This document shows, piece after piece, positions 1-64,000 of a stretch of DNA of 64,000 nt; the stretch's first letter is position 1, and the number at the start of each line of letters is the position of its first letter. The DNA comes from an uncultured Clostridia bacterium (GTDB taxonomy: Bacteria; Bacillota; Clostridia; Peptostreptococcales; Anaerovoracaceae). Both the position numbers and the translations under genes were made by a program. A model generated the notes under the pieces. That model had not been told where the DNA came from. It saw only the letters and a program-made list of their open reading frames with translations, and ran no database searches. Location: the NCBI GenBank assembly GCA_945830395.1, contig CALZYE010000006.1:1-64000 (forward strand). The letters run 5' to 3'.

Positions 1-46
1 TACACACTGCATATCGTCGGCAGCGTCAGATGTGTATAAGAGACAG
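1..46 (+). other. Illumina Nextera adapter read-through (P5 tail, i5 index, transposase read-1/mosaic-end sequence); not genomic
   Basis: 14-46 is exactly TCGTCGGCAGCGTCAGATGTGTATAAGAGACAG; 1-5 TACAC matches the end of P5; 6-13 ACTGCATA matches Nextera XT index S506. Confidence 0.98.
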
Positions 47-89
47 GTATAATTACATGTATACTAAAAATAAGGAAATGAGGTCTGAC

Positions 90-1775
90 ATGGCTTTTGA
101 CGGAATAATAACTATGGCTATGGCCAAAGAGATAGCAGATGAAATAGCCTTGGGGAAAATAGACAAGGTATACCAGCCTGAACCTTCAGAACTGGTTCTT
201 CACATACATACGAAGAAGGGGAACAAGAAATTATATGCTACGGTGGACAGTATGGGAGCTTCCTTGAGATTCACAGAAGAAAACATGGTAAATCCTCCCA
301 ATCCCCTTTCCTTTTGCATGCTTTTAAGAAAACACATCCAAGGGGGCAGGATAATTTCCGTAGAACAGAAGGATTCTGAACGCATAATTGAGATTTCCAT
401 GGAAACACTGAACGAGTTGGGGTTCACCGTATCCAAAAAGCTAATATTTGAGATAATGGGAAAGCACAGCAACATCGTTCTTGTAGACTTGAATACGGGA
501 AAAATTATAGATTCCATTAAACGAATATCTATTGATGTCAACAGGGCAAGGCAGCTTTTACCCAGAAAGATTTATGAATATCCGCCGGTTCAGGATAAAG
601 TTCCGTTCAAAACTGCTTCTAATCAGCAGATAGAAAATTCGGGAAATACCCCTAAGCAGATACTGTCAACTATAGGAGGAATTTCTCCTGCCATCGCTCA
701 GGAGCTTTTTGAAACGCCAAGGAGAGCCCATCTCCTAAGCTCCATTATCGAAAGTATAGATGCAGGAAAATATCAGCCGAGAGTTTATGTTGATTCCGAA
801 GGGATTCCCAGGGAATTTCACATTACGGATTTGTCTGACTTTGAGAAATCCTGTTCAAAAAAGTATTTCGATGACTTGAGCGGTGCCGTTACATGGTATT
901 TCAACAACAAGAAATCCTCAAACAGAGCCAGACAGAAATCCCACGATTTGGTTCGCCATGTAAGTTCCACCTTGGAAAAACTGTATCTGAAAGACAAAAG
1001 ATTAAAAGAGGATCTTCTCGCTGCGGAAAACTCCGAGGAGCTGAGGCTGCACGGAGAACTTCTCACCGCAAATATGCATTTAATCCGCCAGGGTGCATCT
1101 GAAATTACCCTAACCAACTACTATGACGGCAGCGACATTACCATTCCCCTTGATCCGAGGTTTTCTCCAAATAAGAATGCCCAGATTTATTTTAAGCGAT
1201 TCGGAAAATCCAAAACGGCAATTAAAGAGAAGAAGATACAGATAAGAGAAAACAAAGAAAATATCGACTACTTAGAGTCCGTACTGACATTCCTGAACAA
1301 TACCGACAGCATTCTTGAAATTCAGGATTTACGCAGTGAACTTGAGGAAAGCGGTTATGTAAAGCGGAGAAAGAAAGACAGATACGGACGGAAGAAAAAA
1401 TACAAAGCAGATCCTAAGAAATATGAAACTTCCGGAGGTTTTCAGGTGTTAGTAGGCAAAAATAATAAAGAAAACGATTTGCTTACCTTCCAAATCGCTT
1501 CAAAGACTGATTATTGGTTTCACACAAAGGACATTCCCGGTTCCCATGTAATACTACTCACTAAAGGGCAGACGCCCCGTGCGGAGGATGTATACGAAAC
1601 CGCTTCAATCGCCGCCTATTTCAGCAAGGGCAGAATGTCTTCAAATGTCCCCGTGGACTATGTCAAAGTAAGATATGTAAAGAAACCCTCCGGTGCAAAA
1701 CCCGGCATGGTGATATTCACTCACAACAGTACTGTATGGGTTGATCCTAAACTTCCCGGCAGCACAAAGGCTTAA
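90..1775 (+). CDS. rqcH: NFACT-family ribosome quality control protein RqcH (fibronectin-binding protein A-like)
   Basis: MAFDGIITMAMAKEI start; C-terminal NFACT-R FHTKDIPGSHVIL...GAKPGMVIFTHNSTVWVDP; AAGGAAATGAGG upstream of ATG at 90. ORF track start at 30 lies in adapter. Confidence 0.9.
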   Translation: MAFDGIITMAMAKEIADEIALGKIDKVYQPEPSELVLHIHTKKGNKKLYATVDSMGASLRFTEENMVNPPNPLSFCMLLRKHIQGGRIISVEQKDSERIIEISMETLNELGFTVSKKLIFEIMGKHSNIVLVDLNTGKIIDSIKRISIDVNRARQLLPRKIYEYPPVQDKVPFKTASNQQIENSGNTPKQILSTIGGISPAIAQELFETPRRAHLLSSIIESIDAGKYQPRVYVDSEGIPREFHITDLSDFEKSCSKKYFDDLSGAVTWYFNNKKSSNRARQKSHDLVRHVSSTLEKLYLKDKRLKEDLLAAENSEELRLHGELLTANMHLIRQGASEITLTNYYDGSDITIPLDPRFSPNKNAQIYFKRFGKSKTAIKEKKIQIRENKENIDYLESVLTFLNNTDSILEIQDLRSELEESGYVKRRKKDRYGRKKKYKADPKKYETSGGFQVLVGKNNKENDLLTFQIASKTDYWFHTKDIPGSHVILLTKGQTPRAEDVYETASIAAYFSKGRMSSNVPVDYVKVRYVKKPSGAKPGMVIFTHNSTVWVDPKLPGSTKA

Positions 1776-1794
1776 ACTGCTTTCAGAATTTCCT

Positions 1795-2478
1795 TTATGT
1801 TACAGGGCCGAGTTTCTCTTTTATAGAGAGCATCCTCAGATCTGTATCTGCTATGGTATCTGCACAGGCTTTGAGTTCCGCCGCAATATCGTCTGCCTTT
1901 TCCTTCGGCAGACCTTTTTTGTATCTGATCTGATGCTCAAGACTTGCCCAAAAATCCATTGCTACGGTCCTTATCTGAACCTCAACTCTTATAGGTTTTT
2001 TCTCCTTTGCGAAGAACACCGGAATTTCCAAAATCATGTGGAAGCTTCTGTAACCATTGGGTTTCGGGTTTTTGATGTAATCTTTGATTTCAATCAGTTT
2101 TATGTCGTCCTGCCGCACAAGCATCCTTGCGACCTTGTAAATATCATCTACAAATGCGCATATAACCCTTATACCTGCAACATCATTCAAATTTTCTTCT
2201 ACCGATTCAAGGCTGATTTCATTGCCCTGCCTTATGAGCTTTCCGTAGATACTTGCAGGCTTCTTGAGTCTTGAGTTTATGGAAGTTATAGGATTATCCG
2301 CCTGAGTCAGGGATAACTCCGCATTTAATATCTCCAGTTTTGTCTGTATCTCTCTTATGGCAGACTCATATCTCATCATGAGAAGTTCAAAATCTTCAAA
2401 GGCAAGTAAAATATCTTCGGGATGATTCGGTATGCTTTCTGCCAAAATATTTTTTTGAAATTCCTTAACTGCATTCAT
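1795..2478 (-). CDS. Small alarmone synthetase / GTP pyrophosphokinase (RelP/RelQ type)
   Basis: RelA/SpoT synthetase motifs: NDVAGIRVICAFVDDIY, NPKPNGYRSFHMILEIPV, VEVQIRTVAMDFWASLEHQIRYKK; no HD hydrolase domain. Confidence 0.9.
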   Translation of the reverse strand: MNAVKEFQKNILAESIPNHPEDILLAFEDFELLMMRYESAIREIQTKLEILNAELSLTQADNPITSINSRLKKPASIYGKLIRQGNEISLESVEENLNDVAGIRVICAFVDDIYKVARMLVRQDDIKLIEIKDYIKNPKPNGYRSFHMILEIPVFFAKEKKPIRVEVQIRTVAMDFWASLEHQIRYKKGLPKEKADDIAAELKACADTIADTDLRMLSIKEKLGPVT

Positions 2479-2621
2479 CTTTATTTCTCCATTTAAAATC
2501 TGAAAAATAACATATAAGTCAGAAATTCAAGCATTTATAAAAAAATCAATTGCTTTCCCCATACTATACATATAAGTTATCCTTACACATCGTTTCATAC
2601 AATCTATGTAAGGAGGATTCC

Positions 2622-2762
2622 ATGAAATTCAAGTGTTCCCTTTGCGGGACTCTGTGCTGCGGCACCTCCTTTAAGTCAGGTGCAATATGCAGCAGCTGTT
2701 TAGACTTAATTAAGCAGCACAACTTCGATAATCATACAGAAGTTGCAAATCCAATACGATAA
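2622..2762 (+). CDS. Small cysteine-rich (zinc-ribbon-like) protein, 46 aa
   Basis: AAGGAGGATTCC then ATG at 2622; MKFKCSLCGTLCCGTSFKSGAICSSCLDLIKQ has two CxxC pairs. Confidence 0.6.
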   Translation: MKFKCSLCGTLCCGTSFKSGAICSSCLDLIKQHNFDNHTEVANPIR

Positions 2763-2844
2763 AACACATTAATAAGCATCCTATCAATACAATAATTCTT
2801 TTTTTAATACACAACACAAGCTAAAAATGAAACGATGATAAAAG

Positions 2845-2863
2845 ACGCCTAACGGCGTTTTTT
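2845..2863 (+). terminator. Intrinsic terminator after the small Cys-rich ORF
   Basis: ACGCC-TAAC-GGCGT followed by TTTTT. Confidence 0.6.
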
Positions 2864-2926
2864 ATTTGCCTCATCCTCTGATGCGAAAATCATCCGGCCT
2901 GTTTTCTTTTCCACAGTAAGCCTTAT

Positions 2927-3859
2927 TTACCGAAGCTTATCTCTTTCCCTCAGTTCTTCGAGGATCCTCTCAAAGGTCTCCGGAAGCTCTGCTTTAAATT
3001 CCATATACTCTCCCGTAACAGGATGCCTGAAACCTAAAACTCCTGCATGAAGAAGCTGCCCGCCGGTATTGAAATTCTGCTTCTTTGAGCCGTACAGAGG
3101 ATCGCCCACCAAAGGATGTTTAATGTAGGCCATGTGTACTCTTATTTGGTGGGTCCTGCCTGTTTCCAGCCTGCACTCTATAAAGGTATACTCTCCGAAG
3201 CGCTCAAGAACCTTGTAGTGTGTTACGGCCTCTTTAGGATTCAATCCGTTCACAGCCTTTTTTAACCTATTTTTGCTGTCTCTCCCAATAGGTATATTAA
3301 CCGTCCCGTCATCCTGTCTGAAATTATCCTGTACCAGAGCATAATATTTCCTCACTATGGTGTGCTTATACAGCTGCCGGGACAGCGAGATGTGGGCTAA
3401 ATCTGTCTTTGCAACCATCAAAAGTCCGCTGGTGTCCTTATCAATTCTGTGAACAATCCCCGGCCTTACCACACCGTTAATAGAAGAAAGTCTGTCTCCA
3501 CAGTGATACATTATTGCATTTACCAAGGTTCCGTCGTGGTTCCCCACTGCGGGATGCACAACCATACCCACAGGCTTATTGACGATAAGGATTTCTTCAT
3601 CTTCATAAGCTATGTCAAGGGGGATGTTCTGAGGCTCCACTTCAAGTTTCTGAGGCTCGGGGACAGATACTTTAACCACATCTCCAACCTTAGCCTTATA
3701 TTTCTTCACCGTGCACTGAATATCATTAACACTTACTCCCCCTATGTCGAACAAATTTTGTACATGGGATCTGGAGAGTTCCTCAATGAGTTCAGCCAAA
3801 ACTCCATCAAGCCTTTTGCCCGAATTTTTTTCAGTTATCTCAAATGTATACTTATTAAT
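2927..3859 (-). CDS. rluD: RluD-family 23S rRNA pseudouridine synthase (probable ATT start; ORF track begins at TTG 3799)
   Basis: HRIDKDTSGLLMVAKT, GRTHQIRVHMAYIKHPLVGDPLYG; in-frame upstream YTFEITEKNSGKRLDGVLAELIEELSRS completes the S4-like N-terminus. Confidence 0.85.
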   Translation of the reverse strand: MNKYTFEITEKNSGKRLDGVLAELIEELSRSHVQNLFDIGGVSVNDIQCTVKKYKAKVGDVVKVSVPEPQKLEVEPQNIPLDIAYEDEEILIVNKPVGMVVHPAVGNHDGTLVNAIMYHCGDRLSSINGVVRPGIVHRIDKDTSGLLMVAKTDLAHISLSRQLYKHTIVRKYYALVQDNFRQDDGTVNIPIGRDSKNRLKKAVNGLNPKEAVTHYKVLERFGEYTFIECRLETGRTHQIRVHMAYIKHPLVGDPLYGSKKQNFNTGGQLLHAGVLGFRHPVTGEYMEFKAELPETFERILEELRERDKLR

Positions 3860-3863
3860 CCCG

Positions 3864-4319
3864 CTACCTCTTTGTAAATCTCAAGTTCTCCTCAAAACAT
3901 ATTGAGGCTGTCATAATAAAACACCCTATGCAAACACTTATATCCGCAATATTGAATACCGGCGAAAAAAAAGACAAAGAAAACATGTCGGTAACAGCGC
4001 CAAACAACACTCTGTCAATTAAATTTCCGACTCCGCCGCCGGCAATCAAAGCAAATGCCCATTTATAGCCTCCGAAAAGCTTTTTGCCGCATCCGATAAA
4101 TATCAGTAGGGCAAGGGAAACTATTGCTGAAAACGCCGTTAACAGAAGTGTACTTTCAGAAAATGCCCCCCACGCCGCTCCACTGTTTGAAACATGGGTA
4201 AGCTCAAACAGTCCGGGAATAATCTTAAGGCTGTCTCCCAAAGCCAGATTCGCTCTTATGTAATATTTTAAAATTTGATCTGCAATGAGAACCGCAATGA
4301 CTGTGCAATAATACCTCAT
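3864..4319 (-). CDS. lspA: Lipoprotein signal peptidase (signal peptidase II)
   Basis: ADQILKYYI, NSGAAWGAF, GGGVGNLIDRVLFGAVTDMF, FNIADISVCIG. Confidence 0.93.
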   Translation of the reverse strand: MRYYCTVIAVLIADQILKYYIRANLALGDSLKIIPGLFELTHVSNSGAAWGAFSESTLLLTAFSAIVSLALLIFIGCGKKLFGGYKWAFALIAGGGVGNLIDRVLFGAVTDMFSLSFFSPVFNIADISVCIGCFIMTASICFEENLRFTKR

Positions 4320-4377
4320 AAATTAATATGCGGGGCAAGCATTGCCCCACCTCCATTTTCCCTTTCGGATTGATATT

Positions 4378-5349
4378 TTATAAATCTTGATTCATCTCAT
4401 CCTTATCGATAATCACTGTGGTAGCATCGCTGCTGAAAGAATTATCTTCCTTTCCCTTTGGCGGCACCACATCCGATAAAGTCACTTTCGCAGCATTATT
4501 CGCATCTTCAGTAGCTTCTGCATCATCCGCTTTCAAATCATCGATGTCATTGGAAGACTCCTCTGCAGGTTCAGGCATTTCTTCAGCCAAACAGTCCTCA
4601 CCTTTAGTATTTTCCGGGTCTTCACCCTCTTCATCACTGAACAGCCCTGCCTCTACCGCCGGGTCCACCAGTTCCTTTTCCTCCAAATGCTCCTTCTCCG
4701 CAACCTTCAAAATATTAGGATCTAAATCTTCTATATCGGCAGTTTTATGCTCAGGCGGAATTTCACCGGCTTCCGCTTTTTCCATAAGCTCGGAGCTTAT
4801 TACTACCGTTTTATCACTGAGAGCGGCAATCTCCGCTTCCCTTTTATTACCCTCAGGCATGGTCATAGATGCAGGGAAGAAGTCTTGTCTCAAATCATTA
4901 AACCAGTCCTCCGCTCTGCCGTCCAGTTTATTAAGCTCGTCCGTAAGCATATCCTTATACTTAATCTTGAGCCCTGCAATATTTGCCTTGAGCATCTTAC
5001 TCTCGTCCTTAAGATTTGAGATAGAGTCTTCAGCTTCTGAAACAATATCTGCAGCTTCGTCCTTGGCATTCTTAATTATTATCTCCGCACGCTTCTCTGC
5101 GCTGGCGGAAATATCGTTCATCAAAACTCGTGCTCTCTCCAAGGTGCTCACCAATGTACTCTCTTTTTCTCTGCTTGCATCAAGTTCCTGTTTCATGCTC
5201 ATCAAAAGCTTTTTCTGTTTACGATTTTCGCTTATCAAAGCTTCCATGTCCAGCATGATTTCATCCAGAAACTGATCCACTTCCTCCTTTTTGTAACCTT
5301 TAATTCCGGAAGAAAATACTTTTTGTTCAATATCCATAGGTGTTATCAT
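4378..5349 (-). CDS. divIVA: DivIVA-domain cell division protein with acidic C-terminal extension
   Basis: MITPMDIEQKVFSSGIKGYKKEEVDQFLDEI N-terminus; coiled coil then D/E-rich tail. Confidence 0.9.
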   Translation of the reverse strand: MITPMDIEQKVFSSGIKGYKKEEVDQFLDEIMLDMEALISENRKQKKLLMSMKQELDASREKESTLVSTLERARVLMNDISASAEKRAEIIIKNAKDEAADIVSEAEDSISNLKDESKMLKANIAGLKIKYKDMLTDELNKLDGRAEDWFNDLRQDFFPASMTMPEGNKREAEIAALSDKTVVISSELMEKAEAGEIPPEHKTADIEDLDPNILKVAEKEHLEEKELVDPAVEAGLFSDEEGEDPENTKGEDCLAEEMPEPAEESSNDIDDLKADDAEATEDANNAAKVTLSDVVPPKGKEDNSFSSDATTVIIDKDEMNQDL

Positions 5350-5402
5350 CGCTATCCTCTTTTCCCCTTATATTACAATAATATACTTATAATATCTTTT
5401 TA

Positions 5403-5693
5403 TCACAATAACACTTTGGCAGTTATAAGTAAAACTACGCGCTCTATAATCTGAATCAGGAAAAATGCTAAAAGTACCGAGAAGTCAAACATTCCTGTAT
5501 TATATCTGCTCAAAAGTTTTCTGCATGGAGCGACAAAAGGTTCTGTCAGTTCAACGCACAGATCATATATTCTCAGAAGTGTGGAACTTCCGTATGAACC
5601 GTGGACAAACCAGCTCAAAACGGCTCTTCCCAAAAGCAAATATATCAATACTCTGAAGAACCATCTTATTGCATTCAATAGAACAAGTTCCAA
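5403..5693 (-). CDS. YggT family membrane protein (likely TTG start)
   Basis: LLNAIRWFFRVLIYLLLGRAVLSWF...ELTEPFVAPCRKLL; GGAGG seven nt upstream of TTG at 5693. Confidence 0.8.
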   Translation of the reverse strand: MELVLLNAIRWFFRVLIYLLLGRAVLSWFVHGSYGSSTLLRIYDLCVELTEPFVAPCRKLLSRYNTGMFDFSVLLAFFLIQIIERVVLLITAKVLL

Positions 5694-5697
5694 TATA

Positions 5698-6237
5698 CTA
5701 CCTCCATGGGCTGTCCGACTTCTGTATCGGATCTTCCATAATATCATATCCGGTGGAATCTTCTGCGATTCCGCCTGCAATGTCCACGCTCTCCGGTGCA
5801 AAAATAAAGATGTTATTTGCAACCTTCTCAACATTGCCGTTAAGAGCGTAAGTCGCTCCGCTTAAGAAATCGAAAATCTTGCGAGCAAGCTCCATATCAA
5901 TTCTCTCCAAATTGATAATAACGGGTTTTTTGCTCTTCAAGCTGTCCACAAGTCTGGGACATTCATCAAAGGTTTTAGGCTCAAGCAATACCATCTTAAA
6001 AGAGCTTGTGCTGGTAAGCGTAAACCTTCTTTCCTTCTTACCTGAGCCGGATGCAGACGATTGCATCGAATACTTCTCCGAAGACTTAAGAGGTGAAGTT
6101 TTCTCTATCTCCATCTCTTTTCTCCCGCTTTTTTTTGCCATCTTAGCCTTTTCGGCTTCAATTTCCTCTTCTGTTATATCCTCATCCTCAAGTTCTTCTA
6201 TCCCAATCATTCTCTTAAGTGAATCTCCGATGCTCAT
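5698..6237 (-). CDS. sepF: Cell division protein SepF
   Basis: LLEPKTFDECPRLVDSLKSKKPVIINLERIDMELARKIFDFLSGATYALNG; RBS TAGGAGG. Confidence 0.93.
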   Translation of the reverse strand: MSIGDSLKRMIGIEELEDEDITEEEIEAEKAKMAKKSGRKEMEIEKTSPLKSSEKYSMQSSASGSGKKERRFTLTSTSSFKMVLLEPKTFDECPRLVDSLKSKKPVIINLERIDMELARKIFDFLSGATYALNGNVEKVANNIFIFAPESVDIAGGIAEDSTGYDIMEDPIQKSDSPWR

Positions 6238-6255
6238 AATTATTTCCTCCTAATT

Positions 6256-6957
6256 TTATTTTTCTCTTCTGTAATCACGATTTCCGAAAATGGCAGTTCC
6301 CACTCTAACAAGGTTTGAGCCTTCCTCTACGGCAACTTGAAAATCGTTGGTCATTCCCATGGATAAATACTTAAAGTCCACTTTCTCACTTCTATTATCT
6401 AAATATTTGTCATAAATCTTCTTAACGGCTGCAAAATACGGTCTTGCATCGTTAACATCTTCTTCATACGGAGCAATGCACATAAGACCTCTAATCCTTA
6501 CATTGCCGCATTCTTCAGCAATATCGGAAATCAGCGCTTCCGTTTCTTCCGTAGTTATTCCGAACTTATTTTCATCCTGAGCGGAATTAACCTGAATCAA
6601 AATATCCATAATCAAATCATGCTGCTTTGCTCGCTTATCGATTTCCTTTGCAAGCTTCAGGCTGTCTACGGAATGAATCATACATACCTTGTCTATAATG
6701 TATTTAACCTTGTTTGTCTGCAAATGCCCTATAAGGTGCCATTTAACCGGTTTAACGGAATCGTATTTGTCCAGAATCTCCTGAACTTTGTTCTCACCGA
6801 TGTCGGTAATTCCGGCATCAATTGCTTCATTGATCTCTAAAGCCGTGTGCAGCTTAGTTACGGCAACGAGCAGAACATCATCTGCGGTTCTTCCGGACTT
6901 TTCCGCCGCTTTGCCCTTAAGCTTCTGTATATACTCAATATTAGATTTAATCGACAT
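6256..6957 (-). CDS. YggS/PLPBP pyridoxal phosphate homeostasis protein
   Basis: LLVAVTKLH, GENKVQEILDKY, WHLIGHLQTNKVKYI, LSMGMTNDFQVAVEEGSNLVRVGTAIFG. Confidence 0.93.
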   Translation of the reverse strand: MSIKSNIEYIQKLKGKAAEKSGRTADDVLLVAVTKLHTALEINEAIDAGITDIGENKVQEILDKYDSVKPVKWHLIGHLQTNKVKYIIDKVCMIHSVDSLKLAKEIDKRAKQHDLIMDILIQVNSAQDENKFGITTEETEALISDIAEECGNVRIRGLMCIAPYEEDVNDARPYFAAVKKIYDKYLDNRSEKVDFKYLSMGMTNDFQVAVEEGSNLVRVGTAIFGNRDYRREK

Positions 6958-6961
6958 AATA

Positions 6962-7933
6962 TCACCCTTTTTTCAATATATCATCATAGGTTTTGACAGT
7001 GTAACAAATATTACCTTTTTCGTCGTAAAAAAATGACTTCGCTATAACGGATTTCTCTCCGTCTGTAGCAATAACCTGAACAGGCGTAAACTTATATTTA
7101 CCGCTATTCTGTTTCACATATACACCCGTTTTTCCGTCTTTGGTCGCTAAGCTTGTATTATATATCAAAAGACCGTTAGCTTTAGCGGTTATAATTTTGA
7201 TCTTTGCCATTCTTATCGTGGTCAGATCCTTAAAAAAGTAATCGGATTTGAACACCAGCTTAATCTTGCTTCCCTCTTCCTTCATGGAAGTCAGGGTCGC
7301 CCTTATATCATGGGTTGCATCTATCACGGCAGAGTACTTGGTTCCCACCTTGTACCTGCCCTTGTGGTTCTTAGGTATATAATTTACAAAATACCATGCG
7401 GACCTGTCCACAATCTTAAATACAGGATCATCGCTGCTGACATCTTTTCGCGCCAATTCGACAGGCTCATCGGAATCAAGTCTTTTTAAATCGTTAAAGC
7501 TTTTTTTTTCAATCTTCTCGGGGGTAAATTCCGCTTCTCTTCCGTCTGAAAAAAATGTGACTATTCCTTCTTCATCAGCTTCAAAAGAATCGGTAAAAAT
7601 CCCCGCATTACCTATGTTCTCTCTTATATCTCTAAACTTTCTTTCGGGAGAGCTGTCTTCACCCTTGGATACTTCCATAACCTTAGTCCCTCTGCGAACC
7701 AAAACCCCCTCCGATATATATCTGTTTTCTTCCCCGCTCACCTTGGAAAAATACACTCGCTCATTCCTTACAAAGTAGCTTGCCACTTCATCAGAAACCT
7801 CCAAATTGCCGTACTCCGCCACATAAGAGAACTTAAGCGCTACGGTAACACCGGGAATCACATATATTATTACATAAAGTGCCAAAAAAACAGCTGCGAA
7901 CACCAAAATAGGTTTTTTCTTAAACTTTTCCAT
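6962..7933 (-). CDS. HlyD-like membrane-anchored protein of the division cluster
   Basis: N-terminal TM followed by HlyD/biotinyl-lipoyl-like beta-rich region; placed between yggS and trmD. Confidence 0.6.
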   Translation of the reverse strand: MEKFKKKPILVFAAVFLALYVIIYVIPGVTVALKFSYVAEYGNLEVSDEVASYFVRNERVYFSKVSGEENRYISEGVLVRRGTKVMEVSKGEDSSPERKFRDIRENIGNAGIFTDSFEADEEGIVTFFSDGREAEFTPEKIEKKSFNDLKRLDSDEPVELARKDVSSDDPVFKIVDRSAWYFVNYIPKNHKGRYKVGTKYSAVIDATHDIRATLTSMKEEGSKIKLVFKSDYFFKDLTTIRMAKIKIITAKANGLLIYNTSLATKDGKTGVYVKQNSGKYKFTPVQVIATDGEKSVIAKSFFYDEKGNICYTVKTYDDILKKG

Positions 7934-7953
7934 ATAATCCTCTTTGTAACATT

Positions 7954-8691
7954 CTACAACATTCTCAGGACTTTTTCCATCACTTTCTGTTCATCTTTAG
8001 TTAAATCTCTGTGATTTTTCACATAATTATCAAAAATGTCAGGTCTCTGTTTTTTCGTAAGGATTAAGGCCTGTTCAAAACGCCACAAATCTATCTTCTT
8101 GTGGTTTCCGGACAGCAGAACTTCAGGAACTTCCATGCCTTCGTACTCCCTTGGCTTAGTGTACTGCGGAAATTCCAAAAGACCGGAATAAACGGATTCC
8201 TCCATTGCTCCATTCTCATTTGACAAAACACCCGGAATCAGCCTTGCAAGGCTGTCAATAAGCACCATTGCAGGCAGTTCCCCCCCTGTCAGCACATAAT
8301 CGCCGATTGAAACTTCCTCTGCATTCCAATAATCCAGTACCCTTTGGTCAACGCCTTCATAATGGCCGCACAATATTACAATATTCTGCTCCTTGGAAAG
8401 TTCCTTAAGCTTGGGAAGATCTATCACCCTGCCTCTGGGGGACATGTACAATACCCTCTTATGCTTCGGGTTTACGGCCTTCATAGCATCAAAGATGGGC
8501 TGGGCACTCATCACAAGTCCGGGGCCTCCCCCAAAGGAATAGTCGTCCGTGCTCTTATGCTTGTCCAGACTGTAATCCCTTATGTTCACAAAGTTAAAAT
8601 TCAAAATTTCTTTGTCGCAGGCTCTGCCTATTATACTTGAGGTTATCGGTGCAAACATCTCCGGAAATAATGTTAAAATATCAAAATGCAT
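7954..8691 (-). CDS. trmD: tRNA (guanine-N1)-methyltransferase
   Basis: MHFDILTLFPEMFAPI, DDYSFGGGPGLVM, EEVSIGDYVLTGGELPAMVLIDSLARLIPGVL. Confidence 0.96.
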   Translation of the reverse strand: MHFDILTLFPEMFAPITSSIIGRACDKEILNFNFVNIRDYSLDKHKSTDDYSFGGGPGLVMSAQPIFDAMKAVNPKHKRVLYMSPRGRVIDLPKLKELSKEQNIVILCGHYEGVDQRVLDYWNAEEVSIGDYVLTGGELPAMVLIDSLARLIPGVLSNENGAMEESVYSGLLEFPQYTKPREYEGMEVPEVLLSGNHKKIDLWRFEQALILTKKQRPDIFDNYVKNHRDLTKDEQKVMEKVLRML

Positions 8692-9182
8692 TATCTCATT
8701 CCCTCTATCAATTCTACTTTCATCCTTCTATTTTCTATATCTATCTCTTTTATGAATGCCTTTACAGACGGAATCATAATTTCTCCACCGTCTTCAAGCT
8801 TCACAACATAAATATCCTGAGGCCTGTCTGTAAGCACATCTTTGACTCTGCCTATCAGCTCTCCTCTATCCTCCACCAAGATGCCCACGAGGTCTCTCAC
8901 ATAAAATTCATCCCGGGGAAGCTTCTGCAAATCCGCATCCGTCATATATATTTTCTTCCCCACCAGGTGCTGTGCATCGTTTCTTGTATTACACCTGTCT
9001 AATTTCAGCATTATCATTTTGTCCTTGTGCTTAACATTTTCTATTGTAAAGATATCGTTATCAAGGTAAATGCTTTTCAAGGTCTCGAATCTGTCATAAA
9101 ATCCGGAATAGCTTTCAATCTTAATTTCTCCCATTATTCCGAATACCTTTGTCACTTTTCCGATTAAAATTCTATTTTTCAT
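8691..9182 (-). CDS. rimM: Ribosome maturation factor RimM
   Basis: IGKVTKVFGIMGEIKI, DEFYVRDLVGILVEDRGELIGRVKDVL; stop overlaps trmD start. Confidence 0.93.
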   Translation of the reverse strand: MKNRILIGKVTKVFGIMGEIKIESYSGFYDRFETLKSIYLDNDIFTIENVKHKDKMIMLKLDRCNTRNDAQHLVGKKIYMTDADLQKLPRDEFYVRDLVGILVEDRGELIGRVKDVLTDRPQDIYVVKLEDGGEIMIPSVKAFIKEIDIENRRMKVELIEGMR

Positions 9183-9207
9183 ACTTAATTTTTCTTAAAA
9201 TAATACA

Positions 9208-9242
9208 GCACACAGCTTGCCCAACCTGGACAATCTATGTGC
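9208..9242 (-). other. 35-nt near-fully paired hairpin between khpA and rimM
   Basis: Minus strand GCACATAG-A-TTGTCC-AGGT-TGGGCAA-G-CTGTGTGC. Confidence 0.5.
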
Positions 9243-9284
9243 TTTAACAGCAGCTAAACCGCACTTTTCATAATCTGAGAAAGA

Positions 9285-9527
9285 CTATTCCTCATCTTCT
9301 GAAACTATTTCCACGATTACTTTCTTACTTTGCTTCGTAGCAGCAGCCTTGACAACAGTTCTAAGGGCCTTTGCAATTCTACCCTGTTTGCCTATGACCT
9401 TGCCCATGTCATCACCTGCAACCTGAAGCTGCAAAATGCTTCCCTGTTGGTCTTCCCTTTCGTTTATTAAAATTCGTTCCGGGTGATCTACAAGTGATTT
9501 TGCAATGGTTTCAACTAATTTAGTCAT
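9285..9527 (-). CDS. khpA: KH-domain RNA-binding protein KhpA
   Basis: GDDMGKVIGKQGRIAKALRTVVKAAA GxxG KH motif; between rpsP and rimM. Confidence 0.92.
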   Translation of the reverse strand: MTKLVETIAKSLVDHPERILINEREDQQGSILQLQVAGDDMGKVIGKQGRIAKALRTVVKAAATKQSKKVIVEIVSEDEE

Positions 9528-9544
9528 TGCATACCACCGCTTTC

Positions 9545-9787
9545 TTATTCAATGATACCGGATTTTTTAAATAAATCTCTTACCACTTCTGTAGGCTGCG
9601 CTCCCTTTGAAAGCCATTCTTTAGCCTTCTCATCGTTAATTTGAATAACATTCGGTTCCGTCATCGGGTTGAAATAACCGATTTCTTCGATGAATCTTCC
9701 ATCCCTCGGGGTTCTGGAATCAGCTACAACCACTCTGTAAAAAGGTTTCTTGTGTGCTCCCATTCTCTTTAGTCTGATCTTTACCAT
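9545..9787 (-). CDS. rpsP: 30S ribosomal protein S16
   Basis: [41 protein letters not shown]. Confidence 0.97.
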
Positions 9788-9819
9788 CTTTATTTCCTCC
9801 ATGTAACAAATAATTTTAT

Positions 9820-11163
9820 CTAAAATAGTCCCTTTAAGAACCTGTTCTTTTTCAAAGCCCCAGGTTTGTTGAACTGTTTAAGCATTTTCTTTGCATCATC
9901 GTACCTCTTCATCAAGGTGTTGATTCTGCTGACAGGCTGTCCGCAGCCTGCGGAAATCCTCTTCCTCCTGCCGGCGTTAAGAATACTCGGGTCATTTCTC
10001 TCTTCCTTTGTCATGGACTGAATAATGGCCTCGTACTGCTTGAACTCTTTTTCGCTTTCCTCAATGTTGACACCCTTCATCTGCGCTTCGTTCATTCCGG
10101 GAAGCATGTCTAATATCTTTGCAATACCGCCCATTTTCTTGATTTGTCCCATCTGCGTTAAGAAATCGTCCAGAGTGAACTGATTCTTCTTAAGTCGCTC
10201 CAGCTGTTTTTCCGCCTCGGCATCATCGTATTCCCTTTCGGCAGTTTCTATAAGCGAAAGAAGATCCCCCATTCCGAGAATTCTTTTTGCCATCCTGTCG
10301 GGATGAAAGGCTTCAAGTGCATCATACTTTTCTCCGGTTCCCAGAAAAAGAATAGGTTTACCTGTAACCTTTCGTGCAGAAAGCGCCGCTCCGCCGCGGG
10401 CATCACCGTCCATCTTCGTCATAATGATTCCGTCAACATTAAGTTTTTCGTCAAAGCCCTTAGCTGCATTTACGGCATCCTGACCTGTAAGAGCATCCAC
10501 CACCAACAGAATCTGGTGAGGGTTTACCTTGTCTTTGATATTTGAAAGTTCTTCCATAAGAGCTTCGTCAATTTGAAGTCTGCCTGCCGTATCCACAATG
10601 AGTACATTATAGCCTTTTCTCTCAGCCTCCCTCTTTGCCGCATTGGCAATTTCAACGGGGTCTTTGCTGTTTCTGTCTGTAAAAACAGGGCTCTTGCAGG
10701 CTTTTCCCACTACCTCCAGCTGATCTATAGCTGCAGGTCTGTAAACATCACAGGCAACGAGCATGGGTTTCTTTCCCGACTGCTTCAGATAATTTGCAAG
10801 TTTTCCACAGGTTGTAGTCTTACCTGTACCTTGCAGTCCCGCCATCATTATGGTGGTAAAACCCGTCGGAGAATAGCTGATCTTCACTCCGCTGCCTCCG
10901 CCCATAAGCTCGGTCAGTTCGGTGTTCACAATCTTGATTACCTGCTGAGCCGGAGTAAGGCTCTTCATAACCTCTTCTCCAAGGCACTTTTCCTTTACAT
11001 CCTTGACAAATTCCTTAACCACCTTGAAGTTTACATCCGCTTCCAGCAGCGCAAGTTTAACTTCTCTCATGGCGGAGTCGATGTCGGTTTCGGTTAAAAC
11101 ACCTTTTCCTCTTAAGTTTTTAAATGTATTTTGCAGTTTTTCCGATAAACTTTCAAACACCAT
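9820..11163 (-). CDS. ffh: Signal recognition particle protein Ffh
   Basis: [43 protein letters not shown]-domain; start [11 protein letters not shown] at 11163. Confidence 0.97.
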
Positions 11164-11223
11164 CTTATAGCCTTTCTTCTCCTCAGCCTGCACTTTCAAG
11201 CCTAAATTTTACAAGTTTAAATT

Positions 11224-11583
11224 TTAGCTATTATTCTCAAGTTCTCTCACTATATCCCGCAGCCGGCTAAGTTTCCTCTTCAGTCTCAAGTCGTCAATTT
11301 CCAGCGACTCTATGTCTGCAAGGTTTTCCTTGAGTTTCTCAAGGGATTTGCTCATCGCCTCAAGCCGCCTCACCATAGAAAGCTTCTCCTCATATTCGGC
11401 AAGCTGTTTCTCGGCGCTTTTCAGAGAGTCATGAACTGCCGCTCTGGAAATCCCAAATTCCTCTGCAATCTCTGCCAGCGAGAGGTTCTCCTCGTGGTAC
11501 AGCTCCATAACATTTCTCTTCTTCTCAGTGAGGAGACTTCCGTATAAATCAAACAAAAGACTGTCTTTCACTATATGATTCAT
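11224..11583 (-). CDS. ylxM: YlxM-like SRP-associated HTH protein
   Basis: LLTEKKRNVMELYHEENLSLAEIAEEFGISRAAVHDSLK; adjacent to ffh; strong RBS. Confidence 0.92.
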   Translation of the reverse strand: MNHIVKDSLLFDLYGSLLTEKKRNVMELYHEENLSLAEIAEEFGISRAAVHDSLKSAEKQLAEYEEKLSMVRRLEAMSKSLEKLKENLADIESLEIDDLRLKRKLSRLRDIVRELENNS

Positions 11584-11629
11584 ACCTTCCCTCCTCCTAC
11601 ATGCCATACCAATATAGCACAATAAAAAA

Positions 11630-11670
11630 CAGGTGTCAAGTTTTTTTACTTAACACCCGTGTCAATGCTG
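11630..11670 (-). terminator. Intrinsic terminator downstream of sppA (minus strand)
   Basis: Minus: ACGGGTGTTAAGT-AAAAAAA-ACTTGACACCTGT followed by TTTTT. Confidence 0.7.
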
Positions 11671-11676
11671 TCGAGG

Positions 11677-12714
11677 TTAGTGTCTTACAGAAGACATGTA
11701 TGTAACTGTAAATCCCTGACTTTCTGTCATCAGCGCTTTGAGCTGTTCCACCTCCGTAAGGGGAGTCTTCTTTCCGGTGAGTTTGTTATTTATCAGCTTT
11801 GAAACAGATTCTCCCAAAAGCCCGGACAGAATTCCCTTTTCTCCGTCATATCTAAATTCTTCAAATTCTGCATCCTTCAAGTCATATCTGTTTCTCATAT
11901 CAGACTTTGCAGCATCCAAAGTGGCGATTTCATCTACGAGCTTATGAGCTTTCGCCTGTTTGGCCGAATATATTCTTCCGTCTGCAATCTTTCTCACCTT
12001 TGCTTTACTGAGTTTTCGTCCTTCTGAAACGATTTCTACAAACTGGTCGTAGGCCTCATCCACCAATGATTGCAAAATATCTTTCTGCTCTTTCGTCATT
12101 TCTTCCGCCATGCTGCCCATAGCTTTATTTCTGCCCGATGTTACGGTTACAGTCTTAACTCCCATTTTATCCAGCAGACCTTTTATATTGTACATGGTTC
12201 CCATTGTGACGCCGATAGATCCTGTCCAGCCGTTTCTGTTTATAACAATCCTGTCACATGGTGCGGAAATATAGTAGCCTCCTGAAGTCGCCTGTGTTTT
12301 CATATACGAATATACGGGACGATTGGTTTTTCGCTTATAATCTTTGATTGCAAGGTAAAGTTCATCTGATGCGTAAACGCTGCCTCCCGGGGTGTTTACC
12401 ACCAGCATCAGTCCTTTATTTTTCTCATCGTCTCTCATGTCGGCGATTCGGTTAAGCAGCCATTTATGATGATAAGTTGAACCGGAAGAAAGCATTGAGT
12501 TATCTTCTGCTTCGGTAATAGTTCCGCTGACATCAAGCTGTCCTATGTAATCGTGGCTGACTGATATTTTTCCGCTTTCGCCTATGGTATTTCCCTGACT
12601 TTCACCCAGTGCAAACTTGATTAGAACGGAAATCCCCAATATGACTGCAAATATTATCAGAAAAACCTTTAATCCTTTATATTTATTAAAAAATCCGCTG
12701 ATTTTAAACATCAT
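11677..12714 (-). CDS. sppA: Signal peptide peptidase SppA
   Basis: LMLVVNTPGGSVYASDELYLAIK, ATSGGYYISAPCDRIVINRNGWTGSIGV. Confidence 0.92.
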   Translation of the reverse strand: MMFKISGFFNKYKGLKVFLIIFAVILGISVLIKFALGESQGNTIGESGKISVSHDYIGQLDVSGTITEAEDNSMLSSGSTYHHKWLLNRIADMRDDEKNKGLMLVVNTPGGSVYASDELYLAIKDYKRKTNRPVYSYMKTQATSGGYYISAPCDRIVINRNGWTGSIGVTMGTMYNIKGLLDKMGVKTVTVTSGRNKAMGSMAEEMTKEQKDILQSLVDEAYDQFVEIVSEGRKLSKAKVRKIADGRIYSAKQAKAHKLVDEIATLDAAKSDMRNRYDLKDAEFEEFRYDGEKGILSGLLGESVSKLINNKLTGKKTPLTEVEQLKALMTESQGFTVTYMSSVRH

Positions 12715-12732
12715 TTCTCCCTCATCCTGATA

Positions 12733-14025
12733 CTATTTAGGTGAACCCGATCCGTTTCCTGATGAGGTTCCGCCTGATTCCGATGTTCCTCCGCTGCCCG
12801 GAGTCGGCTTCGTTCCGCCTCCTGTCGTGCCGCCTCCCGGAGACGGGTTCTGAGGTGTCGGCTGCTTAGGAGCAGTCTTTTGTTTCGTATCACTCCCGCT
12901 GCCGCTGCTTCCTCCTTGATTTGAAGATGCAGGCGGCGTATATCCGCTGCCTCCGCTGCTTGGAGAAACTGACTGCTGATTTGATGAAGAGCTTCTTCCG
13001 GAAGCTATTCTTGCGGCAATCTCCTTTACGGTATCTGTAACCTTGTAATCTTTCTGCCCGAAAACTTCCTTATGAAGTTTGACCACATTTGCTTCCAAAT
13101 CTACAGGAAATACATAAGAAACACCGTCGATATTTCCGGTAGTCACCTGATATGGCCAGCCCTTGCTGTTCTTAAGCTTAAACTTGGATAGTCTCTGCGC
13201 AAGACCGATCATATCGTTTGTGGATAAGTTGGTTTCCATCTGCGGAAGCAAAACATCCATAAGTTTTATCAGCTGCCCTATGCTTCTGGTCTTCAGCTTA
13301 TCGGTAACCTTCTGTATTACAATTCTCATTCTTCCGGTGCGCTTAAAGTCGTCTCCCACGCCTTTTCGTATTCTGCCGTAGGAAACCGCCTGAGCACCTC
13401 TTAATGTTTGCTTTCCCGGTTTCTTTACCAAATTATATTTTTTACTTTTCAAATGCTCCGCCGAGTCTTTCGTATACTTATTGAGTTCGGAAATTTCCTC
13501 TTTCTTGACATCGACCTCAATGCCGTCCACCGCATCAACAAGGTCTGCCACCATTTGAAAATTGAACAGCACATAGCTGTTGATGTTCAGATCCATATTT
13601 TGATTCAGGGTTTTCATGGCGCCTTCGGCTCCGCCGTAAGCATAAGCGCTGTTCACCTTCTGATAAGTTTCCGTTCCGTTGATTCTCAGATATGTGTCAC
13701 GATACACGGAGGTCAACTTAACCTCATTGTTTTTTGTATTGATACTGGCTACGATGATACAATCCGTATTGGTTCCCTTCAAATTATCCTTTTTCATCTT
13801 TCTTGAATCCACACCCAGAAGCGCAATATTTACATATCCGTCCACATCGACACATGACAGTTTTTTAATATCTACATGCTTTCTCTTTATCTTTCCCAGC
13901 TGACTCTGAACATAGATAAATCCAAGCCCCGCCACAGACATAACGAACATTAAAATAAGTGCTGTAACTTTTTGCCATTGCTTCATGTTATAGATTTTAT
14001 TAAACACAATACTCATTATTTTCAT
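12733..14025 (-). CDS. LytR-CpsA-Psr (LCP) family protein with Ser/Gly/Pro-rich tail
   Basis: NIALLGVDSRK, TDCIIVASINTKNNEVKLTSVYRDTYL, GMRIV-type motifs; low-complexity C-terminus; ATG at 14025 has AAAAGGAG. Confidence 0.93.
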   Translation of the reverse strand: MKIMSIVFNKIYNMKQWQKVTALILMFVMSVAGLGFIYVQSQLGKIKRKHVDIKKLSCVDVDGYVNIALLGVDSRKMKKDNLKGTNTDCIIVASINTKNNEVKLTSVYRDTYLRINGTETYQKVNSAYAYGGAEGAMKTLNQNMDLNINSYVLFNFQMVADLVDAVDGIEVDVKKEEISELNKYTKDSAEHLKSKKYNLVKKPGKQTLRGAQAVSYGRIRKGVGDDFKRTGRMRIVIQKVTDKLKTRSIGQLIKLMDVLLPQMETNLSTNDMIGLAQRLSKFKLKNSKGWPYQVTTGNIDGVSYVFPVDLEANVVKLHKEVFGQKDYKVTDTVKEIAARIASGRSSSSNQQSVSPSSGGSGYTPPASSNQGGSSGSGSDTKQKTAPKQPTPQNPSPGGGTTGGGTKPTPGSGGTSESGGTSSGNGSGSPK

Positions 14026-14041
14026 AATGGGATTCTCCTTT

Positions 14042-14860
14042 TTACCCAATCACTTCTTTCTTTGCTTTAAGCCGTTCTTCCCTTTTCTTAGCCTTTTTCT
14101 TCTTTTTGGCTTCGTCTTCTTTCTCAATCATATCATCGTAAAAGTCTATTGCAGACTCAATGTCGCTGTCGAAAATCATTTTCCCTTTTTTCATAACTAT
14201 GCCCCTTGTGCAGAACTCTGCAGCCATCTTTGTGGAATGTGTTACAAACAAAAATGTTATGTTCTTGTCTTCAACAAGTTCATGTATCTTAGCGGTACAT
14301 TTTTTCTTAAATGATTGATCTCCTACACTTAGAGCTTCATCTACAATTAAAATCTCAGGGTCTATATTAACATTTATTGCAAATCCCAGCCTTGCCTTCA
14401 TTCCGCTTGAATAGGTTCTGACCGGCTGATCTATGTATTCTCCCAGTTCTGAAAATTCAACTATATCCGGTTCAATATCCTTTATTTCCCGATTTGTCAT
14501 ACTCATAAGGCTGGCTCTAAAGTAAATATTTTCTCTGCCCGACAGTTCTCCGTCAAATCCCGCCGTGAGTTCAAGCAGCGCACTGACTCTTCCGTCAATC
14601 GATATTTCTCCGCTTGTAGGGTATGTTACTCCTGTAATCATTTTAAGCAAGGTGGACTTTCCTGCTCCGTTTCTGCCTAACAGCGCAACCATTTCCCCCT
14701 TTTTTATGTCAAAGCTCAAATCTGATATTGCATTGCTTTTCTTCCCTTTTATATTCTTGAAAAATATAGCCTTAAAGCGTACCCTGTCGTTTTTATACAG
14801 CGTATATGTCTTCGTCACATTTTTAAGCGATATAGCTATGTCGTTGTCCAAATTACTCAT
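14042..14860 (-). CDS. tagH: Polysaccharide/teichoic acid ABC exporter ATP-binding protein (TagH/Wzt-like)
   Basis: Walker A LLGRNGAGKSTLL; YSSGMKARLGFAI; LIVDEALSVGD. Confidence 0.93.
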   Translation of the reverse strand: MSNLDNDIAISLKNVTKTYTLYKNDRVRFKAIFFKNIKGKKSNAISDLSFDIKKGEMVALLGRNGAGKSTLLKMITGVTYPTSGEISIDGRVSALLELTAGFDGELSGRENIYFRASLMSMTNREIKDIEPDIVEFSELGEYIDQPVRTYSSGMKARLGFAINVNIDPEILIVDEALSVGDQSFKKKCTAKIHELVEDKNITFLFVTHSTKMAAEFCTRGIVMKKGKMIFDSDIESAIDFYDDMIEKEDEAKKKKKAKKREERLKAKKEVIG

Positions 14861-14872
14861 AAATTAAATCCT

Positions 14873-15688
14873 CTATAATACATCGGGAATATCTTTTTTC
14901 AATCTCCGATATGCCCAAACAGCAAGAATAATCATTATAACTGTAATTATAATATAATTTCTCATTTCTGTCGGAGTCTCCCAAATCCATTTTTTATATA
15001 TAAGCGAATTTCTATATGTATTTGCAGTTATAGTAACCGGATTCCATAATAGACATTTTCTGAGAAATCCACTTCTTATTCTGGAAACCTGATACAATAC
15101 TCCTGATAACCAAAACAACGCCGGTACCGCAGACTTCACAAAGTTAAGAAAATCCGAGCTCATGGCCGACAACATTGATGAAAACAGTGACCATGAAGTC
15201 CAAAACACAAACATGCCTATATTGACTAATATTATTTGCAAATAATATATATCCGGTCTGTCCCCATAAGCAATGTATATCACAAGCATTATAAACTGTA
15301 AGACAATATTCACAGCCAGATGCGATAAACTGACGAAAGTCGGAATAGTTCCTACAGGATATTTTATTTTTTTCACCAGATACTTATATTTTCTAATAGA
15401 AGATGAGCCTGTATATAATGAATCTCTAATATAAAACCACGGAACCATCCCTGAAATCATCCACAAAAAGTATGGATAGCCATTTATCGGACGACCGCGC
15501 CTAACTCCTATTTGAAATGCGAACCAATAAACAAATATCGTAATTGCAGGTCTTATAACAGCCCATGACCAACCCAACGCAGATCCGCTATATTTTTTTA
15601 TTACATCTGACTTTGCTAATTTGAATATTTGGCGCCTATATCTTATATGGTCGTTTAACAATTCAACTAAAGTATTCAAAATTTCCAA
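14873..15688 (-). CDS. tagG: Polysaccharide/teichoic acid ABC exporter permease (TagG-like)
   Basis: ABC2 membrane protein: SALGWSWAVIRPAITIFVYWFAFQIGVRRG, WNPVTITANTYRNSLIYKK. Confidence 0.9.
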   Translation of the reverse strand: MEILNTLVELLNDHIRYRRQIFKLAKSDVIKKYSGSALGWSWAVIRPAITIFVYWFAFQIGVRRGRPINGYPYFLWMISGMVPWFYIRDSLYTGSSSIRKYKYLVKKIKYPVGTIPTFVSLSHLAVNIVLQFIMLVIYIAYGDRPDIYYLQIILVNIGMFVFWTSWSLFSSMLSAMSSDFLNFVKSAVPALFWLSGVLYQVSRIRSGFLRKCLLWNPVTITANTYRNSLIYKKWIWETPTEMRNYIIITVIMIILAVWAYRRLKKDIPDVL

Positions 15689-15705
15689 CTTTCCGGGTAT
15701 CCCCC

Positions 15706-16425
15706 TTAAACTTCAACGCTATCTTTTTCTAATTCAAAAATTTTCTCAGCGACATGCAAATCGCTAAGATAAGTAATCTTCATATTTTCATTTCTGCCTG
15801 CAACCAATGAAACTTCATACTTATTTAAAATGAATACTCCCATTGCATCGGTTACTTGCTTCCTTTCGTCGTCGGAAAGTTCATTATAACATTTTTTAAA
15901 GTCCATGGCAAAAAAACTTTGTGGCGTCTGCACTTGGTAGCATTCTTTTCGCTTCAAAGCCATATCCACTACATCTCCGCCTCTGCTTATGAATATAGTA
16001 TCTGTGGAGGGCACCGCCGTAGTACAAATTTTACCCTCTGAAAGATATGATATATTTTCTTCTATTATGGTTTTAGTGATGAATGGCCTCACACTGTCAT
16101 GTGTTATCAATGCGGTATTTTTATCTATCCCATATTTTTTCTCTATGTAGTTTATACCGTTCATCAAAGTTTCATTCCTGTTATCTCCTCCGGATATAAC
16201 AGCTATATCTTTGTCTGCAAAATATTCTCTGCATAGTTTTTCAGTATATTCCTTCCATATTTCGGGACAAAGTACAATGATTTTGTTAATTTTATTACTA
16301 CATAGAAATTTTTCTATGGTATGAACAATAATCGGTTTACCGGCAATCTCAAGAAACTGCTTCGGTTTGTCTGTGTTGCCCATTCGATTTCCGTTTCCAC
16401 CTGCTAAAATCACTCCAAATATCAT
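15706..16425 (-). CDS. IspD/TarI-family cytidylyltransferase
   Basis: VILAGGNGNRMGNTDKPKQFLEIAGKPIIVHTIEKF, HDSVRPFI, QTPQSF. Confidence 0.9.
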   Translation of the reverse strand: MIFGVILAGGNGNRMGNTDKPKQFLEIAGKPIIVHTIEKFLCSNKINKIIVLCPEIWKEYTEKLCREYFADKDIAVISGGDNRNETLMNGINYIEKKYGIDKNTALITHDSVRPFITKTIIEENISYLSEGKICTTAVPSTDTIFISRGGDVVDMALKRKECYQVQTPQSFFAMDFKKCYNELSDDERKQVTDAMGVFILNKYEVSLVAGRNENMKITYLSDLHVAEKIFELEKDSVEV

Positions 16426-16452
16426 AGCCTTACCTATACCGTAACATTAACA

Positions 16453-17748
16453 CTAATTGTTAACCTTCTCCATTATCTCTGCAATTTTGATGGATTCATC
16501 TTCAAACACGCCCATGGAGTCTATTCTATCGTTTGCAAGCATTGTAGAAAACGCCTTCAACAGATATTTGAAACCGTTTCCGGCATAATTGGTATTATAT
16601 ACTTCTACATGATCCGCATCTGTTTTTTCTACCTCAAAATAGTTGCCTCTCCACCACTTGCCCTTCGATCTAATCGTTCCCTTGGTTCCTATAATTTCCA
16701 ACTGATTGTCCACTCTTATGGAATTCCCCACATTAATAATTGCATTGCTGTTTTCATATTCGAAAAAGAGAGAAACGAACTCCATTCCCTCTGTACCGTA
16801 GGTCTTGTTTATTTTCAAATTCTTGAAATCCTGCCCTTGAATCTTTAGTATAGGTACCAAAGCAAGAGAAAGCAAATCAAATAAAATATTGTTTCTGGAC
16901 TTATCCTCTCTGGAAATTGAACAATTTATACTTAGAATATCTCCTATGAGACCTCCCTGTGTCATCCATAGAAGCTGGTTGAATACATGGATATGAACCA
17001 TTTTTATATTATCCATGAGTATTACATTGTGTTCTTTTGCAAGATTGTACAGATGCACTTGCTCAGATGCATCTAAGGAAAACGGAGGATCACTGATTAC
17101 ATGTTTCCCCTGTTTTATCGCTTCTTCTATATAACGACTTCTGTTATTAATCTTAGTTCTAACATAAACAATATCACTATTTTCAACTAATTCGCTGTAA
17201 TCGGCAAAGCTCTGCTTCAGATTATAACGCTGAGTAAATTCTTTCTTCAACTCATCATCGGCGGCATAGACACAGGCAACATTGAATCCGTTAACCAGTT
17301 TGGATTCTGAAATAAAGTTATTATCATCCTTTAAATCCGTTACAATCCCTACATCATATGTCGTAAAATTCTCTTGTCTGATCTGAGTGCTGGAGATACC
17401 TTTTGTTCGTTCAAGATATACCATATTGCAATATCTGCTCAAATGATCAAACTTACCTCTCCAATCATCCCCAATAACAAAAGTATCAACATCATATTTC
17501 ACGATGTCACTAATTTTCTGTCCGAGATATTCTTCCACTATTATCTGGTCAACAAGCCCTGTATTCTTAACATTTTCAATGCGCTCTGCCAGACTGTCGT
17601 GAACGGATAATTTACCTCTTCCTATATCATAGTTTTCACCGGTCACACCCACAATAAGGTAATCCCCGTATTCCCTTGCTCTCTTAAGTATATTGAAATG
17701 CCCTTTATGGAATAAATCATATGTTCCATAGGTTATAACTTTTTTCAT
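16453..17748 (-). CDS. Fusion: TagD-like cytidylyltransferase + degenerate Gfo/Idh/MocA-like domain
   Basis: N-term VITYGTYDLFHKGHFNILKRA...TFVIGDDWRGKFD...RTKGISSTQIRQ; C-term resembles GFO_IDH_MocA but GxGxxG absent and EKP replaced by DPP. Confidence 0.8.
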   Translation of the reverse strand: MKKVITYGTYDLFHKGHFNILKRAREYGDYLIVGVTGENYDIGRGKLSVHDSLAERIENVKNTGLVDQIIVEEYLGQKISDIVKYDVDTFVIGDDWRGKFDHLSRYCNMVYLERTKGISSTQIRQENFTTYDVGIVTDLKDDNNFISESKLVNGFNVACVYAADDELKKEFTQRYNLKQSFADYSELVENSDIVYVRTKINNRSRYIEEAIKQGKHVISDPPFSLDASEQVHLYNLAKEHNVILMDNIKMVHIHVFNQLLWMTQGGLIGDILSINCSISREDKSRNNILFDLLSLALVPILKIQGQDFKNLKINKTYGTEGMEFVSLFFEYENSNAIINVGNSIRVDNQLEIIGTKGTIRSKGKWWRGNYFEVEKTDADHVEVYNTNYAGNGFKYLLKAFSTMLANDRIDSMGVFEDESIKIAEIMEKVNN

Positions 17749-17778
17749 AAAATTCCCCTTACTGACACAAAACGATTT

Positions 17779-18948
17779 TTAGAATCTATTTTCTTCAATT
17801 TTATTTATTTCATTTCTAAATTCAATATTGTCAATGATTTTTTCCACTCCATCTATTTTTTCAATTGATATATACGGAACCTTTCTGTCACTCCATTTTT
17901 TGTTGAAATCTAAAAAAGGTTCAAGTTCATTATATAGCAGTAGATAATCTTTATTAGAAAGAAGCTTTTCAAAGTATTCTTTTTTCTGTCCATAAATACC
18001 TTTTAAATCGTACCACTGTCTTGCCATCAAATAAATATTCCACGATTTATTTATAACCTTGCGGTACTTACCTCCTCCTGCCAATATTCTTAATTGAGAA
18101 TCCAGGTTTTCGTAATATTCTTGCATGTATCCTTCAGATTCCAAAGCCTCTATAACATCACTGTACGGTATTTCTGTATCTTCAATTATCCACTCACCTT
18201 TCACAGGTGGTTTCATTTCCGTATTCTCGAAGTTTTCTCCGTATATATCCGTCAGGTATCTGCTCTTGTCTTTTGGTGTAATAATCTTAAGATTTCCTAA
18301 ACGGTTTTCTTCCAAATCTTTAAAGATGTCAACATGTACCTTCTTACCGTTAACTAAAACATATTTGTACTTTGAAATATCATCCCAGCTTTTTACCCAA
18401 AAATTATTTTTTCTGTAATTATAAATAAAATTTGCTATTGTATTTTCACCAAATATTTTTGCAATACAGCCACAAAAGCTTCCAAAAAAATGTTTTATTC
18501 CAACTCTGCCACTGTTACTGCATTTATTTTTTGCTGCCCAAAATCCTTCTAAAAATCCTGAAATATGCTTTTTGAATCTGCTATTTTGTGGTTTGCTTAT
18601 AATTCCTATATTGATAAATATTCCGTTTTTATTGTATTTCCGTAGATGCCTCAAATTAATATATGTAGTTTTACTATTTCCGTATCTATGTAAAAAGTTT
18701 CTCTGATCCATATTATTCAGGAAATATTCTACAAATCTATCATCCATGGTTCTAACAATCTTCTCAAACTTAAGGAAATCATCAGCAGCCATATAAACAT
18801 CCATGCTTGATAAGTTATCAGGTAAATTTCCGGTAACATAAAGCAACTTGGTCCCACTGGGACCTAAAACATATTTCAAATCATGTTCTTCACAAATTGA
18901 ATTCAATTCTCCAAGCAGTTCTCTCTGAATATCCATTACGCTACTCAT
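17779..18948 (-). CDS. Degenerate LicD-family-like protein (DDDID motif lost)
   Basis: KYVLGPSGTKLLYVTGNLPDNLSSMDVYM aligns to YYLAGGTALGAVRAGAFLPWDDDIDMYI of the upstream LicD; stop/start overlap. Confidence 0.65.
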   Translation of the reverse strand: MSSVMDIQRELLGELNSICEEHDLKYVLGPSGTKLLYVTGNLPDNLSSMDVYMAADDFLKFEKIVRTMDDRFVEYFLNNMDQRNFLHRYGNSKTTYINLRHLRKYNKNGIFINIGIISKPQNSRFKKHISGFLEGFWAAKNKCSNSGRVGIKHFFGSFCGCIAKIFGENTIANFIYNYRKNNFWVKSWDDISKYKYVLVNGKKVHVDIFKDLEENRLGNLKIITPKDKSRYLTDIYGENFENTEMKPPVKGEWIIEDTEIPYSDVIEALESEGYMQEYYENLDSQLRILAGGGKYRKVINKSWNIYLMARQWYDLKGIYGQKKEYFEKLLSNKDYLLLYNELEPFLDFNKKWSDRKVPYISIEKIDGVEKIIDNIEFRNEINKIEENRF

Positions 18949-20572
18949 ATTTCATTTCTCTCATTTCTGAATTTACTAACCCGAACAAATCCTTTGCGCT
19001 ACGCCACACAAAACCGTTTCTGGTATTTTCAATAGCTTCTTCATAAACTGCTCTCGATTCGTCTCTTCTGCCCTGCCTATATAATGTTTCAGCATAAAAG
19101 CTCAGCAGTTCTCCATCTCTGCCGTATTTGTCAATATATGATAAAGCCTTTTCTTCAATATCTCTCAGCGCCTCTTTTGAGTCTGCCCTATTCAAAATAA
19201 TCCAGAGTTCAGCCTTCGCATAATCCAAAAGGGTGTTCTTAACATGTTTATTGACATCAATTAATTCTTGAACTCTATCTGCATCTTTAAGATCATATAT
19301 TGCAACAGAAAAATCTCTGCATATTTTCCAAAGTGAAATTGCTTCAGTAAGCTTTTCTGACATTTTTCGTGAATTTGACATAATTATGGAAACGATTTTA
19401 CTTGATTTATAATATTGTCCGCTTAGAACATTAAACATAATTGCAACTGCAAGGTAGTCATCTTCAATATCCATTAACAGTCCGTATTTTTTTACATATT
19501 TATCGTTTTGTACCTCAAAGAATTTCCCTAATTCATCTTGCACTGAAGAAAAGTCGCCATTATTTAGAGACTCTCGCATGTGGTCTATATCATATCCGAT
19601 TTTATTAATATGCAAAAGCCCCGCTGCCAACTTGCACTTGGCAAAGCTTTTTTGCTTCTCTTCCTTGCTTTTAAGCTGCATAATTCCTATTTCTTTATTT
19701 GAAACATAACTGTTCCACAACTTTTCTCTGTTCAGAAGCGGCATATACATATCTACATATTCAGAAAATGGTGTAGTTAGATCCCTCTCTGTCACATGGA
19801 TTACCTGTCCATCACCCTGAGGTACATACATCCAGCTATCACCGTAAGCTACTCTAAAAATATACTCCGCATGCTCTCCCACAGGGAATTCATACTTTTC
19901 AAATTTTTCGTAGCGTGGTTTACCGAAGCTGTTTTTCCTGTACATTAGGGTTGCAAGTCCCCATCTCATACAATATGTATCCGTTTCATCGGTATCTTCA
20001 GTTTGAGATAATTTATTCAGAAGTTCTTCAAGCACCTTCTCTCTTCCGACTTTTTTACTCTTTTCGTGATACATGTTATATAGATCGAAATCAAAGTCAC
20101 TATCCTCAACTATTACTCCCCTATTAACAGTGAAATATGGTGTCAGCAATTCGGTATACACCTTCATCAGTTTTCTATGCTTCCACTTACCGTCTTCATC
20201 AGTCGGCATTGGATCCAGTATTAAAAATTCGATAACCTGACCGCATGATTTTCCACAGAGAAGCTGAGACTTCATCATAGAAGTAGTTCCGTTATGAACA
20301 TACCTTCCAATAGGATTGCAATATTTATCTGTATTTTCTACGCAGACAAAACTTCTGTTTTCAGGCGTCTCCGTTTCCATAACCTTAACAAGTTTATTCC
20401 AATTATCCCTTGTTATGTACATATCAATATCATCATCCCAAGGCAAAAAGGCACCCGCCCTTACTGCGCCCAGTGCCGTTCCTCCTGCCAAATAATAGGT
20501 TATATCATTTTTTCTACAAATAACATCTATTTCCTTTAGTAATGTAAGTAAATTTATCTGCAAACTATTCAA
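18941..20572 (-). CDS. LicD family phosphotransferase with TPR-like C-terminal extension
   Basis: GGTALGAVRAGAFLPWDDDIDMYITRDNW; C-term LSFYAETLYRQGRRDESRAVYEEAIENT. Confidence 0.9.
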   Translation of the reverse strand: MNSLQINLLTLLKEIDVICRKNDITYYLAGGTALGAVRAGAFLPWDDDIDMYITRDNWNKLVKVMETETPENRSFVCVENTDKYCNPIGRYVHNGTTSMMKSQLLCGKSCGQVIEFLILDPMPTDEDGKWKHRKLMKVYTELLTPYFTVNRGVIVEDSDFDFDLYNMYHEKSKKVGREKVLEELLNKLSQTEDTDETDTYCMRWGLATLMYRKNSFGKPRYEKFEKYEFPVGEHAEYIFRVAYGDSWMYVPQGDGQVIHVTERDLTTPFSEYVDMYMPLLNREKLWNSYVSNKEIGIMQLKSKEEKQKSFAKCKLAAGLLHINKIGYDIDHMRESLNNGDFSSVQDELGKFFEVQNDKYVKKYGLLMDIEDDYLAVAIMFNVLSGQYYKSSKIVSIIMSNSRKMSEKLTEAISLWKICRDFSVAIYDLKDADRVQELIDVNKHVKNTLLDYAKAELWIILNRADSKEALRDIEEKALSYIDKYGRDGELLSFYAETLYRQGRRDESRAVYEEAIENTRNGFVWRSAKDLFGLVNSEMREMKYE

Positions 20573-20617
20573 AACAGAGCTCCCTTAATTTATTCCGGTT
20601 AATAGAAATTTTGAGTT

Positions 20618-21589
20618 CTATCGTCCTAACCATATTTTATCCGTTGGAGGGTTAAGCGTGAATTCCTGCCCTTCAACATTATTTTCCCTGATAAATTCAT
20701 ACACCCTGTTTGCATAGTTAATATCGTGCATTGAAAGACCGACATTATATGCTATAATGCGTTCTTTTCTGTCGGTTCTGCCCTCTGCTTCACCTCTAAT
20801 AACCTGAGAAACTTCCGCAAAACTTTTGAATTTATCAAAGTATTTAAACTTGCAAACATGCTCCGTATCATCTCCAAATACCTTGTCAAAACTCAAGTCA
20901 CAGTTCATAAATCCTCTTAGGTGAATAGGTACAATCAAGCATCCTTCTTTGAAAACGCTGTCTTCACAAAAATTCCCCTGGAAAAAGGTTACTGCGGATA
21001 TTACAACATCAGAGTTTCTAATTACGGAATCATAGGAATCGACAAATTCAATTTTTACATTTATGTTTTCTTTGCCGGACTTACCTCTTATCATTTCTTC
21101 CATCATTAAATGCTGATCCTTATATTTAAGAATCTTCAGTTTAAAATTTTTATCCTTATATTTTGCACATAGTATTTTGATGGCAGCGCGTCCTGTGTTT
21201 CCCAGTCCCATGACACCCACTTCTTCAAAATCTTGATTTGCCAAAACACTAATTGTATGTACCGCAATGGCTCCGGTACGCATGGTAGTTATCCAACTTC
21301 CATCTAAAATTGCAACAGGGAGTAAAGTCTTATAATCAAATAAAGTTATAATGCTGTCAAGAGCCGGTTTTCTTTCAAGTCTTCTTGTAATAACCTTTAC
21401 TCCTGCAAAATTTTGATTAGGATAAACGGTAGGCATCACATTAAAAAACACATCATCCTGAGGAACTATACTTGTTTTCTTTGGGAGGATAACATCCGGC
21501 TTGTGCATAAGCATATCTTCAACCCAGTCAAAACATTGTTCAGGTGTAATCCCCAAATTTTCTATTTCGTTATGTGGTATTATTCTCAT
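20618..21589 (-). CDS. Ornithine cyclodeaminase / mu-crystallin family protein
   Basis: AGVKVITRR, ILDGSWITTMRTGAIAVHTISVLA, VGVMGLGNTGRAAIKIL. Confidence 0.85.
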   Translation of the reverse strand: MRIIPHNEIENLGITPEQCFDWVEDMLMHKPDVILPKKTSIVPQDDVFFNVMPTVYPNQNFAGVKVITRRLERKPALDSIITLFDYKTLLPVAILDGSWITTMRTGAIAVHTISVLANQDFEEVGVMGLGNTGRAAIKILCAKYKDKNFKLKILKYKDQHLMMEEMIRGKSGKENINVKIEFVDSYDSVIRNSDVVISAVTFFQGNFCEDSVFKEGCLIVPIHLRGFMNCDLSFDKVFGDDTEHVCKFKYFDKFKSFAEVSQVIRGEAEGRTDRKERIIAYNVGLSMHDINYANRVYEFIRENNVEGQEFTLNPPTDKIWLGR

Positions 21590-21622
21590 ATATAATTCTC
21601 CCTTCAAATCTGATAACAACTT

Positions 21623-22684
21623 TTATAGTAAATCTTTAATAGCATTTAAAAGCACTTCATTATCTTCAACTGTAAGATTTCCGATATGAGATACCCTGAA
21701 CATCTTAGTCCCCAATTCTCCTCCGGATGGATTTACAACAATGCCGTATTTTTCAATTAGTTTCTTATAAATCTCATTTGCATTGTTTTCAGGAAATAAT
21801 ACAGGTGTACAAGCATTTGAAAGAGGGTAATTCGGATAACTCAATCCAATAGCTTTAATGCCTTCTCTAAAATGTCTTGCCCTTTCTGCCGTGTCTGAAA
21901 CAACTTTGTCAACTCCAAGCGAGTCAATTCTTTCAAGCATTCTCTTCCACTCAAACACCACCCTAACTGCAGGGGTAAACGGTGTCTGACCTCTCTTTCC
22001 ATTTTCAATATGGCTCTTGAAGTCAAGATACATGGTCTTTGCGGGTAGTTTCATCACTCTTTCAATGAGCAGTCTACGGCTTAGTGCTACGAGTGCCAAT
22101 CCGGGAGCTAAAGACAGCGCTTTCTGTGAGCTCAAAATCACCGCATCAATCCCATATTTTTTCATGTCAAGCTCGTCAGCAAGGAAAGAACTTATACAGT
22201 CTGCAATAAAGTAAATTCCCCGCGATTTGCAAAAATCTCCTAAAAGCTTTTTATCATACAACTGAGCCGTCGATGTTTCATCAATATTCACAATTAATGC
22301 CGTCAGGTTTAGATCTTTCGCCGTTTCTTCCAATTTCTCTTTTGTAAGAGTTTCACCAAAATCAAGTTTAACCGCAGTATGTGGAACTCCATGAATTTCA
22401 CAAAGCTGAACAAATCTATGGCCGAAAGAGCCTCCATCTATTACAAGCAGGTGGTCATCTTCTGTAAAACAATTTAGAATAGTTGCTTCCATAGCGCCTG
22501 TTCCTGAACATGTAAGTGTAACCACTTCTCCGTCTTCGTCACAATTAAGAAATTCTTTTGTTTTTTTCATGCAGTAAAGCATTACCTCTGAAAATTCATC
22601 ATTTCTAAAATATGGCACCTGCTTGCCACCGATTTCCATTGTCTCTTCAAACATCTCCACCGGTCCTACCGTAAATAATTTCAT
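21623..22684 (-). CDS. Class V aminotransferase (AEP-transaminase / alanine-glyoxylate aminotransferase-like)
   Basis: LFTVGPVEM, LTCSGTGAMEATILNCF, VNIDETSTAQLYD, VILSSQKALSLAPGLALVALS (PLP Lys), NPSGGELGTKMFRVSHIG. Confidence 0.9.
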   Translation of the reverse strand: MKLFTVGPVEMFEETMEIGGKQVPYFRNDEFSEVMLYCMKKTKEFLNCDEDGEVVTLTCSGTGAMEATILNCFTEDDHLLVIDGGSFGHRFVQLCEIHGVPHTAVKLDFGETLTKEKLEETAKDLNLTALIVNIDETSTAQLYDKKLLGDFCKSRGIYFIADCISSFLADELDMKKYGIDAVILSSQKALSLAPGLALVALSRRLLIERVMKLPAKTMYLDFKSHIENGKRGQTPFTPAVRVVFEWKRMLERIDSLGVDKVVSDTAERARHFREGIKAIGLSYPNYPLSNACTPVLFPENNANEIYKKLIEKYGIVVNPSGGELGTKMFRVSHIGNLTVEDNEVLLNAIKDLL

Positions 22685-22750
22685 ATTTCCACCTTTCGTC
22701 TAATCTGGTATAACCACTTAATATTTCAATCATTCTACCAAATTATTTTA

Positions 22751-23863
22751 TCATATACAATCTATAAATTCACCAAGTTTTTCAGTTACATCCGTGAGAC
22801 TGTTATCCACATATTTGTTTCTGAACTTGTACATAAGGTCTAAATTATACTCTTTCGCAATTATTTTTGCAAGTTGCTTTCCATCTTCAGCAACATAAGG
22901 TGATATGGACTCTTTCATAAAATCGATGTTCAGCCCCGTAGACTCTTGATATTCTTCGTAGTCATAAAGATAAAAATACAATTCTTTTTCCGTAAGTGAT
23001 GCTTCAACTGAAAATGATGAATAATCGCTAACTACACAATCTGCCAGATTTAAAAAGTCATATGATATAAACTTATCATCATATATAACATTACTCTTCT
23101 CTATTTTGGCAGTACAATCATCAAGCGGATGTAATTTAACTATGAAAACATACTCATCCTCTTTAAATTCTCTGAATAACTTTTCCAGAGGAACCCCTCT
23201 GCCTTTTCTCATAGTCGGTACATAAAGTATAATTTTTCTTTTCTCTTCAATCAAATTGGGATATTCCCTTAGAATTTCTTGGGTATTTTGCTCGTCAACA
23301 TTCCTTATATAGTCTATTCTCGGAAGACCTTGTCGAACTAACTTTTCGGAGTCAATATCAAAAGCTTCCGAAAAAAAGCGGTCTGTCGCTTCAGATGCAC
23401 TAATCACATAATCGTATTTTCTGTGCATATTCATAAGCTTCGCAAGATCTTCTTCTGCACCATCTTTTTTCCCTATAGTCTGATAACCAAATTTCTTAAT
23501 TGCACTAACAGCATGCCATATCTGTACAATGTGCAGGTCACTCTTATGTTTCAGGTTACTTATCATTATACAATAAGTATCCGTAACTACCACCTTTGAG
23601 ACTGCAAATTCCCACATTTGCCGAAGCATATGCAACACATAAGGCATAAGTCCCACAGGACTTTTCTCAAGCTTTTTGGATAGAATTACAACCTTATATC
23701 CATAGCTTTTTTCAAGTTCTTGCCTGAGCATTGCGAAATCCAAGCTTTCTTCATCGCTTTCCCTGCTCACTAAGGTTACCTGTTTTGTGACAGGCCTCAG
23801 CTTCATTAATAGATAAAGCGTGTTCATAAAGAAAAAGAACATTTTAATCAAAATCTTTTTCAT
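22751..23863 (-). CDS. CDP-glycerol glycerophosphotransferase family protein (TagB/TagF)
   Basis: QIWHAVSAIKKFGYQ, GLPRIDYI, ILYVPTMRKGRG, VKLHPLDD, CVVSDYSSFSVEASLT. Confidence 0.9.
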   Translation of the reverse strand: MKKILIKMFFFFMNTLYLLMKLRPVTKQVTLVSRESDEESLDFAMLRQELEKSYGYKVVILSKKLEKSPVGLMPYVLHMLRQMWEFAVSKVVVTDTYCIMISNLKHKSDLHIVQIWHAVSAIKKFGYQTIGKKDGAEEDLAKLMNMHRKYDYVISASEATDRFFSEAFDIDSEKLVRQGLPRIDYIRNVDEQNTQEILREYPNLIEEKRKIILYVPTMRKGRGVPLEKLFREFKEDEYVFIVKLHPLDDCTAKIEKSNVIYDDKFISYDFLNLADCVVSDYSSFSVEASLTEKELYFYLYDYEEYQESTGLNIDFMKESISPYVAEDGKQLAKIIAKEYNLDLMYKFRNKYVDNSLTDVTEKLGEFIDCI

Positions 23864-25121
23864 CGAAGAAAATCCTTTCAATAACTCTTTCCGAAGCATT
23901 TCCATCATCTAAATAATTAAATTTATTTCCGAATGTTATATACTTTTCGTCTAAAACGAAATTATCTGTCAGATGCTTTACTTGTGCAATCAACTCCTCT
24001 TCAGTTTTTACAATAGGTCCGGGTAATTCATCCAATGATAAATAAAAGCCTCTAAGTTCATCTCTATACTGTTCAAAATCATACATATAATATATTATTG
24101 GGCGTTTAAGGTTTGCATAATCAAAAAACACACTTGAGTAGTCAGTTATCAGCATATCCGAAACTAAGTATAAATCGTTAATGTCACTATATTTAGACAC
24201 ATCAAATATAAATCCCTCATATTTTTTGAAATCAAATTCATTTGCAACTAAATAGTGAGCTCTGAACAAGATTATAAAATCATTTCCCATCTCCTTTTGC
24301 AACAGGTCAAAGTTGACCTCAGTCTTATATGTATATCCTACACCCTTTGTGTATTGATTATCTCTCCAAGTCGGTGCATACAAAATTATTTTTTTATTTC
24401 CAATTTTATTTAGATTGAGCTTTGATTTTATATTCTTTATTTCACTGTCAGATACTGTGAACAGTCTGTCATTCCTCGGATATCCTTCTTCTATGACACA
24501 GTTTTCCTTCCCGTACAGTTCCATATTCCATGCGCTTATAAATTTAGATGTAGCCCACTTGCTTGGAGAAATAAAATATTTAAATCTTTCTGTGTCACGA
24601 ACATATTTTTCATATATTTCCTCATCCGAATTCATTGCATTTGCACTATTTCTAAGATCAAAACCTAATCGTTTCAAGGGGGTTCCGTGCCAGCACTGCA
24701 CATAAACTTGATCTTTTTTAGGGATATAAAAATCAAGCATCCTGTAATTTGTAATCCAATAGCCTGCAGTCTTAATTACCCTTATTTCCCCTTCACTAAG
24801 CCTCTTTACAACATCGGTATTCTTATTTTCATTTAAGAAAACATACTCCTCAGGATTATCAAAGGTCCACACAAAACGATAATCCTCAAATCTTTCATCC
24901 TTTAACATGGCCTCATATATAGCTCGTGGAGAATCGCTATAGTTTTTACCCTTAAAGCTGTTGAAATAGATCAATTTTTTATCGGTCTTTATATTTTCAA
25001 TTCCTTTTAAATACTTTGCCGTTTTATATTTATAGTTTATTACTTTGGCAAACTTTCTGAAGGTCTTGTGATTCTTTGCATAACCTTTTATCAGCAATTT
25101 CAACTTCTTCTTTATTGACAT
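23844..25121 (-). CDS. CDP-glycerol glycerophosphotransferase family protein (TagB/TagF)
   Basis: VQCWHGTPLKRLGFD, EEGYPRNDRLF, ILYAPTWRDNQY, MLITDYSSVFFDYANLKRPIIYYMYD. Confidence 0.95.
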   Translation of the reverse strand: MSIKKKLKLLIKGYAKNHKTFRKFAKVINYKYKTAKYLKGIENIKTDKKLIYFNSFKGKNYSDSPRAIYEAMLKDERFEDYRFVWTFDNPEEYVFLNENKNTDVVKRLSEGEIRVIKTAGYWITNYRMLDFYIPKKDQVYVQCWHGTPLKRLGFDLRNSANAMNSDEEIYEKYVRDTERFKYFISPSKWATSKFISAWNMELYGKENCVIEEGYPRNDRLFTVSDSEIKNIKSKLNLNKIGNKKIILYAPTWRDNQYTKGVGYTYKTEVNFDLLQKEMGNDFIILFRAHYLVANEFDFKKYEGFIFDVSKYSDINDLYLVSDMLITDYSSVFFDYANLKRPIIYYMYDFEQYRDELRGFYLSLDELPGPIVKTEEELIAQVKHLTDNFVLDEKYITFGNKFNYLDDGNASERVIERIFFDEKDFD

Positions 25122-25165
25122 AATATCTCCCTCACATGACGAATTTATACATCATTATATCATAT

Positions 25166-25202
25166 AAAAAATTGAGATGTGCATTTTTACTGTACATCTC
25201 AA
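25166..25202 (-). terminator. Intrinsic terminator after tagD
   Basis: Minus TTGAGATGT...ACATCTCAA followed by TTTTTT. Confidence 0.75.
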
Positions 25203-25207
25203 CAAAA

Positions 25208-25597
25208 CTATTTTTTTAATTCCTGTTTAATTTGAGTTGTTGAAATTTCAGGAGTTCTTGGTAGATATACCACATCGCATTGATCCTTCAAAAAATCGAA
25301 TTTCCCTTCCCAATCGTCACCTATAACAAATGTATCCACATGATACTCTTTGACATCACTAATTTTTTGCTCCCAATTTTCTTCCGGAATAACAAGATCA
25401 ACATATCTAATGGCTTCAACCAAATTCTTCCTCTGTTCATAGCTGAAGTAACACTTCTTGTTCTTTGAATTCCAGTTAAACTCATCTGTTGAAATGGCTA
25501 CTATAAGATAATCTCCGTACTCCTTGGCTCTTTTGAGCAAATTAACATGTCCGTAATGCAGCAAATCGAAAGTTCCGTATGTAATAACTCTCTTCAT
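25208..25597 (-). CDS. tagD: Glycerol-3-phosphate cytidylyltransferase (TagD)
   Basis: VITYGTFDLLHYGHVNLLKRAKEYGDYLIVAISTDEFN, VDTFVIGDDWEGKFDFL, RTPEISTTQIK. Confidence 0.95.
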   Translation of the reverse strand: MKRVITYGTFDLLHYGHVNLLKRAKEYGDYLIVAISTDEFNWNSKNKKCYFSYEQRKNLVEAIRYVDLVIPEENWEQKISDVKEYHVDTFVIGDDWEGKFDFLKDQCDVVYLPRTPEISTTQIKQELKK

Positions 25598-25718
25598 TAA
25601 ATCCTCCTCATCAGATTAAATTCTTTTCAATCTATATCGTTAAAGCTTCAAAGCTCAATACCATGGATTTTATTTTTATAGTCCCATGATACTCCACATT
25701 ATTCCACATTTTTTAAGG

Positions 25719-26645
25719 TTAATTAATATCTTCAAAACATTTCTTTACAATCTCCCACTGACTTTTTATAAAATTATTATACCTTCTTAACGGTGTTCTT
25801 GTCTTATTCAGTTCTCTTACATCTTTACCTATATTCCCCGAAACATTACTTCTTTTCAAGGCTTTTCTGTATTCCACATACGAGTATTCTGCATCTATAA
25901 TTGTACTCTTATTTATTTCCTTTGAATTATATATTTTAGTTTTCCATTCAGGACCTAATGTAGCATTAAAGTACAAATCACAGTTTAACGGGATTTTACA
26001 TTCCACTTCTTCAAACAGGACTGTCTGAGTCTCTGAATATATATCTTGCGGCAAAACAACTTTTTTCAAATTAGAGTTTTTCCTATAATATAATTTGTCA
26101 CTCAGTGTTGCATGTTTTTCCAGTTTTTCCAATGAGCTAAGCATCAACAACCTGAGAAAACTTTCATATTTTCTTCCAATTCTTTTAGGCAGCTTCTTTA
26201 AGAACCAACCCTTCCTAAATTTTCTCTTAATCCAATAATAATAAATATATTTGCTTACTGAAAAGCGCTCTTCTACATTTTGAGAATAAATGGGAATAAT
26301 GCTGACGGCAATACCGTTTTCTTTGATTTTTAGGGGATTGTTTAATCTCCAGTATAGACTATCACAATCAACATACCTGAATATATTAGCTCTAAGCTTT
26401 GAATTTGAATACAGAGATTCCATACACCTATTGCTCTGATCTTTTTCTTCAATGATTTTCTTCAATTTAAGTATATTCTTATAAAGCATTCCTATTTCTA
26501 ATGTTGGCGATTCTGATTCAAATGCTCCGCTTCTAAAGCCTCTCAATGCATATGAACCCATTAAAAAAAATTCCAAACCATTCTCGTCACATATAGATTT
26601 AATTTCTCTCAATAACTGAATTATTTTCTGTTGTGCTTTCGTCAT
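25719..26645 (-). CDS. Degenerate LicD-family-like protein (DDDID replaced by SPTLE)
   Basis: FFLMGSYALRGFRSGAFESESPTLEIGM aligns to the LicD motif block; overlaps 3' end of canonical LicD. Confidence 0.7.
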   Translation of the reverse strand: MTKAQQKIIQLLREIKSICDENGLEFFLMGSYALRGFRSGAFESESPTLEIGMLYKNILKLKKIIEEKDQSNRCMESLYSNSKLRANIFRYVDCDSLYWRLNNPLKIKENGIAVSIIPIYSQNVEERFSVSKYIYYYWIKRKFRKGWFLKKLPKRIGRKYESFLRLLMLSSLEKLEKHATLSDKLYYRKNSNLKKVVLPQDIYSETQTVLFEEVECKIPLNCDLYFNATLGPEWKTKIYNSKEINKSTIIDAEYSYVEYRKALKRSNVSGNIGKDVRELNKTRTPLRRYNNFIKSQWEIVKKCFEDIN

Positions 26646-28251
26646 ATTTTCTCCCCGTAAGCGCGTTTAATCTTTCATCAACATGTAATAACAGCATTCC
26701 ATTTTTGGTGTTTTCTCTAACCTCATTATAAAGTTCTACCAAACCTTCAATTCTGCACAAGTCAAACTTAATATCTGCAAGCAACCCTGTAAACTCCACT
26801 CTGTCTCTATAAGCAATTGAAAGCTTGTATACTTGCTCCTCCAAGCGTTCAAGTTTATTTTTATCTGCTGAAGCTTGACAATATAGAAAACTTACCTTAA
26901 GATACTCCGCATCATAAGATTCTATTGTTTCACAGTATTCATCCAGCTTTAAAATTAAATCTTCTTCATTTTTAAGTTCATTATCATAAAATTTAATGTA
27001 TAATTCACTTATAATGTTTAAGAAATCACTTAATTTTTTTAACTTCCCGGTTACCGGCAGTTTTTTCGCTCTCCATGATAAAACATCCTTTGCAGGTATG
27101 TAGTCGCCTTTCTTTATCAACGGTAATAACGCATAGTACAAATTCTCATCGCCTATATTCAGAAATGACTTTGTTCGGTTGAAGATCAAGCTGAACTGCA
27201 GCCTATACCAAATCTCAAAATTCTTTTCAATCCCGGTAAAATCGCCGTCTTTTTCCATACGGTCAAGTTCTTCCAATGTTTTTCCGTATTTTTCAAGTTT
27301 ATCTACTACATGTACTCTATGCGCAGCTTGCTGTTTTTCTAATATTTCCAGTGATTTGAAATAAACCTTGGGAGATAGATATTTTCTTTTTCTGTAGGCT
27401 TCCATAAGCTTAGGTTTGTCTATAAGCCCCTTATATATCTGCACATATTCTAAATAGGATTTTTTATCATCAGATATTATATCATGAATTTTTTGTTCCT
27501 CTATTTCAGGAATATACATCCAAGACTCACCGTATTCGGCTCTTAAGGCACCCTCTGCATACGGCAGTACGGGAAGTTCTGTTTGCTCAAAGGAAACATA
27601 CTTAGGTGGTCCTACCCATTCCTTTTTTATGCGAACATCATTGCCTCCCCACCTCAGACAATATTCATCGCTTTCGTCTATATCAATCGTAAAAAGCTCG
27701 CTTTCCAATTCTTTTAAGAGCTGCTCTCTCCCTTCAGATTTACAGCGTGCTAAATAAAAATTATATAAATCCTTATCAAGATATTCAAATATGTTGTAAT
27801 TTGCCACCCTAAAATTAGTATTTATCAGTTCTGTGTATATCCAATGCTTTTTCCTCCACTGAATTTTTTCTTTAGGATCAAATGGCATGGGATCTATAAT
27901 AAACAATTCCAAAAAATAACCTTTAGGATGATCATCTATCATCCTGGAAGGAATCATCATTGTGCTTTTTTTGTCCACCAATCTGCATATACAGTTATTA
28001 TAATTTTTATACAGCGAATGATCCAGATATACGAGTTCTTCTTTCTCAAACTCCTCTCTAAAATCTACTATCTTCTGCAAATTTTCTCTATCGATGTATA
28101 AATCAATGTCATCATCCCACGGAATAAAGCCATGATGCCTGATTGCGCCTAAGGCTGTTCCACCTCCCAAATAATATGTAATATTATTTTTTTTGCAAAT
28201 TCTTTCAAACTTAGTCAATAACTCGTACAGTTTGTTTTGCAGCTTATTCAT
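26599..28251 (-). CDS. LicD family phosphotransferase with C-terminal extension
   Basis: GGGTALGAIRHHGFIPWDDDIDLYIDREN; paralogous over full length to 18941..20572. Confidence 0.92.
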   Translation of the reverse strand: MNKLQNKLYELLTKFERICKKNNITYYLGGGTALGAIRHHGFIPWDDDIDLYIDRENLQKIVDFREEFEKEELVYLDHSLYKNYNNCICRLVDKKSTMMIPSRMIDDHPKGYFLELFIIDPMPFDPKEKIQWRKKHWIYTELINTNFRVANYNIFEYLDKDLYNFYLARCKSEGREQLLKELESELFTIDIDESDEYCLRWGGNDVRIKKEWVGPPKYVSFEQTELPVLPYAEGALRAEYGESWMYIPEIEEQKIHDIISDDKKSYLEYVQIYKGLIDKPKLMEAYRKRKYLSPKVYFKSLEILEKQQAAHRVHVVDKLEKYGKTLEELDRMEKDGDFTGIEKNFEIWYRLQFSLIFNRTKSFLNIGDENLYYALLPLIKKGDYIPAKDVLSWRAKKLPVTGKLKKLSDFLNIISELYIKFYDNELKNEEDLILKLDEYCETIESYDAEYLKVSFLYCQASADKNKLERLEEQVYKLSIAYRDRVEFTGLLADIKFDLCRIEGLVELYNEVRENTKNGMLLLHVDERLNALTGRKYDESTTENNSVIERN

Positions 28252-28266
28252 TTTATTAACCCCTAA

Positions 28267-29232
28267 CTAAATGTTTCTCATAATCTTCAATACATCTCCA
28301 ATACTTTCATTCGTACATTTGTCCTTATCTTTCCTATGTTTATTGCCCATAACAACGATAAGATATATTTTTTTATGTTTTTTAGCCACTACAACAACAG
28401 TTCTGCCAACTGAACGCGAGTAGCCATATTTACCACCTATAACCTTGAATTTGCTATTATTGTATTCTTTAAACCGCTTTACCGTTGTATTACTGCATTT
28501 CACCCCCTGAGGATGTTGGGGAGTTCTTCCGGACCTATAACTTGCAGTTGTAATAATTTTATAAAATTTTTTATCCTTCATTGCAATACGCAAAAGTCTT
28601 ATTACATCTCTCGCCGTGCTATATTGCCCTTTCTTCTTCGCCCCATCGACATTTACATATTCAGTATCTTTTAAACCAAGCTTCTTAGCTTCCAGGTTCA
28701 TCTCTTTTACATAATTTTGGGCATTCCCCTTGAGCCTTATGGCAATTGTTTTTGCACTGTCTGCATCCGATCTCAGCATCATGGCGTAAAGTAAGTCCTT
28801 ATATCTCAGTTTTTCACCTTGCACATAGTCCGAAGAGGTTTCTCCCTGTTTTAGCGTTAATTTTAGCACCTTTGCATCTAATTTGATTTTATCACTCAGT
28901 TTTATATTTTTTTGTGACATTATCTGCAGGGCTTTCCTACAATTCATAAGCTTAACCAAGGATGTCACCGGCATTCGTTTCCCACCGTTACGGTCAAATA
29001 TAACCGTATTACTTGTCAAATCATACACATGGATGCATCTGCTGTTATAATCAAGTTTTTTTAGCTTCTTCAAATGTTGTGATTTAACAGATTTCCCCGT
29101 GATTTTTGTCTCCTTATTTCCTTTATTTGTTTTACTTGCACCACCATCCACACTGCAAGAAACAAGCAATGAGGAAACCAAAACCATGCACATGCCAATA
29201 GCAATATATTTCATTTTACTTAAATGGCTCAT
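28267..29232 (-). CDS. S11 (D-Ala-D-Ala carboxypeptidase)-like lipoprotein with altered active-site motifs
   Basis: Lipobox LLVSC; SxxK in PVTSLVKLM; SxN position reads SDA (MLRSDADSA); KTG position reads KYG (GGKYGYSRSVGRTVVVVAKK). Confidence 0.8.
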   Translation of the reverse strand: MSHLSKMKYIAIGMCMVLVSSLLVSCSVDGGASKTNKGNKETKITGKSVKSQHLKKLKKLDYNSRCIHVYDLTSNTVIFDRNGGKRMPVTSLVKLMNCRKALQIMSQKNIKLSDKIKLDAKVLKLTLKQGETSSDYVQGEKLRYKDLLYAMMLRSDADSAKTIAIRLKGNAQNYVKEMNLEAKKLGLKDTEYVNVDGAKKKGQYSTARDVIRLLRIAMKDKKFYKIITTASYRSGRTPQHPQGVKCSNTTVKRFKEYNNSKFKVIGGKYGYSRSVGRTVVVVAKKHKKIYLIVVMGNKHRKDKDKCTNESIGDVLKIMRNI

Positions 29233-29268
29233 AGATTCACCACTGTTTATTATTTATAAAGGCATTAA

Positions 29269-29460
29269 CTATTTCTTAAGCCCTCTCTTAATCTGTATTA
29301 TCGAGGTTTCAGGAGTTCTATGCAAGTAAACGGTGTATCAATATTCTTCCAAAAATCAAATTTCCCCTATCAAGCATAGTCAATTACAAATGTATCTACA
29401 TAACACTCTTTAATATCGCAAATCTTTTACTCCCAATTTTCCTCCGGAATCAAATCGCTT
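29269..29460 (-). pseudogene. Decayed 3' fragment of tagD
   Basis: Minus strand reads DLIPEENWE*KICDIKECYVDTFVIDYA**GKFDFWKN (frameshift) LHRTPETSIIQIKRGLKK*, collinear with intact TagD DLVIPEENWEQKISDVKEYHVDTFVIGDDWEGKFDFLK...LPRTPEISTTQIKQELKK. Confidence 0.9.
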
Positions 29461-29640
29461 TCATATAAAAATACTTTTTTAATTATACAATACTATCTCA
29501 AAAATAGCAAAATAGTACAATAATTTTATTTACATCTGCAATTTTAAAGAGAGGATTGTGGCTCCTCCCTTTTTTAAATTCCATTATCGTCATTTTGCAA
29601 ACTTTTTAGCAATTCACAGAAAAATTTCCATAATCTCCAT

Positions 29641-30573
29641 TTACAACTTAAAATACCCAATCTCGTCAAATTGCTTTTTACCATATCCTCCATTTGTCGC
29701 ATAATAAAGTCGATTTTTCAATACATTGCAGCCTTCAATCTCAAATGTCTTTAAGTCGGTTCTCTTTGCCACATAACACTTTTCATAGGAAGCTGTCTTA
29801 TTTTTCAATACATCTTTCCAGTTATATTTCAAAATTACAGATTCATTTGCATTTGAGTGACCTGCCCAAAGAGGAACATATAACTTCCCATCAGAAAACT
29901 CAATACCCTGTCTAATATAATCATCATATTTTTTCCCAAATTTTAAAGTTCCTATATATCTTAGGTTTGCCGTTTCCCTTGACTTTGAAACATCAATTGA
30001 TACTGTATATATATTCTTTGCAATTTTTACTATGAAAGTATAAATCGTTCCTTTTGAGGATAATTTATCTACCCCTCCTACTTTAACGACTTTTCCGTGT
30101 AGCTTTAATTTATAATGTCCAACTGCCTTGTAAGTTAATTTCCCTTCCTTACTTTTATAAATCTCTATATTAGTCAAATCTTTATTGGCCTTATTATTAT
30201 CGTTTTCATATGTTGTAACCAGTAGATGAGTATTGCCTTTCTGTGAAAATGTAACCATATCATTTGCATGACCAAATGCACATGCATCCGAAGATTTTAT
30301 TGCTTTGATTTCTACAGGATTCTTGTTTTTCCCTTCAATATCTGAACGGTAAAGTTTATAATGGTTTTTCTCACCTTTATATCTCTGAATATAATAAGCA
30401 TATCTGCTCCCAACGGCAAAAGCTTGTGTATTTGTATAGCTCTCATTATTTGAAATTGACACAACCTTATGCGTAAGTTTCTCTGTCGCTGCGCTCACCG
30501 GAATTGCGCCAACAATCAATATAATTGCTATGACAATACCGGTAAAAATTCTTAATCTGTTTCTTTTCATCAT
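29641..30573 (-). CDS. Secreted protein of unknown function
   Basis: Signal peptide MKRNRLRIFTGIVIAIILIVGAIPVSAA; beta-rich repeats; GGAGG RBS. Confidence 0.7.
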   Translation of the reverse strand: MMKRNRLRIFTGIVIAIILIVGAIPVSAATEKLTHKVVSISNNESYTNTQAFAVGSRYAYYIQRYKGEKNHYKLYRSDIEGKNKNPVEIKAIKSSDACAFGHANDMVTFSQKGNTHLLVTTYENDNNKANKDLTNIEIYKSKEGKLTYKAVGHYKLKLHGKVVKVGGVDKLSSKGTIYTFIVKIAKNIYTVSIDVSKSRETANLRYIGTLKFGKKYDDYIRQGIEFSDGKLYVPLWAGHSNANESVILKYNWKDVLKNKTASYEKCYVAKRTDLKTFEIEGCNVLKNRLYYATNGGYGKKQFDEIGYFKL

Positions 30574-30742
30574 TCGACCTCCTCATGCAGAAATATTACT
30601 TGACAGTTTTCTCAATATCTATGTGCCAAAATACATATTTAAGACACACATATTTTAGATAAAACCTCGCTTTTATTTAGATTAACAACTACACCTTAAC
30701 ACTTGCACATAGCTTAAATTACATTCTCCTCCCCGTTTTAGC

Positions 30743-30772
30743 AAAACAGGGGAGTGCACACGCACTCCCCTG
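30743..30772 (-). terminator. Intrinsic terminator of the etf/bcd operon
   Basis: Perfect 11-bp stem CAGGGGAGTGC-GTGT-GCACTCCCCTG then TTTT on minus strand. Confidence 0.85.
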
Positions 30773-30809
30773 CTTTAGTCATTTTAAGCTTTGCTGATGC
30801 AAGTCATTC

Positions 30810-31913
30810 TTATTTTTCTGAAGCGTCAAACAGAGCTTCTGCGTTGTCCCATTCTTCAATCAGTTCAGGGATAACTTTGTATAGGTCACCAACGATACCG
30901 TAGTCAGCAACTTCAAAGATAGGAGCATCTGCATCCTTGTTGATAGCTACGATGATGTCGGAGTTCTGCATACCTGCCAAATGCTGGATAGCTCCTGAAA
31001 TTCCGCAAGCGAAATAGATTTTAGGCTTAACGGTCGTTCCTGTCTGTCCAACCTGGTGTGAATGATCAATCCAACCTGAGTCAACAGCAGCACGGGATGC
31101 ACCTACAACGCCGCCAACCTTATCAGCGAATTTCTTTATCAGGTCAAATCCTGCAGCATCGCCAAGACCGCGACCGCCGGAGCAGATGATGTCCGCATCT
31201 GTCAGAGAAACAAGTTCTTTAGCAGACTTAACGATGTCAACAATCTCAACTCTGAGATCCGATTCTGAGATAGAAGGAGTGATTCTTACGATCTCGCCTG
31301 TAGCTCCTTCTCTCTTCTCAATCTTCTGCATAACGCCCGGACGAACTGTAGCCATCTGAGGTCTGTGGTTAGGGCAGATGATTGTAGCCATCAGGTTTCC
31401 ACCGAATGCAGGACGAGTCATCTTCAGTCCCTTATCAGGATCTTCAGGGTTTAGCGTAGCCGTGTTCAAAGTTGTATTTGCTTCTGCAAACTTAATGTAT
31501 TCAGCAACTGATACATCAAGGTGCGTACAGTCAGCTGTAAGACCTGTCTTCAGTCTTGCTGCAACTCTTGGTGCAAGGTCTCTTCCGATATGTGTAGCAC
31601 CATACATGAAAATTGCAGGTTTAAGTTCATTTACCGCATCAACGATAACCTTTGTGTAGCCGTCTGTTGTGTAGTTTTTCAGCATAGCATCTTCGATATA
31701 GTAAACTACATCTGCACCATACTCAAAGCATTCCTTTGCAAGACCATCTACACCTTCACCAACAAGCAAAGCACAAACTTTAGTTGTGTCGTCAATGTCC
31801 TTAGCAAGTTTTGTCGCCTCTCCTAAAAGTTCAAGAGCGACATTCATGAGTTTTCCTTCACGCTGTTCAACGAAAACCCAAATATTTCTGTAATCGTCAA
31901 AATTATTTGCCAT
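30810..31913 (-). CDS. etfA: Electron transfer flavoprotein alpha subunit
   Basis: [82 protein letters not shown]. Confidence 0.97.
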
Positions 31914-31930
31914 GATTATTGATCCTCCTC

Positions 31931-32725
31931 CTAAATAACGTGCTTCTTCTTAAGATCGATGAGCAAGTTCTTAGCGATATCCTTTTCTGTATCTCCTTCA
32001 ACAGTAACACCCTTTCCCTTTGGCTTTGGTGTGAATGAACGATATACATTTGTCGGGGATGCCTTTAAACCTACGATTGTTCTGTCAACCTTGACATCAT
32101 CAGCACTCCAAACCTTGATATCCTTTTCGTCGAAAATTCTGCCAATGTTCATGTATCTTGGAGTATTTAATTCCTTTATGCATGTAAGCATGCAAGGAGT
32201 CTTAACCTTAAGTACTTCATAACCGTCCTCAAGCTGTCTGTGAACAGTTACTTCCTTCATATCCTGTGAAATTTCAAATTTCTCAACATATGTAACCTGC
32301 GGAATGTTGATTTTTTCGGCAATCTGAGGACCTACCTGAGCAGTGTCTCCGTCGATAGCCTGTCTTCCTGCAAAGATCAAATCAAATTCGCCGTAAGTTT
32401 CAATTGTTGCAGCGATCGCATTTGATGTTGCGTATGTATCTGAACCTCCGACTGCTCTATCTGACAGCAAGATAGCTTCGTCTGCACCCATAGCAATACA
32501 TTCAAACAACATTTCCTGAGCCTGTGGAGGTCCCATAGAAACTACTGTTACATGAACATCATCAAACTTATCTTTAATCTTTAATGCTTCTTCCAAAGCG
32601 TTAGCATCGTCATTGTTCAAAATACTTGGAACACCGTCACGAATCAATGTACCGGTTTCCGGATTGATTTTAATCTCATTTGTATCAGGAACTTGCTTAG
32701 CGCAAACTAGAATTTTAAATGCCAT
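31931..32725 (-). CDS. etfB: Electron transfer flavoprotein beta subunit
   Basis: [50 protein letters not shown]. Confidence 0.97.
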
Positions 32726-32743
32726 TTCTATTTCCTCCTATAC

Positions 32744-33886
32744 TTATCTAAAAGTTCTTGCTGCAATTACCAATTTCTGAACTTCTGAGGTACCTTCATA
32801 GATTTCCGTAATCTTCGCATCCCTCATCATTCTTTCAACCGGATAATCTGCCGTGTATCCGTATCCGCCGTGGAACTGCACGCACTTAGTGGTTACCGCC
32901 ATTGCAGTTTCAGCTGCGAATAACTTAGCCATAGCAGCGGCTTCACCGTAATCAGCACCGGCATCTTCTAAGAATGCAGCCTTGTAAACCAAAAGTCTGG
33001 CAGCTTCAATTCTGGTTTTCATCTCAGCCATTTCAAACTGAAGAGCCTGGAACTGCGACAATTTTCTACCAAACTGTTTTCTTGCTTTCATGTATTCAAC
33101 AGTTACATCGAATGCACCCTGTGCAATTCCCAGAGCCTGTGAAGCAATTCCGATACGACCGCCGTCTAATGTTGACATCGCAACCTTGAATCCCTGTCCA
33201 ACCTTAGCAAGAAGTCTGTCTTTAGGGATTCTGCAGTTCTGGAAGATAAGTTCTGTTGTTGATGAACCGTGAATACCCATCTTATCTTCTGTCTTACCGA
33301 TTGAGAATCCCGGATCTCCCTTTTCTACGATGAAAGCAGAAATTCCGCCGCGAGTTCCCTTTGTCTTATCCGTCATAGCCATTACAACGAACACATCTGC
33401 ATATCCGCCGTTTGTGATGAATACCTTTGCACCGTTAAGTACATACTCATCTCCGTCCAAATCTGCTCTTGTCTGCTGTCCGCCGGCATCAGTACCTGCA
33501 TTAGGTTCTGTAAGACCGAAAGCACCAAGTTTCTTGCCTGCAAGCAAGTCGGGAAGGTACTTCATCTTCTGTTCTTCTGTACCGAATTTGTAAATAGGCC
33601 AGCAGCAAAGTGATGTGTGAGCTGATACTACTACAGCAGTTGAACCGCAAACTCTTGCCAATTCTTCTACAGTAATTGCATATGAGACTTCATCTCCACC
33701 AGCTCCGCCGTACTTTTTAGGAAAAGGAATACCCATCATACCGTATTTAGCCATCTTTTCCACAGTTTCAACAGGGAATCTATGTTCCTTGTCAATATCT
33801 GCAGCGATAGGTTCAACTTCGGTTTCAGCAAATTCTCTTACCATTTTTCTTACGAATTCCTGTTCCTTCGTTAGTTGAAAGTTCAT
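32744..33886 (-). CDS. bcd: Short-chain acyl-CoA dehydrogenase (butyryl-CoA dehydrogenase-like)
   Basis: KLGAFGLTEPNAGTDAGGQQT, QCVQFHGGYGYTADYPVERMMRDAKITEIYEGTSEVQ; adjacent etfBA. Confidence 0.92.
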   Translation of the reverse strand: MNFQLTKEQEFVRKMVREFAETEVEPIAADIDKEHRFPVETVEKMAKYGMMGIPFPKKYGGAGGDEVSYAITVEELARVCGSTAVVVSAHTSLCCWPIYKFGTEEQKMKYLPDLLAGKKLGAFGLTEPNAGTDAGGQQTRADLDGDEYVLNGAKVFITNGGYADVFVVMAMTDKTKGTRGGISAFIVEKGDPGFSIGKTEDKMGIHGSSTTELIFQNCRIPKDRLLAKVGQGFKVAMSTLDGGRIGIASQALGIAQGAFDVTVEYMKARKQFGRKLSQFQALQFEMAEMKTRIEAARLLVYKAAFLEDAGADYGEAAAMAKLFAAETAMAVTTKCVQFHGGYGYTADYPVERMMRDAKITEIYEGTSEVQKLVIAARTFR

Positions 33887-34070
33887 GTAAATGCCTCCTT
33901 AAATTATAATAACGGTCCCTACTCCTCAAGGGATGCTCCATAACCGTTTAGCGTAAATGCGACAATCGTTAAAATGAAAGTTTATTTTTTAACAATTGCT
34001 GTCAGCACTATTATTAGTTAAACATGTTTAGTCAGTTTTTGCAAGTGATTTTTGACTTTTTGTAGAAATG

Positions 34071-34093
34071 AATCACAATAAATTTATGTGATT
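34071..34093. promoter_or_regulatory. Palindromic putative operator upstream of bcd-etfBA
   Basis: AATCACA-ATAAATTTA-TGTGATT, 7-nt perfect arms. Confidence 0.4.
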
Positions 34094-34141
34094 CCAAAAC
34101 GAATCACTTTGGTGAAAAATATCATCTTAAAGTTTTTTATT

Positions 34142-35323
34142 TCACAGGTCAATCCAAACAGTTTCCGACGATTTTACCGCCGCTTCAACAAGCTTTTCCA
34201 CATCAAGTTTGGACTCCGATGCTTCTATCTGATAAAGTTTAGGTTTTGTGGCAGGATGCTTCGGCAAGAATACCGTGCAGCAGTCCTCGTAAGGTTCTAT
34301 GGATTTTTCGTAAGTTCCTATCTCCTTTGCCTTATCCATTATGTCCACCTTATCCATGGCGATGAGAGGTCTCATAACCGGCATGGACACGCAGTTATCC
34401 GTGACCACAAGAGCCTCTGCCGTCTGACTTGCAACCTGTCCCAGATTTTCTCCTGTAATGAGCATCATGCAGCCTGTCTTTTCTGCCATTTTCTCCGCAA
34501 TCCTCATCATGAACCTGCGAACCAATATGGTAGTTTCCTCCTCGGGACAGTTCATGACGATTTCCTCCTGAATGGGCAGCAGGTTTATAACATGCATTTT
34601 CATCTTGCCGCTGTACGAAGACACGATTTCTGCAAGTTCCTCCACCTTTTGCCTTGCTCTTGGACTGGTGTAGGGGTAACTGTGGAAGTGAACCGCCTCT
34701 AAAATCATTCCTCGCTTAGCCATCATCCAAGCCGCAACGGGGCTGTCAATTCCTCCTGAAAGAAGCACCATTCCTTTTCCGTTGGTTCCAAGAGGAAGAC
34801 CGCCGAAGCCCGATATTTTCTCATCATATATGTATGTTCTATCCCCTCTCAGGTCGATAAAAAGTCTGCAATCAGGATTATGCACATCCACCTTGAGAAC
34901 TTTGCATCCGATTAGAACCTTGGCGCCTATAATTTTAGCTATGTCCGGGGATTTGACGGGGAAAGTCTTGTCTGCGCGCTTAGCCTCAACTTTAAAGGTT
35001 TTTATACCGAGCTCTTCAATCTGCTTTTTCATGAATTCCACAGCAGCTTCACCGATTTTCTCCAAATCGCTTGGAGCCTCCACTGCCGGACTTATGGAAG
35101 CAACGCCGAATACCTTTGAAACGGGCTTGGTTATTTCCTCCGAAGGACAGCTCTTGTCACTTCTGATAAAAATCAATCCCTCCTGTCTTTTTACCTCGAC
35201 TCCCGTAAGACCTTTCAGGTTTTTCCTTATGCGGTCAACCAAAGTTTTTTCAAAATAAGGTTTGTTCATTCCCTTCAGTGCGATTTCTCCGCATCTCACA
35301 ATGTATATGTTCTGTTCATTCAT
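34142..35323 (-). CDS. thiI: tRNA 4-thiouridine synthase
   Basis: THUMP region, MVLLSGGIDSPVAAWMMAKRG PP-loop, TTILVRRFMMRIAE, ITGENLGQVASQT. Confidence 0.95.
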   Translation of the reverse strand: MNEQNIYIVRCGEIALKGMNKPYFEKTLVDRIRKNLKGLTGVEVKRQEGLIFIRSDKSCPSEEITKPVSKVFGVASISPAVEAPSDLEKIGEAAVEFMKKQIEELGIKTFKVEAKRADKTFPVKSPDIAKIIGAKVLIGCKVLKVDVHNPDCRLFIDLRGDRTYIYDEKISGFGGLPLGTNGKGMVLLSGGIDSPVAAWMMAKRGMILEAVHFHSYPYTSPRARQKVEELAEIVSSYSGKMKMHVINLLPIQEEIVMNCPEEETTILVRRFMMRIAEKMAEKTGCMMLITGENLGQVASQTAEALVVTDNCVSMPVMRPLIAMDKVDIMDKAKEIGTYEKSIEPYEDCCTVFLPKHPATKPKLYQIEASESKLDVEKLVEAAVKSSETVWIDL

Positions 35324-35333
35324 TTTTTACTTC

Positions 35334-36470
35334 CTATCTGAAACTTCCCAGCCGTCTAAACCTCTTTACTGCAGCTGCTGTTTTTTCAACAGTTTCCTCA
35401 ATCTCCTCAATTTTGTTGTACCTTGAAAGGCTGAACCTTACGGCACTCTCAATTTCTCTATCGGTGCATCCGATTGCAGAAAGCACATGGCTTTTGCCCT
35501 TTTTATTTGAGGAACATGCAGAGCCTGTGGAAACATATATACCCTCAGCCTCAAGTGTGTGCAGCAGCACCTCGCCTCTTGTTCCCATAAAGGATATATT
35601 TAGTATACTTCCAACGGCGATATTGTCCTCTTCACTTCCATTCACCTTTATGTCGGGGATTTCGGCTTTAAACCCCTCCAGCAGTTTTCCTTTGAGCTGC
35701 GCTATATGTTCCATGCCGTCGTATGCCATCTCTACAGCCTTGCCTAAACCTGCGATTCCGCTTACATTCTCAGTTCCCGAGCGCATTCCTTTTTCCTGAC
35801 CGCCTCCGAGAATATATGGGGCAAACTTGGCTTCTTTTTTTACGGCAAGCACCCCTACACCTTTGGGGCCGTGAATTTTGTGTCCGCTTATGGATATAAA
35901 ATCTGCGGCGCAGCCCTTCATGCCGATTTTGCCGAAGCCCTGAACCGCATCTGTATGAAAAAGAGCACCTTTGGAATGCGCCATGTCCGCCATGTCCCTT
36001 ATGGGCAAAACAGTTCCGATCTCATTGTTGACAGCCATCACGGATACCAACGCCACATCACTTTTGAAGGCTTCTTCGTACTGCTTAAGGTCCGGCAGGC
36101 CCTTTTCATCGACATCAAGGTATACGATGTCAAATCCCGCTTTCTCCAATCTTTTGCACGGCTGAAGGATTGCAGGATGTTCAATCTTTGTAGTTATAAT
36201 CCGCTTTCCTTCTCTTTTCTTCGCCTCAGCAGCTCCGAATACAGCCATATTGTCACTTTCGGTTCCGCCTGAAGTAAAGAATATGTCATATTCGCTATTT
36301 CCTATTTCCTGTGCAATACGCTTTCTCACATCATTTATTTTGTTCTGTGAAATTCTGCCAAGCTCGTGAAGGGACGATGGATTTCCAAAGTCCTCTTCAA
36401 AGGCCCTCACCATTTCTTCGGTAACTTCTTTTGCCTGTTTTGTCGTAGAGCTGTTATCTAAATATATCAT
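35334..36470 (-). CDS. Cysteine desulfurase (NifS/IscS-like) partnering ThiI
   Basis: MIYLDNSSTTK, FTSGGTESDNMAVFG, DFISISGHKIHGPKGVGVLAV, STGSACSSNKKGKSHVL. Confidence 0.95.
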   Translation of the reverse strand: MIYLDNSSTTKQAKEVTEEMVRAFEEDFGNPSSLHELGRISQNKINDVRKRIAQEIGNSEYDIFFTSGGTESDNMAVFGAAEAKKREGKRIITTKIEHPAILQPCKRLEKAGFDIVYLDVDEKGLPDLKQYEEAFKSDVALVSVMAVNNEIGTVLPIRDMADMAHSKGALFHTDAVQGFGKIGMKGCAADFISISGHKIHGPKGVGVLAVKKEAKFAPYILGGGQEKGMRSGTENVSGIAGLGKAVEMAYDGMEHIAQLKGKLLEGFKAEIPDIKVNGSEEDNIAVGSILNISFMGTRGEVLLHTLEAEGIYVSTGSACSSNKKGKSHVLSAIGCTDREIESAVRFSLSRYNKIEEIEETVEKTAAAVKRFRRLGSFR

Positions 36471-36526
36471 CTTTCCTCATATAATAACTTACCCCACACC
36501 AAGGGATGCGGGGCAACTGAAATTTT

Positions 36527-38068
36527 CTATTTTGCGTAATCTATTGCTTTTGTTTCACGAACAACATTGACCTTAATCTGTCCCGGATATTCAAGCTCAG
36601 ACTCAATTTTCTTGGAAATCTCTCTCGCCAAAAGTGCTATTTCATCGTCTTTCACTTCCTCAGGCTTTGCAATTATGCGGATTTCTCTTCCCGCCTGTAT
36701 AGCGAAGGATTTATCAACTCCCGGCGTTGTATTTGCTATTTCCTCAAGCTTCTCCAAACGCTTAATGTATACATCAAGGGTTTCTCTTCTGGCTCCCGGT
36801 CTTGCCGCCGAAAGCGCGTCAGCTGCGGCAATTATAACCGCCTCCATGCTCTTTGCCTCGTAGTCACCGTGATGAGCTGCCATGCCGTTTATAACAGCTG
36901 CAGATTCCTTATATTTTTTCAAAATCTGAATACCTATATCCACATGGGTTCCTTCGTATTCATGGTCTAAAGCTTTTCCTATGTCATGCAGCAGACCTGC
37001 ACGCTTGGCAAGTTTAATATCCAGACCCAGTTCCCCTGCCATAAGCCCTGAGAGATGACTCACCTCAATGGAATGTTTCAGCACATTCTGACCGTAGGAA
37101 GTTCTGTAGCGCAGACGCCCCAAAAGCTTAACAAGTTCAGGATGAAGGTTGTGTATTCCCGTCTCAAATGTAGCCTGTTCCCCCTCTTCCTTTATGGTCT
37201 GGTTAACCTCTTTCCTCGCTTTCTCTATCATCTCTTCAATCTTCGACGGATGAATTCTTCCATCTACGATTAGTTTCTCAAGGGCAAGCCTTGCGATTTC
37301 TCTCCTTACCGGATCGAATCCCGAGACAATAACCGCTTCCGGAGTATCGTCTATGATAAGATCGACGCCTGTCAGCGTTTCAATAGCTCTTATATTTCTA
37401 CCCTCTCTGCCGATTATTCTGCCCTTCATATCGTCATTAGGCAAATTAACTACGGATAGGGTACTTTCCGCCACATGATCAGCGGCACACCTCTGCAAAG
37501 CTCCCGTTAAAATTTCCTTTGCATTTCTGTCGGCCTCTTCTTTTGCTTTCGTCTCTATTTCCTTAATCATCTGAGAGGCATCGTGTCTGCACTCTTTCTC
37601 TATTCCTTCAAGCAAAAGAGCTTTAGCTTCTTCCGCCGTGTACCCTGAAATTTTTTCAAGTTCTGCAATCTTCTTTTCAAAAATCTTGTCAATTTCTTCT
37701 TTCTTGGAGTTTATCTCCTTTTCCACATTTGAAATCTTTTCTTCTTTCTTTTCGATTCCGTCCAGTTTACGGTCGATGGCTTCTTCCTTCTGTGTCAGCC
37801 TGCGCTCTGTGCGCTGCACCTCTGATCTTCTTTCCCTTACTTCTCTGTCGACTTCATTTCTGATCTTATGCGCTTCTTCTTTTGCTTCTAATGTAACTTC
37901 CTTCTTTATCGTTTCGGAACGATTTTTTGCATCAAGAATAAGGTTCTTCGCCTTCTGTTCAGCGCTTCCTATTGTTCTTTCCGCCACGTTCTTTCTGTAT
38001 ATATATCCGCCAAGTCCACAGACTGTGCCGGCTACAACTGCAACGATAACAGTAATAATTGGAGACAT
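36527..38068 (-). CDS. rny: Ribonuclease Y
   Basis: N-term TM, coiled coil, [44 protein letters not shown]. Confidence 0.97.
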
Positions 38069-38301
38069 TACAGCACCTCCTTTTCTAATATCTTTTCAGT
38101 TCTGTATTCCGGTTGCTATATAAAATGTACAGGGATTTCCTGCATGTTTTATTTTTGCAATATCTAATATATTATAATTGCTATATGCCACTACTGTCAA
38201 GGCTTATAGAAAAAGGAAAATGAGTAAAATTCAAATAAATACGGTGATGCCGGATTCACATGAAATCATTCTTTCCGACTGCCGTTTTGCACCATGAAAG
38301 A

Positions 38302-38325
38302 AGCCCGTGCACTAAGCTACGGGCT
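38302..38325 (-). terminator. Possible terminator downstream of the alanine symporter
   Basis: AGCCCGT...ACGGGCT stem; short T-rich tail. Confidence 0.4.
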
Positions 38326-38377
38326 CCTTTTCGTATTATGGGAATTATAGCTATGCTATACTTACTTCACCGTCTCT

Positions 38378-39763
38378 TTATAGCTTCGCTATATCTCTAT
38401 CGACAACCGGAATCGGCGTAGGATCCACATCGTCAATATTGTTTCCATACTTCTTCAAATCCTTTACAAGCACTCCACTGAGCAGGAATATTCCTATTAC
38501 ATTCGGGATAATCATCAAACCGTTTAAAATATCTGCAATAGTCCATACCGTATCGAGCTTTATTACGCATCCCACAAATGCCAAAGCTACGAACACAAAC
38601 TTGTATCCCATTATAATTTTTGATCCTAAGAGATATTCCGCACATCTCTCTCCGTAATATGACCAGCCGAGAATGGTGGAATAAGCAAATAATGCAAGGG
38701 ATATTGCAATTATTGGTCTGCCGAATACAGGAATCAGTCCGAAGGCGTGGAATGTAAGAACTGTAGTGTCCGTACCGCCGGACTCCAAGAATTCCGGATG
38801 AGCAACTGCCGAACTTACAAGTGTAATTCCTGTAAGGGCGCAGATTACCACTGTATCCCAGAATGTACCCGTCATGGAAACCATAGACTGTCTGACAGGG
38901 TTTCTCGTCTTTGCCGATGCTGCTACGATTGGAGCAGAACCCATACCTGACTCGTTTGAGAAAAGTCCTCTGGCACATCCATATCTAATTGCGGTGCTTA
39001 CTGCATATCCGAACACGCCGCCGGCTCCTGCCTGCATAGAAAATGCGGATTTGAATATAAGTGCTATCGAATCACCTAAAACACTCTTGTTTAAAACTAA
39101 AACCCAAATGCATCCTATAATATAGAAAGCTGCCATGAACGGAATGAGTTTCTCGGTAACCCTTGTTATTGACTTAACTCCTCCAATTATTACAATTGCC
39201 GTAAATACTGCAACGATAACTCCTGCAAATCTCTCATCTATACCGAAGTTCTGTTTAACCGATGTAGAAATGGAATTGGCCTGAGTCATACATCCGATTC
39301 CAAAGGCTGCCGTTGCGCCAAATAGTGCGAACATAACTCCGAGCCATTTAGAGTTAAGACCTCTTTCCAATGCAGTGAAAGCTCCGCCTATCATTCTGCC
39401 GTCCTTAGTCTGCTCCCTGTACTTAACCGCCATGGCAGTCTCCATATACTTGGTTGCCATACCGAATACTCCGGTTATCCACATCCAGAATACCGCTCCC
39501 GGACCTCCCGATGCTACCGCCGTCGCAACTCCGATAATATTACCTGTGCCGATGGTGGCCGCAAGAGCTGTTGTAAGTGCTCCGAACTGAGAGACCTCTC
39601 CCTCGCCGTCCGGATCCGGTGTAACGGATAGTTTTATGCCTTTGAATGTAAACCTCTGAACAAAACCTGTCCTAAAAGTACAAAAAATATGTGTTCCCAG
39701 CAAAATGATGATGAATGGAAGACCCCAAAGCCAAGCATCAATAGCTCCCAAAATTTTCAGCAT
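38378..39763 (-). CDS. Sodium:alanine symporter family protein (AgcS)
   Basis: ALTTALAATIGTGNIIGVATAVASGGPGAVFWMWITGVFGMATKYMET; ATG 39763 with AAGGAGG. Confidence 0.95.
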   Translation of the reverse strand: MLKILGAIDAWLWGLPFIIILLGTHIFCTFRTGFVQRFTFKGIKLSVTPDPDGEGEVSQFGALTTALAATIGTGNIIGVATAVASGGPGAVFWMWITGVFGMATKYMETAMAVKYREQTKDGRMIGGAFTALERGLNSKWLGVMFALFGATAAFGIGCMTQANSISTSVKQNFGIDERFAGVIVAVFTAIVIIGGVKSITRVTEKLIPFMAAFYIIGCIWVLVLNKSVLGDSIALIFKSAFSMQAGAGGVFGYAVSTAIRYGCARGLFSNESGMGSAPIVAASAKTRNPVRQSMVSMTGTFWDTVVICALTGITLVSSAVAHPEFLESGGTDTTVLTFHAFGLIPVFGRPIIAISLALFAYSTILGWSYYGERCAEYLLGSKIIMGYKFVFVALAFVGCVIKLDTVWTIADILNGLMIIPNVIGIFLLSGVLVKDLKKYGNNIDDVDPTPIPVVDRDIAKL

Positions 39764-40066
39764 ATTAAACCTCCTTATAACTGGCATTACATTTTAGAAT
39801 AATTATTACTCCTATATTATAGCACCCTTTCCGTTAATTGCAATACTTTCGGGCGATAAATTTTCAGATTTTTAGTTTTTTTTAGATTAATTACTTCTCT
39901 CCCCGAAGCTTCTTCACTTACATAAAAAGTACCCCTCCAAATTGAAATTTCCCAATCTGAAGGGGCTTGTTTTAGGGGTTTGTTTTCGCCGTCAATCGCT
40001 TATATGAAATTTTCACATGGAGTGAAAATGCTCCATGACATTTTGCTCTGCCGGTTTCAGATTCCG

Positions 40067-40924
40067 TCATATTTCGCTCAAAATCTCCGCGGCTCTGATA
40101 ACATGGCTTGCCAATACGGATGAGGTAACTCCTCCCACACCGCCCGGAACGGGACTTATATAAGATGCTTTTGGTTCGGCGCTTTCAAAATCCACATCAC
40201 CGCAGAGCTTGCCTTCTTCGTTTATATTTATCCCCACATCGGCAACTATAGCTCCTGCGCCGAGCATATCTCCTGTAATCATGCCTGCCTTGCCGGCTGC
40301 CGCAACTACTATGTCGGCATTTCTGCATTTCTCTGTCAAATCATCGGTTTTCGTGTGGCAAACGGTTACCGTGGCATTCTTCTTAATCATCAGCATTGCC
40401 AGAGGTTTTCCTACAACCATGCTTCTTCCCACTATCGCTACATTTTTTCCCGTTAAATCGATTTCATAGTGTGAAAGCATCTCCATAACAGCCTGTGCGG
40501 TGCAAGGTGCAAATCCGCTTTCATCCCCCATGAAAACCTTTGCAATATTAACAGGGCTCATGCAGTCAACATCCTTTGCCGGGTTAATCATCCCTGCAAT
40601 CTCAGACTCGTCAAGATGCTCGGGCAACGGTCTGAACAGCATGATTCCGTGCACGGAATCATCATCATTAACTTTCTTGAAAGTTTCCACAAAATCCTCT
40701 TGGGAAATATCTTCAGAGACCTCTGTAACCCTCATCTCGATTCCTACGCTTTCCATTCTCTTTCGTGCGCCTTTCTCATAAGCAAGGTCATCGCCGCGGC
40801 TTCCCACTCTCACTATGTTTATCACAGGCTTAACGCCTTTTTCCTTCAAAAGCTCCACCTGCTTAACCATTCTCTCCTTCATGGATTCGTTAACTTCAGC
40901 GCCTCTCATCAAAACTTCCGCCAT
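40067..40924 (-). CDS. folD: Methylenetetrahydrofolate dehydrogenase/cyclohydrolase
   Basis: GIMLFRPLPEHLD, PAKDVDCMSPVN, VAIVGRSMVVGKPLAMLMI, ISPVPGGVGGVTSSVLASH. Confidence 0.96.
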   Translation of the reverse strand: MAEVLMRGAEVNESMKERMVKQVELLKEKGVKPVINIVRVGSRGDDLAYEKGARKRMESVGIEMRVTEVSEDISQEDFVETFKKVNDDDSVHGIMLFRPLPEHLDESEIAGMINPAKDVDCMSPVNIAKVFMGDESGFAPCTAQAVMEMLSHYEIDLTGKNVAIVGRSMVVGKPLAMLMIKKNATVTVCHTKTDDLTEKCRNADIVVAAAGKAGMITGDMLGAGAIVADVGININEEGKLCGDVDFESAEPKASYISPVPGGVGGVTSSVLASHVIRAAEILSEI

Positions 40925-40971
40925 TTTTCCTCCTGCATATTATTAATCATACTAATATCTATTATAAATTT

Positions 40972-41874
40972 CTAATCTCTCGGTCTTTTATAAAATCTTC
41001 CCGACAAGCGTTCCGTCTTCATAACATTTATAAAGGCCTTGGGATCCACATCCCTTATTTCTTTAATAATCATATCCACCTGATTGCTTTCCACTACAGA
41101 ATAAATCATGTTTTTTCTCTGCTCGAGGAAAAATCCTTCTCCCTTGAACAGCGTTGCATCGTGGTGGGTCATTATGCTTATCTTATCATATACAGACTCC
41201 GGCATATCCGTTATTACAATCAGAGTATGTTTATGGTAGCGTTTGAAGAGTTCATGATAGAGCTGCACCAAAACATACTGATATATGATAGAGTAAAGTG
41301 CCTTATCCCAGCCGAAGAAAAATCCTGCCAGAACCAAAATGATAATATTGCCTGTCAGAATGTAATTCCATGTGCTGATACCTCTCTTCTCCGAAAAGTA
41401 AACCGACAACAAATCCGTGCCTCCGCTGCTGGTGCCTACCCACAGGCAAAGCAAACCGGAAAAGCCGCTTGTTATCCCTCCGAATACGGCGGCAAGAAGC
41501 ACATCATTTGTGATTTGTACATTCGGTAATATGTCGGTAAGCAAACTGGAAAGAACTACATAATATACAGTGTAGAAAGTGAACTTCTTTCCGAGACCTT
41601 TGTAACCGAAATATACTGAAATCGCATTTAACGGCAAAAAAATTAGGGAATACGGCACAAACAGCTCCAGATACTTTGATGACAATCTGGTAACCAAAAG
41701 TGTTATTCCTGCAAAGCCTCCCGGAAAAAGCGCTCCTGCACTTACAAAACTGTTTATATTAAAAGCACAGATAGCGGCACCCAGGGTAACGCTGAAAATC
41801 CTGAGCATCTCTCGTCTAATCCTTTCGGACTTTGTAAGCGGCACTCTGGGATCTCTGGTTTTTCTAAAATTCAT
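40972..41874 (-). CDS. YitT family membrane protein (DUF161/DUF2179)
   Basis: Multiple TMs, GGFAGITLL, GTSSGGTDLLSVYFSEKRG, C-term DVDPKAFINVMKTERLSGRFYKRP. Confidence 0.93.
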   Translation of the reverse strand: MNFRKTRDPRVPLTKSERIRREMLRIFSVTLGAAICAFNINSFVSAGALFPGGFAGITLLVTRLSSKYLELFVPYSLIFLPLNAISVYFGYKGLGKKFTFYTVYYVVLSSLLTDILPNVQITNDVLLAAVFGGITSGFSGLLCLWVGTSSGGTDLLSVYFSEKRGISTWNYILTGNIIILVLAGFFFGWDKALYSIIYQYVLVQLYHELFKRYHKHTLIVITDMPESVYDKISIMTHHDATLFKGEGFFLEQRKNMIYSVVESNQVDMIIKEIRDVDPKAFINVMKTERLSGRFYKRPRD

Positions 41875-42079
41875 TTTTTTCTCCTAAACACTTATGTCTT
41901 TCTACATTATATCATAATACAAAAATTTTTTTCAAAAAACTTGTCTGCCTGCTGAGGAAAATTTTGTGGTTTTTGTGTTTTTTCATAAATTTTTATTGAT
42001 TTTTTTGTGGTTTTTCATTGACAACTAACTTCATGGAAATTATAATGGAAACACTTATATTTTTTGGGAGGATGATAAA

Positions 42080-43501
42080 ATGATAAACGAAAGTAAAGGT
42101 AGTTTCAAATCCAATTTCGGATTTCTGATGGCTGCAATCGGTGTAGCGATAGGCTTGGGCAACATCTGGGGATTCCCGTATAAGATGGGCGCTAACGGTG
42201 GTTTTGCCTTTTTGCTTATATATTTTTTCATGGCTGTCTTTATCGGTTATCCTCTTTTGCTTGCAGAAATCGCTATGGGAAGAAAAACCGGCAAAGCCGC
42301 GGTTGAGGCTTTTTCCCAGGCTAACCCAAAGTTCAAATTTGCCGGAGTGTTTGAAACTCTGGTTCCTTTTCTGCTGCTATGTTTCTACTGTGTCCTCGGC
42401 GGCGTAGTAATCAAATACATGATAGCAAATTTCGGAGATATATTCGGGCTGTCTTTCGGTGCAGGCAACATGAACAGTTCCGACTTCTTCGGTTTCTTCG
42501 TATCAGAACCTAAGATGATTCTCTTGTATACCGTCATATTTCTGATGATGACATCATATGTGGTCTTCCGCGGAATAGAAAACGGTATTGAGAAGTTCTG
42601 CGCCGTAGGAATGCCGCTGCTGTTTGTGATGCTCTTAATCACTGTGGTCAAGTGCTGCACGCTTCCACACGCGGCGGAGGGGCTCAAATTCATGTTCAAA
42701 CCCGATTTTTCAATCTTTGCTGGAACGGGCTGGTTCAAGGTATTTGCAATGGCAGGAGGACAGATGTTCTTCTCTCTGTCTATTGCCTCCGGCGCTTTGA
42801 TCGCATACGGTTCCTATATGAAAAAGGATGCAGACCTTGAGAGAAACGCAATGCTGGTACCGCTTCTTGATACATTTGCCGCTTTGCTTGCAGGACTTGC
42901 AGTATTTCCTGCGGTTTTCTCGGAAAGTCTTGAGCCTTCAGGAGGTCCCGGACTTCTGTTCGTATCACTGCAGACCGTATTCAACTCTATGGGAAAAGTA
43001 GGTCCTATATTCGGATTCATATTCTATACATTGGTATTCGTTGCTGCCTTTTCCTCATCAATCGGAATGATGGAAGGCGGAATTTCAGCAATAATGGACT
43101 CTCGTATCAAGAGAAACAAGAGCGCCAACAGACCTTTGGTTGTTCTGGGAATTACTATTACAACCCTTATCGGAAGCAGCCTGGTGGCTTTAGACAACCT
43201 TGGAGGAAACCCGAATATGTGGAAGCCTTTCGGTTTGGGAAGCTGGCTGGATGTGTTTGACCTTGGCGGCGAAGGAATTCTCATGCCCCTTGGAGGTTTG
43301 ATTACGGCTATACTTCTTGGATGGGTTCGCAGAGATTTCATACACGATGAGGTAGCAAGCAGTTCTCCGTACAAAACAAGAAAGTTCGTAGACTTCTGTC
43401 TTCGCTGGATTGCACCTGTATTCATGGCAGTTGTGGTATTTGTGCAGATAAGCACCTTCTTCTTCTCTAACACCCAATGGTATAAAGCCCTTCTTGGTTA
43501 G
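42080..43501 (+). CDS. Sodium-dependent (neurotransmitter/amino acid) symporter, SNF family
   Basis: NFGFLMAAIGVAIGLGNIWGFPYKMGANGGFAFLLIYF signature; RBS GGGAGG. Confidence 0.96.
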   Translation: MINESKGSFKSNFGFLMAAIGVAIGLGNIWGFPYKMGANGGFAFLLIYFFMAVFIGYPLLLAEIAMGRKTGKAAVEAFSQANPKFKFAGVFETLVPFLLLCFYCVLGGVVIKYMIANFGDIFGLSFGAGNMNSSDFFGFFVSEPKMILLYTVIFLMMTSYVVFRGIENGIEKFCAVGMPLLFVMLLITVVKCCTLPHAAEGLKFMFKPDFSIFAGTGWFKVFAMAGGQMFFSLSIASGALIAYGSYMKKDADLERNAMLVPLLDTFAALLAGLAVFPAVFSESLEPSGGPGLLFVSLQTVFNSMGKVGPIFGFIFYTLVFVAAFSSSIGMMEGGISAIMDSRIKRNKSANRPLVVLGITITTLIGSSLVALDNLGGNPNMWKPFGLGSWLDVFDLGGEGILMPLGGLITAILLGWVRRDFIHDEVASSSPYKTRKFVDFCLRWIAPVFMAVVVFVQISTFFFSNTQWYKALLG

Positions 43502-43544
43502 AAACTTAAAAAAATATAAAATATATAAAGACCGTGTAATATGT

Positions 43545-43615
43545 AAAGACCATGTAAAATGACCTGAAAGTCAAACTTTTGGGTCATCTCAATCTTACCA
43601 TAAGACATGGTCTTT
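43545..43615 (+). terminator. Nested stem-loop, probable terminator after SNF symporter
   Basis: Outer 11-bp AAAGACCATGT/ACATGGTCTTT; inner ATGACCTGAAAG/CTTTTGGGTCAT; ends TTTTATTAT. Confidence 0.55.
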
Positions 43616-43682
43616 TATTATGCAGTAAATTATAGCGGCAAACACGGCTTAGTTTTTTTGATTAACAATTCATGTTTAACCA

Positions 43683-43701
43683 TATACCCCCATGGGGTAT
43701 A
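43683..43701. promoter_or_regulatory. CsoR-type operator
   Basis: TATACCCC-CAT-GGGGTATA immediately upstream of the CsoR-family gene. Confidence 0.75.
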
Positions 43702-43753
43702 TACTACGCATATAATACTTAGCTGAGAGTAACATAATAAAGTGAGGACGAAT

Positions 43754-44059
43754 ATGGATAAAGATAAATCATGCTGCAGCACCAGGAAAAAGAATCGCGA
43801 TGAAAAGGAATACAAAGATTTAATCACCAGGCTCAATCGCATCGAAGGTCAGATACGGGGACTAAAGCGAATGGTTGAAGAAAACGCATATTGCCCCGAT
43901 ATTCTCATTCAGTCTGCCGCCGCAAAGGCTGCCTTAAACAGTTTTAACCGAGTTCTCATGTCCAACCATTTGAAAAGCTGTGTTGTAAAGGATCTTGAAG
44001 AGGGCAACCGTAAAACCATTGATGAGCTGGTAAAAATCATGGATAAGCTTATGAAATAA
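43754..44059 (+). CDS. csoR: CsoR-family metal-sensing transcriptional repressor
   Basis: RLNRIEGQIRGLKRMVEENAYCPDILIQSAAAKAALNSFNRVLMSNHLKSCV: C-H-C ligand pattern. Confidence 0.92.
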   Translation: MDKDKSCCSTRKKNRDEKEYKDLITRLNRIEGQIRGLKRMVEENAYCPDILIQSAAAKAALNSFNRVLMSNHLKSCVVKDLEEGNRKTIDELVKIMDKLMK

Positions 44060-44180
44060 CCTTGTAATAACCTTGTATATAACGGAAAAAATGGGCTTTT
44101 TCAATTATATGCTTATATATAGAAAGCCCCTGCCTTTTAAACTTTCAATCTTTAATATGCGAGCTGCGAAAGGAGATATA

Positions 44181-46808
44181 ATGAAACGACAATACAATAT
44201 AACGGGAATGAGCTGTGCTGCCTGCCAAGTGCGGGTGGAAAAGGCCGTATCCAAACTGCCTAATGTATCCGCCTGCTCAGTAAATCTTCTGACAAACACC
44301 ATGGCAGTGGAGGGCGGCGAAGACCCTAAGAAAATTATAAAAGCTGTGGAGGATGCCGGCTACGGAGCCGTTCTTCGCGGTCATAACGATGACAATACAG
44401 ACAATAAACTCACCGGCTCCCTTTCAGAAGCGGAAGAAGCCCTGAAGGACAGAGAAACACCGGTCTTAAAAAGGAGACTGCTTTTATCTGCATCATTTCT
44501 TCTGATACTCATGTACTTCTCCATGGGAAACGGAATGTTGGGACTTCCTCTTCCAAGCTTCTTCCACGGAAATTATACAGCCATAGCTTTGGTTCAGATG
44601 ATACTTGCCTTCATCGTAATGCTGATAAATAAAAAATTCTTTATATCCGGCTTCAGAGGGCTCATTCATCTTGCTCCTAATATGGATACTCTGGTTGCCC
44701 TTGGGGCCTCCGTCTCTTTTTTCTGGAGTACGCTGATTCTCTTCAAGATGACATCGGATCTCAGCTTCGGAAATATCGATGAACTTCCCGTGGATATGCA
44801 TAACCTCTACTTTGAAGCTGCGGCAATGATTCTCACCCTGATAACGGTTGGAAAAATGCTGGAGTCCATATCCAAAGGAAGAACCACCGATGCGCTCAAG
44901 GAGCTTATGAAGCTTGCTCCCAAGAGAGCAACCGTAATCAGAGACGGTGCTGAAAAGGTAATTCCAATCGACGACATTTCGGTAGGGGAAATTTTCATAG
45001 TCAAACCCGGAGAAAATATCCCTGCAGACGGCATAATTACAGAGGGAGTTACCGCAGTTGACGAATCAGCCCTTACCGGTGAAAGTATTCCGGTAGATAA
45101 GTCGTCAGGGGATAAGATTTCCGCCGCCACATTAAATCAGAGCGGATTCATCAAGGCAAGGGCTACCGAAGTCGGTGATGACACGACGCTGGCTCAGATA
45201 ATTCAAATGGTAAGCGATGCCGCGTCAACTAAGGCTCCAATCGCAAAAATAGCGGATAAAATTTCAGGGATCTTTGTTCCTTTTGTCTTGGGAACAGCTG
45301 TTTTGGTAACATTCGCATGGATTTTTGCCGGAGCCGAAATCGGCTATTCGCTGGCAAGGGGAATTTCGGTTCTTGTAATCAGCTGCCCCTGTGCACTGGG
45401 ACTTGCAACCCCGGTTGCCATAATGGTAGGTAACGGAAAAGGCGCAAGAAACGGAATTTTATTCAAAACCGCAGAGTCTCTGGAGGGAGCGGGGAAATCA
45501 CAAATAGTAGTCCTTGACAAAACGGGAACAATAACAAAAGGAAGTCCCGTTGTAACTGATATTCTGCCCTTGGGAAGCGCCACGGAAAAGGAGCTTATGG
45601 AATTAGCTTATTCTCTGGAAATCAAAAGCGAACATCCTATAGCCTCCGCAATCGTAAAAAAAGGACGGGAATCCGGTCTAAGTCCGCTTGAAATATCGGA
45701 CTTTCAGGCAGTATCCGGAAACGGACTTTCAGGAAAAAGTCATGACAATATACTTCGCGGCGGCAACCTTAATTTCATAAGTAAATTTGCAGAAACTGAC
45801 AGCAGTGTTTTCTTTGCCGATAAGCTCTCCGAAAAGGGGAAAACATGTCTATACTTTGCAAGGGACAATACTCTTGTAGGAATTATAGCCGTTGCGGATT
45901 CCATAAAAGAGGACAGCAGGCTTGCCGTTTCTCAGCTGAAAAAAATGGGAATAAAGGTAGTAATGCTTACCGGAGACAACGACAAAGCTGCAAGAGCTGT
46001 AGCTTCTCAAGCAGGTATTGACCATGTAATTTCCCAGGTTCTCCCCGGTGAGAAGGATAATGTAATTCAAAGACTGAAACGGCATGGAAAGGTTACAATG
46101 GTGGGAGACGGTATCAACGATGCCCCCGCTCTTACCAGATCTGACATCGGAATTGCCATAGGTGCAGGTTCCGATGTGGCGCTGGATGCTGCCGATGTGG
46201 TTCTCATGAACAGCAAATTGACAGATGTTACCGCTGCCCTCAGGCTGAGCCGTAAAGTAGTGAAAAATATCCATGAAAACCTGTTCTGGGCATTCATATA
46301 CAATATTATTCTGATTCCGGTTGCGGCAGGAGCCTATGTCCATCTCACAGGGTGGACCATGAATCCTATGCTGGGCGCTGCAGCCATGAGTCTGTCAAGT
46401 TTCTGCGTCATAGCCAATGCTCTTCGCCTAAACCTGTTTGATGTTCATGACAGCACAAAAGACAGAACTGTGAAAAATCCGGCAGGCTCTGTGGGAAATC
46501 CTTCTTTTGAAGAAATTATGGACTCCTCCGATGCATATAGAAATAACTTAAACAGCTTACATTATGATTTTAATAAAAAGGAGATTGATATTATGAAAAA
46601 AACAATGGTAATTGAAGGTATGATGTGCCCTCACTGTGAAGCCACAGTAAAAAGCACTCTGGAAAGTATCACAGGCGTTGAAAATGCCCATGTCAGCCAT
46701 AAAAGCGGAAATGCCGTATTGAAACTTTCATCCGAGGTTTCGGATGATGAGCTGAAGTCAGCCGTTGAAGATAAGAATTATAAGGTTCTGGAAATAAAAC
46801 AGCCGTAA
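44181..46808 (+). CDS. copA: Copper-translocating P-type ATPase with N- and C-terminal HMA domains
   Basis: N-term GMSCAACQVRVE, CPC motif ISCPCALGLATPVA, DKTGTIT, GDGINDAPAL; C-term GMMCPHCEATVKSTL; AAAGGAGATATA then ATG 44181. Confidence 0.95.
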   Translation: MKRQYNITGMSCAACQVRVEKAVSKLPNVSACSVNLLTNTMAVEGGEDPKKIIKAVEDAGYGAVLRGHNDDNTDNKLTGSLSEAEEALKDRETPVLKRRLLLSASFLLILMYFSMGNGMLGLPLPSFFHGNYTAIALVQMILAFIVMLINKKFFISGFRGLIHLAPNMDTLVALGASVSFFWSTLILFKMTSDLSFGNIDELPVDMHNLYFEAAAMILTLITVGKMLESISKGRTTDALKELMKLAPKRATVIRDGAEKVIPIDDISVGEIFIVKPGENIPADGIITEGVTAVDESALTGESIPVDKSSGDKISAATLNQSGFIKARATEVGDDTTLAQIIQMVSDAASTKAPIAKIADKISGIFVPFVLGTAVLVTFAWIFAGAEIGYSLARGISVLVISCPCALGLATPVAIMVGNGKGARNGILFKTAESLEGAGKSQIVVLDKTGTITKGSPVVTDILPLGSATEKELMELAYSLEIKSEHPIASAIVKKGRESGLSPLEISDFQAVSGNGLSGKSHDNILRGGNLNFISKFAETDSSVFFADKLSEKGKTCLYFARDNTLVGIIAVADSIKEDSRLAVSQLKKMGIKVVMLTGDNDKAARAVASQAGIDHVISQVLPGEKDNVIQRLKRHGKVTMVGDGINDAPALTRSDIGIAIGAGSDVALDAADVVLMNSKLTDVTAALRLSRKVVKNIHENLFWAFIYNIILIPVAAGAYVHLTGWTMNPMLGAAAMSLSSFCVIANALRLNLFDVHDSTKDRTVKNPAGSVGNPSFEEIMDSSDAYRNNLNSLHYDFNKKEIDIMKKTMVIEGMMCPHCEATVKSTLESITGVENAHVSHKSGNAVLKLSSEVSDDELKSAVEDKNYKVLEIKQP
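46593..46808 (+). CDS. Possible internal start producing a free CopZ-like chaperone (71 aa), in frame with copA
   Basis: AAAAAGGAGATTGATATT ATG: SD-like sequence ahead of in-frame ATG at the HMA boundary; MKKTMVIEGMMCPHCEATVK. Confidence 0.45.
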   Translation: MKKTMVIEGMMCPHCEATVKSTLESITGVENAHVSHKSGNAVLKLSSEVSDDELKSAVEDKNYKVLEIKQP

Positions 46809-46878
46809 ATTCATTTAGCAATAAGCTTCACCGGATAGAACCTTTATACCTTCCGCAGGCATCTTCACATTAAAGACA

Positions 46879-46920
46879 AAACCGCCGTGTTTCCTGCCCT
46901 TTTGGGAAACACGGCGGTTT
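46879..46920. terminator. Bidirectional terminator between copA and the UPF0210 gene
   Basis: 16-bp perfect stem AAACCGCCGTGTTTCC/GGAAACACGGCGGTTT flanked by A and T tracts. Confidence 0.9.
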
Positions 46921-46950
46921 TATTTCAATTTATCCTATACTCATGCATGC

Positions 46951-48309
46951 TCAGTTCTTCAAACTCTGCATCGGTGCAGGTATCCTTCCTCCTCTGTTAA
47001 TCATCTTTGCCGGCGACTTGCCGCAAAGCTTCATAACAGGTCCGCTGCCTAAGAGTCCTCCAAAGTCAAGTTCCGTTCCTTCAGGAACATCTATTGCAGG
47101 GATAACTCTGACTGCAGTGGTCTTGGAGTTTATCATTCCGATGGCCGCTTCATCTGCAATTATTGCAGAAATCACCTCCGCTTTTGTATCTCCCGGAATA
47201 ACTATCATGTCCAAACCTACAGAGCAAACAGCCGTCATAGCTTCAAGTTTTTCTATGGAAAGAGCTCCCTCTCTCGCTGCCGCTATCATGCCGGCATCTT
47301 CGGTGACAGGGATAAACGCTCCCGAAAGTCCGCCTACGCTGCCGCTTGCCATAAGTCCGCCCTTCTTCACCGCATCATTTAGCATTGCAAGGGCTGCGGT
47401 AGTTCCGTGTGCCCCGCACTGTTCAAGGCCTATTTCCTCCAGAATATGCGCAACGGAATCTCCCACTGCAGGAGTCGGCGCCAGTGATAAGTCTATAATG
47501 CCGAACTGAACTTTCAGAATTTCCGCAGCTTCACTTCCCACAAGCTGACCTACCCTGGTAATTTTAAATGCCGTCTTCTTAATTTCCTCTGCAATCACAT
47601 TGAGAGGTGCCTCATCAGGCATCTTTGCCAAAACCGAACGCACAACACCGGGTCCCGATACCCCTACGCTAAGTACTGTGTCCGGTTCGCTCAAGCCGTG
47701 AAAGGCTCCTGCCATGAAAGGATTATCCTCAACAGCATTGCAGAAAACCACCAGTTTCGCCGCGCCTATACACTGATTATCCTTTGTTTTTTCCGCGGTA
47801 TCCCTTACGATGCCACCCATAAGCTTTACGGCATCCATGTTTATTCCCGCCTTTGTAGATCCGATATTTACAGAAGAACAAACCAGTTCCGTCTCTGAAA
47901 GTGCTCTCGGAATAGATTCAATCAGCTTCTTATCTCCTGCACTGAATCCCTTCTGAACCAGCGCCGAATATCCTCCGATAAAGTTGACTCCCACAGTCTG
48001 CGCCGCCCTGTCAAGGGTCTTTGCATATTCCACCGGATCGCCTCCGCTGACTCCTGCAAGAAGTGAAATGGGAGTTACTGAAATTCGTTTATTTACGATT
48101 GGAATACCGTACTTTCTTTCCAAAAGTTCACCTGTTTTAACCAAATCCTTTGCATTTGAACAAATTTTGTCGTAAACCTTTTTGCATGATTTTTCGATGT
48201 CTGCATCTGCGCAGTCAATCAGCGATATTCCCATGGTTATGGTTCGTATATCAAGGTTTTCATCCTGAATCATGGTTATGGTTTCCATAATGTCCTGCAT
48301 ATTTAACAT
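46951..48309 (-). CDS. PFL family protein (UPF0210/DUF711)
   Basis: [55 protein letters not shown]. Confidence 0.93.
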
Positions 48310-48320
48310 AAAAGTCCTCC

Positions 48321-48596
48321 CTATATTCTGTGCATTGAGTTGAAAATATCTTCGTGCATGAGATGAACTTTCATTTCGGGAACAGATTCTGTAATTGAGT
48401 TCTTAAGCTCCTCAAATCCCAATGTGGCTTCGGTAATATTCACAATCATAATCATACAGAAATATCCGTCAAGAACGGTTTGTGATACTTCGATTACACT
48501 GGCATTTCCGCCGGCAATGGCAGTGGATACCCTGGATAGAATCCCCACCATATCTTTTCCTATAACAGTTACAACCGCTTTCTTTATTTCCTTCAT
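48321..48596 (-). CDS. ACT-domain protein (UPF0237)
   Basis: [47 protein letters not shown]. Confidence 0.93.
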
Positions 48597-48606
48597 AAAC
48601 TTCTCC

Positions 48607-49644
48607 TTATTTAGTTATTTTAACATCGAAGCACCCCGGCTTCAAATCATTACAAACCTTATATCTTATGTTCAGTTTAGGATATATTTCAGCAAAGTAC
48701 TTTTTGTTTCTGCCGCCGTTTCCCACCATATTTGAAAAGGACGCAGGATTTGCAAAAAAAGATACATCGCCTATTTGCATTTCACTTTTTTCTGCCTTTA
48801 ACAGATTCCTCAGCCTTTCTTCAATTATTTCTTTGGCAATTTCACCCTCCACAAGCTGTCTGAATGCCGGGTGGAAATCTCCTCCCCCCATAAGTCCACC
48901 AGGCGCAATCAAATCACTGGATTTCAGACCGACTCTGATTATATTAATGCCGGCGCCAGTTAAGATCTTATACATCTCCTTTGTTCTTAGAATCGCCTCT
49001 TTTTCACTCAGCGGTACATATCTTCCCTCCAAGGCCTGATTATAAAGCTCCGTGTCTTTGATTACCACCGTAGGATAAAGCCGTGCAATATCGGGAGCGA
49101 TTTTCACCGTCTCTTCAGCGGAAAAAATGCATGTGTCCAAGCTGTCTTTGGGAAGTCCTATCATAAGCTGAATCCCGAGCTGAAATCCGTAGGCTTTTAT
49201 AAGCTCCGCGCTTTTGTATATGACCTGAGCATCGTGGCCTCTTCCGCTAAGTCTTAAAACCTCATCGTCAAAGGACTGAACCCCCAGCTCTATTACATCC
49301 ACTCCATAGTTTTTCAGATTTTCCAGTATTCTCTCATCTATAGCATCGGGGCGGGTGGAGAGATGAAGCTTCTCTACTTTCTTCCCGTCCTTGTATTCCT
49401 TGGCAATTTTCAAATACTCCCTCTGCATCTCCATCGGAATTGCGGTAAAACTTCCTCCGTAAAAAGCAATTTCCCTGTTCGGCACAGAATCAAGCGTCGA
49501 CAGCCATGTATCAACCGTTGTCCTCACGCTTTCTGCGGGCAGGGGTTTCTGCTTTGCCGTTATAGCCTTTTGATTGCAGAATATACAGTCGTAAGGACAT
49601 CCCAAATGGGGTATGAAAATCGGTATAATAGCGTGTGTCTTCAT
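48607..49644 (-). CDS. Elp3-like radical SAM protein
   Basis: IFIPHLGCPYDCIFCNQKAIT (CxxxCxxC), ELGVQSFDDEVLRLSGRGH. Confidence 0.9.
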   Translation of the reverse strand: MKTHAIIPIFIPHLGCPYDCIFCNQKAITAKQKPLPAESVRTTVDTWLSTLDSVPNREIAFYGGSFTAIPMEMQREYLKIAKEYKDGKKVEKLHLSTRPDAIDERILENLKNYGVDVIELGVQSFDDEVLRLSGRGHDAQVIYKSAELIKAYGFQLGIQLMIGLPKDSLDTCIFSAEETVKIAPDIARLYPTVVIKDTELYNQALEGRYVPLSEKEAILRTKEMYKILTGAGINIIRVGLKSSDLIAPGGLMGGGDFHPAFRQLVEGEIAKEIIEERLRNLLKAEKSEMQIGDVSFFANPASFSNMVGNGGRNKKYFAEIYPKLNIRYKVCNDLKPGCFDVKITK

Positions 49645-49652
49645 TATTCCCC

Positions 49653-50678
49653 CTACATAATATGGATTTTACCCATAAGCTCTTTTTCCATTTCCAGTCT
49701 GTGATGCTTTGTATAAATCCCCGGAATTCCCCCCGTATGTATCATTATAATACTTTCACCTTTGGCAAAGTACCCCTTTTCCACAAGTTTTCTGACAGCA
49801 TTAAAGGTTTTTCCCGTGTAGCAGGGATCCAATATAATTCCCTCCCTGCTTCCCATGTGATAGATGGAATCTCTCACTTCTTTCACAGGATTATTGTAAG
49901 CTCCGTAATCATAGTCTGTCAAAATGCTGAAATCCTTCTTTGAAAGCACAGGTTTCAGTCCGAATTTTTCGGTACAGCTGATGTAATGTTTCAGTGCTGA
50001 TTCCTTCACATCCTTGTACGGCATTATGGAAATTCCCGTAAGGTTTGCGGCAATATTCTCATGAGCGATACCCATGGCAAGACCCATATATGTTCCCAGA
50101 CTTCCTACAGTAGTTACGATATGGGGATTTTCAATGTTCATATCGTCTATTTGCTTTGCAAGTTCTACCGCGCAGTCGTAATATCCCAATGCCCCAACCT
50201 CGTTGGAACCGCCCATCGGAATGAAGTATACCTTTTCGCCTTTTTCCTCGTAAGACCTTGTGACCTTATTTATTGCCGCATTCAGCTGCTCTCCATACTT
50301 CTTCTCCGAGTCCGGCTTTACAAGGTAGACATCACATCCCATGATTCCGTCCAAAAGCAAGTTCGCCGAAAGCTCTCCCGGGTATTCATCCACCGCAATT
50401 ACAGCAGATTTCATGCCGCATTTGGCGGCGACTGCCGCGGTGAGCCTCCCATGATTAGTCTGCGCTCCGCCAACTGTCAAAAGCACTGTCGCTCCTTGAT
50501 TTTTAGCGTCTTTCACAAGATATTCCAGCTTCCTCAGTTTGTTTCCTCCTGTTCCGTAGGGCGTCAAATCATCCCTTTTCAGATAGAAACCTGCTCCAAA
50601 TTCGGAAGATATATTTTCCATCTTTTCTAAGGGCGTCGAACTCCCGAGAAAAGACATTTTTTCATATCCTAAAGTCAT
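49653..50678 (-). CDS. D-cysteine desulfhydrase / ACC deaminase-like PLP enzyme
   Basis: FYLKRDDLTPYGTGGNKLRKLEYLVKDA, GGAQTNHGRLTAAVAAKCG, MIHTGGIPGIY. Confidence 0.9.
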   Translation of the reverse strand: MTLGYEKMSFLGSSTPLEKMENISSEFGAGFYLKRDDLTPYGTGGNKLRKLEYLVKDAKNQGATVLLTVGGAQTNHGRLTAAVAAKCGMKSAVIAVDEYPGELSANLLLDGIMGCDVYLVKPDSEKKYGEQLNAAINKVTRSYEEKGEKVYFIPMGGSNEVGALGYYDCAVELAKQIDDMNIENPHIVTTVGSLGTYMGLAMGIAHENIAANLTGISIMPYKDVKESALKHYISCTEKFGLKPVLSKKDFSILTDYDYGAYNNPVKEVRDSIYHMGSREGIILDPCYTGKTFNAVRKLVEKGYFAKGESIIMIHTGGIPGIYTKHHRLEMEKELMGKIHIM

Positions 50679-50985
50679 TTTTTAACCTCCTACAAAAACT
50701 ATAAACGCATATACTGCCTGTGTCAATAACCACAGATTAATCAAACTGTAAAATATCCCGTTCACCGTGCTTGAGTCTTTCGGGCCTATGTAAACCCATT
50801 TTTATCCGGCCGTTTATAGCTTCATTATGCTTTTAAAAGATTTCCGGTTATGGTAGAATAATTTAGGTAAAGTTAACAAGTCTTACGGCTTAAATAGTCA
50901 CGGAAATTTAAGCAGCGCACAATTTAATCACCTCAAAAGGGTCACAATCTATAAAGTATATAACGCATTCAGAAACGAGGAAAAC

Positions 50986-52149
50986 ATGGATTACAAAGAA
51001 ATTGCACTCAAAAAGCATGAGGAATGGAAAGGCAAACTCTCAGTGGAGACAAAAGTCCCCATCACAAACAAGGAGGAGCTTTCTGTCGCCTATACTCCCG
51101 GAGTTGCCGCACCCTGCCTTGAGATAGAAAAAGATGAATCTCTGGCATACACCTACACCGGGAAAGGAAATCTGGTTGCCGTAATAACTGACGGTACGGC
51201 GGTTCTTGGTCTTGGGGACATAGGTCCTTGTGCCGGGATGCCTGTAATGGAGGGAAAATGCGCTCTTTTTAAGGCTTTTGCCGATATAGACGCTGTTCCG
51301 ATATGTATAGATTCAAAGGATACCGACACCATAGTAAACACAGTCTACAATATATCCAAAAGCTTCGGCGGAATTAATCTTGAGGATATAAGCGCACCCA
51401 GATGTTTTGAAATCGAACGCAGGCTCATAGAGATGTGTGACATTCCGGTATTTCATGATGATCAGCACGGGACTGCAATTATCACAACGGCAGGAATTCT
51501 CAATGCTCTCAAAGTCACAGGAAAGACAGCCGGAAATCTAAAAATCGTCTTCAGCGGCGCCGGCGCTGCCGGAATTTCCATTGCAAAAATGTTCATGAGA
51601 TTTGACCTTGGGGATATAATACTATGCGGCAGCAAAGGAATCATATACGAAGGGGCACCGTATAACAATACGCAGCAGGAAGCTATGGCGAAAATTACAA
51701 ATAAACACAATATCAAAGGGAGTCTTGCAGATGCCATGGCAGGTGCCGATATTTTTATCGGGGTTTCAAAGCCGGGAATCGTAACTGAGGACATGATTAA
51801 GTCCATGGCGGAAAATCCCATAGTTTTCGCCATGTCAAACCCCGTTCCCGAAATAATGCCGGACCTTGCAAAAGCTGCAGGAGCTGCCGTAGTGGGAACC
51901 GGACGCTCTGACTTTGCAAATCAGGTGAATAATGTTATCGCCTTTCCGGGGATTTTCCGCGGAGCGCTTGACTGCAGAGCGAAGAGAATAACAGAGGACA
52001 TGAAGAAGGCCGCCGTCCTTGCCATTGCAAATGTAATCCCCGAAAATGAGCTGTCACCTGATTATGTCCTGCCTGACGGCTTCAACCCCCGCGTGGTAAA
52101 AGAGGTTGCAAAGGCAGTTTCAAGCGCCTGGAAAGAAAATGATAGATAG
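50986..52149 (+). CDS. NAD(P)-dependent malic enzyme
   Basis: [81 protein letters not shown]. Confidence 0.96.
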
Positions 52150-52168
52150 AGGGAAAAGAGGTAATCAA

Positions 52169-53536
52169 ATGGAAAACTTTCGTATAGAACATGACACCAT
52201 GGGTGAAATCAAAGTACCCGCTGATAAATACTGGGGAGCCCAGACTCAAAGGAGTCTTGAAAATTTCAAAATAGGAAATGTCAAGATGCCTCGGGAAATC
52301 ATAAGAGCCTTTGCAATTCTAAAAAAAGCATGTGCAATTACAAACTGTGAGCTTCAAGTTCTGGACTCCGAAAAATCAGAACTGATAGCCAAGGTTTGCG
52401 ATGAAATTTCAGAGGGAAGGCTGGACGCAAACTTTCCCCTCGTAATCTATCAGACAGGAAGCGGAACTCAGTCCAACATGAATGTGAATGAGGTCATTGC
52501 AGGCAGAGGAAACGAAATTGCAGGAAGCAAAATTCTCCATCCCAACGACGATGTAAACAAATCCCAAAGCAGCAACGATACTTTCCCAACCGCCATGCAC
52601 ATTGCCGCATTAATTGCCACCGAAGATAGATTGATGCCCTCTGCAAAACTTCTGCACGACAGCTTACTTTCTTTAGAAAAAAGATTCTCAGGCATCATAA
52701 AAACGGGACGCACCCATCTTCAGGATGCAACCCCGCTGACTTTGGGGCAGGAAATAAGCGGATGGCGCTCTATGATTTCTCACGATATTTATATGATGGA
52801 ATCGGCTGTCTCACATCTTAGAGAGCTTGCCTTAGGCGGAACTGCAGTGGGAACAGGCCTAAATGCACCTGAGGACTTTGATAAAATAGCTGCTGAAGCA
52901 ATCAGCGCACTTACAGGCAAGCCTTTCAGAACAGCGGGGAATAAATTTCACAGCCTGACATCAAAATCGCCTTTTGTATTTGCCCACGGCGCAGTCAAGG
53001 CTCTTGCAACGGACCTCTTTAAGATAGCCAATGACATCAGACTTCTGGCTTCCGGTCCGAGGTGCGGAATAGGCGAACTGATAATTCCCGCAAACGAACC
53101 CGGAAGTTCCATAATGCCCGGTAAAGTTAATCCGACTCAATGTGAGGCTATGACTATGGTATGCGCTCAGGTTATGGGAAACGACACTGCTATCGCCTTT
53201 GCCGCATCTCAAGGACAGTACCAGCTGAATGTTTTCATGCCGGTTATAATACACAACTATCTTGAGTCAATAAATCTTCTTTCTGATGCCATAATTTCCT
53301 TCAATAAGAATTGTGTTACGGGAATTCGACCTAATGAAGAACAAATCAAAAGCAATTTGAAAAAATCTCTGATGCCGGTAACCGCCCTTAACACTCATAT
53401 CGGCTACGAGAACGCCGCAAAAATAGCAAAAGAAGCCTATACCTCAGGCAAAACATTGAAAGAGACCGCCGTATCTCTTGGTCTTGTTTCAGAGGAAGAC
53501 TTCGATATGTGGGTGAACCTCGAAAATATGGTTTAA
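52169..53536 (+). CDS. fumC: Class II fumarate hydratase
   Basis: [69 protein letters not shown]. Confidence 0.95.
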
Positions 53537-53554
53537 ACAGATCGTTAACTCATA

Positions 53555-53581
53555 CGGGCGAGGAGATTTTCTCCTCGCCCG
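53555..53581. terminator. Terminator shared by convergent fumC and the dlt-like operon
   Basis: 12-bp perfect stem CGGGCGAGGAGA-TTT-TCTCCTCGCCCG. Confidence 0.8.
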
Positions 53582-53600
53582 ATTTCTTGCATGTGACGGC

Positions 53601-54080
53601 TCACGGTATTAAAGCTTCGCCGTTTTTCTTTATTTCCTCATAATTTCCACCGTACCGATTTAATACTTTTTTGCATTCTTTTAAGGTTTTATCAAGAGCT
53701 TCATATTCATCAGTCTTTTTATAGGCAGCTACTATACCCCTCCTCTTTTTTTCTATGCTTGCAGCAGCTCCGTTCTTGGACGCTTTCTTGATAAAGTATT
53801 TCTCCCATTTTTTTATGGTTGCATCAAATCTGTTCCATCTGATATTTGCTCTGTATTCTTTCTCAAAAGTAGTGCCTTCCTTCTCATATATCACTTCAAT
53901 TTTGCTGTAATCATCTGATTTTTTCATTTCCGAAATCACAAAATCCACATGACGCCTGACTTCCTTGTCTGAAGCATAAAACCCCTTATTTTTTGCATTA
54001 CGATATAGGGCATATCTTTCAATTATATCTTGCTCCGTTTTCTTCAGGATTTCTTCTTTCTTTGCGCCGTTAATTTCCAT
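53601..54080 (-). CDS. SurA_N-like/coiled-coil protein (possibly 3' part of a gene interrupted by TAG at 54090-54092)
   Basis: EINGAKKEEILKKTEQDIIERYALYRNAKNKGFYASDKEV; same reading frame as 54090..54311. Confidence 0.5.
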   Translation of the reverse strand: MEINGAKKEEILKKTEQDIIERYALYRNAKNKGFYASDKEVRRHVDFVISEMKKSDDYSKIEVIYEKEGTTFEKEYRANIRWNRFDATIKKWEKYFIKKASKNGAAASIEKKRRGIVAAYKKTDEYEALDKTLKECKKVLNRYGGNYEEIKKNGEALIP

Positions 54081-54089
54081 GGTTTTGAC

Positions 54090-54311
54090 CTACCTGTAGT
54101 ATTCCGGATAAAGACTTTTCTCCCCAAGCGCATCCTGCATTTTTCGTGTTCCAATCCACAGCTTTACAATCTTTGTCCCTTTTGTGTCGTTTGCACTGTA
54201 ATAGTCCTTATAACCAGCAGCACCTGACTTCTGTTTAATAAGTAATCCTATAATCAACACTGCTATTGCTAAAACAACCACTGATATAATCGTTATATTT
54301 CTTTTGGTCAC
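54090..54311 (-). CDS. Single-TM small protein (possibly 5' part of the same interrupted gene)
   Basis: MTKRNITIISVVVLAIAVLIIGLLIKQ then short soluble segment ending TAG; next Met 12 nt downstream in frame. Confidence 0.5.
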   Translation of the reverse strand: MTKRNITIISVVVLAIAVLIIGLLIKQKSGAAGYKDYYSANDTKGTKIVKLWIGTRKMQDALGEKSLYPEYYR

Positions 54312-54373
54312 TGTAATCTCCCTTCTTCAAGATAGATTTAACCTAAAAGCATAGGCTTAATAAGTATGCCTTG

Positions 54374-55588
54374 CTATTTTTGCATATATTGTTTCAGTCC
54401 CTTTAAGACCGATATGCTTTCCGGAAATGTTTTGTACAGTACCTTAAGTTTGCTGTGTTTTTTAGGATAGTCATTATAATACTTATAATACGCATCTATA
54501 TATTTCGTGCCCTTATCCCATTTCTCTTTTTCATCTTTAGGCAATACAGTGCTTTTTAACCTGTATTTAGCCTGTATATATCTGCTTAAAAATGTTGTAA
54601 ACTTCCTTGCGCCGTTGGCATTCAGATGTTCCCTGTCCACAAAATCCTTCTCGGAAGAAATCCCCGCCTCTTCTCTAAGAGTTGTGAAATCTGCGTATTG
54701 GCAGCCTGAGGCCTCTACAACTTCTTTAATCCTTAAGTATCTTTGGTAGTTGATTATTCCCTTTTCATCCGTTATTTTATGAGGGAATCTCACAAACAAA
54801 ACATTTTTTACTCCCATCTCCCTGGAAACTGCGATAAACTCCTTCAAGCTTTTTTCCGCTGTGGGGTCCATGGGTATGGACTTTAAATCCCTCGGAACTT
54901 CAATTTCCTTTTTCTGTTTACGCCAGCCTACTCTTGAAAAAATACCTTTCATAGAGGCGTTACCGCGTTTTCTCATTTCAGATAAATCCTCACTCATATT
55001 GTCGTAAAACTGTCCGTGAAACTTTAAAAACGGAATACACTTATCAAGCATGCTGTCCTTGCGAACATGTGACAAATCCTTCAACATCTGTCTTTTATTA
55101 TCGGATTCCGGCATGTTGTCTTCTAATATTCTGATGGCTAATTCAGAGTATAACTTGCGTTTTCTGCCGCTTACCTTCTTAATTTTTTTCCTCTTTATTT
55201 TTCTGCTTTTTTTGTGTTTAATCTTAGGTTCCCGTCCGTATCCCGCACCGTTCACTTCAACCACAAGAACCTTAGGCTTTTGCTGCCTGAGTATCTCCTT
55301 TAGCTCGTATTTCCACAGGGTCACCGGATTATGTGAAAAAGCATACGGATAGCTTGTAACCTTGGTATTGCGGTAAGCCTCATTGGCAAAGTATCCGTAA
55401 TACACCTCGCTTGCCCCCATAATGACAACGTCAAGTGAGTCGGGTTTTTCTAAGTAAAACCCCTCAAGCCTCAAATGATTGTGAGTTATTCTGTTTCCAA
55501 AATATTCCTGGAGCGGAAAAAACAATGCAGTTAAAGCTGCAAGCATCAGAACTATCCCTATTATCCTCTTTTTATATATTTTCTTCAT
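54374..55588 (-). CDS. SGNH/DltD-like protein paired with MBOAT
   Basis: N-term TM; VVIMGASEVYYGYF; DFVDREHLNANGARKFTTFL (DxxH). Confidence 0.8.
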   Translation of the reverse strand: MKKIYKKRIIGIVLMLAALTALFFPLQEYFGNRITHNHLRLEGFYLEKPDSLDVVIMGASEVYYGYFANEAYRNTKVTSYPYAFSHNPVTLWKYELKEILRQQKPKVLVVEVNGAGYGREPKIKHKKSRKIKRKKIKKVSGRKRKLYSELAIRILEDNMPESDNKRQMLKDLSHVRKDSMLDKCIPFLKFHGQFYDNMSEDLSEMRKRGNASMKGIFSRVGWRKQKKEIEVPRDLKSIPMDPTAEKSLKEFIAVSREMGVKNVLFVRFPHKITDEKGIINYQRYLRIKEVVEASGCQYADFTTLREEAGISSEKDFVDREHLNANGARKFTTFLSRYIQAKYRLKSTVLPKDEKEKWDKGTKYIDAYYKYYNDYPKKHSKLKVLYKTFPESISVLKGLKQYMQK

Positions 55589-55618
55589 ACTTAATTACAC
55601 CTAAATCCATCGATATAT

Positions 55619-57235
55619 TTAAAATTGCATGTACACGAAATCAGCGGGATCGGCTCCCGTTCCATAAACTCCGAAAATCGAAACCAATAAAATTCCTATG
55701 AAGATGACTGTCCACTGAAGTAGCGCACTATGACAGTGAGTCAGCTCTCCCGGAGATTCTGCGTCTTTTCTCTCCTGCAAAATGCTGAAAATAAGCAATA
55801 TGATGCTTGCAATTAGAATTATAATATGGTCTTGAATCTGTGGCAGCATTCCCGGCAGCTGTTCCATAAAGAGATTACAGTTCCAGTCAGACACGGATCT
55901 TGCCATCATATCCACAGCACTGTTAAAGTCTCTTGCTATATCAAAATAATATCCTACCAAAACCAGTATGAATGTTCGCAGAATACGAAATATCTTCCAG
56001 AAAAATGAAGCATCCTTTACATGAAAAATCTCGTTCATTCGCAAAAATACCGGTTTTAGAAGCATTGACAACATCAAAACCGCTCCGTTCCAAACGCCGA
56101 AAGCTACATACTTTGAGTTTGCACCGTGCCATAGTCCCACAAACATAAACACTACAAAAATCGCGATGGACGACGGCAAAGTCTTTGCCAAATGAGTTCT
56201 TACCGGAGAAGGTTTTTCCCCTCCGTTTTTGACGATGCCGCTCAGTTTCATAGCGGCAGACGACATGGCTAAACTGTAAAACACATATTTCTTCATCCAT
56301 GCTCCAAGGCTTATGTGCCACCTTCTCCAGTATTCTCCGAGAGATTGAGAAAAATACGGTCTTTTGAAGTTATCGATCATATCTATTCCAAGAATCTTTG
56401 CAATTCCTCTTGAAATATCTATCCCTCCCGAAAAGTCCGTATAAAGCTGCAGCGCATATATAATTGCCGCAGACAATATTATGAGCCCGTTATACTGAGC
56501 ATAATTACCGGTACATTTTTGAACAAAGAAAATTGCTCTGTCCGCAATAACCAGTTTCTTAAATAAACCCCAGAGAATCAGCTGGCTGCCCAGTTTAAAC
56601 CTTATCCATTCCGGCCTATGCTCTTGTGTCAGCTGATTGCCCAGCTGTTCAAACTCACTGATGGGTCCCTGAATAACCTGTGGAAAAAATGAAACGAAGA
56701 GAGCAAACTTGAAGAAATTTCTTTCCGCCCTCGCTAAGCCTCTGTATACATCTATTAAATACCCTGTGGCCTGAAATGTATAAAATGAGATTCCTAAAGG
56801 TAAAAGGAGTTTTATGAATGGGGTTTCACCCTTTGAAAATCCTAATACCTCAAAAAGTCCGCCCACCATAAAGTTATAATACTTAAGTACAAAAAGAATG
56901 CCGAAGTTTAAAATTAAAACAATGGCAAGAATAAACTGCTCTTTTTTCTTCCGCTCTTTTTTAAATTCTTTAATTTCACTGCGGCTGAGTTCTCCCTTTT
57001 TCTGCTTTGCCAGCTCCTTAGTTCTGAGAGCATAATCTTCAATGTATTTTGCCGCAAAATATATTGATGTGATGGTACAAACTATGTAAAATGCAAACCT
57101 GTAGCTGTTGTACATATAAAAAACAAAACTTGCTGCAAGCAGTACCACCCATTGATATTTTTTTGACGGTATCAAGTAATATAATAGAATCGTCAGCAAG
57201 GCAAACACCGCAAACATGAACGATGTATATGTCAT
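55619..57235 (-). CDS. MBOAT family O-acyltransferase (DltB/AlgI-like)
   Basis: LLPLGISFYTFQATGYLIDVYRG, FPQVIQGPI, FKRPYFSQSLGEYWRRWHISLGAWMKKYVFYSL, FVGLWHGA. Confidence 0.95.
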   Translation of the reverse strand: MTYTSFMFAVFALLTILLYYLIPSKKYQWVVLLAASFVFYMYNSYRFAFYIVCTITSIYFAAKYIEDYALRTKELAKQKKGELSRSEIKEFKKERKKKEQFILAIVLILNFGILFVLKYYNFMVGGLFEVLGFSKGETPFIKLLLPLGISFYTFQATGYLIDVYRGLARAERNFFKFALFVSFFPQVIQGPISEFEQLGNQLTQEHRPEWIRFKLGSQLILWGLFKKLVIADRAIFFVQKCTGNYAQYNGLIILSAAIIYALQLYTDFSGGIDISRGIAKILGIDMIDNFKRPYFSQSLGEYWRRWHISLGAWMKKYVFYSLAMSSAAMKLSGIVKNGGEKPSPVRTHLAKTLPSSIAIFVVFMFVGLWHGANSKYVAFGVWNGAVLMLSMLLKPVFLRMNEIFHVKDASFFWKIFRILRTFILVLVGYYFDIARDFNSAVDMMARSVSDWNCNLFMEQLPGMLPQIQDHIIILIASIILLIFSILQERKDAESPGELTHCHSALLQWTVIFIGILLVSIFGVYGTGADPADFVYMQF

Positions 57236-57265
57236 ATCTCTCTCCCTCTCTCCCTTTGCTGTAAT

Positions 57266-58456
57266 TTAAATATTGTCAGGAATATGATACTTATAGGTAT
57301 CCACCCTACTTCTCACTTTTCTCAGCTCATCGGACTTGTCCAGTATATATATTGAAGGCATATCTCTGCTTAGAAGCAGTGCAATTCCCTCGTCCATGGA
57401 ATACGCCCCTGTTCTGTGAAAAACAAGCAAGTCCCCAAACTGCAAATCGGTAAATTCCACGCCACGCGAAATAACATCCGCCGTGGTGCAAAGGCTTCCG
57501 CACAGCGTCCATTTATCGGAACCCTTGCCTGTTTTCTCCCCGGATAAACCTCTTCTCACATGAGTTATCTTGGGAATCTGCATGCCTTGAGTTTGTCCAT
57601 CATACTTTACCTGATGTATTCCGCCGTCAAGGATTGCATAACGGATGCCGTCGTTCACCTTTGTATCCATTACTTCCGTAACATAATATCCGCAAGGTGC
57701 TGCAAAAAACCTTCCCATCTCAACGGTGAGCTTCGCTCTTTGCGAAAGCTCCCGAATCTTAGGAGCAATTTCTCCAAGTCTCGCCTTTTCTTCTTCCATG
57801 GCATCCTCTTTGAAATAATCCACAGCAAGCCCTGTTCCGTACTCTATCTTGTCTATTTTGTAACCTGTTTCGGACTCTATCCTGTCGATATATGTCATGA
57901 ATCTGTCAATTTCTTTGATTACCGCATTCGGTCTTCTCTTCTGAGTTCCGGTAAAATAATGTATGCCGGCGATTTTAAAGCCCCTATACTCTTTTCTGTT
58001 TTTTATGTAGCTCAAAAGTTCTTCGCCGTCTATTCCGAATTGACTCTCCTCAGAAAGTCTCAGGAGTAAATCGCACTCTACATTCATTTTCACGGCACAT
58101 GAATTGATGTATTCCACATGCCTCCTGCTCTCTGCCGTTATGTTTCTCACGCCGTACTCGAGGGCGAGCCTAACCTCTTCCTCAGACTTATTTACACCGG
58201 AGAAAATAATCATCTCAGGCGAAATTTCAAGGCTCTTGCATACCTCCAGCTCGCCGGGGCTGCATACCTCCACCTTGGAAAATGCCTCAGGCATCACGCT
58301 GAGCAAAAATGGATTTGCCTTGATGGAAAAGCATAGCTCCACATTTTCACCGAAAGTTTCCTTAACCAAATTCGCCCTTGTTTCAAAATCCTCCTCTGAA
58401 AAAACATACGCCGGAGAACAGACCTCTGTACAAATTTTCTTTATATCTGCGCTCAT
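57266..58456 (-). CDS. Fold-type III PLP decarboxylase (LysA/ODC/BtrK-like)
   Basis: LCFSIKANPFLL (PLP Lys), GIHYFTGTQ, VEMGRFFAAPCGYYVTEV, CGSLCTTADVISRGVEFTDLQFGDLLVFHRTGAYS. Confidence 0.88.
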   Translation of the reverse strand: MSADIKKICTEVCSPAYVFSEEDFETRANLVKETFGENVELCFSIKANPFLLSVMPEAFSKVEVCSPGELEVCKSLEISPEMIIFSGVNKSEEEVRLALEYGVRNITAESRRHVEYINSCAVKMNVECDLLLRLSEESQFGIDGEELLSYIKNRKEYRGFKIAGIHYFTGTQKRRPNAVIKEIDRFMTYIDRIESETGYKIDKIEYGTGLAVDYFKEDAMEEEKARLGEIAPKIRELSQRAKLTVEMGRFFAAPCGYYVTEVMDTKVNDGIRYAILDGGIHQVKYDGQTQGMQIPKITHVRRGLSGEKTGKGSDKWTLCGSLCTTADVISRGVEFTDLQFGDLLVFHRTGAYSMDEGIALLLSRDMPSIYILDKSDELRKVRSRVDTYKYHIPDNI

Positions 58457-58683
58457 CAGTCTTCCATCAGTCTTTCCACCAGCTTTGAAATTGCTTCCAA
58501 GGAGTTGAAGTTCTCCGGAACCAAGTCCGCCGGTTTGATGGTAATGTCGAACTCATCGTCCAACTCCTGAACCAGTGAAATAATATCTATGGAGTCCAAA
58601 ATTCCATCGCTGACCAGCGCTTTTTCTTCTTTAAAATCAACATCCGGACGCAAGTCCGTCAAAATTTCCAATACTTCATTCAT
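58456..58683 (-). CDS. Acyl carrier protein (DltC-like)
   Basis: LVSDGILDSIDIISLVQELDDEFDITI: DS phosphopantetheine motif; 75 aa. Confidence 0.92.
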   Translation of the reverse strand: MNEVLEILTDLRPDVDFKEEKALVSDGILDSIDIISLVQELDDEFDITIKPADLVPENFNSLEAISKLVERLMED

Positions 58684-58771
58684 TATAGCAACCTCCCCAT
58701 TACATATATGTTTAAACTTTTTATGGTATATTCGCTCACTCTACATTCAATACTTCTTAAAATATTCAATG

Positions 58772-60277
58772 TTACTTAAAGTAAATCTTTAACTTCTGCA
58801 TATCCGTTTTGCCGTTAGGCAGCTTCGGCATTTCCTCCAGTTTTATAACCTTTCTCGGAACCATGAAAGGCGGCATAACCTTTCTGAAATGCAAAACTAT
58901 ATCCTTTGATTCCGCTCTGCCTGCAACAAACATATACAGATGTTTTTTGTCTGCGTGATACAGAACACAGCATTCCTCCACACCCTCCAGTGCAAGTGCC
59001 GTCAGCTCCAATTCTGCAAGCTCGACTCTATGCCCCATATGTTTTATCTGTCTGTCCTTTCTTCCTATGAAGGTCAGATTTCCATCGGCCTCTATTCTTC
59101 CCAAATCACCTGTTTTGTAAATCAGTTCCCTGTAATTTTTGTTGAGAGGATTCTGGATAAAGGATTTCTCGGTTCTTTCTGCATCTCCGTAATACCCCAG
59201 AGCAAGGCAAGGTCCCTTAACGCAGATTTCTCCCTCTTTTCCTTCAGGAACGGCATTATTCTCCTCGTCAAGAAGCAAAATACCGTAGTGTTTATACGGC
59301 TTTCCTATTGAAAGCACCGTCTCCTCTGTAACCTTTTCCTTCACCTCATAGTAAGTGCATGATGCGGTAGCTTCAGTGGGACCGTATTGATTTATAAATC
59401 TTGCCTTAGGCAAATTTTCCTGCCATATTTTAAGATATTTTCCGGGAAATACCGACCCCGAAAACACTATCTTGTTCAGATACTCAGGTACAACCTCTTC
59501 AAATGCCCCAAGCTTTGCCGGAACTTCCATGCCCGCAGCACTCCAGCATATAGTGGACACTTTATATTTGTTCAAGGTTTCGAACAACTGCGCCCCCATG
59601 GCAAATTCATTTTTAGGAACTATTACCGTTTCCGCAAAGGTCATAAGAGGCAAATATATATCTCTCACCGCTGCAATATAGTCAAGAGGAGATTGATTTG
59701 CCAAAATATCCTCTTCCGTTAATCCCAATACTTCATTCAGTCCGTCCAGATAGCAAAGGAGAGAATGGTGCGATGTAATCACTCCCTTGGGAACGCCGCT
59801 GGAGCCTGATGTAAATATAGCATATAAAGGCGAATACTCCGTCAGATTGTTTACGGCAGAAGCCAACAGGGCTTCGTCCGCCTCCGTGTCCAAAATATCC
59901 TCTACAGCGACAATCTTCCCCTTGTACTCCAAAGAATTTGCAAGTTCAAGATTATCCTTCGATACCAACATAATTTCGGAGTTTATTACCTTGAGAATTT
60001 GGTTCAATCTGGCAATAGGCATGGCAGAATCCATGGGAGCATAAAAACATCCCGCCTGAACAGCTCCCATATAGCAAACAGGAGTTATAACACTTCTTCC
60101 TGCCAAAACCGATACCGGACTTTCCGGCGGGAGCTTCCTCGCTATCCATGAACCCACAGCCTTCGTGAGTTTCCTCAGTTCCCCAAAGGTAAGGCTCTCC
60201 TCACCATTGCGATATGCTACTTTATCAAAATGATTTTTGCTTGCTCGATCAAGCATCATCAAAACAGATGTATCCAT
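58772..60277 (-). CDS. Amino-acid adenylation (AMP-binding) enzyme, DltA-like
   Basis: AIFTSGSSGVPKGVITSH, INQYGPTEATASCTYYEV, YKTGDLGR, GRKDRQIKHMGHRVELAELE, PNGKTDMQKLK. Confidence 0.93.
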   Translation of the reverse strand: MDTSVLMMLDRASKNHFDKVAYRNGEESLTFGELRKLTKAVGSWIARKLPPESPVSVLAGRSVITPVCYMGAVQAGCFYAPMDSAMPIARLNQILKVINSEIMLVSKDNLELANSLEYKGKIVAVEDILDTEADEALLASAVNNLTEYSPLYAIFTSGSSGVPKGVITSHHSLLCYLDGLNEVLGLTEEDILANQSPLDYIAAVRDIYLPLMTFAETVIVPKNEFAMGAQLFETLNKYKVSTICWSAAGMEVPAKLGAFEEVVPEYLNKIVFSGSVFPGKYLKIWQENLPKARFINQYGPTEATASCTYYEVKEKVTEETVLSIGKPYKHYGILLLDEENNAVPEGKEGEICVKGPCLALGYYGDAERTEKSFIQNPLNKNYRELIYKTGDLGRIEADGNLTFIGRKDRQIKHMGHRVELAELELTALALEGVEECCVLYHADKKHLYMFVAGRAESKDIVLHFRKVMPPFMVPRKVIKLEEMPKLPNGKTDMQKLKIYFK

Positions 60278-60333
60278 AAGTTCCCCCTAATACACAGTTT
60301 TACTTTTTACCCCATTTCAATACCGTATATTTT

Positions 60334-60363
60334 AGTTTAACCTATTTTTAGATACTATGTCAA
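60334..60363 (-). promoter_or_regulatory. Candidate sigma-70 promoter for the dlt-like operon
   Basis: Minus strand TTGACA-18 nt-TAAACT. Confidence 0.45.
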
Positions 60364-60449
60364 TTTATTTTAAAAAATATGTTGTTAATTCACAAATTCA
60401 AGTCGAATTTTGAAAATCCCTTGCCATATTCTTTTGTGAGCCTTGCTGC

Positions 60450-60484
60450 ACAAAAACAGCGCAGCAGCCATAAAACTGCTACGC
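60450..60484 (-). terminator. Terminator downstream of rplQ
   Basis: Minus GCGTAGCAG-TTTTATGG-CTGCTGCGC then TGTTTTT. Confidence 0.7.
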
Positions 60485-60550
60485 CTAAAAAGTACAACTT
60501 TTTGGAGTCATCTCATTAAATGACTTCAAAACCTGCTCTTTTAATTTCTG

Positions 60551-60892
60551 TTATACAAGTTCAAGAAATACTACTTCGGCACAGTCCCCTCTGCGAGGTC
60601 CCAGCTTAAGAATTCTTGTGTATCCGCCATTTCTTTCAGCGTATTTAGGTGCGATTTCTTCAAAAAGCTTAGTTACTACAGTTTCGTCATATACGAAGCT
60701 CAGTACCTGCCTTCTTGCATGAAGATCTCCACGCTTTGCCAATGTAATCATCTTTTCGGCAATTCTTCCGGCTTCCTTTGCTCTCGTATCGGTTGTGGAA
60801 ATTCTTCCTTCACGAAGCAAGTCGGTAACAAGGTTTCTCAACATTGCTTTTCTGTGAGCCGTATTTCTGCCCAGTTTTCTGTATCCTGGCAT
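60551..60892 (-). CDS. rplQ: 50S ribosomal protein L17
   Basis: [26 protein letters not shown]. Confidence 0.97.
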
Positions 60893-60981
60893 TTCAATGC
60901 TCCTTTCTTCTAAATCGTTGTCATATCAATGTAAATTACAAGGCGCATGCCTCTTTGGAACATGATATGTCGCTAAGTATA

Positions 60982-61926
60982 TTACTCGTCGCCGGGCTTT
61001 AGTCCAAGACCCAGTTCTTCAAGCTTATTCTTAACCTCATCGAGAGATTTCTTACCGAGATTTCTAACTTTCATCATGTCATCTTCGGTACGCTCTGTCA
61101 ATTCTTCTACGGTATTAATAGAAGCTCTCTTCAAACAGTTGAAGGATCTTACCGAAAGTTCAAGCTCCTCGATGGTCATCTCCAAAGCTTTCTCTTTCTG
61201 ATCTTCTTCTTTCTCAATCATGATTTCAAAAGCATCCGCGCTGTCATCCAGCTCGATGAACAGGTTTAAATGCTCCTGCATGATTTTTGCGCCGATCGAC
61301 ACTCCCTCTTCAGGAGAAACTGAACCATCTGTCCAAATCTCAAGGATGAGTTTGTCATAGTCTGTAACCTGACCTACCCTTGTATTCTCAACAGTGAAAT
61401 TTGCTTTGCGAACCGGTGTATAAATGGAATCAACAGGGATAACGGAAATCGGTGTATCCTCTGTCTTATTTTTTTCGGCTGTGACATATCCTCTGCCCTT
61501 AGCCAAATTGATTTCCATTACCAAAGTAGCGTTTTCTTCCAGTGTTGCGATATGAAGATCAGGGTTGTAGATTTCCATCTCCGCATCACCAATTATATCT
61601 GCCGCTGTGACTTCTTTCGGTCCAACCGCATTTATAATAACTCTCTTTGTATCATCACCGGTAAGCTTTACCGCCAGTTTTTTCAGATTAAGAATAATTT
61701 CGGTTACATCTTCCTTTACACCCGGAATTGTTGAAAATTCGTGTAAAATACCATCAATTTTCACAGAAGTTACCGCCGCTCCCGGAAGTGAGCTTAAAAG
61801 AATTCTTCTCATGCAATTTCCAAGAGTTGTTCCGTAACCTCTTTCTAAAGGCTCTACAATGAACTTTCCATAGCAACCATCTTCGCCGATTTCTTTTGTG
61901 ATCATTGGTTTTTCGATTTCTATCAT
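60982..61926 (-). CDS. rpoA: RNA polymerase alpha subunit
   Basis: [60 protein letters not shown]-term [17 protein letters not shown]. Confidence 0.98.
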
Positions 61927-61975
61927 GATAAAAACCTCCCTTTCGTATCCAAACAAATAACGAACATTTAACTAA

Positions 61976-62563
61976 TTATTTGGAGTACAATTCGACGATT
62001 AGATGTTCCTCAATCGGCGTGTCGATTTCTGCTCTGGTAGGCAGAGCAACAACTTTACCTTCCAGCTTATCTGCATCAGCACTTAGCCATGACGGTACAA
62101 CGACCTGAAGTTCCTTAAGCTCCTTAAACTTAGGGGAACTCTGACTCTTTTCCTTGACTTTGATTACATCTCCGGCTTTTACCTGAAGACCGGGTGAATT
62201 CACTTTTTTTCCGTTCAAAGTATAGTGTCCATGTACTACAAGTTGTCTCGCTTCTCTTCTTGTGAATGCAAGACCAAGTCTGTAAACAACATTGTCCAGT
62301 CTTGATTCAAGCATAACCAACAGGTTCTCACCGGTCATGCCCTTTTTCTTAGCTGCTTTTTCAAATGTATTTCTGAACTGCTTTTCCTGCATTCCATAGA
62401 TGAACTTAGCTCTCTGCTTTTCACGAAGCTGCAGGCCGTATTCGCTCATCTTTCTCATATTTCTTCTCGGCTGTCTCTTGGACTCCTTAAAGATTCCCAA
62501 ATGACCCGGATCAATATCAAGTGATCTGCATCTTTTTAAAATAGGATCTCTGTTTGTTGCCAT
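61976..62563 (-). CDS. rpsD: 30S ribosomal protein S4
   Basis: Smaller S4-type protein; [38 protein letters not shown]. Confidence 0.97.
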
Positions 62564-62584
62564 AATATGTTTTCCTCCCCTCTA

Positions 62585-62983
62585 CTATACTCTTCTTCTC
62601 TTCGGTGGACGGCATCCATTGTGCGGAATAGGTGTAATGTCTTTAATCATTGTGATTTCAAGACCTGCAGCCTGCAATGCACGGATTGCCGCTTCTCTTC
62701 CGGAACCGGGACCTTTAACATAAACTTCAACTGTCTTAAGTCCGTGTTCAAGAGCTCCCTTGGTTGCTTCTTCGGCAGCCATCTGAGCAGCGAATGGGGT
62801 GGATTTCTTGGATCCTTTGAATCCCAGTGATCCTGCACTTGACCATGAAAGGGCATTTCCTTCCATGTCAGTCAGCGTAACTAATGTATTGTTAAAGGTG
62901 GACTGGATATGTGCCTGGCCTTTTTCAATGTTTTTGCGCTGGATTCTTTTTCTTCTTACAGTTTTCTTTCCTGCTTTAGCCAT
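62585..62983 (-). CDS. rpsK: 30S ribosomal protein S11
   Basis: [55 protein letters not shown]. Confidence 0.98.
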
Positions 62984-62995
62984 TTTAGTCCTCCT

Positions 62996-63364
62996 TTACT
63001 TTTTCTTTCTACCGACGGTCTTTTTAGGACCTTTGCGTGTTCTTGCATTAGTCTTAGTTTTCTGTCCTCTTACAGGAAGACCCCTTCTGTGTCTGATTCC
63101 TCTGTAGCTTCCGATTTCCATCAGGCGTTTGATGTTCATGGAAACTTCCCTTCTCAGATCACCTTCAACTAAGTACTTAGCTTCGATAATTTTTCTGATT
63201 TTACCGGCTTCATCCTCTGTCAAATCCTTTATTCTTGTATCAGGATTGATACCTGCTTCTGCGAGGATTGCTTTTGCTGATGTTTTGCCAATTCCGTAGA
63301 TATAGGTTAGTCCGATTTCTACTCTTTTGTCTCTTGGTAAGTCGACACCGGCTATACGTGCCAT
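62996..63364 (-). CDS. rpsM: 30S ribosomal protein S13
   Basis: [52 protein letters not shown]. Confidence 0.98.
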
Positions 63365-63492
63365 ATGTTTCCTCCTTCTCCTATCTTCCGTCACTTGCCG
63401 GGGTGATATAGACAGGCGTTCTAAAAAATAAATTAATCTTGGGTGGAAGTCCCGGTTCTATTCCACTTGCCAACACTTTTTATAAAGTGTTA

Positions 63493-63606
63493 TTAACCTT
63501 GTCTCTGCTTATGCTTAGGATTTTCGCAGATAACCATGACTTTGCCATGTCTCTTGATTACCTTACATTTTTCGCAGATCGGTTTTACTGAAGCTCTTAC
63601 TTTCAT
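63493..63606 (-). CDS. rpmJ: 50S ribosomal protein L36
   Basis: Minus strand [37 protein letters not shown] (not in ORF track because short). Confidence 0.97.
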
Positions 63607-63655
63607 TTTAAAACCTCCTTATGCAAGGGCTGGGTTTCCCTCAGCCTTAATGCCA

Positions 63656-63880
63656 TTAATGTCCTTTATCTCTCCAAATGATTCTTCCACGAGTCAAGTC
63701 GTAAGGTGAAAGCTCTACCTTTACTTTATCCCCCGGCAGAATTCTAATATAATGCATTCTGATTTTGCCTGAGATGTGTGCAAGCACTTCAAAACCATTT
63801 TCCAGCTTGACTTTGAACATGGCATTTGGCTGTGCATCTACCACTGTTCCCATCGCTTCTATGACGTCTTTTTTCGCCAT
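63656..63880 (-). CDS. infA: Translation initiation factor IF-1
   Basis: [60 protein letters not shown]. Confidence 0.98.
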
Positions 63881-63896
63881 GTTTTATACCTCTCCT

Positions 63897-64000
63897 TTAA
63901 ATCGTGAGTATATCCGGCTCGCCATCTGTGATGGCCAGGGTATTCTCATAATGTGCGGCCAAGCCGCCATCTTCCGTTACAACAGTCCAGTTGTTGAGAA
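63897..64000 (-). CDS. map: Methionine aminopeptidase, C-terminal fragment (truncated by window end)
   Basis: Minus NNWTVVTEDGGLAAHYENTLAITDGEPDILTI*. Confidence 0.9.
   Translation of the reverse strand, partial: LNNWTVVTEDGGLAAHYENTLAITDGEPDILTI

Follow-up and report, generated by a model that had tools for sequence, protein, structure and literature searches.

Bacterial LicD enzymes attach decorations to polymers of the cell surface, and the human dystroglycan enzymes FKTN and FKRP are related to them. The two human proteins are LicD-type ribitol-phosphate transferases that use CDP-ribitol, and FKRP works as a dimer in which acceptor recognition is shared between the subunits (PMC6965139, PMC4873967). 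Three FKRP acids (Asp362, Asp364 and Asp416) are regarded as catalytic, and assays have covered alanine mutants of all three as well as of Asp360 (PMC6965139). The open literature that we searched contained no description of LicD enzymes paired with a dead LicD. Such a module is real, occurs repeatedly and, on the evidence of that literature, is undescribed. Two examples lie in a 64,000-nucleotide stretch of DNA (the window) from an uncultured Clostridia bacterium of the family Anaerovoracaceae. Each consists of a canonical LicD and a degenerate one (C1/D1 and C2/D2), set among genes for a teichoic-acid-like polymer.

Two LicD pairs and their genomic setting

The features of the locus, in window coordinates, are as follows.

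15706..16425 (-), TarI-like D-ribitol-5-phosphate cytidylyltransferase (NF001183, 280 bits, cut-off 166)
16453..17748 (-), TagD-like cytidylyltransferase fused to a Gfo/Idh/MocA oxidoreductase, next after D2 (PF01467, PF01408)
17779..18948 (-), D2, degenerate LicD of 389 aa with the C-terminal segment (212.6 bits against a degenerate profile built without the window)
18941..20572 (-), C2, canonical long-form LicD (PF04991, 93.1 bits)
20618..22684 (-), ornithine-cyclodeaminase-family protein and PhnW-like (PhnW/AepZ-like) aminotransferase (profile searches)
22751..25121 (-), two CDP-glycerol glycerophosphotransferase-family (TagB/TagF-type) proteins, polymer backbone (PF04464)
25208..25597 (-), TagD-type glycerol-3-phosphate cytidylyltransferase, next after D1 (TIGR01518, 208 bits, cut-off 165.4)
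25719..26645 (-), D1, degenerate LicD of 308 aa, catalytic positions altered, C-terminal segment absent
26487..26528 (-), GAFESESPTLEIGM of D1 (aa 40-53), at the DDDID position (alignments)
26599..26645 (-), 47-nt overlap of the end of C1 with the start of D1
26599..28251 (-), C1, long-form LicD of 550 aa, active site intact (PF04991)
about aa 1-260 of C1 (-), LicD nucleotidyltransferase-fold domain (AlphaFold2 model)
26656..27456 (-), all-helical TPR-like C-terminal domain of C1, about aa 266-532 (AlphaFold2; weak Foldseek TPR matches)
27907..27909 (-), Glu115 of C1, third catalytic acid position (aligned columns)
28102..28116 (-), DDDID of C1, aa 46-50 (sequence), matching the Asp cluster of FKRP at Asp362/Asp364

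C1 belongs to the LicD family by score (108.7 bits against PF04991, cut-off 22.6) and by its active site, which has both the D-x-D within WDDDID and a third acid, Glu115, the presumed equivalent of FKRP Asp416. Its AlphaFold2 model (pLDDT 87.8, pTM 0.83) predicts an FKRP-like nucleotidyltransferase fold; in a Foldseek search of the PDB, FKRP ranks first with probability 1.00 but an E-value of only 2.7e-3, followed by weak TPR matches. The original prediction had been made from the letters of the sequence, and its coordinates, reading frames, overlap, DDDID in the 550-aa protein and motif block in the 308-aa protein are all present; so is the full-length paralogy of C1 and C2 (33% identity over 528 aa). 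The overlap of C1 and D1 suggests translational coupling, and other stand-alone pairs have intergenic gaps of -80 to +31 nt. Directly upstream of C1 (window 28267-29232) is a protein that resembles D-alanyl-D-alanine carboxypeptidases.

D1 is a LicD relative without the active site. The block ESESPTLE replaces DDDID, with Thr at the Asp48 position and Glu at the Asp50 position; the three catalytic positions read Thr, Glu and Ser, and the full set of catalytic acids is missing. At 17.1 bits, D1 also falls under the PF04991 cut-off of 22.6. Against a degenerate-LicD profile built without window sequences, it scores 190 bits (E 1.4e-56), and still 176 bits once its two nearest relatives are dropped as well, so that the resemblance is not due to chance; within the window it has a distant resemblance to both C1 and D2 (BLASTP E about 1e-6). 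The AlphaFold2 model of D1, made from a nine-sequence alignment (pLDDT 72, pTM 0.74), has FKRP chains as its best PDB matches (E about 1e-5, probability 1.0, TM about 0.4). Over the first 120 residues, the models of D1 and C1 match closely in where their helices and strands lie and in what order, and D1 is predicted to keep the FKRP/LicD nucleotidyltransferase fold.

D1 resembles the other degenerate domains in its profile match, its placement within their clade and its adjacency to a canonical LicD, but it lacks their C-terminal helical segment and ends about 90 aa early. Stand-alone degenerate homologues are longer in 33 of 35 cases, most of them 365-432 aa; the only ones of similar or shorter length have 313 aa (L091) and 229 aa (L106). 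No remnant of the missing segment is present in any frame of the 121-nt gap between D1 and the next gene. This truncated copy may be partly decayed or may have lost part of its function. GC content by codon position is flat in D1 (0.32, 0.31 and 0.30), and its neighbours differ in this respect.

The reading frame of D1 is nevertheless open at 33% identity to the nearest relative. Comparison with the nearest relatives gives pN of 0.48-0.50 and pS of 0.81-0.85 (z about 8), and closer pairs elsewhere give pN of 0.25-0.27 and pS of 0.77-0.85; these are raw proportions rather than proper dN/dS, because dS is saturated even in the closest pairs. A neutral sequence would be expected to have pN equal to pS. 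The lower pN indicates that D1 is under purifying selection, and the neutral evolution that would have undermined the original prediction is not borne out.

The surrounding genes bear on the possible donor. A cytidylyltransferase gene directly follows each window pair, 30 nt past D2 and 121 nt past D1. The TagD-type gene at 25208..25597 is a candidate donor maker for C1/D1, and the two genes at 20618..22684 are candidates for making the donor of C2/D2. The PhnW-like aminotransferase recurs near pairs in L086/L104, L091 and L109, and the ornithine-cyclodeaminase-family protein near the pair in L091. A link between cytidylyltransferases and pairs in particular was considered and set aside: such a gene lies within 250 nt of 15 of the 48 pairs and of 21 of the 92 short-form LicDs (p = 0.31), which is not a significant difference. 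Its presence near both kinds points to CDP donors for LicDs generally and to nothing specific to pairs. Phosphocholine, the donor of LicABCD systems, is disfavoured, since no PF01633 choline kinase (LicA) was found in the genome (98.9% complete) by a search whose control missed some known genomes and which a divergent LicA could escape. Beyond the locus are what we take, by resemblance, to be an ABC-2-type exporter and an LCP-type protein.

Two further neighbourhoods were observed. Relatives of the TagD-like/oxidoreductase fusion adjoin pairs in several genomes (e.g., L074, L075, L095, L097 and L107). In two genomes of the same genus, the pair is adjoined by genes for a short-chain dehydrogenase and for an enzyme of the thiamine-diphosphate type (L035:9157-11631 and L037:11364-13874), both named by resemblance, which hint at another precursor.

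Distribution and ancestry of the pairs

We searched 351 genomes of Anaerovoracaceae with the degenerate-domain profile and fetched the best loci. Matches occurred in 89 genomes and 27 of 92 genera, a count that includes cross-matches to canonical LicDs, and the LicD domains were then sorted into canonical and degenerate by their aligned catalytic columns. A canonical partner accompanies 49 of the 50 degenerate domains listed, and the sole exception (L103) starts at a contig end. Among the 49, 14 are fusions, 28 place the degenerate gene after its partner and 7 before it. Loci L086 and L104 are the same contig counted twice, which leaves 48 distinct partnered domains: 14 fused to a canonical LicD and 34 adjacent on the same strand. 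They come from 29 genomes and 6 genera of Anaerovoracaceae and from six other named records, including the isolate Blautia schinkii; degenerate copies thus extend to several genera beyond the source strain, as the original prediction needed. In one reversed fusion (L082:8598-10700), the degenerate domain is N-terminal and the canonical LicD C-terminal.

Most pair loci were picked by their match to the degenerate profile, which introduces a selection bias; a search of the genome contigs with the canonical alignment alone provided an unbiased sample. In that sample, all seven long-form LicDs, in which the match extends into the helical region (L104-L109 and L111), have a degenerate partner, compared with none of 93 short-form canonical LicDs. 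Two other proteins of the sample (L120 and L167) are long, with the match confined to the LicD domain. Six long-form LicDs in the Anaerovoracaceae loci initially appeared partnerless. Those in L087 and L092 have a more diverged neighbor that matches the degenerate profile, and that in L082 sits between other pairs. The remaining three (L094:2529-4310, L096:2991-4829 and L098:2569-4326) are similar to one another, form a small clade and have no detectable degenerate partner.

D1 alone, as a query against the genome contigs, retrieved no relatives; these were found by whole-genome profile and canonical-partner searches, and the degenerate alignment is too variable for a pattern search. In a class-wide sample of 391 genomes, there was no match above 100 bits outside Anaerovoracaceae, and the eight such matches that were fetched are canonical LicDs.

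The active-site columns separate the two partners. In all 48 canonical partners, two Gly, one Arg, a Trp and positions 1, 3 and 5 of DDDID are invariant, and the second Asp of DDDID is kept in 47. The third acid (Asp or Glu) is present in 48/48 canonical partners and 3/48 degenerate domains. Among the degenerate domains, none is acidic at all three catalytic positions and two are acidic at two of them; the second position of D-x-D is acidic in 25. Degenerate domains also share conserved positions of their own, such as an NN motif and a basic residue at the Asp of the LD motif: this Asp is present in 41/48 partners and is Arg or Lys in 28/48 degenerate domains.

We built a tree from the domains of 46 paired canonical, 41 degenerate and 22 short-form LicDs, and in it each group falls on one side of a branch (SH-aLRT 100 for the degenerate and 97 for the long-form canonical domains). 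With the motif columns removed the grouping holds, at 97 and 98, respectively. The degenerate proteins accordingly form a clade, in answer to a question posed with the original prediction, and loss of the active site was probably a single, ancient event. L032 and L072 are the nearest relatives of C1 and likewise of D1, and C2 and D2 have L086 and L091 in common among theirs. Canonical and degenerate partners have the same nearest neighbor in both trees in 26 of 46 pairs; in 10,000 shuffles, the average was 1.0 and the highest count 8. A common species history feeds into this agreement, which therefore shows co-inheritance and does not by itself show interaction. Deep distances are saturated, and for that reason the whole-matrix mirror-tree correlation is weak (Spearman 0.17; up to 0.36 in shuffles). 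Degenerate domains evolve at about three times the rate of their partners (median ratio 3.1), and weaker constraint would fit this as well as specialization.

Judged from these trees, the two pairs of the window represent separate old lineages that go back to one ancient pair, and in each the partners have been inherited together. The co-evolution of partners that was to be checked for the original prediction holds in that sense; its description of the second pair as independent does not, since all degenerate domains share one clade and both pairs go back to one ancestral pair. C1/D1 and C2/D2 belong to different old lineages and have different cytidylyltransferase neighbors, and relatives of C2/D2 again occur close to a PhnW-like aminotransferase; it is plausible that the two pairs install different substituents or modify different positions.

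Readings of the degenerate partner

We propose that C1 and D1 probably form one heteromeric LicD-type transferase for phospho-alditol or similar groups, with D1 as its non-catalytic subunit, that acts on a teichoic-acid-like polymer. The donor for C1 would be CDP-activated, most likely CDP-glycerol, CDP-ribitol or a derivative that a neighboring cytidylyltransferase makes, and C1 would transfer its phospho-group to an acceptor in the polymer made by the locus. D1, as a pseudoenzyme LicD subunit pairing with C1, would either position the polymer acceptor or activate and stabilize C1. The pair would have originated in a single ancient LicD duplication, one product of which shed the catalytic residues yet was retained; later duplications and transfers would have moved the pair as a unit.

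The analysis shows the lost catalytic residues, the retained predicted fold, the shared ancestry, co-inheritance, fusions and purifying selection of the degenerate domains; the physical complex, the inactivity and exact role of D1, the donor and the acceptor are inferred. All partners of the 48 domains (14 of them fused) keep the three catalytic acids, and none of the 48 does. Partnering is restricted to the long form in the unbiased sample (7/7); the domains form one clade, are co-inherited and have pN below pS. Both proteins have FKRP-like predicted folds, and the locus has TagB/TagF-type, TagD and TarI genes in a genome where choline kinase was not found. For a dead paralogue that is fused to or overlaps its partner and is inherited with it, the simplest account would be a subunit of the same enzyme. 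Fusions and co-inheritance lend indirect support to a physical complex and to activity that depends on the partner. The case is tempered by the truncation of D1, the threefold rate, the partnerless L094, L096 and L098, and the non-specific cytidylyltransferase link.

Alternatively, the degenerate subunit may be a regulator with no part in acceptor binding: having bound a donor, CMP or an intermediate of the polymer, it would allosterically tune or stabilize its partner. This is a sub-case of the heteromeric explanation, and we regard it as possible but on balance unlikely. It has precedents in EryCII, which stabilizes and allosterically activates EryCIII (PMC3391682), and in the yeast LicD-domain protein Mnn4, which is presumed to regulate the Mnn6/Ktr6 transferase positively (PMC5681524); nothing found here separates regulation from acceptor recognition. 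It is improbable that D1 and its relatives are still enzymes that catalyze another reaction on the LicD fold with other residues. Their shared conserved positions (Arg/Lys for Asp, the NN motif), purifying selection and the acid at the second D-x-D position in 25/48 would agree with such activity, but the three acids occur together in 0/48, residues at those columns vary widely and the consensus has no standout replacement acidic set.

Finally, a decaying pseudogene is very improbable despite the lost active site, missing C-terminus, fast-evolving family and flat codon-position GC, given an open frame at pN 0.48 and pS 0.81 to the nearest relative, the overlap with C1 and a single ancient clade in which 14 of the 48 partnered members are fusions. 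Function rather than decay, as originally argued from the recurrence of the pair, is upheld by the spread over several genera, the fusions, the single clade, co-inheritance, pN below pS and frames that are open throughout.

Returning to the heteromeric transferase, the findings suggest that these Anaerovoracaceae gut bacteria keep a dead LicD for a purpose, as half of a two-part machine. More tentatively, and as a possibility that we do not lean towards, such LicD transferases might be obligately two-part, with a fast-evolving dead subunit that sets acceptor specificity; lineages would swap or acquire whole pairs, and a genome could hold several, each for a different decoration. If the pair is a functional unit, annotations that call the partner hypothetical, or one more LicD, mislead, and acceptor choice could be tested by taking the two subunits apart and combining them anew. 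For structural studies, the fused forms provide constructs that consist of one protein.

Comparison with described systems

Profile, motif and predicted fold all place C1 in the LicD family (PF04991); it differs as a long form with a TPR-like domain and a degenerate partner. D1 has the same predicted fold and a weak profile match, but not the catalytic residues. Pneumococcal LicD1 and LicD2 are likewise more than one LicD in one teichoic acid system, and both are regarded as active phosphocholine transferases, unlike the degenerate partners.

The yeast Mnn4 and Mnn6/Ktr6 system also includes a LicD-domain protein without shown activity, Mnn4, as presumed regulator of a mannosylphosphate transferase (PMC5681524), but the regulated enzyme belongs to the KRE2/MNT1 family and is not a LicD. 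EryCIII and EryCII similarly combine a transferase with a stabilizing, activating pseudoenzyme (PMC3391682); EryCII, however, is a P450 homologue unrelated to EryCIII. Like FKTN and FKRP with ISPD, the window has a TarI/ISPD-type cytidylyltransferase. The FKRP subunits are identical, unlike those of a canonical/degenerate pair, and the accessory part of FKRP is a glycosyltransferase-like stem domain without an HxD motif rather than a dead LicD domain.
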